From Ostrinia nubilalis (Eukaryota > Arthropoda > Insecta > Lepidoptera > Crambidae): a stretch of 64,000 bases of DNA. The position numbers were made by a program, and so were the translations under genes. The notes beneath the pieces are model-generated. The model was not told the origin of the DNA. It saw nothing but the letters and a program-made list of their open reading frames with translations, and did no database searches. Positions 1 to 64,000 of the stretch are shown one piece after another. The stretch lies in assembly GCF_963855985.1 (NCBI RefSeq), contig NC_087111.1, positions 1,245,001-1,309,000 on the forward strand, in the 5' to 3' direction. Numbering within the stretch: the first letter of the stretch is position 1; each line of letters starts with the position of its first letter.

Positions 1-1835
1 TTTATTATGCTGATTCAACAAAAATGCTTGGTAAAACCTCTCATAAGCATAGGTACCTACTGTATAAAAACAAAAACAAAATATCGTCGTCTAAATTGGT
101 TAAGGGCTGATTTTTCAATCGTCGGATAACTTTTAACTGAAGAATAAGATTGGCACATTGACAGTTTCAGTATGGAAAATAATATGTCAAAATGACAAGT
201 TTATTCATCAGTCAAAAGATATCTAAGGATAGAAAAATCTACCCTTAACTAAATTGCCCTAGTATCAAACTCATTTGGTCAAATTGTATAGGGTTGCTAC
301 ATGAAGAAAAAAAGCGCCCTCATTTTATGTCACGACTTTATAGACAAACTGTATTTACGCTTCTCAAACTTCTCATTTAATAAATTAGAAACACTTTGTG
401 ATTGAATTTAACAAAATCACAAATTATTAAAATTCACACAAATAAAAACTTTTCACAATAAAATACGTCATATTGTGTTCATTAATACGGCAAAAATCAT
501 ATGGCCGATATTCAATAAATTTAATTGCTTATCTCTGAGTGTCGCAATTACAAAGTTCAAAGAATACTTTACGAAATATGCGGATGGTGCAATTTACCCG
601 CCCTGATGTTATAACAAAACTAAAAACGTAAAAACCAATTAAAATCCTATTAGAACCATTTTCGACTTCCACACGGACAATCCGAGGGAGAAATCATGTA
701 ATTAATAAATTAGTTAGTAAATAAATTGTTCTTTAATGTATAGCAGGACCAATAATTTAGCAAGACTGAGACAGAATGAAAACTATATAGTTTTAACTAA
801 ATAAAACTAAAGATCTACTTGATACCATATGCACTTAAGTAATACTTCATCAAGTGAATTTTAAGTGTAAGTTAAATCTAATGTTTCTAAACTAATACTA
901 TGTAAAGTATAACTTGACTCAACTCTTTCTTCACTAAACTTACAAATTAAAAATCTTCTATACTCTTGCTACATTAAGACAAATTAGAATTACCGCCATT
1001 ATGAGCTATGTGTAACAAAAAATAAATCAGAAATTAACCAATAATATCATAACAAGAGGATATTTAAATTGAAGTACGTCTTTGTTACACTTTTTCTAGT
1101 TGCATAAATGTCTAAGAACGTTTGCATAAAATAAAATCTTATTTTATAACCTCAAAGTTTTCTTTATGCAATACAATTTCGTAATATTTTATTTATCTTA
1201 TTAGGTTTTTTTCAAGGCCCTCCTGTTTTATAACATTATCCATTGATTTTACACGAGAAACCACAATGCGTTTTATATTTCCTATGCAAAAATGACATTC
1301 ACGGTCTATTCTAGACATAATATAAATTAGTTATTAAAATAATTTAATCGCCATTTTCATTAACCTTTATCTAAAGTTGATTTAGTGTTAAAGATCACAA
1401 TGTTTACTAAATTAAAGTTACTCTTTAATAAAAAGTGTCTTACATAGTTCTTCATGAAGTTAAATAAACCTTATCTGTAAAAATAATTATTACTCTTAAA
1501 TAAGTATTCAAGATATCTTCAACTCTATTTCCTTGTCTACAGTCATACTACAAGTTATATTATAGTACTTGTTTAGAAATTCTTAAAACTACACTCTTAA
1601 TTAGGGTTTAAGTCTGCCTTAAGCGTTGTCTTAACTCTGTCTCAGTGATTTCCAAAGGATTGTGCCCTTTTTTGCTTACCATTGTCTTGGGGCATAACTT
1701 CAAGATTTCTTGAGTGCGACTATTGTCTTGGCCAAGACAACGGCTGGAATTAGGCTACTAGTCTTCAAGATATCTTCAATGCCTTATGAAGATAATCTGT
1801 TGCTACTTGGGGAGTATATTCTCATTATCATTATT
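1..1835. other. AT-rich stretch, no gene recognised
   Basis: No open frame with coding character and no repeat family that I recognise. The next feature is an internal exon of a transporter gene on the + strand, so this is most simply intron of that gene. Confidence 0.5.
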
Positions 1836-1992
1836 TAAGCTATAGGACGTCCACTGCTGAACTTATGCCTCCCATAACGATTCCCAAATTGGCCGGTTAG
1901 TAGCGGCCTGCATCTAGCATCTTCCTGCAACCTTCTCATAGTCTGGTCATCTGTCCACTTTGTCGGACGTCCTCAACTACATTTTACGCCTT
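1836..1992 (-). repeat. RTE-type LINE 3' end, ATGATG-tail lineage (fragment)
   Basis: Read on the - strand this matches the other 3' ends of this lineage in the window (TGTTCAGCAGTGGACGTCCT near the tail). It is diverged and 5' truncated. It stops about 35 bases before a splice acceptor, so it sits in the intron next to the first visible transporter exon. Confidence 0.75.
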
Positions 1993-2027
1993 CGCAAGTG
2001 TATTTTACGCTACATTATCTCTTCCAG

Positions 2028-2158
2028 CTTCCTGGTATCAAACGTGAACTCCTTGGCTACTGTGACGTGGGAAGACTTCGTATCGGCCGCGCCGCCCTTC
2101 AAGGGAATCGCCGACAAGCAGCAGCTAACGGTCATCAAAATCATTGGCGTTATTTATT
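2028..2158 (+). CDS. Transporter exon, first visible
   Basis: Acceptor CTCTTCCAG precedes base 2028 and donor GTGAGT follows 2158. The exon enters at codon position 3 and leaves after codon position 1. It encodes LVSNVNSLATVTWEDF and then a loop and the start of a helix (VIKIIGVIY). The NSLATVTWEDF stretch is the SLC5 signature following the Na+-site serines, which would lie in the preceding exon, not in this window. Confidence 0.85.
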
Positions 2159-5100
2159 GTGAGTTCGATACTATTTTCTACTTCTTTTCGGCTAAAAACG
2201 TCCTTTTGCTAGAAGCGTCCTTTGGCTGAAGGACGATCCTTACTGCTGTACAAAAATTTCTAAGGATTTCCACAAGTACTTTCTGCGCTGTCCACATCCA
2301 GGTGCTTCCCACTAGATCAGTGGTTTCCTTTAAGTCATGAGGGACCATTTTACCAAATTTCTGTCTTGTCAGGGACCACCTCATAATCATAATCGGTCAA
2401 AAGTAAACCAGTTTAACTGCAAAAATCAGTAAAAAAGTGGTTTTGACTAAGGCGTGCAAGTGCACTTGGTGGACCACTTGGAATGCCTCCAGGGACCACC
2501 AGTGGTCCGCGGACCACCGGTTAAGAACCACTGCCGTTGGTCGGCCGTTTGGTGTAGTGGTTCAGAACGGACTACTATGCCGAGAGGTCCCGGGTTCGAT
2601 TCCCGGCCGGGCAGATATTGAAATGATGAATTTTAATTTCTGTGACGGGTCTGGGTGTAAATATGTATAATATGCATGTATTTAATTAAAAAAAAAAGTA
2701 TATAAGTAGTATATCCGTTAAGCTAGCACCCATAACACAAGCATTGAGTTGCTTACTTTGGGGCTAGCTGGCGCTGTGTGAAATTGTCCAAAGATTTATT
2801 TATTATTTATTTATTATTTACTGCACTAGATGATGGGCCCATAGACTGGGAAACCAGTTACCAATTTTTTTTTATTCCCAACTAGGTAGCTCTTGGCCTG
2901 TATCTCACCTGATGGTAAGTGATGATTAGGCCGAAGGTGGAAGCGAGCTTACAATAGTATTAAACAGATAGTATAGGGGTTTTGATCAATTTAATTGGAG
3001 CACTTAATGTTGAGTGAGACTAAGATAGACTCACATTTTAAGAGCTGAATGACAAAGTGATAGAATTTCTGTCTATCATCATCATCATCATCATTTCAGT
3101 CATAGGACGTCCATTGCTGAACATAGGCCTCCCCCCAGTGCTTTCCATGTTGATCGATTGATAGCAGCCTGCGTCTAGCGCTTCCCTGCTAACTTTATGA
3201 TGTCGTCGGTCCACCTTGTGGGTCGACGTCTCACGCTGCGTTTTCCGGTACGCGGCTTCCATTCCAGAACCTTGCTTCCCCTAAACTCTGTCTTTACATT
3301 AGCTTATACCTATTTAACGTACAACCTATTCCACTTCTGATAGATCGTTTAGCATAATTTATTTAAAATTTAGCAATAATATACCCATAATCCATATCCA
3401 TGAATTATCTAAGAACACTGATTGTAACAGTCACTTTTGCACCATTCCACATGCTATAAAGGTTAGGTACTGTTAAAACCGCCAAACTCCTTGACTAAAT
3501 AATATTTCTTTCCTCTTTCCAGCTATCACCATAATGTGCTTATCACTCTGCGTCGGCGTAGTCGGTGGAGTAGTAGAAGGCTCACTTCTAGTAACTTCTG
3601 CCACTTCTGGGGCCTTACTTGGGGTCTTTGTACTAGCTGCATTATGCCCTGTCGCGAATGGCAAGGGAGCTTTATGGGGAATGGTGGCTTCACATGTTAT
3701 AACTACATGGATGGCGGCGGGAAGACTACTGTATGTGGACAAAACTGTTGCTATGCTGCCTCTATCTGTTGAGGTGGGTATTTGTCTTGATATTATATTG
3801 TAATTAGTTCCTAGATGGTCACTAGGGTGGAGCGAAAATTTTTTTTTTACATTTGCGTTTGTGAATACCTCTAAAAAGTTGCATCTTGTTGCCACGGTTA
3901 CGAGAAAAATAAATAAAAAAATATTGAGACCATTTTTTAGCCCTCTACTGGCTTTTGAATATTTCATAAAAATGAAAAAATAGGACTTTATTGAAAAAAT
4001 CATAAATTACCTTAGAATAGTTTTTATTTGATAAATAATATATTTTTGTAACTTTAAATATAATATACATCGTAAAAAAAATTGTATAACATTATAAGCT
4101 TGTCATAAACTTAAAACAATACATTATTAAAAGCGCCGATTATAAGCTAAACTCACAGTCAGCGCGTAACTTTGCCACTTGAACTGTTAACATCAGAATT
4201 AGTCCAGTTACCTATTTTCTTCTTTCTATCTTTGTCTTATGTCTTTATCTTTAGTTAACTGATATTAATCAAGTAGATAGTTCGTAATTGCGTTGTCTAA
4301 TTTTATTGTACCAAAGTCAAAATAAAATCGAAATTAAGCACTCGTAGTGACCTATTTTAGGATCTCCTTATTTGTTTTGTACCTTAATAGAGTGATTCAA
4401 AAGGAAGGTTTTTAAGTATAATACATTACATTATACCTATGCAAAGCAGGGGCGGGGTCGCTAATCGGAAATAAAAAAAAAAAGGTAAACAGCCCGTTGT
4501 ATTTCTCAAATTGAGTCGAAACTAAGAGGAAAACTTCTTAGCCTGTTGTTACGATACAACGAATAAAACAATTGTTAAAGTGTTGTTCTATTAAGTATTC
4601 ACATTTCATTCACTTTCCATAACCAAAACAATCAGATAACTTCAACGCTAAACTACAGCAATGGAAAAAATGCATACAAGAACTATTCGATAGTTTTCTT
4701 ACAAATCTAGTAATTTGAGCACTTGTAATTGTCCAAAAGATGAGAAGTAACATTATTAGTAAGAGCGTTTTCACTAGATCAGAAACGTTATAGAAAAATA
4801 TCAACAGGAGATTTAGATCAGATCAAGCAAAGCAAGACTGAAATTGATTACATTATTAAAGTCTTTGGAATCACATGTTAAGAAAATTATTAAACAAGCT
4901 ATTCAAAGAGTCACGTTTTTTGCACACCCTAAGCATCTTTTGTTAGCTTTGATGTACTATGAAAAACAATTATGTATATCAGAGAGCTTGAGACAAATAA
5001 TGGCAGCAAGAAAAGACAACAAAGTACCTGGAGTATTAGAGCATTCAAAAATCCGAATTTAACCTTTCATTGATATGAATTAATTTTAAAATAGTGAATG

Positions 5101-8100
5101 TTTCTAAAGCAAAAAATAGATTTAGAAACAATTGAATGAGCAATATTATGACATCTTTCAAAACCAATAGAATTGCAATGTTCTAAATAAAAATTTTAAA
5201 AAAATCAAAATTTTGTGATTTTTTCATATATTTTTTCAATTATGTCTAATAGTGATTTTTCGAATTAAACTTTTTTATTCATAAAATTTATTTTCTATTT
5301 ACAAAACACCTTTAAATTAATTCTATTTTCATTGTTCTGTTTAATAATACAAAGATTTTAGAAAATTGCCATACAATAGAAAATAATTAAATTAAAACGA
5401 CGGTAGAGGGCTAAAAAATACATTTTAAAAATAAAATAAAAATATCCTTATTATTATCTTGCTCTCATGCAACTTTTAGCAGGTATTCAAGTTCGTTTAC
5501 GTAACTTTTTTTTTTAACCATACAATGACGCTCCACCCTAATGGTCACCCTCAGTGGTCTAGTGGTAAGACCACCTGCTTCAGACGCAGAGGTCTCGGGT
5601 TCGATTCCCAGTGGGGGCAGATTTTTCTGTTCGGTTTGGTTGGTGGTAGGGCTTGTTCTAAGTCCGCCTGGCTAGCTACCACCATCTTACCTAAGTCTGT
5701 CGCCATAACAGCAATGTTAACAGCATTGTTGTGTTCCGGCAGTTAGAGGTAAGATAGCCAGTTCCTCCGTGGTTGAGGATTCCGGGTGAAGCTCGCTTCC
5801 ACCTTCGGTCTGATCGTCACTTACCATCAGGTGAGATACAGGCCAAGAGCTTCCTCGATGTGGATAAAAACAAAAACCCTTATTTAAACTGCTATGTAAT
5901 GTGTAGGGTATCCCTTTAGTTTTTTGGCTCTTCTCGAAAGGCTTACGTCCAGCATCCAGATGTGAACAGACTGTCATATATATTATGATGATCAACTTAA
6001 TAAGATCCATTTTTGTTTGGTAAACCTACAAATTAAAAAAAAACTTGTTGGTCAATGGAAAAAGAAAATGAAAGATCGTGCTTTGTGGAGCTTCTTAGCA
6101 AGAGTTTTTTACTTGTAAAAGTTCAAGTCAAGAATTCATAGTTTTTGGAATTGTTTAAAAAAACTCTGTTGCTACAAATGTTTGGTTAAAAGACCATCTC
6201 TATTCGTTAATGCGAGTGATAATATGAAGCAAATGGAAATTGTATTAATTTTATAATTCCAGAGCTGTCCAAACAGCACAGCAAGCGTTTTCAACGTGAA
6301 GCCACTGCCCGTTGGAGTCAATGAAACGCTCATGCACATCGCGCCTCTACTGCAGGCTTTGAACACCAGCCGCTCCCACGTCCACACGGAGTCTATGATG
6401 TGAGTTTACTTTATCATCATCGTCAACAACATCATCATTGTCATCCACATCGTCTTCATCAACCACACCATCATCATCTTCGTTTTTATCACGATTACCA
6501 ACTCCAAACAGCACTGCTATAGTCTGGTCTGCGAGCACATAGAATTTTGTCCAATGACCCCAAGCTACCCATCCTTATCGCTCGCGCGTAATTATATTGC
6601 TGTCGCGACTGTACGACGGGCGGCCGCAGTGAGTGTGCGAGCGCGATAGCAATATAATTACGCGCGAGCGATAAGGATGGGTAGCTTGGGGTCATTGGAC
6701 AAAATTCTACGTGTTCACGGACCGGGCTTTAGTTAGCGTGAATGAAACACTCATGCACATCGCGCCGCTACTCCGGGCTTTGAACACCAGCCGCTCCCAC
6801 GTCCACACTGAGTCTATGATGTGAGTTCATTTCTCGTCATCATTGTTAACATCCTTACCACCATCACCATCATTATCGTCGTTACCTTCACCACCTTTAT
6901 TAATATCATCATCATCATCATCACAGGTACCAGTTTCAACGTGCAGCCTGGACGTGGACAACGCAGGACACTATTCGTTTGATCAAAGTGTCATCAACTG
7001 CTGGACCAAGGGTTTCCACAAAGACAGACTCTCCGTTGTCTGCATTCAGATACTTTCCACGGCCTTTACTAGATTGAGCAAGAGGCCTATGATTTTTTCT
7101 GCCGTTAAGACTATCACTTCTATGAGTTATCTTAATTTATTTATGGAAAATAGAATTTGTTAGTTATGACAGGCCTGTTCATCTCCGCGAGTTTACATCG
7201 AAAACAAAACACGCACGATGGCCCACCTACAGGATACTATTCGACAAGGCCTCACATACGAGCGAACATTGACTCACGCAAGCGTATTCTTGTGTATGAT
7301 GGAAGAAAATAAAGAAAATGGTGCACTAAATACTGTGCAGTATTTAACTGCCTAAATATTAATAAAAACACAGAATGTACTTTTTTAAGTTGCCTCAAGA
7401 CGCTGAGAGGTAAATAAGTAGTTAATATTATTCATGATAATTCATGCTAAATCATGTATTTCCTCCGCCATTTTCCGCAGTTTGGCACCTCACGTCACAT
7501 CATTTTACCGAAGTCAGCCCTATAGCTTCGGCGCAGTGCCGATCACTGACGTTTGTCAACAAAATGGTGCTTGACTCTTGATACAGGCTAAATTACACCA
7601 TATTGTTAATGACATTGAGCATACATTTTTTTAAATACCTTCGCGAAGAAAAAATTCTGTACGTAGTACTTATTATTATTCTGTGCTATTACTTCTATTC
7701 CAAGGGATTTAGCTCGAAAATCCTTTACTTCTCTTGCATCTCCAGTCTCAATCTCAACAGCAACAATTTAACATTTCCAGCAACAGCAGCCTCCACGCCA
7801 TGTACTCCGTCTCCTACATGTGGTACGCCGTCATCGGCACGGTCACGTGCGTCGTCATCGGCGTCATTATCGGCGTCATCACCGCCAGCGATGATGACGC
7901 GTACGACGAGCGACTCCTCCACCCTATGGTTGCCAGATTAGCCAGGAAACTTCCAGGGAAACCCAGGTAATCAAGTAATGGCTGGTAATAAGGTAGTGAT
8001 GTTGCCTCCTGACAGTTAATGGCTGGGACGGTTAATGTTGGGCATTAATTACACTCGACATCAAATAAATCGACCCTCCCGCGACAAGCACTTTCAAACG

Positions 8101-9030
8101 TATGCATCTCCAATTCCCACCAATAATGGCACCATTTAAAAGCCTAGTTCTAAACTTCATTTCATTATACATATACCCCAAAAATGTGTCTTTAAAAGGA
8201 TCCAGAAGAAGTGTCTACTTCTTCAAAAAAATAGGTAGTTACGCTTGAGCCAACTTTTATGGCTATAAAACTGTTAAGTTGGGATTAATCGCTATCCATC
8301 GGTTAAAGAGGACACGTGAGATCATTATTTGGTTTTATAACCATAAAAATTGGTCTAATTGATCCCAGAGGTAAGCCCCAAGTGAGGTCTTTTTTCAAGT
8401 CACATTAAAATTTATGGTAGGTATAAAATATGTTAGTCGTTTATTAAGAAATTAAATGTGTTTTTCTTTTAGTTTATTTATTGGGCTTTTAAATAACACC
8501 AATATTGTTGGGGCACCATGAATGTGTCAGAAGAAAATTTTTAAATTTTGCGTCGCGGAAGGTGCGATTTATTTTGATATTGAGTGTCGTTGTTATATTT
8601 CTTTTATTGTTGTATTTTTATTTTGTTTTCTCTTTTGTTTGTATTTTTGTTAATTCTAGGCGTGTATTCCTGCTCTCTCCAAAAATGGTTTCCGCAGAAT
8701 AACAGCGTCACGTTCTTAGTTTTACTACTCCAGAGCATGACACATGCTGAGCGGTGGCCATTTTTGGTTCTAACTACCTTTTACTTACACTGTGTGTTTT
8801 TTCAAGTTGGAACCAACATAAATGATTTTTCTTTTCCTTCCAGGAAATTTACTAATACTAGTGAGAAAGTAGAGAAGATTCCAGAAGAGAAGGAAACATC
8901 GGAAAAAACCGATGAGACGATAGCTGAAGAAGTTAAGCCGACGGTGTTTTCGACTAATGCAAGTAGACTTTTCGATGTGTATGAGACGAGGCGGTCGCCG
9001 TCGCCGTTTCCAGAAAGGACTAGATTGTAG
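2028..9030 (+). CDS. SLC5-family sodium-coupled monocarboxylate transporter-like gene, 3' part (last five exons)
   Basis: Seen: five exons with AG/GT borders, 2028-2158, 3523-3773, 6263-6399, 7781-7966 and 8844-9030. They join in consistent phase (1, 0, 2, 2) into about 296 codons ending in TAG. The joined protein starts just before the motif NSLATVTWEDF, has hydrophobic segments in exons 1-2, a Cys-containing loop with several N-x-S/T sites (NST, NET, NTS, NSS) in exon 3 and the start of exon 4, a last membrane helix in exon 4 (WYAVIGTVTCVVIGVIIGVI) and a charged Glu/Lys/Thr-rich cytoplasmic tail. Known: this motif order is that of the C-terminal half of SLC5 sodium symporters, and the large glycosylated loop before the last helix is typical of the monocarboxylate and multivitamin branch. 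Inferred role: plasma-membrane Na+-driven uptake of small organic anions. The N-terminal half with the main Na+/substrate core lies upstream of the window. Substrate cannot be read from this part. Confidence 0.85.
2187..2317 (-). repeat. RTE-type LINE 3' end, CGAACGAA-tail lineage (degenerate)
   Basis: Diverged - strand copy (CTGCGCTGTCCACATCCAGG matches the intact copies at 38373-38513). It is cut on its right side by a hAT-type MITE. Confidence 0.6.
2318..2533. mobile_element. hAT-type MITE
   Basis: Ends read CAGTGGTTTCC on the left and, inverted, CAGTGGTTCTTAACC on the right, the classic hAT terminal form. Inner parts carry GGGACCA and GGTCC motifs in both arms. I do not find a matching 8-bp duplication, so one flank has probably changed. 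Confidence 0.65.
2542..2815 (+). mobile_element. tRNA-headed SINE
   Basis: A tRNA-like head has an A box TGGTGTAGTGG at 2550-2560 and a perfect B box GGTTCGATTCC at 2593-2603. A unique body follows, and an A/TTTATT-rich tail. It is a SINE rather than a tRNA gene: there is no cloverleaf with a clean acceptor stem, and a related copy occurs inverted at 46910-47057. Confidence 0.75.
2888..2950 (-). mobile_element. SINE 3' domain, inverted fragment
   Basis: Reverse complement of the 3' body of the SINE at 5549-5880 (TCACTTACCATCAGGTGAGA shared). The tRNA head is missing. Confidence 0.65.
3077..3279 (-). repeat. RTE-type LINE 3' end, ATGATG-tail lineage
   Basis: Begins with the tail (ATC)n on the + strand. 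The - strand reads the C-terminal part of an RTE endonuclease/reverse transcriptase frame, then the untranslated end. It is strongly 5' truncated and lies in the intron before the second visible exon. Confidence 0.8.
3523..3773 (+). CDS. Transporter exon, second visible
   Basis: Acceptor TCTTTCCAG precedes 3523 and donor GTGGGT follows 3773. The exon starts at codon position 2 and ends on a whole codon. It encodes two to three membrane segments, with GALLGVFVLAALCPVANGKG in the middle. This fits the SLC5 pattern G-G-P/A-L-L-G-L-F with a short N-x-K-G turn. Confidence 0.87.
3823..5540. mobile_element. hAT-like DNA transposon, internally decayed
   Basis: Terminal inverted repeats start TAGGGTGGAGCG at both ends and stay similar, with gaps, for about 150 bases up to a shared TTTTTTAGCCCTCTAC. 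The element is flanked by a perfect 8-bp direct repeat ATGGTCAC (3815-3822 and 5541-5548). An 8-bp duplication and a 5'-TAGGG end fit the hAT superfamily, although P elements also make 8-bp duplications. Total length is 1,718 bp. It lies in the intron between the second and third visible transporter exons. Confidence 0.75.
4817..5062 (+). pseudogene. Possible transposase C-terminal remnant
   Basis: An open frame inside the hAT-like element encodes a helical, Lys-rich stretch with VTFFAHPKHLLLALM and ends KIRI-stop. I know similar FFAHP segments from invertebrate transposon-encoded proteins but cannot place the family. There is no catalytic DDE/D context, so it is a relic at best. Confidence 0.35.
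5549..5880 (+). mobile_element. tRNA-headed SINE, full-length or nearly
   Basis: A box TGGTCTAGTGG at 5555-5565 and B box GGTTCGATTCC at 5598-5608. The anticodon-like loop reads TTCAGAC (CAG). The conserved lepidopteran SINE 3' body ends in an A-rich tail. The head abuts the right target duplication of the hAT-like element. Confidence 0.75.
6263..6399 (+). CDS. Transporter exon, third visible
   Basis: Acceptor TAATTCCAG precedes 6263 and donor GTGAGT follows 6399. It starts on a whole codon and ends after codon position 2. It encodes SCPNSTASVFNVKPLP and then NETLMHIAPLLQALNTSRSH, an extracellular loop with a Cys and glycosylation motifs. A damaged tandem copy lies at 6498-6820. Confidence 0.85.
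6498..6820 (+). pseudogene. Tandem duplicate of the third visible exon, broken by a MITE
   Basis: 6500-6516 matches the start of exon 3 (CCAAACAGCAC) and 6733-6820 matches its end through an intact donor GTGAGTT. The middle of the exon is replaced by a 216-bp MITE and about 35 exon bases are lost. In the right part I count five synonymous changes and one clear amino-acid change (Q to R) against the original, with another at the junction. A splice after the AG at the MITE end would enter the wrong frame, so this copy cannot replace exon 3. Confidence 0.75.
6517..6732. mobile_element. Palindromic MITE (AGTCTGGTC ends), copy 1
   Basis: Nearly the whole element is an inverted repeat: AGAATTTTGTCCAATGACCC on the left returns inverted on the right, around a GC-rich centre with a NotI-like GCGGCCGC. 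Ends read CTATAGTCTGG and CTAAAGCCCGG. A second copy is at 59055-59259. Confidence 0.75.
6838..6925 (+). repeat. Impure CAT/ATC microsatellite
   Basis: Runs of CATCAT with interruptions follow the donor of the duplicated exon. A similar run (6411-6480) follows the original donor, so the intronic microsatellite was part of the duplicated unit. Confidence 0.6.
6985..7085 (-). repeat. RTE-type LINE 3' end, CGAACGAA-tail lineage (degenerate)
   Basis: ACTGCTGGACCAAGGGTTTCC aligns with intact - strand copies such as the one at 38373, with many substitutions. No tail is left. Confidence 0.5.
7318..7409 (+). pseudogene. THAP-domain N-terminus, frameshifted
   Basis: With one extra base after MVH and one missing base further on, the sequence reads as the zinc-coordinating start of a THAP domain (YCAVFNCLNINKNTECTFFK, then KLPQDAER). 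It is followed at once by a donor-like GTAAAT. THAP domains occur in P-element-type transposases and in host DNA-binding proteins. Two frame breaks mean it is dead. No other part of a THAP gene is visible nearby. Confidence 0.5.
7781..7966 (+). CDS. Transporter exon, fourth visible
   Basis: Acceptor CATTTCCAG precedes 7781 and donor GTAATC follows 7966. It enters at codon position 3 and leaves after position 2. It encodes NSSLHAMYSVSYMWYAVIGT, the last membrane helix, and then an acidic/basic turn SDDDAYDERLLHPM. The Y-S-x-S-Y element before the final helix is characteristic of SLC5 monocarboxylate-type transporters. Confidence 0.85.
8051..8587. mobile_element. 537-bp MITE (ACACTCGACATC ends), copy 1
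   Basis: Ends ACACTCGACATCAAATAAAT and, inverted, ACACTCAATATCAAAATAAA form the terminal repeat. The body is AT-rich without coding sequence. A second copy at 54540-55060 has roughly the same length and high identity. I cannot define the target duplication. Confidence 0.7.
8844..9030 (+). CDS. Transporter last exon and stop
   Basis: Acceptor CTTCCAG precedes 8844. After completing an Arg codon it encodes a hydrophilic tail (SEKVEKIPEEKETSEKTDET, then LFDVYETRRSPSPF) and stops with TAG at 9028-9030. A charged cytoplasmic tail of about 60 residues after the last helix fits the family. Confidence 0.82.
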
Positions 9031-9988
9031 TTTGTTAGTTTTTAGTTTTACTGTTGAATAGTTAGTATGAAATGTGACGTCCACTTGCGTAACGTTAAAA
9101 CTTATAACTTAACTTATTCCTTAAAAGGAATTTATTGAAATATGCCATAATGTTGGTATACAAAAAAAACATACATACAGCCGAACATAATTATAACCTC
9201 CTCCTTTTCTGAAGTCGGTTAAAAAAGGCTTCTATGTATGTTTTGTAAATTATTTTCAATGTGATATAAACATAAAAAATTCTAAAACTTTGCTCAATAT
9301 AATAAAATGGTGGATAAGTTAGTTTGAAATTACTCTGGAAGTTAAAGATTTTATAGCGATTTTTAACTTAGTAATTTAGCATAAAATTATTATCAAAGCA
9401 AAGTGATTTTAGCAAGAACATTAATATTTATTTCAAAAAAGTTAAAAAACATTTACCAGTACACATGACGTCACAAAATAGTAGATTTATGTCAATGTCA
9501 TTTTGACAGATCATAAAAATAAACAGTTGATTAGTGCCTGATAAAACAATAGGCACTTGCCTCTTCATTATTTTTAAATATTATTATTTTATAGGTTTTT
9601 GAATGATGACAAGAATGAAAAGCTTAAAAGACAAGTACCTAGGTATTAAAGTAGGTATTCAAAGAGTTTAGTTAATTATAAATATGTAGCAATAACTAAA
9701 AAAACATTTAAGTTATTGTAAAAGAAAAATGTTTTTCATGTTATTCTTAAATTCAGATTAATTTTGGTCTATTTCTGAAAATACTTTAGAAATAAGTGTG
9801 AAAATGAGTAAAATATTATTATAAGTAGCCTTGTGATAATAGTCTTATATTATTATAATAAATACTATTTTTTTAATAATAAAAATGTTAATCTTTGTAC
9901 AAATCTTGTAATTAAATTACGTCAAAACATAAGTGAATTTTAAGTCTTGAAACAATATTTTTCATAACGATAATGCTGCTTGATAATA
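9031..9988 (+). other. 3' flank of transporter gene, probable 3' UTR
   Basis: AT-rich. The first clear AATAAA is at 9301-9306, others lie further on. 9160-9226 (CAGCCGAACATAATTATAAC then CTCCTCCTTTT) is a piece of a dispersed repeat that I recognise from moths. Where the transcript ends cannot be told. Confidence 0.4.
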
Positions 9989-10138
9989 CAGGGTGTCTTA
10001 AATTTTCTAAAAATTATATTTGATTTTACGTTTTTATGCATTTGAATAAATTTTCCTGGGGAAAAATATGTTACCTATGGTTTCATATTAACACTCCTAT
10101 AATTTAGTATAGTTTTGATGTTTGTTGTCTTCACCCTG
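9989..10138. mobile_element. Possible degenerate TA/CAGGGTG-type MITE
   Basis: CAGGGTGTC follows TA on the left and a CACCCTGG lies on the right. The inner parts no longer pair well. Confidence 0.3.
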
Positions 10139-10701
10139 GATAGGTATTTCATAGATATCTCTTTGATTTGTATTAAAAAGTGTTAGATGTAGAATTAATT
10201 AGATATTTAAATAGTTTGATTTGTTGTTGACTGAGAATTTAAAGCGAGTGTGATGCGAGTTGAATCAAAAGATTTTTTTATAATTAAAATAATTTAATAC
10301 ATTATAAGCACTTTCTCAAGAATATATTCAAGCCTGTGATTTGCTATGTAAGTACTTATATTTATTGAATTTACATGTTCAACGAATCACAGTTAGCTAT
10401 TTAGAATCGAGTTTTAGATATTAAAGTGTGTCTCAATTTTTATATTCGATATTGTTTTTATAAGTGACTAAAATGTTATAAACATTTACACCCTATATTA
10501 TCATATCGTGATGTTTGCCAGTATTAGATAATTTCGAATATTTATTTTTATTAGTTCTTTTTGCAATCTCGAGCTGATATTTAGCTTAATTCTGAGTTAA
10601 AACTAGTTTTAATCCAGATCTAAGCTAGTCTTCGATTTTAAGGAATTGTTTTGGCACTTTAGCACTTAAAAGTGTGATCGAGTCAAAAGAGGTTAATGAC
10701 C
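10139..10701. other. AT-rich, nothing recognised
   Basis: No coding frame or known repeat seen. Confidence 0.4.
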
Positions 10702-10807
10702 GTTTTCACCATCAATCCCTAATTTTTAAGTGACCCCTATGGTAACAATTACTATGAATTTTGTTTTCATACGGATCACTTAAAATTTAGGGATTCATGG
10801 TGAAAAC
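10702..10807. mobile_element. 106-bp hairpin MITE (TTTTCACCATC), copy 1
   Basis: TTTTCACCATCAATCCCTAA with TTTTTAAGTGACCCCTATGG pairs with its inverted copy around a short centre. A second, better preserved copy is at 48768-48873. Confidence 0.75.
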
Positions 10808-11873
10808 GTGCTTATGTGAATTATAATTTATAAGATTTTAATAGACGATGATTCTCATTTTGAGTGAATATGAAAATACAATAAAAGTAGGCATGTTAAT
10901 ATAGTTTTAGTTACTGGTCAATGCTAAACTCGTCGAAAGGTGATACATTACTAAATAGTTACTTTAACAATGTATTTTTACCTAGCTTAGAAATAAGACA
11001 AAACTTGGGATATATTCTCAAGTATTCTATGAAAAAGCGTAGTTATATACATGCTATCAGCCATATTTCACGGTATTCGTGTAAATAGCGCCTGAAATAT
11101 ATTTTTGTAACAAATAAATTACGTTTAGTGAATTAAGTACATGATGTACTTATTTATTTTATAATATTGTGTAAATAAAACAAACGAAATAAATATTAAA
11201 TGGTAATAAAATGTATTAACTATGTTTTAGTATTTTTGTGTACCTAATTTTGATTTACGTTAAAAAACGTACATAACTACTGAAAATACCCTCAAATAAA
11301 CCAAAAAAACAAGAATATTAAGGCCGTATTTTTATTGAATGAAACAAATGAACATTGGATAAAAACACAATAAAAAAACACCGCCTTCCAATTTCGTAAG
11401 CAATGTGAATGGTGGGTAGGTTTACAAACTGGCATAAACAATACAAACCAATATAAACCATTTCCTCACCCTTTGTATCATTTACGGTACGGATTTACTT
11501 AATCGCCTCTAAGTGGGCCCTCAAGGGTCGAGAGACACAGATCACGAGCCTGTGAGTTGGGATGATGGAATTGAAATGAAATATGTAGCTAGATGTAGGT
11601 AAGCTATGTTCTTGAGAATCTTATAATTTAAAGCAGTTCAAATATACTGTTTGGTTAAAAGGAGAAACTGACTGACAGACATATCATTTTTTTTTATTTT
11701 TTTTTTATTTTTTTTTATTGAGAAAACCAACAGCGTATTTATACAATTTTACCATACATAAATTTAACATACAATATGGCCAATAACAGGTTTCCCTTAA
11801 ATTATTACCAATAGTACTAGTAAAGGTTGGAATGCTACCAATACCTATCCACACAAGTTCACACAACACTAAT
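10808..11873. other. AT-rich, nothing recognised
   Basis: No gene seen. It includes T-rich runs around 11686-11720. Confidence 0.4.
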
Positions 11874-12205
11874 CAACGCACAGCTTAAACGGCTAAACGT
11901 AGGCACTTGAAATTTGGAAAGGACGTAGCTTAGGTACTATAGAGGCATAGCTGGGCACCGTTAATCAAATTAGAGGCATAGCTGGGCACCGTTAATCAAA
12001 TAGTTAACTTCGTTAATCGTTAAACCGTTAATAAAAAAATTAACTTCGTTAAACGTTAAAACGTTACATTTCACAAGATTTAACGCAAGTTAACGTTAAT
12101 CGTTAATCCGTTAACACATGATAATAAAACGAAAAAAATAACTGTATGCAAGGGTCAAATAATTTCAAAAGCTTGTATCGCGCATGGAATTTATTCCTCT
12201 TTTTT

Positions 12206-12651
12206 AGGGTTCCGTAGCCAAATGGCAAAAAACGGAACCCTTATAGATTCGTCATGTCTGTTTGTCCGTCTGTCCGTCCGTATGTCACAGCCATTTTTTT
12301 CCGAAACTATAAGAGCTATACTCGAGGTTTCTAAATTTTTTTTTTCTAAACCGAATAGTTTGCGTGACAGACGCTTCCAAAGTGGAAAAAAGTTGGTACA
12401 CCCCCCCCCCCCCTCTAACTTCTAAAATAAGAAAATGAAAAATCTAAAAAAACATATTATTATGATGTACATTACTATAAAAACTACCTACCAACGAAAA
12501 TTGTTTTGAACGAGATCTAGTAAGTAGTTTTTTTAATACCTCGTAAATCGATTTAATACAAATAACTTAAATTAAAAAAATAATAATTTCATAAATCAAT
12601 GGTACGGAACCCTTTGTGCGTGAGTTCGACACGCACTTGGCCGGTTTTTTT
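12206..12651 (+). repeat. Dispersed repeat (GGTTCCGTA ... CACTTGGCCGG)
   Basis: Starts AGGGTTCCGTAGCCAAATGG and ends ACGCACTTGGCCGGTTTTTT, a very common moth repeat with an inner CTGTCCGTCTG stretch. It is inserted in the middle of a near-palindrome (12122-12185 and 12656-12720) belonging to the surrounding hAT-like element. Confidence 0.65.
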
Positions 12652-12937
12652 GTTTGCGCTACAAGCTTTCGAAATTATTTGAACCTTGCATTAGTACAAT
12701 TATTTTTTTCGTTTTAGTACAACTGCATTTCAGAATAAAAGCTTGTTTTTAAAAAAGTTTTTTAATTATTATAATTTTATTTTACACTTTTTAGTAGTAT
12801 CTCAATCTTAGAGCCTTGGTTCAATTAGGGCAAGTGACCCGGTTGTGGCCACCGACCCCTTTGTGGCCATTTAGAACTTCAAATCGTTATAACTAAGGCA
12901 AAGACTAATATATTACTCTATGGTTTACGGGAATAAA

Positions 12938-13058
12938 AATCTATACTTATAATAAATCTGTAGAGAGGTCAATTCTGTACATGAAATATATTTTCAAAAT
13001 AACTATCAGGGGGTGATAAGTGATCGATACTGATGTCAAAAATGCAATCAGTAAAATT

Positions 13059-13111
<53 letters not shown>

Positions 13112-13888
13112 ATGTTCCTTATAGAAACAAAAACTACTCGACAGATTTTAACGAAACTTGGTGCAATTATTCTTCATACTCCTGGGCAGGTTATAGGATA
13201 CTTAGGAATTCCCACGGGAACGGGCATTAGCGGGAAAATCCTTTTGTATGAAAAATCTAAACCGCTTAAGTTAGACGCTTGAAATTTGGCAAGCAGATAC
13301 CTTAGTAAATTTAAAGCTTAGTTACAACAGGATATTGCAAAATTTTCACGGGAATGGGAGTTAGCGGGAAACAACATTTGTATGAAAAAATCTAAACCGC
13401 GTAAGTTAGACGCTTAAAATTTGGCATGCAGGTACCTTAGTAAACTTAAAGCTTAGTTGCAACAGGATATTGCAAAATTCCTACGGGAACTGGAATTAGC
13501 GGGAAATTCCTTTTGTATGGCTGACTCACTGACATACCCACGCACAGCCTAAACGGCTAAACGTAGGCACTTGAAATTTATAAGGGACGTAGCTTAGGTA
13601 CCGTAGAGGTGCACTAAGAAAGGAATTCCCGAAATTCCCACAGGAACAGGAATTACCGGGAAAATCCTTTTGTATGAAAATCTAAACCGCTTAAGTTAGA
13701 CGCTTGAAATTTGGCATGCAGGTACCTTAGTAAACTTAAAGCTTAGTTACAACAGGATATTGCGAAATTCCAACGGGAACGGGAGTTAGCGGGAAAAAAC
13801 ATTTGTATGAAAAAATCTAAACCGCGTAAGATAGATGAAGGGGGTAAAACGGGATCCACGCGTACGAAGTCGCGGGCGGCCGCTAGTA
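12938..13888 (+). repeat. Module repeat, inner forward copy
   Basis: About five modules starting near 13212, 13352, 13480, 13636 and 13769, with (TGTC)n before them and the GCGGCCGCTAG end. It lies inside the pogo-like element. Confidence 0.7.
13061..13112 (+). repeat. (TGTC)n microsatellite
   Basis: About 13 perfect TGTC units, part of the repeat above. It gives a false Ser/Val/Cys/Leu-rich open frame. Confidence 0.9.
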
Positions 13889-14329
13889 TCTAATATTAGC
13901 AACACTGATAGCGTTAACAGCTTTGATGTGTCAAGCTTCACTTCAATCCAACAAGTCATTATTTTTTGAGAAGCGTTAATTGTTTTAAGTCTTAGCAAAA
14001 AGGCTAAGGCGAGCGGGTGAGTAAAAAATCATTATTTTCTAAATCCTTCTTATTTTTTTAAATGTTTATGTTAATCCTTAATAAAGAATACACTGTCTAA
14101 GTGGTACTAATGATATTTTATCGCTATTTGTTTATTAAGGGGTTTATGAGAGGTGGCCACTAATGGAGCCAGAATAAATGAATTTTCCCATCTTTGGCCA
14201 CATGAATGGCCAAAAGTGGTGCACGAAGAACCCCACTTTTGGCCATTTAGTTTTTATCGTGATTTTTCAATTTAATTACTTAGCTATTTTGATATAAGTA
14301 ATCGATTCATTTTCAGAGTTACGATTATA

Positions 14330-14395
14330 ATGCCTCCATCGACACCAAATACTAAAAAAATCGGTGTTGTGAAAAGAAAATTGTTCCAGTACTAA
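14330..14395 (+). pseudogene. Truncated transposase start (pogo-like candidate)
   Basis: A 21-codon frame MPPSTPNTKKIGVVKRKLF ends in TAA just before the TTAA into which the piggyBac-like element is inserted. A basic Pro/Thr start of this type fits a DNA-binding transposase. It is too short to identify. Confidence 0.25.
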
Positions 14396-14421
14396 CCGCA
14401 TAAACTTATACTATAGGTTAA

Positions 14422-15347
14422 CCCTTAAGTAACATCCTTATTTTTGGTTACACTTAGAACACTCTGGGGTAAAAAAATTACCCCAAACGGAAATTGAAAA
14501 ATTTTAAGTAAATATTTAAAATCAATTTAATTTGTGATTTACAGTGTATTAATGGACTCACTAAATTATACTATTGTTTTAAAAGAATGTCTATCAAGCG
14601 TAAAGAAACATCTTAAATCAATCATAACAAAATACAAAGATTTTTTCATTGGCAACTAATAGTCTCCACAATGGTCTTCTAGAAAAATCTTGGAAAGTTA
14701 TTGTGGGAACCAAAAACTTACACTAATCGGACATTGAATAGATGTTTTATACATAATATTTTAAACACAAAATGAAATAAAACGAAAATTTCTGGCTTTA
14801 TAATAAAGCAAAATATATTTTTTTTTATAGAATTATGAAAATATTTTTTTTTATTTATTTCAATTCCTAATTATTTTTTTCAAAACACATCAGACACGCT
14901 GAATTATTACATAATTATCACTTTTGGGCTCTATTTCTGTGACGAATTTATGAACGCTGTGTTCTGAGGGGATGTCTTCAAAGTTCGAAAAGTATCATGC
15001 AAATCTAGCTCTATTTATTTCTCTGCATTCTCGAGACAACGTGCTACTTAATCGTCATATACATTTTTACTCATTTTGTTTAAATATTGTAAAAAACCTA
15101 TTAAATAAGATGTTAGGTGATGATAAATTAAAGCATGCGTGACTAACACCCTGGGGTAATTTTCCACCCCACCTACTTGTACAAGCCAAACAGATGATTT
15201 TTTTCACATCCCGCGACTACGAGCTTAAAGCGCACACACTGCATTGAGAATAAACAAAACGACATTGCACTAGCTTAGGTAGAAAAAAAGACATGTCAAT
15301 TTTTATGCGCCTGGGGTAAAAAATTACCCCACGGTGTTACTTAAGGG
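14422..15347. mobile_element. piggyBac-like non-autonomous element
   Basis: Ends CCCTTAAGTAACATCC and inverted CCCTTAAGTAACACCG, flanked on both sides by TTAA (14418-14421, 15348-15351), the piggyBac target. The inner motif CTGGGGTAA...TTACCCCA occurs once near the left end and twice near the right (about 14463, 15149 and 15310). Length is 926 bp, with no transposase. Confidence 0.8.
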
Positions 15348-15388
15348 TTAATGTTGATTTCAATTCAAGCTGAGATATTATATTTCAT

Positions 15389-16130
15389 ACTAGCGGCCGC
15401 CTACGACTTCGTACGCGTGGATCCCGTTTTACCCCCTTCATCTATCTTACGCGGTTTAGATTTTTTCGTACAAATGTTTTTTCTCGCTAACTCCCGTTCC
15501 CGTGGGAATTTTGCAATATCCTGTTGTAACTAAGTTTTAAGTTTACTAAGGTACCTGCATGCAAAATTTCAAGCGTCTAACTTAAGCGGTTTAGATTTTT
15601 CATACAAAAGGATTTTCCCGCTAATTCCCGTTCCCGTGGGAATTTCGGGAATTCCTTGTAACTAAGCTCTAAGTTTACTAAGGTACTTACATACCAAATT
15701 TCAAGCGTCTAACATAAGCAGTTTAGATTTTTCATACAAAAGGATTTTCCCAAAAATTCCCGTTCCCGTGGGAATTTCGGGAATTCCTTGTTGTAACTAA
15801 GCTTCAAGTTTACTAAGGTACCTACATACCAAATTTCAAGCGTCTAACTTAAGCAGTTTAGATTTTTCATACAAAAGGATTTTCCCGCTAATTCCCGTTC
15901 CCGTGGGAATTTCGGGAATTCCTTGTTGTAACTAAGCTTTAAGTTTACTAAGGTACCTACATGCCAAATTTCAAGCGTCTAACTTAAGCAGTTTAGATTT
16001 TTCATACAAAAGGATTTTCCCGCTAATTCCTGTTCCCGTGGGAATTCCTAAGTATACTAAAACCTGCCCAGGAGTATTAAAAATAATTGTACCAAGTTTC
16101 GTTAAAATCCGTCGAGTAGTTTTTGTTTTT
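15389..16130 (-). repeat. Module repeat, inner inverted copy
   Basis: Begins with the inverted ACTAGCGGCCGCC end and carries about five modules with CCCGTTCCCGTGGGAATTTC. Together with 12938-13888 it forms a large imperfect inverted repeat in the pogo-like element. Confidence 0.7.
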
Positions 16131-16406
16131 TTTTGATGAATTTTGATGGCCAGAACTGGCACATGACTGTGGCCAGAAATGGGGTAAAGCTGGCCAAAAA
16201 TGGCACAAATTCCCATTTCTTTTTCTTTTCTACAGGATTATTTTTCCATTGAATCATTATGAAAAAAAATGTATCCTTAGGCTAGATCTAAATATATTTA
16301 ATCACTTTTTACAAGAAATAAGTCCGTGATAACAAAAACTGTAAAATGATATAGCCTCAAAGTCTAAAAAATTCTTAAAATGGCCAAAACCGGGTCACCT
16401 GCCCTA

Positions 16407-16890
16407 CAATTTGGTGCTAAATTGACCAAAGTGCTCGAAAAGACAAATCTAGCAAATTCAAACTCGATAAGTTTCCACCGTTTCGTATAGGAATTCCTAT
16501 GACCACCTCCTAACTCCATCATCAGGACCCTGGACATCATCTAGTACTAAAGTGCTCGAAAAGACAAATCCAACGAACCCAAATTCGATGCGATGCCGCC
16601 GTTTCATTTAGGAGTTCCTATGGCCACCTCATGACTCCATCATCAGACCAGCTCAATGGTACCATAACATTGCATTGTCATCGTACTTACATAAGTATAC
16701 CAAATTACAGCTCAATCGGTTGAGGAAAACTGGTCTTAAATTCAGTTGCAAGAGTTGTCCCACACATACCCTACTAACAAGACTAAGTGTCGTTAGTGAT
16801 CTGGTTACAAAAACTGTTGTTTTGGGTTCTGGAAGCCCGAAAGTACTTGTCAGAACGCGTTTTTCTAGCGTTTTTCAGCGTGCTTTTGGT
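16407..16890 (+). repeat. Dispersed repeat with internal duplication
   Basis: AGTGCTCGAAAAGACAAATC occurs twice (about 16431 and 16550), each followed by a similar block ending in ACTCCATCATCAG. Then comes a body with AGCTCAATCGGTTGAGGAAA. I know this block from other moth sequences as a dispersed repeat. Confidence 0.5.
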
Positions 16891-17168
16891 AAATAGTAGG
16901 TACTGGATTAACGGATTAACGGACTTAATAGGATAATTTAACGGAAGTTAACGAGTCCGTTAACATTTTTTAAAGTTAACTTAAAAGTTAATCCGTTAAT
17001 AGAAATGTTAACTTCGTTAATTAACGATTAACGGATTAACGAGTTAATGCCCAGCTATGTATAGAGGTGCACTAAGCAAAGAATTCCCGAAATTCTCACG
17101 GGAACGGGAATTAGCGGGAAAATCCTTTTGTATGAAAAATCTAAACCGCTTAAGTTAGACGCTTGAAA

Positions 17169-17801
17169 GGACATCATCCATTTTGGTCCAAAATCAAAAG
17201 TGCCGGCCAAAAAATAAAAGTGCTGTATTCTGATAGAATACGTCCGCCTTAGCATTTATTACTATGGCACCAAAGCTGTAGCACCACTGTGCATCGTAGT
17301 ATTTGAGCTCTAAAAATATATGAAACGACTGACTTTGATCTCAAATACTACGATGCACAGTGGTGCTACAGCTTTGGTGTCATAGTAAAAAATGCTAAGG
17401 CGGACGTATTCTGTCAGAATACAGCACTTTTTTTTTTTTGGCCGACATTTTTGATTTTGAACAAAAAATGTATGAATCGTCGATGAATTTTAGATCTCAA
17501 ATACTCGACGCATAGTGGTGCTACAGCTTTGGTGTCATAGTAACAAATACTAAGGCGGACGTATTCTGTCAGAATACAGCACTTTTATTTTTATTGGCCG
17601 ACATTTTTGATTTTGAACAAAAAATGTATGAATCGTCGATGAATTTTAGATCTCAAATACTCGACACACAGTGGTGCTACAGCTTTGGTGCCATAGTAAC
17701 AAATGCTAAGGCGGACGTATTCTGTCAGAATACAGCACTTTTTTTTGTTGGCCGGCACTTTTGATTTTGGACCAAAAATATATGAAACGTGGATGATGTC
17801 C
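17169..17801. mobile_element. Spy-like DNA element without target duplication
   Basis: Ends GGACATCATCCATTTTGGTC and inverted GGACATCATCCACG. One left unit is inverted against three tandem right units of about 155 bp (CAGTGGTGCTACAGC at about 17360, 17515 and 17671). The empty site is known from sister modules (GCTTGAAATTTGGCAAG). The element lies exactly between GAAA and TTTG with no base duplicated. Spy transposons are described as inserting between AAA and TTT without duplication. A second copy starts at 63802. Confidence 0.65.
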
Positions 17802-18002
17802 TTTGGCAAGCAGATACGTTAGTACACTTAAAGCTTAGTTACAACAGGATATTGCAAAATTCCCACGGGAACGGGAGTTAGCGGGTAAAAACATTTGTAT
17901 GAAAAAATCTAAACCGCGTAAGATAGATGAAGGGGGTAAAACGGCATCCACGCGTACGAAGTCTTGGGCGGCCGCTAGTTAATTTTATAATTTGATTATT
18001 AG

Positions 18003-18074
18003 AAGCCTCTGGTGGGAGTTGAACACAGGTTCTCGGTTTTTGGGCAACTGCTTTCACTTCTGAGCTATGGAAGC
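18003..18074 (-). mobile_element. tRNA-like SINE head, degenerate
   Basis: On the - strand TAGCTCAGAAG fits an A box and TGTTCAACTCC a weak B box, spaced as in a tRNA. The acceptor arms do not pair and introduced mismatches are many, so it is not called as a tRNA gene. Confidence 0.4.
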
Positions 18075-18225
18075 ATTGGGTAAACTGGCCGAGTTGACTA
18101 AGGTAGTCATTTCTCGTCTGTTTTTATTCATTTCGTTTCATTAGAAATCCTAATAACAACAATTTTACGGACGACGTTACATCAACCTAAACACTGGCAG
18201 CTTATGTAGTTTTTCAATAGGTAAT

Positions 18226-18468
18226 CATCATCATCATCTCAGCCATAGAATGTCCACTGCTGAACATAGGCCACCCCCTCAGATCATAGAATCTATGATC
18301 TGAGGCCTCCCCCAATGCTTACCATGTTGCCCGGTTGGTAGCGGGCTGCGTCCAGCGCCAAGGACTATGCTCGGTGTTTCTTTACGAGATCGAATCTGAA
18401 ATGAGGAGATCCGTAAACGAACTAAAGTCGCTGACATAGCCCGACGGATTAGCAAGCTGAAGTGGTAA
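18226..18468 (-). repeat. RTE-type LINE end with 5' inversion
   Basis: 18226-18358 is the 3' end with tail, on the - strand. 18363-18468 is a more upstream part of the same ORF in the opposite orientation. A perfect 13-bp-arm hairpin (18277-18305, loop AAT) with flanking bases repeated is inserted in the 3' part. Confidence 0.7.
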
Positions 18469-18479
18469 TAGGTACTAAC

Positions 18480-19061
18480 TATATTGCAAAAAAGACATGT
18501 ACCTACCTCATGGTGATAGTTGAGTATTCAGATGTGATTTTGAATGGTACAAACTCTGTGTAGTTTGAGCTCGTGATCATTTTGTTTATTCAAATATCTA
18601 AGCAACTATTTTAGCTAGTGTCCGTGAAATTAACATAGTTTGGTGCGGAACCCTTTCTCGGGATTTGCATGTGAAGACCCTAGAGATATCATGTCCACCG
18701 TCACATTTGATAGCATTGGGTTTCCTTGAGGATATTATAAGAAATTCAGTCGAAAGAAATATTTTTGCAGGACTAGATTTAAAATCAGTACCACCGTGTT
18801 ACAAGGGTATCTAAATAAGAAAGATCGCGCAAGCACAATAGTTATTAAGTTACACGCTTGTTGGACACGGTTTTCAAAACGGGCGTGTAATTTTTATTTA
18901 TTAACTACTAAGGGGGTAAGTAAATAAAGATTGTGCAAGCAAACTGAACAAATTACCTATCCTTAGACCTAATAACGTTAGTAGATATTTCGGTATTATT
19001 ACTTTATCAAATTAAAATTACAAACCAAAATGATTTTATGAAATTATGTGGTCTAAAAATT
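18480..19061. other. No gene recognised
   Basis: AT-rich, no coding frame or known repeat seen. Confidence 0.4.
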
Positions 19062-19580
19062 ACAATTGAAGCATTGGGAGCAACAAGGGCGTTTGGTACC
19101 GAAAGTCCGTTTTGATGTTATTATATCAAAACATGCACTGTACCATCTAGTTAAACATCCCAAAAACTCGTTTCGATCAGCCGCTCCCTGATGGCGTGAG
19201 AATAATTTATGTCACAAGTGGCGCTACGCCCTTGTTGCACACAGTAACAAAAGTGCATTTAAATTCGACCTGTATGCATTTTTTAAAAACTTATTAATGT
19301 AAAAAATGACTGAAGACTAATTTCAAGTCTTCCAGTGACTTGGCCCCCTTTTAGATTGGTCCACGGACCAAGTCGCCAGACTGAATTTTCAATTATTTAT
19401 TCCTCCGGCAAATGGACTCACTTTAAGATTCTAGAGTAGATTTGTGTTGATTTCGTGTTTAATTTATTAACAAAAATATTGAAGGTTCACCTTTTTAGCT
19501 CTGGAAACTGCGGCAACCAGTTTAAAAAAGAAGAAAATATTATAATAATACACTGACACTGAAGATTTGTTGTCCTAGAC

Positions 19581-19660
19581 AACAACACACACATACACTT
19601 ACACTTATATACATTACACTTACACATACCTACACATACACTTACACACACACACACACG
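19581..19660. repeat. CA-rich simple sequence
   Basis: ACACACAC and TACACTTACAC runs. The Cys/Val-rich frame read from the other strand is a by-product. Confidence 0.8.
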
Positions 19661-19935
19661 CTTATACAACAAGCAACACTCACAGTTCTCTGTCGTCTTA
19701 TTATCTACTTTATATTTCTTTTGTTAAATTCACATATCTTTTCACAGTAATGTTTAAACTTAGAAAATTGTAAGAATTCTTATACCCATATCGCGAGCCG
19801 AACCACTGACCCTTCAAAGCTCAGGTTTTTCCTATTTTGAAGGTCAGGGGAACAACAAATTTGCTTAAACACGAAGTTGTTAATTAACGTGATTAAGATT
19901 TTAAGCTGTATTAGTGTTATGGTTTGGAAATAAAC

Positions 19936-19936
<1 letters not shown>

Positions 19937-19973
<37 letters not shown>
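19937..19973. repeat. (ATT)n microsatellite
   Basis: About twelve perfect units. Confidence 0.9.
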
Positions 19974-20405
19974 TAAAAAATTAAATTCAGCAACTTGGTC
20001 CGTGGACCTAGCTAAAAGTGAGCCAAATGAGTGGTTGAAACTGGTCCTGACCTTACAGGCAGGCCTGGAGGATCAGGCTGGACCTTCCAGGCCAGTTGCA
20101 GCTGATTCTGAAGATTCCCTTCAGTGTAGTGAATATTTTGATAAATCTGATTAAAACACGAATGTTGGAAAAAATATTAAGAAAGTTGAATAGATAAGGC
20201 ATAATTTTTGGAGGGCTTTGTTTAATTATTTTCTTTTTCCTATTTCCTTTTTGTTCTCTCTTTGCTGTATTTCCCTTGAAGTGTAATATAAATGTTCTTA
20301 TGTAAACCGGCAGGTCAGTGCAGAAAATATTCACTTTTTTTGTATTATTATTTATATTATTTTTATTTTATATATTTAGCTAATTATTATTTTATATTTT
20401 TTCAT

Positions 20406-23336
20406 ATGGATGATGAATCATTTTTTTCCGCTCATGAATCATTTTCAACCAATGACGACTGTTCTTTCCATGATGTTTCCACTTCTACCTTGAAGGATAT
20501 TTTGAACGAAAACTTTTCTAAAACAAAGAAATTTCTAAATACGTGTCACATTAATGCGCAAAGTATCCCTGCACACTATACGGACCTTTATGAGACTTTC
20601 TCTGGTGAAAACCTTCATGCCATACTTGTATCTGAAAGTTGGCTGAAGCCTTGCTTGGCCTCAACATCCTATGCCCTGCCAGGATTCGTGCTAATTAGGA
20701 ATGATCGCACTGGCAAGGGTGGTGGTGGTGTTGCCATCTACCTGCGAAGTGATATACCGTACAGGGTTCTAGAAATGTCACCTTCTCTGTACAGTGGTTC
20801 CGCTGAATTTATTTTCCTGGAAATAAATGTCAGGGGAGTCATAGCTGCTCTGGGGGTGGTTTACTGCCCACCTGGCGTTGACTACCTTTCAAAGCTTGAG
20901 TCCGCCCTCGAACCCATTAGCACAGAATACCCACACCATATAATCATGGGGGATTTTAATACCAATCTGTTGGTTAAGTCACTGGCCTCCACAAAATTTC
21001 TTGCTATGGTGTCTTCCATAAATTTTTCCATTCTTCCTCTTCAACCTACTCACCACAATGTGGACTCTCCCGATACGTGGCTGGACCTCATCATTACATC
21101 TGCTCCGGATAGCGTGATCTCTCATGGTCAGCTCGCTGCGCCCGGATTCTCACGCCACGACCTGATTTATGCAACTTATAAGCTTCATACCTTAAAACAG
21201 AAACCTACCACAGTGCAAATGCGCAACTTGGCCCGGGTGGACGCGGAGGCCATCAAAAGGGATGCGGCTTCGCTCAACTGGCAACCTGTTTTGACAGCGA
21301 CGACTATCGACACTAAGGTGTCGCTATTCAATACGCTCCTGTTGTCCCTCTTCGATGTGCACGCGCCGCTTCGTCCGGTCAAACTGAAACGCCCACCAGC
21401 GCCCTGGATCACCGAAGGGGTGCGAATGGCAATGAACCGCCGCGACCGTGCTTTCCGAAGATTTAGAAGGGACCGTAGTGATAGTAATTGGAGTGGCTTT
21501 AAGGCTGCTAGAAACCGGTGCAACCAGATGGTGAGATCAGCCAAGCGACATTACATACATGATAATATTCTCAACTCTTCTTCGGCTGATGTGTGGAAAT
21601 TCCTCAAAAATCTTGGCATAGGCAAAGCTGAAATTAAGCTCTCTCATTCAATTTTTTCACCCGATGACCTAAATATCCATTTCTCTTCTGCATCACCCTT
21701 GGACCCTGATGTCAAAACTCAAACCATCGCCGAGGTATCTTCCATGCCCTCCTGCATCCCCACGTCCTTCTCATTTTCCGCGGTGTCAGTAGATATGGTC
21801 AAAAAAATCATACTGTCCATTAAATCACAAGCGGTTGGATTCGATGGCATAGGCCGTTACATGATATCTATCCTACTTGACTTCATTCTCCCTTTAGTAA
21901 CTCACATCATCAACTTCTCCTTAAGCACTGGTACTTTCCCTACTTTATGGAGTAAAGCTTTTGTCATCCCTCTCCCTAAAATTTCGAACCCCACTACTCT
22001 TAATAACTTCCGACCCATCTCTATACTACCCTTCCTCTCCAAAACTTTGGAGGCTGCCGTACACTCGCAAGTCTCTAAGTTTATCTTTGACAATAATATC
22101 TTGAGTCAGTTCCAATCCGGCTTCCGTCCTGGCCACAGTACCAGCACTGCACTACTCAAAGTGACTGAGGATATTAGAACGGGCATGGAACACGGTGAAG
22201 TGACTTTGCTTGTATTGATCGACTTTTCCAACGCTTTTAATACCGTGGACCATGATGTTCTTCTCTCTGTCTTAGCACATCTCAATATGACACCTACTGT
22301 CATAAACTGGTTTGCTTCCTATCTTCGTGGTCGCCAACAAGCGGTTCGTACCGATAAATCAGTTTCCCACTTGCGTGACCTGCTCACTGGCGTTCCGCAG
22401 GGTGGTTTACTCTCTCCCTTACTGTTCTCTTTATTTATAAATTCTATCACCCTTGGTATTGGCTCTTCTTACCATTTATATGCGGACGATTTGCAACTAT
22501 ATCGACAGTGCCACTGCGGGGATATCAACATGGCTGTGGACAGTATTAACGCTGACCTTAGATATATCTCCGAGTGGTCTAAGCGTTATGGTGTGGCTGT
22601 TAATCCGAACAAGTGCCAAGCTATAGTTATCGGTAGTCAACGTCAAATATGTCATCTTGATTGTGTATCACCAGTTAACTTTAATGGCGTTGACATCCCT
22701 TACTGCACAAGTGTCAAAAACCTTGGCTTACATATGGACACTACGCTCAGCTGGAACACCCAAGTTGCAGAGGTCAGTCGGAAGGTAACCGCCACACTGC
22801 GCTCCCTCTGGAGGCTCAAGAATTTCCTTCCAGTTAAAACAAAAATTACCTTGATCCAATCACTTGTACTCCCAATCATCGACTATGCTGATGTGTGTTA
22901 CCGTGACTTGAATCAAGATCTCCTTACAAAGCTAGATCGACTGATCAACAACGCCATTCGTTTCATTTTCTGTTTGCGCAAATACGACCACATCTCCGCT
23001 TACCGATCTCAGCTACAATGGCTGCCTCTCCCACTTCGACGCAAAGTCAGAATCTTATGTACTCTTTTCTCGATCCTGAATGATCCAAATTCCCCATCTT
23101 ATCTCAAGTCACAGTTCACTCTTCTCAGTTCAACGCACTCACGTCAGCTCCGTTCTTCTAATAAGTCTGTCCTTTCCACCCCTCTTCACCGAACTGGTTT
23201 TCTCTCCGACTCCTTCCGTCTCCAGGCCATAAGGCTCTGGAATTCTCTGTCTGAAGATATCAGGCAAGCCTCTAGCAAGTTTTCGTTCAAAAAATCTGTC
23301 CATAACCACTTTCTCCAAGTGTTATCATCTTCATGA
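20406..23336 (+). CDS. CR1/L2-group LINE ORF2: endonuclease and reverse transcriptase, intact
   Basis: A 976-codon open frame without a break. The ATG at 20406 is preferred over an in-frame ATG 38 codons upstream, whose extra residues are only Tyr/Phe/Leu from AT-rich DNA. Residues about 45-260 form an apurinic-type endonuclease: HINAQSI (Asn50), SESW (Glu77), GDFN (182-185) and SRHD (249-252). Residues about 500-760 form the reverse transcriptase with FRPISILPFLSKTLE, FQSGFRPGHST, LVLIDFSNAFNTVDH, GVPQGGLLSPLLF and the catalytic YADD (codon Y at 22479). The C-terminus has the RLWNSLSEDIR motif usual in CR1 elements. Role: nicks DNA and copies its RNA into the nick. No ORF1 is seen upstream, so the copy is 5' truncated or of a type whose ORF1 I cannot recognise. 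Its open frame suggests a young insertion. Confidence 0.85.
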   Translation: MDDESFFSAHESFSTNDDCSFHDVSTSTLKDILNENFSKTKKFLNTCHINAQSIPAHYTDLYETFSGENLHAILVSESWLKPCLASTSYALPGFVLIRNDRTGKGGGGVAIYLRSDIPYRVLEMSPSLYSGSAEFIFLEINVRGVIAALGVVYCPPGVDYLSKLESALEPISTEYPHHIIMGDFNTNLLVKSLASTKFLAMVSSINFSILPLQPTHHNVDSPDTWLDLIITSAPDSVISHGQLAAPGFSRHDLIYATYKLHTLKQKPTTVQMRNLARVDAEAIKRDAASLNWQPVLTATTIDTKVSLFNTLLLSLFDVHAPLRPVKLKRPPAPWITEGVRMAMNRRDRAFRRFRRDRSDSNWSGFKAARNRCNQMVRSAKRHYIHDNILNSSSADVWKFLKNLGIGKAEIKLSHSIFSPDDLNIHFSSASPLDPDVKTQTIAEVSSMPSCIPTSFSFSAVSVDMVKKIILSIKSQAVGFDGIGRYMISILLDFILPLVTHIINFSLSTGTFPTLWSKAFVIPLPKISNPTTLNNFRPISILPFLSKTLEAAVHSQVSKFIFDNNILSQFQSGFRPGHSTSTALLKVTEDIRTGMEHGEVTLLVLIDFSNAFNTVDHDVLLSVLAHLNMTPTVINWFASYLRGRQQAVRTDKSVSHLRDLLTGVPQGGLLSPLLFSLFINSITLGIGSSYHLYADDLQLYRQCHCGDINMAVDSINADLRYISEWSKRYGVAVNPNKCQAIVIGSQRQICHLDCVSPVNFNGVDIPYCTSVKNLGLHMDTTLSWNTQVAEVSRKVTATLRSLWRLKNFLPVKTKITLIQSLVLPIIDYADVCYRDLNQDLLTKLDRLINNAIRFIFCLRKYDHISAYRSQLQWLPLPLRRKVRILCTLFSILNDPNSPSYLKSQFTLLSSTHSRQLRSSNKSVLSTPLHRTGFLSDSFRLQAIRLWNSLSEDIRQASSKFSFKKSVHNHFLQVLSSS

Positions 23337-23626
23337 ATGGTTTCTGTTTTAACTTATCGTCATCCATCATTATATCTATCATCTTAGTATGTATTTATTT
23401 ATTATATTATTTTATATATTATTTATGTATGTGTATATGTAACTTATTTGTTTTGCCGTCGCTTTGTTTTATTTAATTTTTTTTTTTTTTTTTTGTTATA
23501 CCGCCAAACTAATTTTTCTGCATAACCCAAAGGTAAACTGGATGAGAATGCCTTATGGCATTAAGTTCGCCTAATGTTAATATTTTTGGCATTGAAGTAT
23601 AAATAAATAAATAAATAAATATTTTA
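23337..23626 (+). repeat. CR1 LINE 3' UTR and (AAAT)n tail
   Basis: AT-rich 3' UTR, then the conserved tail motif TGCCTTATGGCATTAAG with TTCGCCTAATG, ending in AAATAAATAAATAAAT. An inverted solo tail of the same group is at 60843-60932. Confidence 0.7.
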
Positions 23627-24145
23627 ACGGTGATTGTAATAAATACACATGTTTGACTTACATTTTAATTAAAATTAATAAAATAAGTATTCAAACTCTT
23701 ATTTATTTTCCATAAAAAATAATAATTTAACTAACGTCCTATCTGTTTACCAGTTTGGTGCAACAAGGGCGGATAACACAAGTAAAAAAAATCACTTTTT
23801 AAGATGTTTTCGATTGCTTTAAAATAGTTATAATACCTTAATCTTATTGCTAAATCATGGGACTAACAAATAATAAAGTAAGTGTTAGTCAAATTATAAA
23901 CATTAAAAAAATATAAGACATTGAAACTTTCATCGTCAATTTTCTCGAAACTCAATTTTACGAGATACGCCCTTGTTGTACCCAATGCTTCAATTGTTTT
24001 CAATGTGGGTACATTCATAATTTTCCTTTTTCAAACCTACCCACATTTTCTGCTGTATTCTCCGCGGCCGTTAGCTGCTTTCTATTTTAGTTTGCGAAAG
24101 ACCGTCGCTTGCTCCGGACGTCGTCGCGTCACCGGAGTCAGTTCT

Positions 24146-24173
24146 TTCTGGAACATTCTGTTCTAGAAGGTTC
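24146..24173. promoter_or_regulatory. Heat-shock element, six contiguous units
   Basis: TTC, GAA, TTC, TTC, GAA and TTC start at 24146, 24151, 24156, 24161, 24166 and 24171, exactly five bases apart. HSF trimers bind three or more inverted nGAAn units with this spacing. One orientation break lies at the fourth unit. An initiator-like TCAGTT is at 24138-24143. Confidence 0.55.
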
Positions 24174-24438
24174 CATACTGTTGAAAGATCGTAGAATGTT
24201 GTTGTTGTCTCGATAGTGAGTGAGAGAAATTAAAGTGTGGACTGTTAACCGTTTTATTCGAACTATGGTCGCTCGCGAACCGAACATTGCTCGTTTCTTC
24301 GCAAACGTTCGCCGCTTCCTCGTCGCGTGTGTCTCGGCGTACGTAGACGGTAGTATAATAATAGTTTTTGTGTAATTTGTGAATTGTGCGTTTTATTTAT
24401 TTGCGTGCGTATAGAACTCGGTTATCTGGATTGACCTG

Positions 24439-24526
24439 ATGATGGTTGGTTTTGTGAGTGCTGAGGGTATGAGCAGTCTATGGTTTGCGGCCGGGAGTTT
24501 TTGGTGTTGGGTGGGCTGCAGTCAAG
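24439..24526 (+). CDS. Possible first coding exon (signal-peptide-like)
   Basis: ATGATG opens a frame of 29 codons plus one base up to the donor at 24527. It contains MSSLWFAAGSFWCWVGCSQ, hydrophobic with small residues, like a secretory signal. It could as well be untranslated leader. No partner exon was found in the following 39 kb. Confidence 0.25.
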
Positions 24527-25511
24527 GTGAGCAGTTTTTTTATTTGTGTACCATACCTACCAAATCCTCATTATTTTGTGTTTTTTCTATGCAACAATTT
24601 CAGCTAGCTATACTTTACGGTATTTCGGTAAAATGATCCTACATCATTTTTAACAAAACATACCTGGGGTGTAAAGTTTTTTTCGACTAAGTAATATTAT
24701 ATTCTTTCAAAAATAAATCTCCAGACTGATAAACACTGTATAAATACAAAAGGGTATTTCAGGCCATTATAAAAATACCGTCCCTTTTCGTGAATCGAGG
24801 GCCGTTAAAAATGTGTTTATTTTCGGAAGACACGTACGCCCTTAACCAATCTCACGGACATTAACCGGAGGGCTCCGTAAAAGTTGTGATTCAAAGCCGG
24901 AGATAGGGCTGGTGATCCGGTTCGAACTGGATTTTTCCGGATTTTTGCCTATCGGATCCTAGAATGTTAGATAACAATTGGATTATTACAGGACGTGTGA
25001 ATGAGTTCTTTACAATATTAATAGAAAATAATAGGACTAAAATCAATTATAATATTATTAGTGTGAATAAAAAGCTGTATGTAGGTAGGTACATATTTAT
25101 CAGCTGAGTAGAACGAGTGAACAGGTATTTTTATCATGAAAAACATAGCGCATTGAAATGTATGACTTGATTAAACTAGAATGTTAGCAGATCGGTTTTT
25201 TCCAGCGTAAGCCAGTTTGAGCCAGTTTCCATTGGTGTGACCCTACATCACGGCCCAATCTGAATTTCAATCCCAGTAGATTCCGTACAGTTTTCCGAGT
25301 TGGATTGAAAAAAGTTACTTGTGAATATTTGTGAAACATTGAGTTCGTAATCAACATTTTTGGAACGAAATGTCAGGATTAAAATAATGTGAGGGCGTTT
25401 GTGTACATAAAAAAAAAATAGAATTTGAAGGAATAGAATATGATGTTCTTCTTCTTCTTCTCCCGGTGACACCTATTGAATCATTATGTTTGATAGTGAC
25501 TTCTTAATCAA
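24527..25511. other. No gene recognised
   Basis: AT-rich. No known repeat seen. It would be intron if the exon above is real. Confidence 0.35.
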
Positions 25512-25514
25512 CAT

Positions 25515-25608
25515 GTCATTTGGTCTCCACACTGCAAGCCTTGGGGGAGGCCTTTGTCAACAATGCCAGCAATGGACGTCATTTGGCTGAAACGAACGAA
25601 CGAACGAA
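25515..25608 (+). repeat. RTE-type LINE 3' end, CGAACGAA tail
   Basis: CTTGGGGGAGGCCTTTGTC and then GGACGTCATTTGGCTGAAAC, with a (CGAA) tail of three units. Very short copy. Confidence 0.75.
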
Positions 25609-26520
25609 CTGCAAGTGCAGGAGGAAGACCCTCTCTATTTTACTAGAGGCAGATTTGACCTTGGCATATTCGCTTTATTCTAAACACTATTCACTTACCT
25701 GTGTATTTTTGCTGCCTGCGATGATGGGTGTGAAAATGCAGACTTTGTTTTAAGGCTTGATCTACTGAAAAATAAAGTAGATACTTAACGCTTGAAAGTC
25801 CCAGCGAGGAACATGGGAAATGCGATTGGGGTCCCATAATTATGATATGGGTCAATTATAATATGACCTTCACCCACTGTGTGAACCTTCTCTATTTTGA
25901 AGTACCTATGTTAAAAGTTTCAAAAGAAACTTCACTCTAGTCTAGAGGTGTTCGATTGTCGCTAAAAAAGAAATATTAGCACCTCAAAATCCAAACTTCA
26001 TTTGGTATTCGGATAAATAATAACTTTGGAAACTCCGCATTGCAATCTCAAACTTTGAATAATCCTCAGCTCAGACTACTTTCATCATGTCATAGACTTC
26101 AAAGCTTTAATCGACTGTCATGGTGTTAAATTATAGAATGAAATTCTTGTGTCCTAACTAACGAATGAACTAGATATTTTTTGCCAGAAAGTCTCCCACT
26201 TTACCCATTGATAGGCTAGTGGTTAATAAAGTTTAATAAATCTCAACACATCTTTTGTTTATACATCATACTCCTTACCTGTGTTTCACAGATAAATTAT
26301 TTAAATTAGAATTTGAATTTCAATGACATGCTTAATATAATATTAGATTGTTTGGGTGTCTTCCATGTAAGTAATTAGCTTTTAAATTGAGTTACAGAAA
26401 GAGCAACTTATTTAACAATTATCTTTGCTAGAACAATTAAACTCAATATAAAATATTGAGTTTGAGAATTAAGAGTTATATGAGAGTTATTGAGAATAGG
26501 TAAAAAAGCAAGAGTTTTAA
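25609..26520. other. No gene recognised
   Basis: AT-rich, no coding frame or known repeat seen. Confidence 0.35.
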
Positions 26521-26772
26521 TAAGTCCGTCAGTTAGCTTATCAAAAACTATTCGACACGTATTTTTCACTTTTAAAACTAATAAAAATGTAAAGAGATAA
26601 AGCGTGCCAAAGTTCTAAAGAAAGGCCCGTGACGTCAGTGAGTGCGTAAAAATGCAGCACTTTGTGACGTCGCGCGGAACTTCAACGCACTATAACTTTG
26701 TAATTATTTGTTTGATTGACAATTAAAAATAAACGTGTCCAATATTTTTTTATATGAAAATTGACGGACTAA
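26521..26772. mobile_element. MITE (AGTCCGTCA ends)
   Basis: AAGTCCGTCAGTTAGC and inverted TTAGTCCGTCAATTTTC, followed by a shared GGACACGT/CGACACGT stretch. Two TGACGTC motifs lie inside. Confidence 0.55.
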
Positions 26773-26860
26773 ACATTTTTTTTTAGGAAACTATCCTATT
26801 GTGCTTAAACTTTAATTAGTTTTTTTCTTCAATGTACAAGTTGGTAGCGGACTACATGAG

Positions 26861-26977
26861 GCAGCAGCGGACAACTGGTTTCTATAGCATTCGTTGCAAG
26901 CGACACGTCACCTGAAAGTATTTCATAGAAATACATAGAAAGTGACGTGTCGCGGCGACATGTCGTCTGCTGCTGCC
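26861..26977. mobile_element. Hairpin MITE (GCAGCAGCGGACA)
   Basis: GCAGCAGCGGACAACTGG pairs with an inverted copy, and GCGACACGTCAC with GTGACGTGTCGC, around an AT-rich centre. Confidence 0.55.
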
Positions 26978-27080
26978 GCGTGCAGTTTGCTACACAAACT
27001 GATACCTTTATTCATCGTGTATCTGCTGTAATAATAATTAAGCTGCAATTAGATGACTTGAAGTTGCACAGCGTGCTATA

Positions 27081-27432
27081 GAGAGGGCTATGCTCGGTGT
27101 TTCTTTACGAGATCGAATCAGAAATGAGGAGTTCCGTAAACGAACTAAAGTCGCTGACATAGCCCGACGGATTAGCAAGCTGAAGTGGCAGTGGGCAGGG
27201 CACATAGTACGCAGAACTGACGGCCGATGGTGCAGCAAGGTTCAATCTGGAATGGAGGTCGCGTACCGGAAAACACAGTGTGGGTCGTCCACCTACAAGG
27301 TGGACTGATGACATAAAAAAGTAGCAGGGAAGCGCTGGACGCAAGCCGCTACCAATCGATCAACATGGAAAGCATTGGAGAAGGCCTATGTTCAGCAGTG
27401 GACGTCCTATGGCTGAAATGATGATGATGATA
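27081..27432 (+). repeat. RTE-type LINE 3' end, ATGATG tail, longest copy of this lineage
   Basis: Reads the C-terminal end of the RTE reverse-transcriptase ORF (MLGVSLRDRIRNEEFRKRTK, then LKWQWAGHIVRRTDGRW), then a short end with TTCAGCAGTGGACGTCCTAT and tail ATGATGATGATG. One stop breaks the last part. It serves as reference for the other copies. Confidence 0.85.
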
Positions 27433-28492
27433 AATTTGATGACTTCGGTGAATAGTTAGTTGAATTCAGTTTCAAACAAATTAAAGTTCAGTCTACGATG
27501 TTCAGTCGTCTATGATCCTCTACCTCTGAATTCATAATGGAAAATCATTTATGTATGCAAATCTCATATAGCGTCTTCCCGAAATGTCTTGGAATGTTTT
27601 AATATATTCATCGGGATGCCTAACAGCTATGTAATAGATTTACGGAATAATTTCATAAATAATTATGGGAGGGAATACCTACAAATCGTTGGGGCGTTTT
27701 GGGCGACATTAATTTTGTTATTTGTTAAGAATAGACGTGGTTGTTACATAATCATGGCTTTGATGCTCAACAAAGTACGTAATGCAACCTAATTCGTAAA
27801 TGCATGGTGACTATGGTGTGACCATTTTGAAGATCTGCGCTGCGCTTTGCAAGGATTGTTAAAAAAAAGTCAAATCGTAACGTCCTGTGACTGAAATGGC
27901 GAGGATGTTGATGAGGCTTTTAAAAAGCGCTTTTAAATTGACCCTAGTGAGAGACTTTAGTTGGTACCATACCATACACACATGAATATGTGGGTAAGTA
28001 TGGTAAGTGACAATTTAAGTCTGATGGTATAGAATTCTGGTATATAACCAATTCGTTACTTAAAAACAAAATAAAAATCTTTCATTTTCAGAAAATGCAC
28101 TCCATATTTTGGTTAGTAACATTTAGATCTTATAGACGTATGTTAGTAGGTTACTAGTACTTAGCCATAATACTCTTTGCTTAAAATTAATTCTAATGAT
28201 AACAGTAAAATGACCAATGACCATTATGATTAATGTTCGCAAATAAAGAACCACGTTAAAATTTATCACTGTCCCAAAAAAAGATATGTTATTCAAAAGG
28301 AACCCTTTTTCACAGCAAAATTCATAACATTTGAGGATAACAAAAGCTGGAAAGGGACAGTCCCTATTTGTCCCGTATTCTTTCGCTTAGAAATATCCGC
28401 TCTCGGAATAAATTAGAGGACTTACGGTATTGTAAAGATTGGTTTGGTATTAAGAGTTTGCGAATTCGGATGTGGATGGAACGTAGTTTAAA
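27433..28492. other. No gene recognised
   Basis: AT-rich, no known repeat seen. Confidence 0.35.
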
Positions 28493-28628
28493 AATAAACT
28501 CATAAAACTTATTTATTTATGAAAGTAGGCTTTTAAAAAGCACTTTTACGCGTCCCAGTATTAACCCTACCACTGCTTCAGGACAATAAATGGGCCAGTG
28601 CTGAGAAGAAGCAGCGCAAGAAACTGTT
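28493..28628 (-). repeat. Solo 3' tail of the Jockey/CR1-group LINE found at 31073-36899
   Basis: Inverted copy of the tail GTAGGGTTAATACTGGGACG and the GCTGCTTCTTCTCAGCACTG block. Confidence 0.75.
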
Positions 28629-29724
28629 GAAGATTAATTTTTTCTAGAAAATTCAACGTAAGGAGGGTGAAATAGCGGCTGAAACTTTGTATGATCCAAA
28701 AACGACTATAAAATAAATTATTTAGTTTCCGTTCTTGCCTACAAAGTTTTGAAACTTTGCTCCTCAAAAACTTCGGTGTGCATTCGCCTTTACGTTTTCG
28801 ACCAATTTATATTTTTCCGTGACTTTCCAAGAGGCAACTTTCCAAGTTACCTCCCACCTAGATGAAGTTTTAATTTGTATGGTGATTTATAATTTAAAAC
28901 AATAAATACACTTTTAAGAGTTTTTTTGGTCGATTTCATTACTTTCATTTTAGGAAATATTTACTTGAAGTCAATATTCATCAAAATAGGTACCATTAAA
29001 GTTTTTATTATTTATTTTGCGAGAGCATGTATTCTCGCAATTTGCGCTAAAATTAAGTGGGATTGTTATCACACAAACTCTATCTCCAATTTTTTAACTT
29101 CCATACTCATGACTCCAAAACTAAAATTTTAGTTCAACATCAACCTAACAAAACAAGCAATCACTCTACATCCTTTGTTTTCATTGGAAATTCGCGTATT
29201 GACCGTCCGTCCGTCCAACCGGTCAAAGCGCGCTTTTCCCAATCAGTGGGACCGTGTTTTCTTTACGCTTCATTATCTCGACAGAGAAAAGCTTTCACAG
29301 ATCCTACTAATTGTATTTTTAATAACGAATATCTACTTAAAGCAAAACGCACTTTAGTCTATTCGTCTGAAGGATGTATGTATATTTTTCACAAATTCGT
29401 ATGTGATGCAATGCTTAGTTACCCTTAAAATGATTCAAGATTTTGTTACTGCTTAGAGCAGTTGGCTAAGGACTTGTTCTTACGGAGACATTCCGTTTTT
29501 TGCAGGAACTTTTAGTAGTAACGTGTTTTAATATAACGTTCACACAAAGTTCCCGTTTGCAGTGTCCCACATAAAACTAATTAACACGTATTATGATAAC
29601 TGTCAAAAACACGTAGGTATTAAGAGTTTAGTTTAGTTCCGTTTTCAAAACTAGCCCTAACTGCTCGAGCTGTCGCGGGCCTAAGAGTCATCTAAAACTA
29701 AATAGTAATTATATGACACAGGCG
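28629..29724. other. No gene recognised
   Basis: AT-rich. One 123-codon frame (29057-29428) has no recognisable family. Confidence 0.35.
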
Positions 29725-29726
29725 TT

Positions 29727-29822
29727 TGCTGGATGCGAGCAGCGCAGGACCGTGCATTGTGGAAAACCTTGGAGGAGGCCTTTGTCCAGCAGTGGACGTC
29801 ATTGAAACGAACGAACGAACAG
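29727..29822 (+). repeat. RTE-type LINE 3' end, CGAACGAA tail
   Basis: Reads WMRAAQDRALWKTLEEAF in frame, then CAGCAGTGGACGTCATT and a short (CGAA)n tail. Confidence 0.75.
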
Positions 29823-30206
29823 GCGTTTGCACTACATTTTCACTTCTGCTCGACTCACTGCTTACTCGCTCCATATCTTCTTATAAAAACCTTAGTAATG
29901 TCCACAATGTCTCTCAACTTTGATAATGGCACTCTGATTAATGCCGCCCATTATTTACCGAATCAAATCCGCTATCGGATCGAAATCGGTAAAGAAGCCG
30001 ATGCTGTTTGGAGAAATAACAGCTTTTGACTGATTCCGAGATATTTTCGAACGAAGACGGAATTGGACTGTTTTTATAAGGAAGTTCTTTGAACGATTAT
30101 TCCTTGAAATATACAGCTGTACTTATAAAGGGAGAAAATAATAAGCTGGTTAGAAGCGACTGGTCATCTGGTCAGGTTTTCTAATTCACTTTATTTATCT
30201 TTTATA

Positions 30207-30386
30207 ATGCGAACAAGGACTGGAATTTCGCTGCCTGCTGCTGTCTTTCCCGAAGACTATAATCCGGGCCTTTTCAAGGCGAGAGTGAATAGGCACTTAC
30301 AGGGCAGATATGCACCATCCTAGACTGCATCCCACTTAACGCCAGGTGCGATTGTGGTCAAATACCTGCCTTGTTAGCATAAAAAA
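30207..30386 (+). repeat. LINE 3' end with ORF2 C-terminus (second tail family)
   Basis: 30207-30323 encodes LPAAVFPEDYNPGLFKARVN and stops. The RLWN/LP...F...Y...F+ pattern is the usual C-terminus of Jockey/CR1-group reverse transcriptases. The following ACTTAACGCCAGGTGCGATT is the intact target of the piggyBac-like insertion at 56936. Confidence 0.7.
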
Positions 30387-30389
30387 AGA

Positions 30390-30490
30390 AATTGTTGTCC
30401 CTAGGCAGCGGTAGGGTTAAATTAATACTGGGACGTGTCAAAGAGCTTATATTAGCCTACTTGCAACATAAATTAATTTGAATTTGAAAG
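30390..30490 (+). repeat. Solo tail of the 31073-36899 LINE family
   Basis: GTAGGGTTAAATTAATACTG then GGGACGTGT, diverged. Confidence 0.6.
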
Positions 30491-30659
30491 ACATTTTTAC
30501 GTTATGTAAGCAGAAGACGGGTTTTATCATATTTTTTATTTTATGGTAGAAACTTGTAATTGGCCTTTATTTTTATCAATTTGTATAAATTTTACTCAGC
30601 AGCAAGTTTCCCTAGAGATAAAAATGAAATATTTATTACCTTATCACTTTATATAAAAG

Positions 30660-31072
30660 ACAATCGATCTGGAGTGAGGAATTGCACACCATTACGGATT
30701 GGTGCAGAGGATGTGGAACGTGTCCACAATTTTACCTACCTCGGGAGCGTCGTGTCAGAGACTGGAGGTACCGAAGAGGACATCACTTCGCGCATTGCCA
30801 AGGCTAGAGCCACCTTCGCACAACTTCGCCCCGTATGGCAGTCACGGAAACTGACCCGAAGGGTCAAGATCAAAATTTTCGGGTCCAACGTTAAATCCGT
30901 GCTGCTCTATGGGTGTGAATCGTGGAAGGTCACCAAGGTCATCTCGCACCAGCTGCAGGTCTTCGTCAACCGCTGCCTTCACCGAATTCTCGGCATATAC
31001 TGGCCTGAGAAAATCTCCAAAGTCGAGCTATTGGAACGCTGCCACGAAATTCCGATCGACCAGCAGATCAAG
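30660..31072 (+). pseudogene. RTE-like LINE reverse transcriptase, left half
   Basis: Encodes FTYLGSVVSETGGTEEDITS, then ARATFAQLRPVWQSRK, VKSVLLYGCESWKVT and NRCLHRILGIYW, ending IPIDQQIK. This is the connection region after the reverse-transcriptase palm in RTE-type elements. The frame breaks off at a 5.8 kb insertion and resumes at 36901 in the same frame. Confidence 0.85.
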
Positions 31073-31087
31073 CTTTTCTTTTTTTTG

Positions 31088-31088
<1 letters not shown>

Positions 31089-31140
<52 letters not shown>
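31089..31140 (+). repeat. 52-nt T homopolymer
   Basis: Uninterrupted T run preceded by CTTTTCTTTTTTTTTGC-type sequence. Either the junction of the LINE insertion or an inverted poly(A) tail. Confidence 0.8.
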
Positions 31141-31141
<1 letters not shown>

Positions 31142-31391
31142 TCTGGCAGCCCTGCCTGTCAGACGTACTTAGATCAGCTGTTAGATTAATTTTAAGATAA
31201 ATTATAAAATAGTCGTAATAATGTATCAAAATACACTTAATTAGTTAAATAAATGTGTAAATATCGTGTACAAGTGTTTGCAAAACTGGACTTTGTGTAA
31301 ACACATAGTTATAAGGAGATAAAATCGGCGACCAAATTGACAGCTACGACCAACGTACAAAATTAAATCGGAGCCACCGTTTAAACCAGGG

Positions 31392-32595
31392 CACAGTGTT
31401 TTATTTTGGCTTAGAAGCGGACATCCCTGTTTTATTAATTCAATCGTTAGATATTACTATTATGTATACAATTGATGAAGGAACTAGTAGTTGTATTTGT
31501 TTAGTTTCGAAGAAATATTCGATTTTGTGATTTTATAAAAAAAACTGTTTTAGAAGCATATTTTCTAAAAAAATTACATTAAGTCAGAATTTTGTAAATA
31601 AATTTACCTATCACTATAACGTCTACCTTTATGTAAAAATAAATGGTTATTGCTGCAGTAATTTAGGAATTATTTAATAATCTATGATTTTCAGAAAACA
31701 TTTTTTTCTCTGTTGTCCTAGAAAAATGGCAGCTAGACTTACTTTATATTGATGCATGATATAATTATCTATAATACCTGAAAATATTACTTGCCTATCC
31801 CGTGGAAGTTCGAAGATATTTTAATTTCTATGAGTTTAGAAGATTTATATGTAAATAGGGTTGTCATCTAAATATTTTTTAGTTTTTTAAATGCCGTCCG
31901 TAACAATACGGTTTTAATGCCTTTGTTAGATAACTATTGAAATTCATTGTTTTTACCATTATTAATTTGTCTGGTCGAGTTTGATAATTATAGAGTTGGC
32001 CCTGTGGCGGCTTATTGGAAATCCTATCGTTTTCGAAACATCGATATATATTATGTTGCAGTCAAAACTCATAATCGATCAAAACCACTTTTGACTGCAA
32101 ATTTCAGTTAATAGTGGTTTTGACCGATGGCCTTAGTCAATATTACTTTTGACAAATTTTTCTAGTCGTATCATCGAACTTCCACGGGATAGGCAAGTAA
32201 TATTTTCAGGTATTATAGATAATTATATCATGCATCAATATAAAGTAAGTCTAGCTGCCATTTTTCTAGGACAACAGAGAAAAAAATGTTTTCTGAAAAT
32301 CATAAATTATTAAATAATTCCTAAATTACTGCAGCAATAACCATTTATTTTTACATAAAGGTAGACGTTATAGTGATAGGTAAATTTATTTACAAAATTC
32401 TGACTTAATGTAATTTTTTTAGAAAATATGCTTCTAAAACAGTTTTTTTTATAAAATCACAAAATCGAATATTTCTTCGAAACTAAACAAATACAACTAC
32501 TAGTTCCTTCATCAATTGTATACATAATAGTAATATCTAACGATTGAATTAATAAAACAGGGATGTCCGCTTCTAAGGCAAAATAAAAGACTGTG
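31392..32595. mobile_element. Transib-like foldback element
   Basis: Two arms of 422 bp (31392-31813, 32174-32595) are inverted copies with about three differences. Ends are CACAGTGTTTTATTTT and CACAGTCTTTTATTTT. The flanks are a 5-bp direct repeat CAGGG (31387-31391, 32596-32600). Transib transposons are the superfamily with 5-bp duplications and CACA/G-type ends resembling the V(D)J heptamer CACAGTG. The 360-bp centre has no coding frame. Confidence 0.6.
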
Positions 32596-33247
32596 CAGGG
32601 GAGTACTGTTTTCAAAAATACTGTTTACTTTAGGTCTAAATATTTTAAATATTATTTTTTTACTTCAAAATAATTGATATTGAAATCTGTTTGAGGTTAT
32701 ATTTTTGTGGTTTTCAATCATTAAACATTGCTTTGTCACTTTCTTTATGGGAAGTAAATTGCAATCAAACAGTACAACAATATACTCCACAAACCTCATG
32801 AAAGTGAGATTCTATACAATTCATTACGATTCGGCTCTGTTGTGCCTCTCTTTACTTGACAATAAGTGGAAGTAAAGTTGAAGATAACAACACCTTGGCC
32901 GCATACAAACTTACTCAGCACACTCAACAATATACTTTTTGACACCTCACACATCTTTTGTTTGTTTGATTGTGTAAATTGTTAATTTATTGTAAGATGT
33001 AATTTTAAACCTTGTTGAAAGCTAAAAATATTACCCGCAGAAAAAAAATACAGTAGTTTTCAATATTACTATTTGATTAATAATAATTTATAAAAAACTT
33101 TTCATGATAGTTGCATTTTGTGGAGTTAAAATCATAACTAAAGCTTAAAATTTCAAATTATAACTGTTATAACTCGTACCCCCTATTTTGCATAAATATC
33201 CACTGTACACTTCCTTTGGATAATTTCAGACAAAAACCACATTCAAC

Positions 33248-34360
33248 ATGCTCACACGCAGAGCAGCGGCACAAGCCATTGAGCTGAAACTTAGGAGGGC
33301 ACTCGAGGAACTGAAACAGAGTCAGGAAAGCTGTAACCAACTCATTAGGGAAAGAGAAGAGAGTGAGGAGGAAATTACCTATACAGGGTGTTAGGTAAAT
33401 GGGTATATGAGCCGACACTAGTCCATGTTAACATGATTTTTATTTTTTTTAATTTTCATACAAAATAAATTTTATAAAATCCGATTTGTATAAAAATTAA
33501 AATAATTAAAATGAAGATATTAATTTTCTGACTTCACCATACCATTTATATGACCATGTTACCATGGGCTAGTGTCGGCTCATATACCCATTTACCAAAC
33601 ACCCTGTATAATAAAAAAAAATACTGAACTGAAACAAGAATTGGCAGAACTGCATGGCCGTCTCCAGGAGGTAACCGAACACCGTGATGAACTACTGCAT
33701 AGAATCAGTACCTTCGACCAGTGCAGCAATATCTTTGAGCAGACCTTGATGCGCAACAATGAGTTAGAAGCTGAACTGAGGGACGCCAATAAGACCATAC
33801 TGCACTTCGAAGAGGAAAGAAAGCAGCAGGAGTTCACACACACTCTGAACCTATACGAAGAGCTAATTGAAAGCCCTGGTGGACGTGCAGTGCTTCCAGA
33901 CCTAAATGTATCTTGCGACACCAAATTATCTGAGAACATTAGTCAGCCATTAACTTTTTCTAGTAGAAATAAATTTAAAAAATATGTTAAAATTAATAGG
34001 ATTATATCTAAAACAAAAAAATTAATAAAACAGCAAGAACAGTTTCACAAAAATATTCTGTTATGGAAAAAGAATTTAGATTTAGTGGACAGTTTAGAAA
34101 TCTACCACAGTAAATTAGTAGAGAGTAGGTCCACTCATAACTTGGACGTTGAAAGGTTGCAGGCTGAAATCACAAACTTGCATGACTCGCTTGCATCCAT
34201 AACAGCTAAATATAATTCAGCCAGGGAACAAATTAACGAACATATCCTGGCAGCAAACAATCTCTTAGATCTAGGTAATCCTACTACGGATTTTAAATCT
34301 CTTCCAAATATACCAATGCCAGTAAGTCAGCAACAACTCCAACATCAGCTACTTGCTTAG
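33248..34360 (+). pseudogene. LINE ORF1, coiled-coil protein, split by a MITE
   Basis: 33248-33383 encodes MLTRRAAAQAIELKLRRALE and a charged coiled coil. 33607-34360 continues with NTELKQELAELHGRLQEVTE and further heptad-like Leu/Glu/Lys repeats. Removing the MITE and one TA rejoins the two in one frame. Role in the family: nucleic-acid-binding ORF1 protein that packages LINE RNA. The C-terminal part (knuckles or RRM) is missing because of the deletion near 34310. Confidence 0.7.
33384..33606. mobile_element. TA-type MITE (CAGGGTGTTAGGTAAATGGG), copy 1
   Basis: Ends CAGGGTGTTAGGTAAATGGG and inverted CAGGGTGTTTGGTAAATGGG, with arms of about 55 bp (GAGCCGACACTAG shared). TA lies on both sides. 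A second, left-half copy is at 63652. Confidence 0.85.
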
Positions 34361-36648
34361 ATAATATTTTTTGTAACTGTAATATTCAAAGTAAATCAAT
34401 AATTAATTGCCTTAGTTCAGATCATAGTGGACAATTGGCCACATTTGAACACCATCATGTCCCTAGTACAGTGGATGTTGTTTGTAGGCCAATAACAACT
34501 AATCGAATTGACAAATTCAAGAAAAACATTTGTGATAGTATTGATAAACTTATAATAAATGACAATAATGTTGATCGAATGTATGAGGATCTATTCAGTG
34601 TAGTGAGTGATGAGTTCAAAACCACATTCCCACAGAAAAAGATCCGAATAAATTCGATAAAATGTAAATTTGACGACTGGGCTACAACCGGCATTCACAA
34701 GAGTAGAAATAAAATGTATGAATTATATAGACTTAAAGCTGATACGCAAGATCCGAATGTTATAGAATACGTTAAAAATTACTCGAAACTATTTAAAAAG
34801 GTTTGTGTGGCTGCTAAATCGAATCATCTTCGAGACATGATTTTAAATTCTAATAATAAAGCTAAGGCTACGTGGAACATAATAAATAAACAAACATGTA
34901 AAAATAAATCGAAGGATAACACCTTCTCACTGAAAGTCGGGAATGAAGTTATAAATTCAGATACAGATGTTGCAACCACATTTGAGACATTCTTCTCAAA
35001 CATTGCGTCCGAAACAACTAAAGCATTAAATTCATCGCCAATTCTTGCAGAGTCTCTCTTAAAATCTAATGTCACCGAGTGCCAGTCTCTACTCCAGTTC
35101 AGGCATATAGATTGTAATACAGTAATTAAAACCTTCAGAGAATTGAATATGAAAAAAACCGAGGACCTTTGGGGAATCTCTGTCAGTATTATTGGGACAA
35201 TTATTGACACCATAGCTCCTCACCTTGCATTCATTTTTAACACATGCATTGATCAAGGTTGCTTTCCTAGTTTAATGAAATTAAGTAAAATAATCCCATT
35301 GTTTAAGGCTGGTGATAAATGTGACCCCTCTAATTTTCGGCCGATTTCTATTTTACCAGTACTTAGCAAAATTTTTGAGAAAATTATATTTCATCAACTT
35401 CTTTCTCATTTTATTTTCAACAAATTACTTCACAATAAACAATTTGGTTTTACCAAAGGTAGAAGTACTACTGACGCTGGAGTAGCACTACTGAAACACG
35501 TCTTTGATGCTTGGGAGAGTAAAAAAGACGCTGTTGGTATTTTTTGTGACCTTTCAAAAGCGTTTGATTGTGTAGACCACCAAACCTTACTAAAAAAATT
35601 GCGACATTATGGTGTTTCGGATGAGGCACTTGATCTGTTGAACTCGTATCTCACAGGCAGAAAGCAAAAAGTTTGTATTAATGGAACTGAGTCTTCTGGA
35701 GCACCTCTTACCATGGGTGTGCCGCAGGGATCGATATTGGGACCTTTGCTATTTCTTATTTATATTAATGACCTTCCCTACTTTGTAAAAGATCTATGTG
35801 ATATTGTGTTATTTGCTGATGACACATCTCTCATTTTCAAAGTTGATAGAGGTAAAGTAAACCTTGATGATATAAATGACACACTCTCACAGGTTTTGCA
35901 TTGGTTTACTGTTAACAACTTATTGTTAAATGCAAACAAAACTAAGTGCATTAAATTTACCTTACCTAATGTGAGGCAGGTTCCCACACAATTGATGGTG
36001 AAGAATGAACCATTAAATAGCATAAGTTCCACAACATTCTTGGGAATCACTTTAGACTCTAAACTTCAGTGGGGTCCTCATATTGAAACCTTGTCAGCAA
36101 GGCTCAGTTCAGCTGCTTTTGCAGTGAGAAAGATAAGGCAATTAACTGACATTGAAACGGCAAGGCTAGTTTATTTTAGCTATTTTCATAGTATAATGTC
36201 ATACGGCATATTGTTGTGGGGCTCAGCTGCGGACATTGAAACTGTGTTCGTTCTGCAGAAGAGAGCAGTGAGGGCCATTTATAACCTTGGACCCCGATTT
36301 TCCTTGAGAGAATTCTTTAAGGAGATTAATATACTGACAGTAGCTTCACAGTTCATTTATGAAAACCTTTTATATGTTCGCAAAAATATAGAGCAATTTA
36401 CTAGAAAGAGTGATTTACACAAGTTCAATACAAGAAACAAAAATAAACTTGCCGTTCCAAATTTCAGACTGCACAAGATTGGTAATTCATTTATGGGGAA
36501 ATGTATTAAACTTTTCAATAAATTACCACAAACTGTTGTAGAATTGCCCATTCATAAATTTAAAGCACATATCAAAAGCACCTTAATGAAAAAGGGCTAC
36601 TATAAAGTTGATGATTATATAAAGGATAAAAATGTTTGGAATGTTTAA
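34324..36648 (+). pseudogene. LINE ORF2: endonuclease end plus reverse transcriptase
   Basis: The frame opens with the very end of an apurinic-type endonuclease (TSATCLDNIFCN and SSDHSGQLATF with the Ser-Asp-His triad). The reverse transcriptase follows: IIPLFKAGDKCDPSNFRPIS, FGFTKGRSTTDA, GIFCDLSKAFDCVDH, GVPQGSILGPLLFLIYIND and the catalytic FADD (35812-35823). It ends KDKNVWNV-stop and is open throughout. The first two thirds of the endonuclease are missing, so the product could not nick DNA itself. Member of the Jockey/CR1 group, distinct from the LINE at 20406. Confidence 0.85.
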
Positions 36649-36899
36649 CTACCTAGCTCGCATTAATACTTATGACTATAATTTGTATATTTTAAAGACT
36701 GTAAAACCTTGAAAAGGAGGCTGACAATAGTGACTGAGTTTCTTGCGCTGCTTCTTCTCAGCACTGGCCCATTTATTGTCCCGAAGCAGTGGTAGGGTTA
36801 ATATTGGGACGTGTAAAAGCGCTTTTTTAAAGCCTATTTGCAAAAATAAATGAATTTTATGAATTTAATGAATTTTATGAATTTTAATTTTTAATTTTA
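36649..36899 (+). repeat. LINE 3' UTR and tail
   Basis: GCTGCTTCTTCTCAGCACTG, TTATTGTCCCGAAGCAGTGG and GGGACGTGTAAAAGCGC, then the tail of TGAATTTTA-like units. Solo copies occur at 28493, 30390, 37655, 47064 and 49885. Confidence 0.8.
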
Positions 36900-36900
36900 C

Positions 36901-37131
36901 AAGTGGAACTGGATTGGCCACACTCTCCGAAGGGATCCCGATCACATCCCCAAGCAGGCTCTGGATTGGAACCCCCAAGGAAAACGCAAACGTGGTCGCC
37001 CCAAGCAAACTTGGCGGCGCACTGTGGCAGACGAGGCGAAGAAGATCGGCAAGACTTGGAGCGAGATCAAACACATAGCTCAAGACCGAACGCGATGGAG
37101 GACTGTTGTGGACGCTCTCTGCCCCATCTAG
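36901..37131 (+). pseudogene. RTE-like LINE reverse transcriptase, right half
   Basis: Encodes KWNWIGHTLRRDPDHIPKQA, then WNPQGKRKRGRPKQTWRR and HIAQDRTRWRTVVDALCP-I-stop, the usual C-terminus of this LINE type. It continues 30660-31072 in frame across the insertion. The element ends in an AAGTCAAGTAAGTCAAGT tail near 37170. Confidence 0.85.
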
Positions 37132-37524
37132 GGGACATAGGACCGTAAGTCAAGTAAGTCAAGTATATAAAGACAAAAGTTTTTACAATATTGACCTAGC
37201 GGAGGGTGAAGAGTAGACCCAAATTGTATGAAATATCAAATTGACCGTATTGCTTTAAATAACTAGTTCCTTTTACGAAATAATACAATTTTATTAGTTT
37301 CTAGAAATAGTCACTCGTTCGTTTCAGTATACGGTCACTACACTACAAAAGCTAGGAAAGCAATATCAACATTAATATTTTATTCCGACAAAATAAACTT
37401 GAAGCTACGAATGTAATGTGGATATGAAGTGAGAACCACAATTTGTGGAATACCTACTTACCTACTTATATTTTATTTACAATAAAAAAGGATTTCCACT
37501 AAACTACTGGTTCTGTGTTGCCCG

Positions 37525-37600
37525 CATCCAGGTGCTTTCCACGACCGCGTGGTCGTCGGTCCACCTAGTGGGAGAAAGACTAGGAACTCGGGACTTTTCT
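37525..37600 (-). repeat. RTE-type LINE fragment, CGAACGAA lineage
   Basis: CCCGCATCCAGGTGCTTTCC and GGTCCACCTAGTGGGAG match the lineage on the - strand. Confidence 0.6.
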
Positions 37601-37654
37601 GACAACAATTCTATGAGCTCTACTGCCACTTTAATTTTGGCAGTTCTGCAGGCT

Positions 37655-37790
37655 ATAAAACTCATTTATTTTTGCAAATAGGTTTTTAAAAAACACTTTT
37701 ACACGTCCCAGTATTAAACCTACCACTGCTTCCGGACAATAATTGGGCCAGTGCTGAGAAGAAGCAGCGCAACAAACTCAATCACTATAA
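37655..37790 (-). repeat. Solo tail of the 31073-36899 LINE family
   Basis: Inverted: CACTTTTACACGTCCCAGTA and CCAGTGCTGAGAAGAAGCAG. Confidence 0.75.
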
Positions 37791-37799
37791 TATTCTATA

Positions 37800-38252
37800 C
37801 AGGGTGGAATTTTGTAATGCCACCTGGAGGGAAAGTACTCTTAATATTGTAGATAGAAAAAAATTCTCAAAGAAAACATTCCTTTATTTTTAAAAACAAA
37901 TAGAACTGCAATCAAAGATTTCCAAAAATTTGCTTGCCACACCCGGGAATCGAACCAACTAAAATCTGTTAAAATTACACCCTGTATTTTTATTGCATCG
38001 ATCGTTAGGGTCAAGTATAAGGATGAAATCTCTCTAACAAACTTGATAAATCAAATGAAAGGAAATCCATAAAATCTTAAATTATTTTAATCATGTACAG
38101 AAAATTGTATGGTATGGTAGTGAATTTTCGAAAATCTATGAATGCAGTTCTCTTTCTTTTCAAAAATAAAGGAATGTTTTCTTTCAGTAAAATTTTCTAT
38201 CTGCAGATTAAGAGTACTTTCCCTCCAGGTGGCATTACAAAATTCCACCCTG
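37800..38252. mobile_element. TA-type MITE (CAGGGTGGAATTTTGTAATG)
   Basis: Ends CAGGGTGGAATTTTGTAATG on both sides in inverted orientation, with arms of about 55 bp (GGAGGGAAAGTACTCTTAAT). TA duplicated. Length 453 bp. Confidence 0.85.
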
Positions 38253-38372
38253 TATATCCTATAAAATAATGTATTTCTTTCGAAGGCCTATTAAAATATG
38301 AAGGCCTATTAGTAGTGCCAATGGTTTTACAGTTTTTATTTACACAGCTCTTACGGCCACTACTGCTCTACC

Positions 38373-38513
38373 ACGTTCGTTCGTTCGTTTCAGCCAAATG
38401 ACGTCCACTGCTGGACAAAGGCCTCCCCCAAGGTTTTCCATAATGAACGGTCCTGCGCTGCCCGCATCCAGGCTCTTCCCGCGACCTTTACCAGATCGTC
38501 GATCTACCTAGTA
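38373..38513 (-). repeat. RTE-type LINE 3' end, CGAACGAA tail
   Basis: Starts with inverted tail CGTTCGTTCGTTCGTTT, then GACGTCCACTGCTGGACAAA. Well preserved. Confidence 0.85.
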
Positions 38514-38873
38514 GCTCTACCACAACACATATTTAATCCTTTCAGCTACATACGGGCTTACCACATCCAAACTTATTCATAGCTCTTGGAGTTTGTAAGG
38601 TACCCTCGTTATCGTCTGGCCCCGAGCCTAATGACTTGTCTCAAGAAAAAAAGCTGGGAAAGTGCGATTAGGCATAACTATTTATGGGTTCCGTAGAATT
38701 GTAAGTTCTATTAGTTAAGTACCGTGGTTTCTATAGGTAACACATAAGTGGGATTCTATTCACTCCATATTTTCTTTATTTGGTTTACATCCAAGTGTTG
38801 AAACAATATCCCACCTATTATCTACATCAACGTCAATAACTTTTGAAAAAAAAAAACATAAATTAATAGGTAC

Positions 38874-38993
38874 TATATGGACCGATGACTTGATAAAGGT
38901 AGCAGGAAGGCGCTGGATGCAGGCCGACCATGCGATGTGGAAGTCATTCGGGGAGGCCTATGTTCAGCAGTGGACGTCCTGTGGGGTTACTTG
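38874..38993 (+). repeat. RTE-type LINE 3' end, ATGATG lineage, tail lost
   Basis: GATGACTTGATAAAGGTAGC, then GGCCTATGTTCAGCAGTGG. Confidence 0.7.
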
Positions 38994-41542
38994 AATGTTT
39001 TGGCATAATTACAGACTAATTACAGATGTAACAGTTTTCTTATAAGAGCTAGTAATAAGTATAATGATGCTTACAGTGATATCGACATATTTCATTTGAA
39101 GTTGGCGCAGTTTCGTCGCCTATTGAAGGGTTTATAGATTTCAAACTTCATTATTATAAAGATTTTTTTTAATCCACTATTAAGAATGTAAGGTTTTGTT
39201 GTGCATTTTTTATATTTTGTGATTTTAAATTGCTCGCACTCTGCATAACTTTCGATTAACTTGTAAAGGACAATGTTCGTTCTCCATACATTGTTCGCCG
39301 TTAGATCAACAGTGCCGAAAAAATACTTTCTAGGTTCTAAATGACACAAATCTTTATGTAAGAACAATTATTCCTGGCGGACCAATTCTATAAACTTATT
39401 GATAGCAATATTGTTATCATAACCTCTTACTTTCTAGTATTGTATTATATTATTTTATGCACATCGATTTGGGAGATGTTCTGTATTGTAGTTGTCGCAG
39501 CCAAATTGTATTATAATATTGGACGGGTTTTGGAAATAGCTCGGCGTTCCACTTTTATGATTTACTTACTTACATTTTGCACGTAAATAAATAACATGAA
39601 TCCTATGTTTACTTTCCACTCTTGACATTTAACACGTGACTTACCAAACTAACTATCTCCATGGTTACCGTCTTAGTCTATGCATGACTAGGGATTGAAC
39701 AACTTTTAATTGAATATTATTAACAATTCTCGATAATTATTATCGATTGAAAAATATTCGGTATTTGAATCGAAAGATATATTCAATTTTATCAATATCA
39801 AAATATTCAATTTTAATAATAAAATAAATATTATTTACTACTACCTATGAAATGTTCTGAACATTGCCTGGAGCGCTCCCCGAATCCTGGGTTTTCCCTT
39901 TCCAAGCTGAGAGGACATCATTTTGGTTCTATCGATACATTATAAAGGTACTTAATATTTGAAATGTATTACCAATTATTGTTATAAGCATTTTGAGCGA
40001 ATAAAACTTTCAATTCTATTAGAACTTTAGACATTTCTCTCACTTTAAGCGGCATTGGATTTTTCATCGGATTTTGAAACTGTTACAGATATATTAAAGA
40101 TGATCCCATATTGTTGTCATTGTCTATATCAGTGTTATGATCACAATTCTTTTTATTTTATTCATGACCTTCGACCAGTTGGACACATTAGATAGCTTCT
40201 TGTAGTATCGTGCAATATATTTTTAACTTTTAATTAAAATCTAGTCATACTGTAGCAATATGGACGATTTATTTTATTTACAAGATCGGTATCTTATTGT
40301 CTATGATGACCGCAGTCAACATCACTATTACATGGATTCCTAACAATGAAGTACGGCATTGCCTTGTGCCGATTTTACATAGATTTTATCGACACAAATT
40401 ATGGAACTTCATAGGATATGGAGCAGGCCACGCCCTAAAATGTCCGGATGTCGTCATAGTATTATGGAATACATATAAAAGACTTTTATTATTTCATTTT
40501 CTAATCCTCAAGTGTCCGTTACAATCTAATTAATATTTAAGTATTCAAAAAGTAAGAGATTAATTTTGATACTTTACTGCTGTGCCCAGGAATCTAAGGC
40601 GGTTTCTGACAATGTCCTTTATCTGTGGAAACTGATTAGGCTACTGTACTGTTTTTATTTTTTAAGTTCACATGTATAAACTCATGCTGTTTGTTTTCTT
40701 TATTAATAAAGAAAAATAAAATAAAATAAAATAATGAGTTTAGTATAATCGTCTCATTTCTATGAAATGCCGTACACTACTGCCTTAGTTTCTTTGCCCA
40801 GCTCAAAGGTTTGTACCCACAGGATCCTAAAAACGCAAAAAGCATCTGACGTTTCCCGAGCACGGTCCTGTCAGGGCTGCCACTGCCGTTTTAAATTGGA
40901 ATAATGAGGACGGCAACATTTTTCCGAGGGTTTTCCTTTAATCTGACGTCATATCTTGGAGTTCCAATTGGGTGTGCAATATAATGAAGTCTGCGATCGA
41001 TGAGGTGAAGTGCTTTGGAAATAGTATCAGAATTTATTTTAAGGATTTATTTTCATGCACAGTGTGTGCGAAGTTTCTTGACTTTATCCGGGTTCAACAT
41101 TACGCTCAAGAGTTATCTTTAATTAACTAGTTTTGACAACCTATGGATATTTATTTATACATGAAACGTGTCACTGATGAAAAACGTATAATATTTTTTG
41201 TTCATAATGAAACGAAGGTAGGTTCTGCCTGTATGTTCAAAGGGTAAGGGTATATAATACAAAGTAATGCTAAGAACGAGAGGGATTGCGTCGATCTATT
41301 TGATTCAATGCGCGTCGGCAAGCCATATTTCGGCCAATGCTAGCATTGCTAGCATTTTCCGTGGCAAACATTTCACCCAACATTTTTAATTTGCGGCCAC
41401 AAGAGATATACGGGCGCAGCAGCGTCATAAATTACATTTTTCTTTCAAAAGTGGATGTGGCAGTGGGGTTAGAGACAACGGGAAAAAAATATTGCATAAT
41501 AATATTATTATCATAAAAACTGTCAATTAGTTACAAGAAATA
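38994..41542. other. No gene recognised
   Basis: AT-rich. The - strand frame 39092-39367 and + strand frame 40297-40533 show no family I know. A short (TAAAA)n lies at about 40712-40732. Confidence 0.35.
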
Positions 41543-41667
41543 TTAAGGCTGAGTTGCACCACCTAACTTCTACGGTAAGAATGACGATTACCGGTGCTTT
41601 TTGTATGAAATTTGACAGATTTTTGACGTTTGTCAAAGTTAAAGTAAGATGGTGCAACCCAGCCTAA
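41543..41667. mobile_element. MITE (TTAAGGCTGAGTTGCACC)
   Basis: TTAAGGCTGAGTTGCACCAC pairs with TGGTGCAACCCAGCCTAA, with TTTGACAGATTTTTGACGTT in the middle. A half copy lies 250 bp downstream. Confidence 0.75.
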
Positions 41668-41912
41668 GAGGATAATAAGACAAAAGAGTGTTAAGGCTAG
41701 GAAGCGATCTCTTTCTTATAACGAACAACATCATGAAATAGAAGAATTTAATAATTATTTAAGAATTTTACGGTAATTTTACTAGGAATCTATCTTTTCC
41801 AGGGAATTAGAAAAAAAAAATTTTTTTACAAAATTTTTCATAGTATAAATGTTTTTTTTTTCTAAATTGTTGTATTGAGTGTTTTTCATACTGATTTCAT
41901 TCGACTAATCCA

Positions 41913-41965
41913 TACGCCGGTTATCGTTATAGTTACGGTCAAAGTTAGGTGGTGCATCTCAGCCT
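41913..41965. mobile_element. Half copy of the preceding MITE
   Basis: GTTAGGTGGTGCATCTCAGC with the preceding ACGGTCAAA matches one arm only. Confidence 0.6.
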
Positions 41966-42972
41966 TCGAAACCGCTTCGCTCCAGCATAGATACATCATT
42001 ACATTAAGCGAATACGAAATTGAATCTATAACGAATGTTACTTTGTCTAGCAACGGAATTCCTGTACAAACGGACGATACGATAACGACCGGTAGATGCC
42101 TCATGGCTCCTCCGCAATGCTCGATAGATATGACAAATAGTTTTAATTAAACTGCAGCTTGGCCGGCACACGTACAACTGCGGATTAGTGGGAACTTGAG
42201 GCACAGGTCGAATAGAACGGCCAGATCGTTTGGACAGACTTGAGGATTTTTGGTAACTTTTTTAAACGTTACAAAAAGTTTAGAAATTTGCGCTTTTGTG
42301 AACTGTACGTTTGGTGTATCTTTTGAGTTCATTTAAATAAGACAACCAATAAACATCGTAATTTTACTTTTTCATTCAACCCCCGTTAATACTGATTAAA
42401 GGCCTTTCTCATGCAAAAACCCCAATGTCCATCTTTTTGCATTGAGTGTTGCGAATTGCACCATCTTAATAAGTACTTGTTAAAACATCATGCAAAAGTG
42501 ATAAAAAGGAAAATTTCATTTTTATTCCTTGCATGCAGAATTTCAAGTCACAATAAAAACAAATTAAGTTGGGTTAGTTTAAATGTTTTTTTTATTATTT
42601 TACAGTTTACTAAATTACATACTATCACATTGACTTTTTTTACATTGGCAATTGGTTTATTAGACGATTTCATACTTGAAAGCATCTTTCTGGCCGTTCT
42701 ATCCGCGCTGTGGTTTACCCAGAGCGGATTAAGCAAAGCCTCGAGTTGGCCAACTCCTAAGTTGGTGATAAGATACGTATCCCCAGTTACTTTAACTTAC
42801 ATGTAGATTACGCTAAGTTGAAGGTAGATGTTTACTTATCTGAATTGAAGCCACCCTGGGAATACTGAAATACTCGGCTAAATAGCTTACTTACATTGAG
42901 AGAATAAAGCTGAGTTTAAGTTTGTCTGTCTGTCTGTAGCAAAGTTTTGTTTATAAGTCGATTAAAGTACAC
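41966..42972. other. No gene recognised
   Basis: Frames of 91 codons (+, ending at 42150) and 131 codons (42411-42806) show no known family or splice context. 42924-42940 is a short CTGT run. Confidence 0.35.
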
Positions 42973-43118
42973 ACGCCCGTATTCACAAACATTACTATGA
43001 GGTCTCACAGTGCGCGTGGACGCACAGGGTGACACACGAACCTATCTCAGAGCTCTATTCAACGCTGTGCATTCGATTTGCTGCTTCACTTAAGCAAGCA
43101 TCGTTTGTGAATACGGAT
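42973..43118. mobile_element. MITE (ACGCCCGTATTCACAAAC), copy 1
   Basis: ACGCCCGTATTCACAAAC and inverted TCCGTATTCACAAACGATGC. The interior GAGGTCTCACAGTGCGCGTG is shared with the copy at 49315. Confidence 0.75.
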
Positions 43119-43248
43119 GACAGTGTTTCACCAATATTGAGAGTTGACTTTCAACAAATATTTTTAACAACAGTCAAATGACATCCAAGAAAGATAGACA
43201 GGTTATGTGCCTATTTGATTGTATTTGAAAGTAGCGCAAGTTGTCCTA

Positions 43249-43445
43249 CACTGAAAAAAATGTTTGGTTACTGCTTACACAACAAAAGTGACCACCGAAC
43301 ACTTTGGTTATGAGGAACAAAATGTTGTGTAAATTAAACAAATAATTCTGTAGTGAGCTAGACTTAGTTTGGTTATAGTTAACACTTCTCGTAGTTCGGT
43401 GGTCACTTTTGTTGTGTAAGCAGTAACCAAACATTTTTTTCAGTG
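43249..43445. mobile_element. TA-type MITE (CACTGAAAAAAATGTTTGG)
   Basis: Arms of about 54 bp match perfectly or nearly so (TTACTGCTTACACAACAAAA). TA on both sides. 197 bp. Confidence 0.85.
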
Positions 43446-44340
43446 TATAATAATATTATTATGACAGCTATTTATTATGTCATTTGTTGCCCTAATGAAT
43501 GCGAGGCGGGCAATTACCTGACGTAGTATCTAACTCGACTTCTCAAAGAGAATAATAATGTTATTCATGAAAATCAAATAACTTAACTGTAGTAATAGGT
43601 ACGTACTTAGCAATTTCTATCTAACTACTTTCCTTTGACATAAAAATTATGCGTAAAATACGCTTATTTCAATTTAATTTCGAAAAATAAAATACCTCTT
43701 TGAAACGACGACATTGAGGAACGCTGCTTAATTTTTAAAAGGTCTTTAATATTCCCTTTTGGTACCGAATTGCTGAAAACCTCATAATCGTTCGATTAAT
43801 AATTAAAGAACGAATGAACGGTTTAAAATGACCGAGTGAATGAATGGAATCTAATGGAGCTTTAAAATCTTCCGGGATTTCCATTTTGGGAATTCATTAT
43901 TGCCGTTTGGATTGGTCTATTGATTAATTGAAGGTTTAGATTTGAATTGATTTTTTGTAGGAAAGTAGATTTCTTAGATTGAGTAATTCAGGTGAAAACA
44001 AAAATTGTAGTTATCTTGATAAGACATTTTATTTTCTGGAAAAGATTCCATTCCTAATTTCGTCTTCAAGAAAAGAAAATTCAATGATACTAAAGGTAAT
44101 GAAATAATAATTTGCTTTATCGTGTTTATCAGTACTTTAAAGAGAGTTGTAAAGTAGAGACTATAAAACCAAAGTTACTAGCAAGAATCGAAAAAGCTCT
44201 AAAGCTTGGTGAGAAGCTTTAGCTCTAAAAGCTTTCATTAGTGTAAGCGTTACGGAACAATAGGTAATATGTATCCAAATAGGGTTTGTATTTCTTACTT
44301 TGTAGACCCCTCTGTGTTCTAGTTTCAATTCCCAGTGAAT
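43446..44340. other. No gene recognised
   Basis: AT-rich, no known repeat seen. Confidence 0.35.
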
Positions 44341-44522
44341 AACACGGGACTATTCCCACCTCTCGTTCCCACCGCTGCAACTCCTGTGTAGCCAGGATCT
44401 ACAGCTTGACCGCCATAAAAACCCAACCAATGAAGGTCAAGTCTGTCCCGGGGGAAAGTTAAACTGTCATTTGACCCGCAACGAAATTAATCAGAAGAAC
44501 ATAGGAGTTCGACTTCCCTCCA
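44341..44522 (+). repeat. Dispersed repeat, one of an inverted pair
   Basis: CTCTCGTTCCCACCGCTGCA to GAGTTCGACTTCCCTCC. The inverted partner is at 46329-46520. No frame is kept. Probably a LINE leader or UTR piece. Confidence 0.6.
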
Positions 44523-45026
44523 TTGCAAAGCGGATGACAGGTGACAAACAAAGGTTTAAAACCTAACCTAACCTAATCTTTTCGTAAAGGTTTTAATTCC
44601 CAGTGAATAGTGTAATATTTCTCGGTTTTTGTTCTCTGTTTATAACTAAACAGAGATTATATTATTATCTTAAAAATACTTCTAAAACTATTCGACTAAG
44701 TGCACATGGCATCACCGCAATTGAGATCAATTGTAAAAGAAGGTCGAGATAAAAACTTTTCCTGTATATTCATAGACCACTGAGATCTTTAGATACCGTC
44801 AAAGTTATTTTGTGAAGTTTATGAGTTATGAGGGGATCAAAAGTGGCTCCAAATGGTTCGTGTAATACACGGTGCTGCTCGCCAGTTCTGATACTTGAAC
44901 TAGATATATTACCTGACTGCACCAGAAGGAGGGTTATGTTTTCTTCATTATGAAAGCAAGAGCCTTGAAGTGCTATCAAACCAAGGTTTGAAATCCCAAT
45001 CTTTGTTTCAAAATACGGTCCTTTTC

Positions 45027-45276
45027 TGGCAGTGGGCGGGGCACATAGCTCGTAGAGCTGATGGCCGCTGGGGCAGGAAAGTTCATGAGTGGCGACCACA
45101 AGCCGGAAGACGTAGCGTGGGGAGGCCTCCCACTAGGTGGACCGACGATCTGGTGAAGGTCGCGAGAGGTGCCTGGATGCGAGCGGCGCAGGATCGGTCT
45201 TCGTGGAAATCCTTGGGGGAGGCCTTTGTCCAGCAGTGGACGTCTTTCGGCTGAAACGAACGAACGAACGAACGAA
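45027..45276 (+). repeat. RTE-type LINE 3' end, CGAACGAA tail, longest copy
   Basis: Open frame: WQWAGHIARRADGRWGRKVH, RRSVGRPPTRWTDDLVKVAR and RAAQDRSSWKSLGEAFVQQW, then stop and (CGAA)n. It is the reference copy for this lineage. Confidence 0.85.
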
Positions 45277-45299
45277 TGGTTCTTTAAACTTAATAAGAA

Positions 45300-45684
45300 C
45301 CACCACTCAACCCATAGGTATCTTCAATGTTAAGTTATTTATGTAAGTAATAGCATCATTAACCCTTCAAAGTTCGATTTTTTGTTTTTGTTACGTGTGC
45401 CAAAATCAGTGGTTGTTACTTCGATTGGTTACAACCTACACCTGGGTGCGACCTCATTACAGCTGATGTGGTGTCTACTAGTAGAATAGTGGTCTGTGTA
45501 TCTGCGATACGTCCGCAGCCCTCTAGTTTGCACCTTTGCCACTCCGCCGGAAACTTATAATGACTTCGGAACTGAGCTGGCTTCGATCGCTTCTGGAAGT
45601 ACCTTAGATATAGCGTAGGTTTTACCCACAAAATATATGGAGGAAACCGAGAGAAAGGTATCTAAATATAATAAAACTCAAAGG
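45300..45684. other. Unassigned, GC-richer than average
   Basis: A 71-codon - strand frame (45416-45631) with KFPAEWQRCKLEGCGRIADT looks protein-derived, but I cannot place it. It has no clear exon borders. Confidence 0.3.
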
Positions 45685-45834
45685 TGACTGACTGACATAG
45701 TGATCTATCAACGCACAGCCCAAACCACTGGACAGATCGGGCTGAAATTTGGCTAAGAAAGGATTTTACGAAACTCCACTCTTATGGGGGTAAAACGGGA
45801 TCCACGCGTACGAAGTCGCGGGCGGTCGCTAGTA
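45685..45834 (+). repeat. Module repeat, short copy
   Basis: Ends GGATCCACGCGTACGAAGTC and GCGGTCGCTAG. Only the end modules remain. Confidence 0.65.
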
Positions 45835-46328
45835 AACTACCTATATGATAAACCAAGTCACATATTACAAGTACTTAGTTTAAGTGCTTTACTAACAAAC
45901 CTTTTTCACACAAATACTTTCAAACATTCTCGTCCCTCAGATTGATTTAGAGATGTTTTCCAACAATAAGAGGTAAAGTAGCATACCTACCCTATTTGGG
46001 AAAGAGAAAAACAAAGGATCCTAAATTCCCAGGGAGGTAGGATAAAGTCGCGAGTACTCGCAAATCACGCGCGTGATGTACCGACGATCGCGTGCCCTTA
46101 ACTCAGGGCTGCCACTTACCTGAGGAAAATATCCGAGCAAACTAATACTGTATATAAAAGTACAAAGGCACAAAATTGCTTGCGCCAAATTTTGCTTGGG
46201 AAAAAATATATTTTGGGGTGCATCTAGAATATGGGAGCATCGTTATTCGGTGTTTATGTGATGGTCAATATCAATATCGAACCGAAAACGATGGGAAGAT
46301 TTGATTGGGGCAGACGCGATAAGGAAAT
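45835..46328. other. No gene recognised
   Basis: No coding frame or known repeat seen. Confidence 0.3.
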
Positions 46329-46520
46329 GGAGGGAAGTCGAACCTTACTTTCGAACTCCTCCTATGTTCTTCAGATTAATTTCGTTGCGGGTCCAATGAC
46401 AGTTTAACTTTCCCCCGGGACGAACTTGACCTTCATTGGTTGGGTTTTTGTGGCGGTCAAGCTGTAGATCCTGGCTACACAGGAGTTGCAGTGGTGGGAA
46501 CGAGAGGTGGAAATAGTTCC
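46329..46520 (-). repeat. Dispersed repeat, inverted partner of 44341-44522
   Basis: GGAGGGAAGTCGAA to CGTTCCCACC-type end, inverted, about 90 percent alike by eye. Confidence 0.6.
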
Positions 46521-46909
46521 GTAAGGAAATGGTGAACCAACGGCGAATAACGGAAGAATATTTTTATAAGGATTTTTTTATTCCCAGCTAAGCTATATAT
46601 TTGCTTATGTAGGTATAGAAGTAGGTAAATTACTAATAGTTTAGCAGTTAAGGCGATCGAACCAGAGCGTCTGAAATTATTGGGCTACTAACTACTTCGT
46701 AACTTATAGTTTTAGTATGTGCTTACTACACATAATATTGCTTTATTTTGTTTTTAATAGTATTTTTTGTAATAAACGAGACTGGAAAAATAATAAATAA
46801 ATAGATATCCTTAGACATTTTACACTGCGCTTCTAGTCCCAAACTAAGCAAAGCTTGTACTACGGGTACTAGACAACGGATATAAACATACTTAAATAAT
46901 TTTTATTTT

Positions 46910-47057
46910 AATACATAGGTACTTATTATACATAGAAAACACCCAGTCCAATACAAACAAATATGTTCATGCACACAAATGTTTGTACTGTGCGGGAATC
47001 GAACCCGCTACCTCCGGAATAGTAGTCCGTTTCGAACCACTACACCAAACGGCCGAC
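46910..47057 (-). mobile_element. tRNA-headed SINE, inverted
   Basis: On the - strand GGCCGTTTGGTGTAGTGG carries the A box and GGTTCGATTCC the B box, as at 2542. The body differs: GTTTGTATTGGACTGGGTGT. It is a relative with the same head but another 3' part. Confidence 0.7.
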
Positions 47058-47063
47058 AAAAGA

Positions 47064-47200
47064 CTGAGTTTCTTATGCCCGGTTTCAGCACCAGTCGATA
47101 TTATGTCCTGAAGTGTTGGTAGAGCAAGCTGTATTATGTATTTGGGACGTGTATAAAGGCCTTGAAAAGGGACACTTATGAAAGAATTTGAATAAGTATA
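47064..47200 (+). repeat. Solo tail of the 31073-36899 LINE family, diverged
   Basis: GACTGAGTTTCTTATGCCCG and TTGGGACGTGTATAAAGG. Confidence 0.55.
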
Positions 47201-47304
47201 CAATATCAAGTTTAGTGTTTGATCTTCATGAATACTCGTAAGCAAGCAAAAGCAAGCTATTTGAAGCCAAAAGATACGGCTTTTTAAAATAAGATTAAAC
47301 TGGA

Positions 47305-47551
47305 TGGTTGGCAGTCCACAACAGTACCTTCGTTTCTCTAGAAACTTCCTGCCCCGTACAACCAAACTGTGGAATGGACTGTCGTCTGCGATGTTTCTGG
47401 ACCGATACGACCCGCAAGCTTTCAAGAAGAGAGCGTATCTTTACCTTAAAGGCTGGCAACGCAAGTAACGCCCCTGGTTCTGCGGGTGTCTATGGGCGAC
47501 GGTAATCACTTACCATCAGGTGATCCGTCTGCTCGTTTGCCTCCTGTCACA
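47305..47551 (+). repeat. LINE 3' end with ORF2 C-terminus (third tail family)
   Basis: Encodes FLPRTTKLWNGLSSAMFLDR, then YDPQAFKKRAYLYLKGWQRK-stop. It ends in the widespread motif GATCCGTCTGCTCGTTTGCC with an A tail. A 44-bp copy of the very end is at 58822. Confidence 0.75.
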
Positions 47552-47925
47552 TAAAAAAAAACTCGATTGTCATTCCATTTTTTTCAACCCTAACCCATAA
47601 GGCCGAGGGCTCAAGTGTCCCAATAAATCTATCTAATACCAACGGCAGCGCCGGTGTATGTAATGAAACGGTTTACTACCCTCCGATATAGATCCGTAGT
47701 TGTAAACAATTTTTTTACGTCTTGTTAGAAGCGGGCGAGGAAATTGGGGATTATGTGCTAGTTTACTTTATTGTTTCAAGTAATATGAAGCATATTTTGA
47801 TTGGTACAATCTTCTTCTTTTTTTCGTGTCGACAACAAACCTACACAGTGTCAACCCAAAACTACGCTACAAGCTTGGGCACTCAGGGCACGACATCAGG
47901 TGCTTCATTGACTGGGGAACAAAAC
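47552..47925. other. No gene recognised
   Basis: No known repeat or coding frame seen. Confidence 0.3.
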
Positions 47926-48048
47926 TGCGCTGGTAGGGTAAAAAGATTATGAGACATGTAGAGGCTCCTTAAGAGCAAAATGACGATTTGTAAGAACTAT
48001 TTATTAGTCTAAACAAATAAAGAAATTTTGACTTTGACTTTGACTTTG
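47926..48048 (+). repeat. LINE tail (fourth family), (TTTGAC)n end
   Basis: GCTGGTAGGGTAAAAAGATT, GACGATTTGTAAGAAC and AAATAAAGAAATTTTGAC, then TTTGACTTTGACTTTG. Other copies at 56413 and 58797. Confidence 0.7.
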
Positions 48049-48439
48049 CACCTGCACTCCATGTTTAAGCCATCCAAGAATCCCCACCTGATCAGATTGT
48101 CCTTACTACGGCCAACCTGCGTCCGAAGTCTATTTAAAGACTTCCAGGTAAGCCAGGGGAGCTCATGTCCAGGTGGAGGACTCTCAGACATAGGGACAAA
48201 AGGGCAGGGGAGATCAGCTCTCTCGCGCCATAACCTGCATCTGTGGTACAATGTACAATAGAAGGGATATAATAATTATAAATACGAGCTTATGATTTAT
48301 TATAAGTATGTATTTACCTATTTACTAAAGCGGGCTTTCTTATTAGATACCTATTCAGTCCATGTAAAAGTCACAGTAAGCTCAAGTAGTCGACACGATT
48401 CTTTTGAAATAAAGCCAAAGTATTATTATTAAAAAAATT
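48049..48439. other. Unassigned
   Basis: 48049-48250 is GC-richer with an exon-like border (AGACTTCCAG then GTAAGCC), but no protein family is recognised. Confidence 0.3.
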
Positions 48440-48612
48440 AGGTCATCGGTCAACCTTGTGGGTGGATCTCACACTCTGCGCTTTCCAGTACGTGGCCTCC
48501 ACTCCAGAACCTTACTGTCCCATCGGCCGTCACCAACCGGTCATTATGGAAAGCATTGGGGGAGGCCTATGTTCAGCAGTGGACGTCCTATGGCTGAAAT
48601 GATGATGATGAA
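48440..48612 (+). repeat. RTE-type LINE 3' end with 5' inversion
   Basis: 48538-48612 is the 3' end on the + strand with ATGATGATG tail. 48440-48533 is an upstream part in inverted orientation (CTTTCCAGTACGTGGCCTCC). Confidence 0.75.
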
Positions 48613-48696
48613 TTTAATCAATTACGTAGGCTTAAATTTCTGAACCCTGGCATTTTCTATTTTCCCTTCTTTCTTGAAACGTCCTTTATTAAGTAC

Positions 48697-48988
48697 TAGC
48701 GACCTACCCCGGCTTCGCTCGGGTGCTAAATATACATATAAACCTTCCCGATGGATCACTCTTGCCCATTTTCACCATCAATCCCTAATTTTTAAGTGAC
48801 CCCTATGGTAACACTTAACAGGAATTTTGTTTTCATAGGGGTCACTTAAAAATTAGGGATTGATGGTGAAAATGTACATCTGTCTATTAAAAAAACCGCA
48901 TCAAAATCCGTTGCGTAGTTTTACAGATCTAAGCATACATAGGAACAGACAGACAGGAAAGCGATTTTGTTTTATAATGTAGTGATAT
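48697..48988. repeat. Dispersed repeat (TACTAGCGACC ... TTTATAATGTAGTGA) with nested MITE
   Basis: Left part CCCCGGCTTCGCTCGGGTGC and right part AAAATCCGTTGCGTAGTTTT belong to one common moth repeat. They are separated by the 106-bp hairpin MITE. Confidence 0.6.
48768..48873. mobile_element. Hairpin MITE (TTTTCACCATC), copy 2
   Basis: Arms of about 40 bp pair almost perfectly. Partner copy at 10702. Confidence 0.8.
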
Positions 48989-49314
48989 TCCTAAGCAATT
49001 AGAATACAACTTAAAGCTCAAATTAAAGCCTGAAGCGTCTATTAAGGTCTAAAGCTCCAATTAAAGGGTCATAATTTTCGCAATAAACCCAGATTATGCT
49101 ACGTGAGCACAATTCCGATACTGCGTTAATTTCGCTTGCGCTGCGTTCGTTGTAATCAGATTTTATTATTACTGAAATGCTTTGTACCTTATATTTATAC
49201 TGTGTAATAAGCTCGCACTTATTATCTCGTAAACAGTATTCCTGTACCTATTACCTAAAGTAATACCTAGGTATTTAACAAAAGGTTAATTTCTTTAGAG
49301 GCTAACGCCCATAT
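48989..49314. other. No gene recognised
   Basis: Nothing recognised. Confidence 0.3.
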
Positions 49315-49432
49315 TCACAAACATTACTATGAGGTCTCACAGTGCGCGTGGACGCACAGAGTGGCACACGAACCAATTACAGACCAGATTTGCTGTTTCA
49401 CTTAAGCAAACATCGTTTGTGAATACGGGCGT
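49315..49432. mobile_element. MITE (ACGCCCATATTCACAAAC), copy 2
   Basis: Same ends and interior as 42973-43118, somewhat shorter. Confidence 0.75.
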
Positions 49433-49884
49433 AAGTTATGTACGCAATTTTTTCTCATCACTAGTCGGGTTAGGATGCGCGGGATGATAATAATTATCTT
49501 ATTAACGATTTCAGACGACAAATGTATGGGCTTATCGCGTTAAATCGATAAAATCGTGACAAAAGCTTAGGTGTAGCAACGCGCATCCTTGGCCTACAGG
49601 AGGATGTTGGGAGGGACCAATGGTAGACCGACCTTTTTTATAATACTTTGCCTACGTTTTTATTACTTTTTTATACCTTTTTATTATTATTGTTTTTAAT
49701 AGCTTTTATGTCTGTCTAAAGAAGCGTTTTGTTCTGTCAGCGTATTTTCAAGATGAAATACCCTAAAGGCAAATTATTTGGCTAAGTTGTCCCGAAATGA
49801 TTGTAGAGTAAACTATATTTCAGAGACCTTTTTCAGTACTTAAGTGCTTTGAAAAAAGGCCCATGTTAAAATAGAGTAGAGCTT
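49433..49884. other. No gene recognised
   Basis: Nothing recognised. Confidence 0.3.
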
Positions 49885-49929
49885 TAAAATAACCTGAGTT
49901 TCTTGCGCTACTTCTTTTGGCAAACATTA
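49885..49929 (+). repeat. Solo LINE tail, left part
   Basis: CTGAGTTTCTTGCGCTACTT. The right part resumes at 51027 (TACTTCTTTTTTAAGCAGTG) after the pogo-like element. Confidence 0.6.
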
Positions 49930-51026
49930 GGGGAAAGTAGTACGAGATGATCCCCTTAAGCGGGAATCGCTGTAAAATACATATTTTTCAAGGTAAACCA
50001 AAAATAAAGACGATTACTACTAGTATATTTATCTATCCAACTTTCCTTATACTCAAAACCAGAAATTAATTAAGGTTTCATTAAAATATTTCATTTTTTG
50101 CAAAACCTTACAAAGTGATCATCTTGTACACCCCTGTGGGTAAGATGATCCCCCAGGTAGGGGTAAGATGATCCCTATGATTCTGTTCTATGATCTATTC
50201 TTTTCTGGTTATATTCCTTTCGGAGTACCTAATTATGTAATTATGCGAACAAATCGTTAAAAAGTTAGAAAAGAAAAACATTTACGAATTAAATAACGAA
50301 AATAAGTGATTCTTTCTTAGTACCTGCTAAAAAGCGTTTAAATAATTGAAACGCTTTTAGGCTGGAGCTGTGTTGAATATATCACAAATAAATTCACCTG
50401 CTTCATCACCCTCTACCCGAGCACATGCTTTTTGGCCCCATTTTCCACATGCATAACATTTTATCCATCCTTCACCCTTGGTATTGCTTGAAAACTTTTC
50501 TGTTCAGTACAGCCACTCAGTATCATCTCCTTCAGACTCAGGTGAGTTATATGAAGTTCTCTTTCTTTTATTTCACTTCCCTTTACCTACTCCATTGACT
50601 TTTTTGATTTAATTCCCAGGTATCATCTTGTACATATAGGAAGGGATCATCTTGACCCAAGTCCCACTTTTTGTTAAATATTTGCTAAAATAATCTACAA
50701 GTACGCGGCTACGTTTTTATGGCCAAAATATTAAAATTAAACATAATAGAAAGCCTAACGACAACAGTAATTACATTTAACATTGTTTGAATAAAAGTAA
50801 CATAAGCTCAAAGTCATGCCTATTTTAGATCAGACAGAAGTACACAATTTTTCTGTTTTCTCGTCAAATTCGATGTATCGCTCACGCCACCATTACGATT
50901 TGACTGAGGCGGGGATGTGTCCAGAGCTATGTTTTACCAGTGAAAGAAACTAAATGACGTTAGTGGTTTCAGCACAATCGCGAAAGATCATCTTACCCCA
51001 GGGGATCAACTCGTACTACTTTCCCC
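49930..51026. mobile_element. pogo-like element with TA duplication
   Basis: Ends GGGGAAAGTAGTACGAGATG and inverted GGGGAAAGTAGTACGAGTTG. TA at 49928-49929 and 51027-51028. Subterminal motif GATCATCTT/AAGATGATCCCC recurs at least six times. 1,097 bp, with one decayed coding piece. Confidence 0.75.
50361..50600 (-). pseudogene. Transposase C-terminal zinc-binding tail (pogo type), broken
   Basis: On the - strand: SYNSPESEGDDTEWLY, stop, TEKFSSNTKGEGWIKCYACG, then KWGQKACARVEGDEAGEFIC. W-I-x-C-x-x-C-x-x-W with a following CA and FIC is the PHD/zinc-ribbon-like tail known at the end of insect pogo-type transposases. A TGA (50504-50506 inverted) stands where a Cys codon is expected, and a His is Gln. 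A second stop lies further upstream. The catalytic domain is gone. Confidence 0.6.
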
Positions 51027-51065
51027 TACTTCTTTTTTAAGCAGTGTAGAGGTAATGCCAAAAAT

Positions 51066-51127
51066 TGGGACGTGTAAAAGTGTTTTTTTATAAATTTGGC
51101 TTATAAAAACACTTTTACACGTCCCAA
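51066..51127. repeat. Hairpin made of a LINE tail and its own inverted copy
   Basis: GGGACGTGTAAAAGTGTTTT is followed after about 15 bases by AAAACACTTTTACACGTCCC. Confidence 0.75.
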
Positions 51128-51554
51128 TTACTAAAAACAAATGAAAAATTAATTTACGAGTACAAGTAAATAATGCTGAGTCACATGATTTTCTACAAAA
51201 GAAAGGTCACTGTAAATGTATTTATTGGGTTACGCCAAATTAATTAAAGTAATTAAAAGCTAAAGAACAGCCTGATTGTTTATGCCAAACTCGTAAGAAA
51301 GTTGAGGTAATTGTATTGAATCAAAGTGTTGTTAACTTTAATTCGAAGACAAAGTGAGTTAAGCCTTGTTTGTTTTGCACGATTCAGTTAGTTCAATCGT
51401 TACCTACAAGGTATTTGAACTCAATTTGGAGATTTTTCGTTCAATTCAGTCTAAGGACCCTTTTCCATGACAGTTTGGCGGGATCCAATAATGCAGGATC
51501 CCGCACGACCACGATTAAAACACGTCTAAACGGAATCCTGCAAAAAACGAGATT
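51128..51554. other. No gene recognised
   Basis: Contains GGGATCCAATAATGCAGGATCCC, a short palindrome near 51479-51501. Nothing else. Confidence 0.3.
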
Positions 51555-51812
51555 CTTCTTAGTCGGGCACTCTTGTCAGAGTGGTCGCGGTTGCGCTGAC
51601 GGGGTACATGGTGGGGTGATGTCATCTCCAAGGGTAGCTCTCCTGGCGATGTGCTTCCATTTCTGACGGTTAGAGGCGTCGTGAGTACACTGGCCCGTGA
51701 TGGACTCGGTGGCCTTTGTGATGACGTCTATCCAGCGGGTTGGCGATCGACCGCGTGCTCTCTTGCCTTCCACCTGGCCCTGAACTACCAGTCTCTCCAT
51801 CGAGAGAAAAAA
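51555..51812 (-). repeat. LINE reverse-transcriptase C-terminus (further lineage)
   Basis: Encodes MERLVVQGQVEGKRARGRSP, then TRWIDVITKATESITGQCTH and a tail DASNRQKWKHIARRATLGDD. GKR.RGRSPTRW is the LINE C-terminal motif. Different from the two RTE lineages elsewhere in the window. Confidence 0.65.
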
Positions 51813-51867
51813 CGGGATATCTCCGTGGAAAAGAGAGCCCTAATATCATCCATGGCTGGACAACGAC

Positions 51868-51990
51868 CAATCCTGCACTGCCCGTATCCAGGTGCTTCCC
51901 GCGACCTTCACCAGATCGTCAGTCCACTGAGTCAGAGGCTTGCTTACACTACGTTTTCCGGTTCGTGGTCGCCAATCGAGAGATCAGATG
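51868..51990 (-). repeat. RTE-type LINE fragment, CGAACGAA lineage
   Basis: CCCGTATCCAGGTGCTTCCC, then TTCACCAGATCGTCAGTCCA, on the - strand. Confidence 0.7.
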
Positions 51991-52229
51991 ATTGCCTGTT
52001 GTTTTTTTTTATTTATTTACATGGACTCATTTTTTATTTACACTTTTCAATCCAGCCTTCCATTTGTATTGATCCAGTACTGCCGAAATTCTCTCAATTT
52101 ATTGAATTGGATAAAAACTTTCATTACATTCGTTCGTGAGGGAAAGATATTTGGCACAACACAAATACGAATAGCAGGTTCACTTCCAACGGTAACTAAA
52201 ATATCAAAGTCAAATTCTTTAACTAGCTT

Positions 52230-52436
52230 TTACCCCCGGCTTCACCCGCCTGGAATTTAGTTTGTCACAGATCGTCATAAATTATAGCCTATATGTTATT
52301 CTGGGTTATAAATAATAATACTGTAAAGATTCATCAAAATCTGTTCAGTAGTTTTTGCGTGAAAGAGTAACAAACTTCCATACAGACATCCAAACTTTCG
52401 CATTTATAATATAAGTAGGATAGTAGGATGATTTAT
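52230..52436 (+). repeat. Dispersed repeat (CCCCGGCTTCACCCGCC ... CATTTATAATATAAGTAGGA)
   Basis: A block I know from moth genomes, with TCAAAATCTGTTCAGTAGTT inside. No coding. Confidence 0.5.
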
Positions 52437-53233
52437 TGGTGTAAATATACGTAAGAAGAATGAGTTACACTTACCTATGATCGTGAGATAAGGGTTAGAA
52501 TTTTTTTAAATTTCGTTCGTTTTTTCGTTTCAACCAAAGTACCTTTTCTTATTTTATTTGGTTTGGGTTTATATAAGTTTCTTATAATATTTTATTGCTT
52601 TTGTGAACGTTGTAGGCCTAATTTAATAGTGCATTAAAGGTTTAAAACCTGTACAATTAAAAAAAGCAATTTCTTTTTTGCAAAACTTATGAGGAAGGAA
52701 GCGAGCCTTCTTTTTATCTATCACTTATCTACCATGGAACTTTGAATATTGCCTATTCCGAGAGCTTTTGCAAAGGGTTGATTGATTTCAGGAGACGTTA
52801 AGGCATGTTTAATAATGTACAGGCACATCAAGCTTCACACTGTAGCAGCTTATGTAGTTGTTATTAGGTACTATTTTACTACAAAAATATAAAGTCTGAA
52901 TATTACCTAGATATTATGTAATTTTACTAAGTTACAGAGATCAAAGGGCGTACCTACGTGTTGATCAAATTCAAGTTCTTCATTAGTATGTAGGCCCTTT
53001 ATAGGGCACACATGTTCCTATTATAGCGATCAGTGACGTGTCAATAACATAAAACTTATTTCTTCTTCTTAGTGATGTTTTTCTTAGTAACAAGTTTTAG
53101 CTGTAATTTTAGATTATAAGTTGCTTTGAAATCAAAAACTTGATAATAATCGAACTTGGGACACTCTTGACCTATTGACCTATTGACCCGGAAGAGGCTG
53201 AGACGTTGAAAGATACAAACTAATGTGAATGTA
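52437..53233. other. No gene recognised
   Basis: Nothing recognised. Confidence 0.3.
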
Positions 53234-53415
53234 CAGGGTGTTTCCTGTAAGGTCTGTCAAGATGAAGCCAGGTTATAGGTGAGGACCAGACCAATCGATT
53301 TTACCCCACGTTACAAAATTAATGATAACTTCTAAACTACGAAAAACTGTAGAACATACATGGGGGTGAAATCGATAGGCTAGTTTCGGCTTGACACCTT
53401 ACAAGAAACACCCTG
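53234..53415. mobile_element. TA-type MITE (CAGGGTGTTTCCTGTAAGG)
   Basis: Ends CAGGGTGTTTCCTGTAAGG and inverted CAGGGTGTTTCTTGTAAGG. TA on both sides. 182 bp. Confidence 0.8.
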
Positions 53416-53417
53416 TA

Positions 53418-54539
53418 AAATACGTACTCTTTGAAAATTAGTTAGCTAAGAAATAAGAAAATTACTTTATACATTATTTATCTCCTAAGCATTAATCTCG
53501 GCCCAAGGGTAATCGAGCCAAAATCACAAAAGACAAAACTGGCCGTTTCCAATAATGCCCGCAATAAACATAGAACGAAAGTACTATGATCCCATAAAAA
53601 GAAACGAGTGTCAGTCCCACCTTTGTAGAGAGATTTCCTCTATAAGAATACAGTAGGCTGTACACTGTACAGTTTACCCCATAAACTTTTTGAACTCTAC
53701 CACCTTCAAAACAGAGTCTGGAATTGCGTATTTTAATTTAGGGTCAGCAACGGATGTTCGCAATTTAGCAATAGTAGATCGTATTGTGTTGCGTTATAAA
53801 TTTTTCAGTTGTCTTTTTTTGTTCGTACCCAAAAGAATACTCGAAGTGCCCGAATGGTCGGTATACACCTGCCATGAAAGTGGTAGCGATAGCCAAATGG
53901 GTAAAGATTTCTTGAATATTTTACTGAAAATTACGTTTTTGTGTATCTTGTAGATAGAGTCCAAGGTATGTATTATGAACTCTATACAAACTGATAGAAT
54001 AGGACCACGCCGTTAGATCATCAGGACACTCTAAGTCTGGCCAAAGAAAAAGAGTGTAGACCAAATCCTCCATTTGCCTCTGGTAGATGAGAAATGATGA
54101 TCATCATCAGTGGAAATGAAACATGATCGGATGATCCGAACCGTACCGTCTATTTATTAAAACTTACTGAGGATGAGAGACATTATTGGCTTTAACTTTT
54201 ACAGGTTTTAAGTGTAATTTTGATTAAATCTCATTTTCAAGAAACACGTCCAGGATCAGCAAAATCGCAGTTCTTATTCTTGTTTTATTCCAAACACGTA
54301 TTTGTAGCGGACTATACACAAATCCTGCTGATATTCTGTACGTGTCATTAGTATTAGTAATATTACTTTGCCACACCTTTTCTTTGCGAATATTAGGGGT
54401 TGCTTAAGCCCCTTAGTGTGCCAATATCACGGATAAACCAATATGGGATAATACCACAGAAGAAATAGTAATAAGTATTTCTTTGTCATACATTAATGAG
54501 AAGAATAACAATCAAAAGAAAAGCATTCAATAAGTAAGT
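53418..54539. other. No gene recognised
   Basis: An 87-codon frame at 53690-53953 is without family. Confidence 0.3.
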
Positions 54540-55060
54540 ACACTCGGCATCAAATAAATCGCACCACCCGCAACAAGCACTTTTCAAAAGTATGCATCCT
54601 CACTTCCCACCAACATTAGTACCATTTGAAAGCCTAGTTCTAAGCTTAATTTCATTAAAGGAAAGGTTTTTACCCCAAAAATGTGTCTTTAGATGGATCC
54701 AGAGTCACTTCTTCAAAAAATAGGTAGTTACACTTGAGCCAACTTTTATGGCAATAAAACTGTTAAGTTGGGATTAATCGCTATCCATCTGTTAAAGAGG
54801 ACACGTGAGGTCATTATTTAGTTTTATAAGCATAAAAATTGGTCTAATTGATCCCACAGGTGAGCCCAAAATGAGGTCATTTTTCAAGTCACATTTATGG
54901 TATATGTTAATCATTTATTAAGAAATTAAATGTGGTTTTCTTTAAGGATATTTATTGGGCTTTCAAATAACAGCAATATTGTTGGGGCACCATGATTGTG
55001 TCAGAAGAAAATCTTTAAAGTTCGCGTCGCGGAAGGTGCGATTTATTTGACGTTGAGTAT
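54540..55060. mobile_element. MITE (ACACTCGGCATC ends), copy 2
   Basis: Second copy of 8051-8587, with small indels and the same ends. Confidence 0.7.
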
Positions 55061-55084
55061 AGGTATTTAGGATTAGGTATAACA

Positions 55085-55185
55085 CTGAATTACTAATTTT
55101 GCTAAACCAAATGACGCCCATAACTAAATAAAGGATTTTCACAACGAATGGTCCTTCACTAGATATCGTCCGTCGAATGGAAGAA
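55085..55185 (-). repeat. RTE-type LINE fragment, degenerate
   Basis: AACCAAATGACGCCCATAAC and GAATGGTCCTTCACTAGAT align poorly but in order with the CGAACGAA lineage. Confidence 0.4.
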
Positions 55186-55286
55186 GGAAATAACCTACCA
55201 CAGTTAATATAAATATAGAGTGATAACTCTGATCCCGACATGAGAACGCTGTAATTTTTTCTGGTTCAATCACTAATTAAAGACTT

Positions 55287-55508
55287 TCATCATCATCATC
55301 ATCGTTTAAGCCATAGGACGTCCACTGCTGAACATAGGCCTCCCCCAATGCTTTCCATGTTGATCGATTGGTAGCTCCATTTCAGAACCTTGCTGCCCCA
55401 TCGGCCGTCAGTTCTGTGTACAATGTGCCCTGCCCATTGCCACTTCAGCTTGCTAATCCATCGGGCTATGTCAGCGACTTTAGTTCGTTTACGGATTTCC
55501 TCATTTCT
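55287..55508 (-). repeat. RTE-type LINE 3' end, ATGATG tail, with internal deletion
   Basis: Inverted tail (CATCAT)n, then GGACGTCCACTGCTGAACAT. A gap follows GATCGATTGGTAGC. Confidence 0.8.
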
Positions 55509-55747
55509 TCAAATTAAAGACTTTGCCACTTTGTAATTTATGGGTACTTCCATTTACAATCAAGTATAGTGAATAGGGACTAACGAATAGACAAAAGTTA
55601 AATTAGCCTCATTTGTTTGAAAGCTTCACAGAATTTGTTGGGTTGGTACTTGAGATGGACTGTATTATTCGTGAATTTTAGTAATGTGTTACTATGTATT
55701 ATTATGTTACTATACTCGTAGTGTGATTGGCGTAATATGCTATCATA

Positions 55748-56130
55748 CAGAGTAGCCAGGGAGTTGACGTTCAAAGCTAAAATTTAGATTCCTTACATCA
55801 AGATGTAGGTATCTAAATCACCCCTATGTATGTTCTACGATTTTGCTTAGTTTAAGAGTAGAGTTAATTTTGTGATTTATCCTTAACTATCACCTATGGT
55901 TGGTTTTTATTTTTTTTCTCACTCTGGAAGCTTCTCTAGCGAAAGTAAGTAAAAACAAACTACAAGTGCTCGCCAGAGTGAGAAAACAATTAAAAACCAA
56001 CCATCGGTGATAGTTAAAGATAAGTCACAAAATTAACAAAATCGTAGAACATACATGAGGGTGATTTAGATACACCTTGATGTAAGGAATCTAAATTTTA
56101 GCTTTGAACATCAACTCCCTGACCACCCTG
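55748..56130. mobile_element. TA-type MITE (CAGGGTGGTCAGGGAGTTGA)
   Basis: The right end inverted reads CAGGGTGGTCAGGGAGTTGA and the left CAGAGTAGCCAGGGAGTTGA. Arms of about 150 bp pair with small loops. TA flank. Confidence 0.75.
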
Positions 56131-56412
56131 TATATAAAAATTCATTATATCCAATAAAACGTAACTGAAATCATACGGACCTGAAACTGAATCGAATAGA
56201 TTTCCACTTTTCCAATTACAAAATCAAAGTACTCGCAACTCGGAAACGTTTTCCGCGCAAAAACTAGATTTAGTAGAGCAATAAAATGTTAAAGAAGATT
56301 TCAAGCCTTTGAGAAATAAATTCAATCAGCAAAGCCCTCACGGAGTGGAACTCCGATTATTTTTAGGGTACCGTAGGAATTAGTTTAGTAGTCGATATTT
56401 CCAATTTTAATA

Positions 56413-56590
56413 TTCGATTGAGTTTGTTGCGGCGCTTCTTCTCAGCACTTGCCAAATGTTTGTCTCGAAGCGCTGGTAGGGCAAAAAAAGAATGAGACAT
56501 GTATAGGCTCCTTACGAGCATTTGACGATTTGTAAGTACTAATTTAATTAGTCTGTACAAACAAATATAATTTTGATTTTTGATTTTGAT
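56413..56590 (+). repeat. LINE tail (fourth family)
   Basis: GAGTTTGTTGCGGCGCTTCT, then GACGATTTGTAAGTACTA and TTTTGATTTTTGATTTTGAT. Confidence 0.6.
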
Positions 56591-56714
56591 TCGATTCTTA
56601 GATCGATACTTATTCAGAAACTAAATCGATTACTTTTGTAATACAAACAATAGTTTTTTTCGAACTAAAACGGTAACGGAACGGTCTGCTACCTACTTGT
56701 ACTGTAAATTTTAT

Positions 56715-56860
56715 TTTGGCGCAATTACACTATACGGAAAATTGATCGAACAGAAGCGTGAGCACGCACACTCGCACACCGATGTATGGGCGAAACTAAC
56801 TAAAGTGCGTGTTTACACTATATGTCTCGATCAATTTCCCGCAAAGTGTAACTGCGCCAC
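56715..56860. mobile_element. Hairpin MITE (TGGCGCAATTACAC)
   Basis: TTGGCGCAATTACACTATAC with AATTGATCGA on the left pairs with TCGATCAATTTCCC and AGTGTAACTGCGCCA on the right. Confidence 0.6.
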
Positions 56861-56935
56861 TTTACCCAACGACTGCAAGATATTTTTTCATGCAGAACCA
56901 GGCAGATATTTGACCGCAATCGCACCTGATGTTAA

Positions 56936-57893
56936 CCCTTAACTGGTATCGTAAATTGGACATACGTAACTGGTATCGTGGGGGCCGCGCGGCCCCCATA
57001 CTATGTTTGCTTCTAGTAAGCATGTTTTACCTATATACTTGAATAAATGCTCATAAATGATATATATCAGGCTTTTTCTATGTAATCATTTAGTTTTTAT
57101 TGTAATTAACCTTCTTACTTATATACTTCAAGACATTACATAATAGTAACAACTTTTTACGTAATATTTTTTTAACGTTACAAATATCTATGAAACCTAC
57201 GTTCAGAAAAATATTAATCAAAAATTTTATTATCTTAATTAATCCATAAAAATGTGAACTTAATAATAAATAAAGTTTTAATGTAATGTTTAATAAAAAT
57301 AATAAGTATTTTATAAAAATAAAAACATAAATATTATGTTGACAAACATTAGCAGGTGCTGGTGGATTTTCAGACCACTTGTATTTATTTTTTCATAATA
57401 GCTGGATTGACTAGGTCCTAGAACATCTTCATTTTCACTCTCTGAAGAAAAAACTTGAAAATCAGAATCAATATCCTCATTATCGACCGAATATTGGTTA
57501 TTGGGTCTTCATAATGACCTATAATTTTATTATCACTATATCCTTCTTCTGACATGCTACTAATCACTAATTTGGAATCAAAAACTTCGTTCTAGGTATC
57601 TTCTATTGTTTTATCACTAATAAGCCATCAATACTGCAAGAAAACAAAAAACAAATAAAAATTGCCATGAAAAAAAAACTAACGTAACTGGTATTGTGGG
57701 GGCCGCGCGGACCCCAACACATGCATATCTTCGTCCTGGTGAATGATACAGTGCTGAAACGCCTGCACCAGACGCGAGTAGCGCCGAAATGAGAATACCA
57801 AAAATTTTGGCTGCCCACGATGCGTAGCTTCTTAGAAATCAAAGAAAACGTCATGCGTGGGGGCCGCGCGGCCCCCACGATACCAGTTAAGGG
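56936..57893. mobile_element. piggyBac-like element
   Basis: Ends CCCTTAACTGGTATCG on both sides, inverted, flanked by TTAA (56932-56935, 57894-57897). The palindrome GGGGGCCGCGCGGCCCCC occurs once near the left end and twice at the right (one with a mismatch). 958 bp. A transposase remnant lies inside. Confidence 0.85.
57331..57555 (-). pseudogene. piggyBac transposase N-terminus, frameshifted
   Basis: On the - strand: MSEEGYSDNKIIGHYEDP, an acidic stretch DSDFQVFSSESENEDVLGPS, then in the next frame KYKWSENPPAPANVCQHNIY. An acidic start followed by the K-W-x-x-x-P-P ... N-I motif is typical of piggyBac transposases before the DDE domain, which is missing. At least two frame breaks. Confidence 0.65.
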
Positions 57894-57960
57894 TTAAGTG
57901 AGATGCAGTCTAGGATGGTACATACCTGACCTGTAAATGCCTATTCACACAGGTCCGGAT

Positions 57961-58394
57961 TATAGTGCATAATATACTAGATTAACTTTGCCTTTTGTAC
58001 CCTAAATGGTTAACATTAATTAAATAAAACTTATGGAAGAAAAAATGTACTAACGTATAAAAACCCAGCACAAACAAAGCCGTGGGAATGTGTAGTACAG
58101 AATAATTCTGCAAAGTAATCTCTCGGATTTGCCGGAGATATCCTGCAGCTAATTAAAAACATTAATTAACTAAACACGAGCGCTGACAAACATCCAGTAA
58201 TCCAATTACCACGGTGTGAAGTTAACACAAAGGCTGCACGATATACAAATTGTTTGAATGGTATTGAATAGTTCGCGGGGTTACTATAGAAACTCATTCT
58301 GTTACAGTTTTGTCTGTTACTTGTTACAATTGATTAAATATTTGAATTTAATCAATTTTTCTACGGCCTAAGTATGATAGGCCTTCTACTCGGT
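57961..58394. other. No gene recognised
   Basis: Nothing recognised. Confidence 0.3.
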
Positions 58395-58505
58395 AGACCG
58401 ATGATTTAGTAAAGGAACCTGGATGCGGACAGCGCAGGGCAGGACACGGTCATTGTAGAAATCTTTGGGGGATTTTCCAACTGTGGACGTCATTTGGTAG
58501 AAGGA
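58395..58505 (+). repeat. RTE-type LINE 3' end, degenerate
   Basis: GGTAGACCGATGATTTAGTA and GTGGACGTCATTTGGTAGAA. CGAACGAA lineage, tail lost. Confidence 0.55.
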
Positions 58506-58796
58506 CTCATTTTCCTTGATAAACTAACGAATAACGTTTCTGGGAGTAGTGCCTGGATGAAAACTAAAGGATTGCGAGTGTTGCTCATTGACTTGGGTAG
58601 CTTTACTAAATATCTTCCCCATGCAAAATTATCGGTTAGTTAGAAAGGTTCTTTTTTGAGTCTTTGTGGTTGGTCCGATGCAAAAAGTTGTAGGAACACC
58701 AGAATCACGCCTTTTCGGACAGGACAGATTTTTTTACTACTTATCATCATCACCATCATGTCATTTAGTCTCTACAACTACGACGTCGTCATCTGG

Positions 58797-58960
58797 TAAG
58801 GGTAAAAAGATTATGAGACATCAGGCGATCCGTCTGCTCGTCTGCCTCCTGTCACATAAAAAAAAACATGTAAAGACTCCATGAGAGCAAAGTATTTGAC
58901 GATTTGTAAGTACTATTTATTAGTCTAAACAAATAAAGACATTTTGACTTTGACTTTGAC
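58797..58960 (+). repeat. LINE tail (fourth family) with a nested LINE tail
   Basis: Left part AAGGGTAAAAAGATTATGAG, right part TAAAGACTCCATGAGAGCAA and TTTGACTTTGAC end. Interrupted at 58822. Confidence 0.75.
58822..58865 (+). mobile_element. 44-bp LINE tail insertion with ACAT duplication
   Basis: CAGGCGATCCGTCTGCTCGT to an A tail, the extreme 3' end of the third tail family. ACAT stands at 58818-58821 and 58866-58869. Confidence 0.75.
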
Positions 58961-59054
58961 ACCTTCTAATTCACCCCAAGAAATTTTGAAGGATTTGGCT
59001 TGTCACTCCCTACGCTCGGCCAAACTGGTTAGAGAGGCCTGATGTTCGCCCCGT

Positions 59055-59259
59055 CTCTGAGCACGTAGAATTTTGTCCAATGACTCCAAGCTACCCATCC
59101 TTATCGCTCGCGCCTAATTATGTTGCTGTTGCGCTCGCACACTCACTGCGGGCGCCCGTCGCACAGCCGCGACAGCAATATAATTACGCGCGAGCGATAA
59201 GGATGGGTAGCTTGGGGTCATTGGACAAAATTCTACGTGCTCGGAGACCAGACTATAGA
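59055..59259. mobile_element. Palindromic MITE (AGTCTGGTC ends), copy 2
   Basis: As 6517-6732, with AGAATTTTGTCCAATGACTC on the left. The left terminus is eroded. Confidence 0.75.
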
Positions 59260-59440
59260 ATGTAGAAACCTTAGTAACCCACCAGGTGTAGCACATCGCG
59301 CAACAGCTATGCGCGAATACTTTGTGAAATATTCCATTGGCCCCGCGCTGGCATTTCGCAGAGTAAATTATTCACTACCTTGTCGCAATTTGTATGGAAT
59401 TCTTCATGTGCTCATATGGATGAGTTTTTTATCTTTTTAA
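59260..59440 (+). pseudogene. Possible PIF/Harbinger nuclease C-terminus
   Basis: Encodes RNLSNPPGVAHRATAMREYF, then VKYSIGPALAF. The A/R-x-x-M-R-x-Y/F-F ... G-x-L-x-F pattern recalls the end of Harbinger-type nucleases. Weak: it could be chance. Confidence 0.25.
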
Positions 59441-59950
59441 ACACTAGCAGCTCTCTGGCTTCTCCTGTGTTGGTCATTTTCTGTTTGAAGTAGAGACTGA
59501 TATAAAGGCCAATGTTAAATTATTTTTTTACAAACCTACAAAATAGTGGTTATTTTAAAATGTAAAATACTGGCTTTGCACTAATTATTTATGCTCTCGA
59601 AATATTTGTAAGTGCCTTTGATCTAAAATATTAAAATACTTTGATTCTAGTCTGACAAGTTTTGAAATTGGTTTTCAATACTAAGAAAAGTAATTTATGA
59701 ATCAATACCTCTTTTCTGTACCTATAAATAATTGTAACGTTAATTTTTTTCCATAAGTTTTGTCGCATAATGTGTAACTTCGAAACTACTAGTGTCTGCC
59801 TTCGGGTTCACCTGCATGGAATCAGGAAAGAATAGACCATCCGTACTGCTCCCATACATCAGGCAGTGACCGAGTTAAGCAATACCTAGACGTATAAATG
59901 GACACCTGCTTAATCCTGATGATTGCTTCAAACAAGCATCTCCACAAACA

Positions 59951-59951
<1 letters not shown>
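59441..59951. other. No gene recognised
   Basis: A GGCAGTGACCGAGTTAAGCA stretch near 59860 is unassigned. Nothing else seen. Confidence 0.3.
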
Positions 59952-59986
<35 letters not shown>

Positions 59987-60222
59987 TCAGCCATAGGATG
60001 TCCACTGCTGAACATAGGCCTCCTCCAATGCGTTTTCCGGTACGCGGCCTCCACTCCAGAACCTTGCTGCCCCATCGACCGTCAGTTCTGCGTACTATGT
60101 GCCCTGCCCACTGCCACTTCAGCTTGCTAATCCGTCGGGCTATGTCAGCGACTTTAGTTCGTTACGGATCTCCTCATTTCTGATTCGATCTCGTAAAGAA
60201 ACACCGAGCATAGCCCTCTCCA
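59952..60222 (-). repeat. RTE-type LINE 3' end, ATGATG tail of about twelve units
   Basis: (ATC)n at 59952-59986 is the inverted tail. Then the inverted ORF end, up to TCGATCTCGTAAAGAAACAC. A 50-90 bp internal gap. Confidence 0.85.
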
Positions 60223-60597
60223 TAGCACACAACAAACATTCCCATTTGTAAAAATTAAAATATTTAGTTATAATACCCAGACTTTCTCCTACTACGAAAT
60301 TTTATTCTTAAAAAAACCATGGCTTTCTTTAACTAGAACTGAATGAACTCATAAAATCTCTAGACGTTTTTATTTACGGTTCAGTGCATCAAACGTGAGA
60401 TTGAAACTTCTAGGTCTTTCGATTGATTATAGTCTTGAAGTTAATAGATGATATTTTAACCACTGTCTAGACATTCTTTAGATCTTTGAAGTGTTGATAG
60501 ACATTTTAACAATTTACATCAAATTAGATATCGATAGAACTCTTTAATAACTGACAAATAAAAGAAAAGCAAATTGAATTGATAAGGCAGCTATTGA
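60223..60597. other. No gene recognised
   Basis: Nothing recognised. Confidence 0.3.
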
Positions 60598-60784
60598 ATG
60601 AGGGTTTTCGCGAATGAAAGATCCGCTAGATGGCAGGACGTGGATGTGGGGTCTGACTGCTGCGTGATTGGTGGATTTTGACATATCTGTCAATGTCATG
60701 TCAAAAATAACCATTCATGCAGCATTTGGACCTCGCGTCTACGTATTGCCATCTGGCGGATTTTTCATTCACGTAAACCCTCAT
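60598..60784. mobile_element. MITE (ATGAGGGTTTTCGCGAATG)
   Basis: Ends ATGAGGGTTTTCGCGAATG and inverted ATGAGGGTTTACGTGAATG. Arms continue with ATCCGCTAGATGGCA. Flanked by TGA on both sides. Confidence 0.7.
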
Positions 60785-60842
60785 TGATTTATGAATGATT
60801 GATATTTTGGTAAGGGATCTCGTCTAGACAACCCGGGTAGAG

Positions 60843-60932
60843 GATATTTATTTATTTATTTAAAACTTACATGCACTTAACACTGTACATAAGGCGGACT
60901 TAATGCCAGTCGGCATTCTTCTCGAGTCAAAC
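60843..60932 (-). repeat. CR1 LINE solo tail, inverted
   Basis: TTTATTTATTTATTT, then AAGGCGGACTTAATGCCAGT. Confidence 0.7.
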
Positions 60933-61224
60933 TTAAGGACAAACTGAGAATAACGTAGGCGGTACAAAATTATAAATATAGACTAATAACTGAAATAAGA
61001 TTATAAATAAATAACATATGAATAGATACTACATGTTATAATAATTATAAGACGGTACAGTGTTATCCATTTATGTATAGAGCTTCTTCAATTGATACAT
61101 ACAAAATCTCTACCTACCTTGAGGATATTTCGGGACTTCGATATCGGTTCCTCCATGGAACAATTTAGTATTTATTAATTCTTCAATGCTTCATATTATA
61201 TGTAAATAAGGCGAACATAAAATC
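60933..61224. other. No gene recognised
   Basis: Probably the rest of the CR1 tail region, AT-rich. Confidence 0.3.
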
Positions 61225-61472
61225 AAGTGGCAGTGGACGGGGCACATAGCTCGTAGAGACGATGGCCGTTGGGGCAGAAAAGTTCTCGATTGGCGACCAC
61301 GGGCTGGAAGACGTAGCGTGGGCAGGCCTCCTACTAGGTGGACCGACGATCTGGTGAAGGTCGCGGGAAGAGCCTGGATGCGGGCAGCGCAGGACCGTTC
61401 ATTGTGGAAAACCTTGGAGGAGGCCTTTGTCCAGCAGTGGACGTCATTCGGCTGAAACGAACGAACGAACGA
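61225..61472 (+). repeat. RTE-type LINE 3' end, CGAACGAA tail
   Basis: AAGTGGCAGTGGACGGGGCA to (CGAA)n. The frame is nearly open. Confidence 0.85.
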
Positions 61473-61928
61473 AGGAGAACTATCACAAGGCATTCTCTAC
61501 TTAATCTTAGCAATCCTTATCTTTTGAGCACTCAGACACACCCTGTATAAGCAAGCACTAGGCCTGCTTTAGTTATTCACGATGGATATCTGGCGCTCGT
61601 GCGTAGAGCGTGGGATTGCGGCCGACTTAGAGCACTCGCTATTTCTAATTAAGAAACGCGAGGGTGCTATCTTGGTGTCCACTCTACATTATAAGGGTTT
61701 GATTAACCTTGACTTAAACCAAATGATGTCCACAGCTGGAGAAATGCCTCTTTCCACAACGATTGATCTTGCGCTGCCCATATCAGGTGCTCTTTTCTAT
61801 CAGGTGCGATCTTCACTACATCTTCGGTCTACCAAGTAGCTACCTAGTAGGCTTGCTTTAATTATTTTCCATAATTGTAAGGGAAAAGTTACCAAGAATC
61901 GTCTTCTTTCGTTTCAGTGGCACCCTTA
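61473..61928. other. Mostly unassigned; degenerate RTE piece at 61720-61812
   Basis: AAACCAAATGATGTCCACAG and CTGCCCATATCAGGTGC follow the inverted CGAACGAA-lineage end. The remainder is unrecognised. Confidence 0.35.
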
Positions 61929-62142
61929 ATGAGGGCTATCGTTTTAGCGCTCACCAGTTAGCGCCACTGTAGAGTAAGGTCCTGTCACTTGCTAGTAGCG
62001 AAGACAGTGGCACCAACTGGTGAGCGCGAAAGTGGTAGGAGGACTATCGCATTTGCACTCATCAAGATGGCGCCACTGTAGACTAAGGTCCTGTCAATCG
62101 CCAGGGGTGCCAACTGTTAAGTATAAAAACGATAGCCCTCAT
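61929..62142. mobile_element. MITE (ATGAGGGCTATCGTTTT)
   Basis: ATGAGGGCTATCGTTTTAGC and inverted ATGAGGGCTATCGTTTTTAT. An inner block GCGCCACTGTAGA(G/C)TAAGG and TCCTGTCA is repeated directly (about 61962 and 62070). Confidence 0.7.
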
Positions 62143-62401
62143 TGCATTCCTCGTAGCCCTAACTTAGGTTTCCTTGGGCAGGTGTTGGAGAATTCGTTTT
62201 TTTTTAAATCATCCTAAATAAATCTGCAGTAAAACACATCAGTTTGCTTCGAGTTGTTCTATTATCGAAATGCTGTATTTTCCGAAATGAAAACTCTGCT
62301 TTTCATTTGTTCTCTCACAAGGCCGGTCAGGCTTTATATACGTAAAGTTTTACATGACCTTTCTACAGTTTTTCAGCTTCCAGAATAGGTCCCTCAGCTC
62401 A

Positions 62402-62474
62402 TTACAACGTACCCCGCCCACCGTTTAGCGTTACACGTAACAGTAACGCTATAACGGTGCGCAGCTGTTGTAAT
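62402..62474. repeat. Hairpin, 73 bp
   Basis: ATTACAACGTACCCCGCCCA and CGTTTAGCGTTAC pair with GTAACGCTATAACGGTG and GTTGTAAT. Confidence 0.55.
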
Positions 62475-62938
62475 TTGTAACGGTAACGTTACGCGGTTAC
62501 CCGAGTTGTTAAATAAACAGGGCTGTTATTGTGTCGGTACTTTGCCAAATGCCATTTCGGCGATTGTACTAATGTTGGAGGGTACTTTTAGTCCATTGCA
62601 AGCCAAGTCCATGATTATACCTTTAGGGATGTACATTGTAAAGTGTATTAAAACAGTGTATTCTACAAGTTATTTGAGAATTGCTAAACTCAAGCGGCAG
62701 TGGGTAGGGTAGAGCATTAAAGCTATTATCGGTTTGTAACATTGAGTTATAATGTACTAATATTACTTCAATGGTTTGTAATATAAGATTTTAAACCTTC
62801 GCCGCTGGACGACTTGTCTGCCCAGTCTGCTTGTGACCACGGCTGCAGCATCGCAGCCGAAACGTCAAGCCGTGAGTACATAATGTAACACATTAATAAA
62901 CGTCGCGTTAAGACCCGTGTCTTACTATTTTAAGCATA
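62475..62938. other. No gene recognised
   Basis: 62690-62708 (AAGCGGCAGTGGGTAGGGTA) looks like the start of an RTE fragment continuing at 62939. Otherwise nothing. Confidence 0.3.
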
Positions 62939-63105
62939 AAGCTCGTAGAGCTGATGGCCGCTGGGGCAGAAAAGTTCACGAGTGGCGATCACGGACCTCT
63001 CACTAGGTCAATCGACGATCTGGTGAAGGTCCCGGGAAGTAGCTGGATGCGGGCAGCGCAGGACCGGTCATTAAGGAAATCCTTGGGAGAAGCCTTTGTC
63101 CATTT
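62939..63105 (+). repeat. RTE-type LINE 3' end, CGAACGAA lineage, tail lost
   Basis: GCTCGTAGAGCTGATGGCCG to GAGAAGCCTTTGTCC. Confidence 0.75.
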
Positions 63106-63651
63106 ACAAGTACATCACCTAAACGACTGGACCGATTTGGATGAAACTTTGTATGCGTATTTTAATAAGTTTATTGTCTGAAAATACAATTTGACCCGGT
63201 AGGTGGCGCCAATGTCGGTATAAAAAAAAATAGAGAGTCGCATGAAATTCACTACGTCTAGCTAGCACGGTTTCATTTATTATTATATTCAATATATTTA
63301 TCCACCCACAGGTTTATTATTGTTTATCCCACACTAAGATATATCATTGGCATTATGGTCTTTGTAAATCCTGGAAATAATTATTTTTTGCCAAAGCAAA
63401 CGCTCACTTATTCATTGAAACACAGGACTCCAATTCGAATGATGTAGCTCCTGAAACGTGGAGGCTAAGTCCGCAGTTTAAAACTCCATAAATATCGCGG
63501 ACCGTAGACAAATTAGGACCATAGACACACGGGTTATTTATTTTAAGGCAGTATTTTTTAGTAGGGATGCTATTTTAGGGATCGAGTCTGATAGTTTAAG
63601 ATACTCGTACATTCATGTTACCCATATTAATACCTAATCTTGATAATTATA
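63106..63651. other. No gene recognised
   Basis: CGACTGGACCGATTTGGATG near 63123 recalls a common moth repeat. Otherwise nothing. Confidence 0.3.
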
Positions 63652-63801
63652 CAGGGTGTTAGGTAAATGGGTATATGAGCTGACACTAGCCCATGTTAAC
63701 ATCGGCATATAAGTGATATGGTGAAGTCAGAAATTTGATATCATTTTAATTTTTAAATTTTCATACAAAATAAATTTTGTAAAATCCGATTTGTATGAAA
63801 A
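63652..63801. mobile_element. TA-type MITE (CAGGGTGTTAGGTAAATGGG), copy 2, left part
   Basis: Same left end and body as 33384-33606 up to ATCCGATTTGTATGAAAA, where the Spy-like element begins. Confidence 0.8.
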
Positions 63802-64000
63802 GGACATCATCCATTTTGGTCCAAAATCAAAAGTGCCGGCCAAAAAATAAAAGTGCCGTATTCTGATAGAATACGTCCGCCTTAGCATTTTTTACTATGG
63901 CACCAAAGCTGTAGCACCACTTTGCATCGTAGTATTTGAGTTCTAAAAATATAAGAAACGACTGACTTTGATCTCAAATACTACGACGCACAGTGGTGAT
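63802..64000. mobile_element. Spy-like element, copy 2, cut by the window edge
   Basis: GGACATCATCCATTTTGGTC and onward matches 17169-17370 nearly base for base. It begins directly after AAAA. Confidence 0.7.

Follow-up and report, generated by a model that had tools for sequence, protein, structure and literature searches.

Spy is a group of cut-and-paste DNA transposons in the PHIS superfamily, described as inserting within AAATTT without duplication of the target (PMC4482050). In PMC11304231, Spy elements are given AAA as the 5' and TTT as the 3' flank and terminal inverted repeats (TIRs) of 5 to 691 bp, and Lepidoptera are named among the hosts. The group is described there as restricted to invertebrates, and a study of teleost Harbinger elements also refers to Spy as known from invertebrates (PMC9179366). 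From moths, a Spy-group element has been reported in rDNA spacers (PMC10257491), and the main text of a MITE survey in Helicoverpa makes no mention of Spy (PMC9033116). Published Spy end sequences are given in tables and figures, and three strings that were sought in the main text of PMC11304231 are absent from it. Here, an element with these target habits is described from the window, a stretch of 64,000 nucleotides of Ostrinia nubilalis DNA, the repeats of which suggest by themselves an insect and probably lepidopteran host.

Ends and insertion site of the element

The element occupies positions 17169-17801 (633 bp) and is flanked by GAAA on the left and TTTG on the right. It starts with GGACATCATCCA (left TIR, 17169-17180, plus strand) and ends with TGGATGATGTCC (right TIR, 17790-17801, minus strand). 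According to self-alignment and pattern scan, these 12-bp inverted ends match each other perfectly; they abut the flanks directly (GGAC...GTCC) and are accompanied by longer imperfect arms. A pattern composed of the end and its inner neighbour is matched three times in the window, always within the two copies of the element, and in none of 100 dinucleotide shuffles. End comparison and an ORF check delimit an element without a long ORF; at most 82 codons run without a stop, and the element would therefore depend on a transposase made elsewhere. The single-strand folding of the element is much stronger than that of shuffled sequences (z of -29, n = 20 shuffles), as is expected for a foldback element. 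When the window was scanned for inverted ends flush with AA and TT, most of the matches listed were arms of other repeats, either AT-rich or nested. At position 39913, GGACATCATTTTGG looks like the element's left end but is preceded by GAGA; no similarity to the element is listed at this site in the window alignment (E up to 0.001).

A sequence-only reading of the window had placed the element cleanly between AAA and TTT, with no base duplicated, and had pointed to sister modules as the source of the uninterrupted sequence. Both observations are confirmed. The flanks were joined (100 + 100 bp) and compared with the window by gapped BLAST; besides the element's own flanks, seven matches cross the junction and none of them is gapped there. 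A second scan with 20 + 20 bp of joined flank, in which only substitutions were permitted (at most 10), returned the same seven sites, which differ at 1 to 7 of the 40 positions. AAATTT is intact at the junction in all seven of these empty sites in the 64-kb window, three of which lie on the plus strand (13265-13304, 13400-13439 and 13690-13729) and four on the minus strand (15949-15988, 15814-15853, 15679-15718 and 15547-15586). The example cited in the earlier reading is GCTTGAAATTTGGCAAG at 13277-13293. At the occupied site, flank reading and the substitution-only scan place AAA at 17166-17168 and TTT at 17802-17804. No flank duplication of any length from 1 to 20 bp surrounds the element, and its boundary is unique, as a shift by one base fails in both directions. 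Taken together, the empty sites, the lack of duplication and the fixed boundary show that the insertion added only the element itself.

AAATTT is found at 77 of the 64,000 window positions, so that the chance of hitting it with a single random insertion is about 0.12%. Because this target was already described in published work, the comparison is a fair test, with one full insertion as its support. With seven empty sites in a single window, this clean natural insertion adds to the record of duplication-free cut-and-paste elements. The host modules (about 135 bp; 13207-13895, 15390-16046 and 17069-17978) end three times in GCGGCCGCTAGT, and this end, with CTAG before T, is one that we take to be Helitron-like. 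It is probable that the Spy-like element lies within a non-autonomous repeat of the Helitron type.

Probable assignment to the Spy group

The published Spy features that can be tested here were all found: insertion between AAA and TTT for the first copy (seven of seven empty sites), no target duplication (1-20 bp, one complete insertion) and terminal inverted repeats, while the rivals that can be tested on flanks and ends fail. The proposal that this is a Spy element is thereby upheld on these features, and the element is most likely a cut-and-paste DNA transposon of the Spy group that is non-autonomous and of the foldback or MITE type. From its ends and target we infer the type of transposase and the mode of cutting. 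The 12-bp ends, together with nearby inner sequence, would be bound by a Spy transposase produced elsewhere, which would excise the element and join it into an unstaggered cut midway through AAATTT, with no target base copied.

It is very unlikely that the element belongs to another PHIS group (ISL2EU, PIF/Harbinger, Pangu or Nuwa) and looks duplication-free here by chance. These groups are relatives of Spy with a preference for AT-rich targets, and ISL2EU ends usually begin with GG (PMC4482050), but the duplications described for them (AT for ISL2EU, TWA for PIF, ANT for Pangu and CWG or TNA for Nuwa; PMC4482050) would show, and the empty sites read AAA|TTT with nothing copied. All of these groups were rejected on the absence of the expected duplications from the element's flanks.

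Helitrons insert between A and T, and they begin with TC at the 5' end and finish with CTRR at the 3' end, without inverted ends. A rolling-circle derivative of the Helitron or Helentron type (HINE) would share with the element its duplication-free insertion, and inner tandem repeats are often present in such derivatives. Some DINE-1-like or HINE elements do carry tandem repeats, and elements of this kind occur in Lepidoptera (PMC4067079). The element, however, ends in GGAC...GTCC and not in TC...CTRR, its perfect inverted repeats are flush at both ends, and it shows neither the TT insertion nor the subterminal repeats set back from unequal ends that are described for Helentrons and HINEs (PMC4067079). 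Both forms were rejected on the ends and flanks of the element, and a rolling-circle origin is considered very improbable.

Second copy and search for a transposase

The second copy of the Spy-like element is seen up to the edge of the window: its left 199 bp (63802-64000, plus strand) align with seven differences, its left flank is GAAAA, and its right end lies beyond the window. This copy interrupts a palindromic MITE, and alignment to a paralogue of that MITE at 33380-33612 provides two arms for comparison, both of which read AAAA|TTAAAA at the insertion point. The earlier reading had stated that the second copy follows AAAA where the intact MITE continues from AAAA into TT, and this agrees with both arms. 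Because AAAA is followed by TTAAAA in each of them, the target of the second copy was probably AAA|TTA, a departure from strict AAA|TTT. The expectation that all copies fall at AAA|TTT is thus borne out by the one complete insertion with its seven empty sites but not by the second copy, for which the paralogue predicts AAA|TTA. In human cells, AAWTT is reported as the site of about 60% of cgSpy insertions (PMC11304231).

The window contains 13 ORFs of at least 120 codons (read from stop to stop, introns not modelled), ten of which were scanned with Pfam. No DNA-transposase domain was detected in these ten. Two of them carry reverse transcriptase, one carries DUF6451, an uncharacterised domain, one has a match below the cut-off and six are empty; endonuclease domains were found besides reverse transcriptase. 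Membership in the Spy family is provisional, because the group is defined in phylogeny by its transposase and none was found. An undescribed lineage of duplication-free TIR elements, with nothing but the target habit in common with Spy, would fit a transposase search in which none of the 10 scanned ORFs (of 13) ties the element to Spy, and would also fit the half-seen second copy with its probable AAA|TTA target. Against it, the target, the lack of duplication and the inverted ends together make up the set of features published for Spy, a group that occurs in Lepidoptera; such a lineage is given little probability, and the Spy assignment is retained.

Further features of the window were recorded. 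The long ORFs with RVT_1 domains at 20292-23336 and 34297-36648 are probably non-LTR retrotransposons. Long inverted arms at 44381-46485, with outer ends about 2.1 kb apart, are possibly those of another DNA transposon with long inverted ends. Two mutually similar stretches of 160 bp with inverted ends (6545-6704 and 59071-59230) are probably copies of one palindromic element, and a tRNA-Leu (cag) is predicted by ARAGORN at 5547-5619.

Outside the window, exact patterns from the element gave 0 matches in prokaryotic genome contigs and two chance matches only in viral contigs, and blastn with the element gave no match in a plasmid collection; all three collections are uninformative on insect genomes. 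The viral matches were set aside as chance with their flanks judged by eye, one (L001) being a 20-base exact match to the element and the other (L002) a 22-base pattern only, with no BLAST match at E 0.01.

Tandem array and comparison with known elements

Within the element, one inverted unit in the left arm (17181-17315, minus strand) lies opposite three direct units (17337-17796, plus strand). The inverted unit, bases 13-147 of the element, aligns to bases 609-476 in the last direct unit with 94% identity over 135 columns, and the direct units have a period of 156 with 93% matches (TRF, alignment). This is the layout of one inverted unit against three tandem units of about 155 bp that had been noted before. 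When the array is compared with itself one period on, the junction between direct units 1 and 2 (17438-17509, plus strand) and that between units 2 and 3 (17594-17665, plus strand) share 72 identical bases; the best 155-column stretch reaches 96.8% and the worst 87.1%, and outer 40-column windows fall to 80%. Each direct junction also holds a 24-mer (17468-17491 and 17624-17647, plus strand) that aligns to the true right end with 17 of 24 matches. Among 2000 mononucleotide shuffles of the element, a lenient control for a 24-mer that was picked post hoc, 8 reached this score. We read the 24-mer as a decayed true end that would have been carried along in the first duplication.

The 72 identical bases shared by the junctions and the decayed true end within them suggest that the array grew by tandem duplication. 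The identical junctions would be the trace of a tandem duplication that spanned one junction and was later than the first, and gene conversion could leave the same pattern. The array may have started from a foldback element whose long inverted repeats held a single unit per arm. The right-arm unit would have been duplicated, with an end copy left to decay at the junction, and slippage or unequal exchange would then have duplicated one period in tandem a second time to give the three direct units. In the earlier description as an expanding array, past tandem duplication agrees with the identical junctions and the decayed end, whereas ongoing growth goes beyond this evidence. A Spy-type foldback element that multiplies the inner part of an arm, with a decayed end copy in each unit, and seeds a 156-bp satellite in its host is a doubtful extension of the Spy assignment.

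The structure had further been called unusual for a MITE, which is too strong, as inner tandem repeats have been published for both foldback elements and MITEs (PMC4079207, PMC2872659). The lopsided arm with its tandem units is a minor structural variation on an otherwise ordinary element. Among the Spy papers listed, at the level of titles and opening lines of abstracts and with the founding paper and supplements aside, no inner tandem array was found for any Spy element, which amounts to a weak claim of absence. The array illustrates tandem growth within a Spy-like element and adds modestly to the record, inner tandem repeats having already been published. The element can serve as a test case in which the array and the missing duplication are both traceable in genome copies.

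Among array-bearing elements, Tetris and other foldback elements are similar in their long inverted arms with inner tandem units, which measure about 220 bp in Tetris (PMC4079207). The Tetris units also share a stretch with a flanking domain, which is interpreted there as a duplication of that domain (PMC4079207). In contrast to the element, which has no target duplication, Tetris has target duplications that measure 8-10 bp and has been grouped with Mutator (PMC4079207). The element further differs from Tetris and other foldback elements in having three units in one arm and one in the other. Tandem growth is likewise described for CMITE of corals, where it is attributed to replication slippage, and for a Xenopus case cited in the same paper (PMC2872659), but CMITE is piggyBac-like, has TTAA duplications and forms arrays of whole elements (PMC2872659). 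Some Helentron or HINE elements resemble the element in their inner tandem repeats (PMC4067079), whereas their subterminal repeats, TT target and 3' stem-loop set them apart from it in target and in the position of the ends (PMC4067079).

The closest match is to Spy. The intact Spy elements described in PMC11304231 are 1165 to 5910 bp long with one ORF, compared with 633 bp and no long ORF here, and the element differs from them in the tandem array of one arm and in that its transposase is unseen. It shares with them the position between AAA and TTT, the lack of target duplication, the inverted ends and the occurrence in insects, including Lepidoptera (PMC4482050, PMC11304231).
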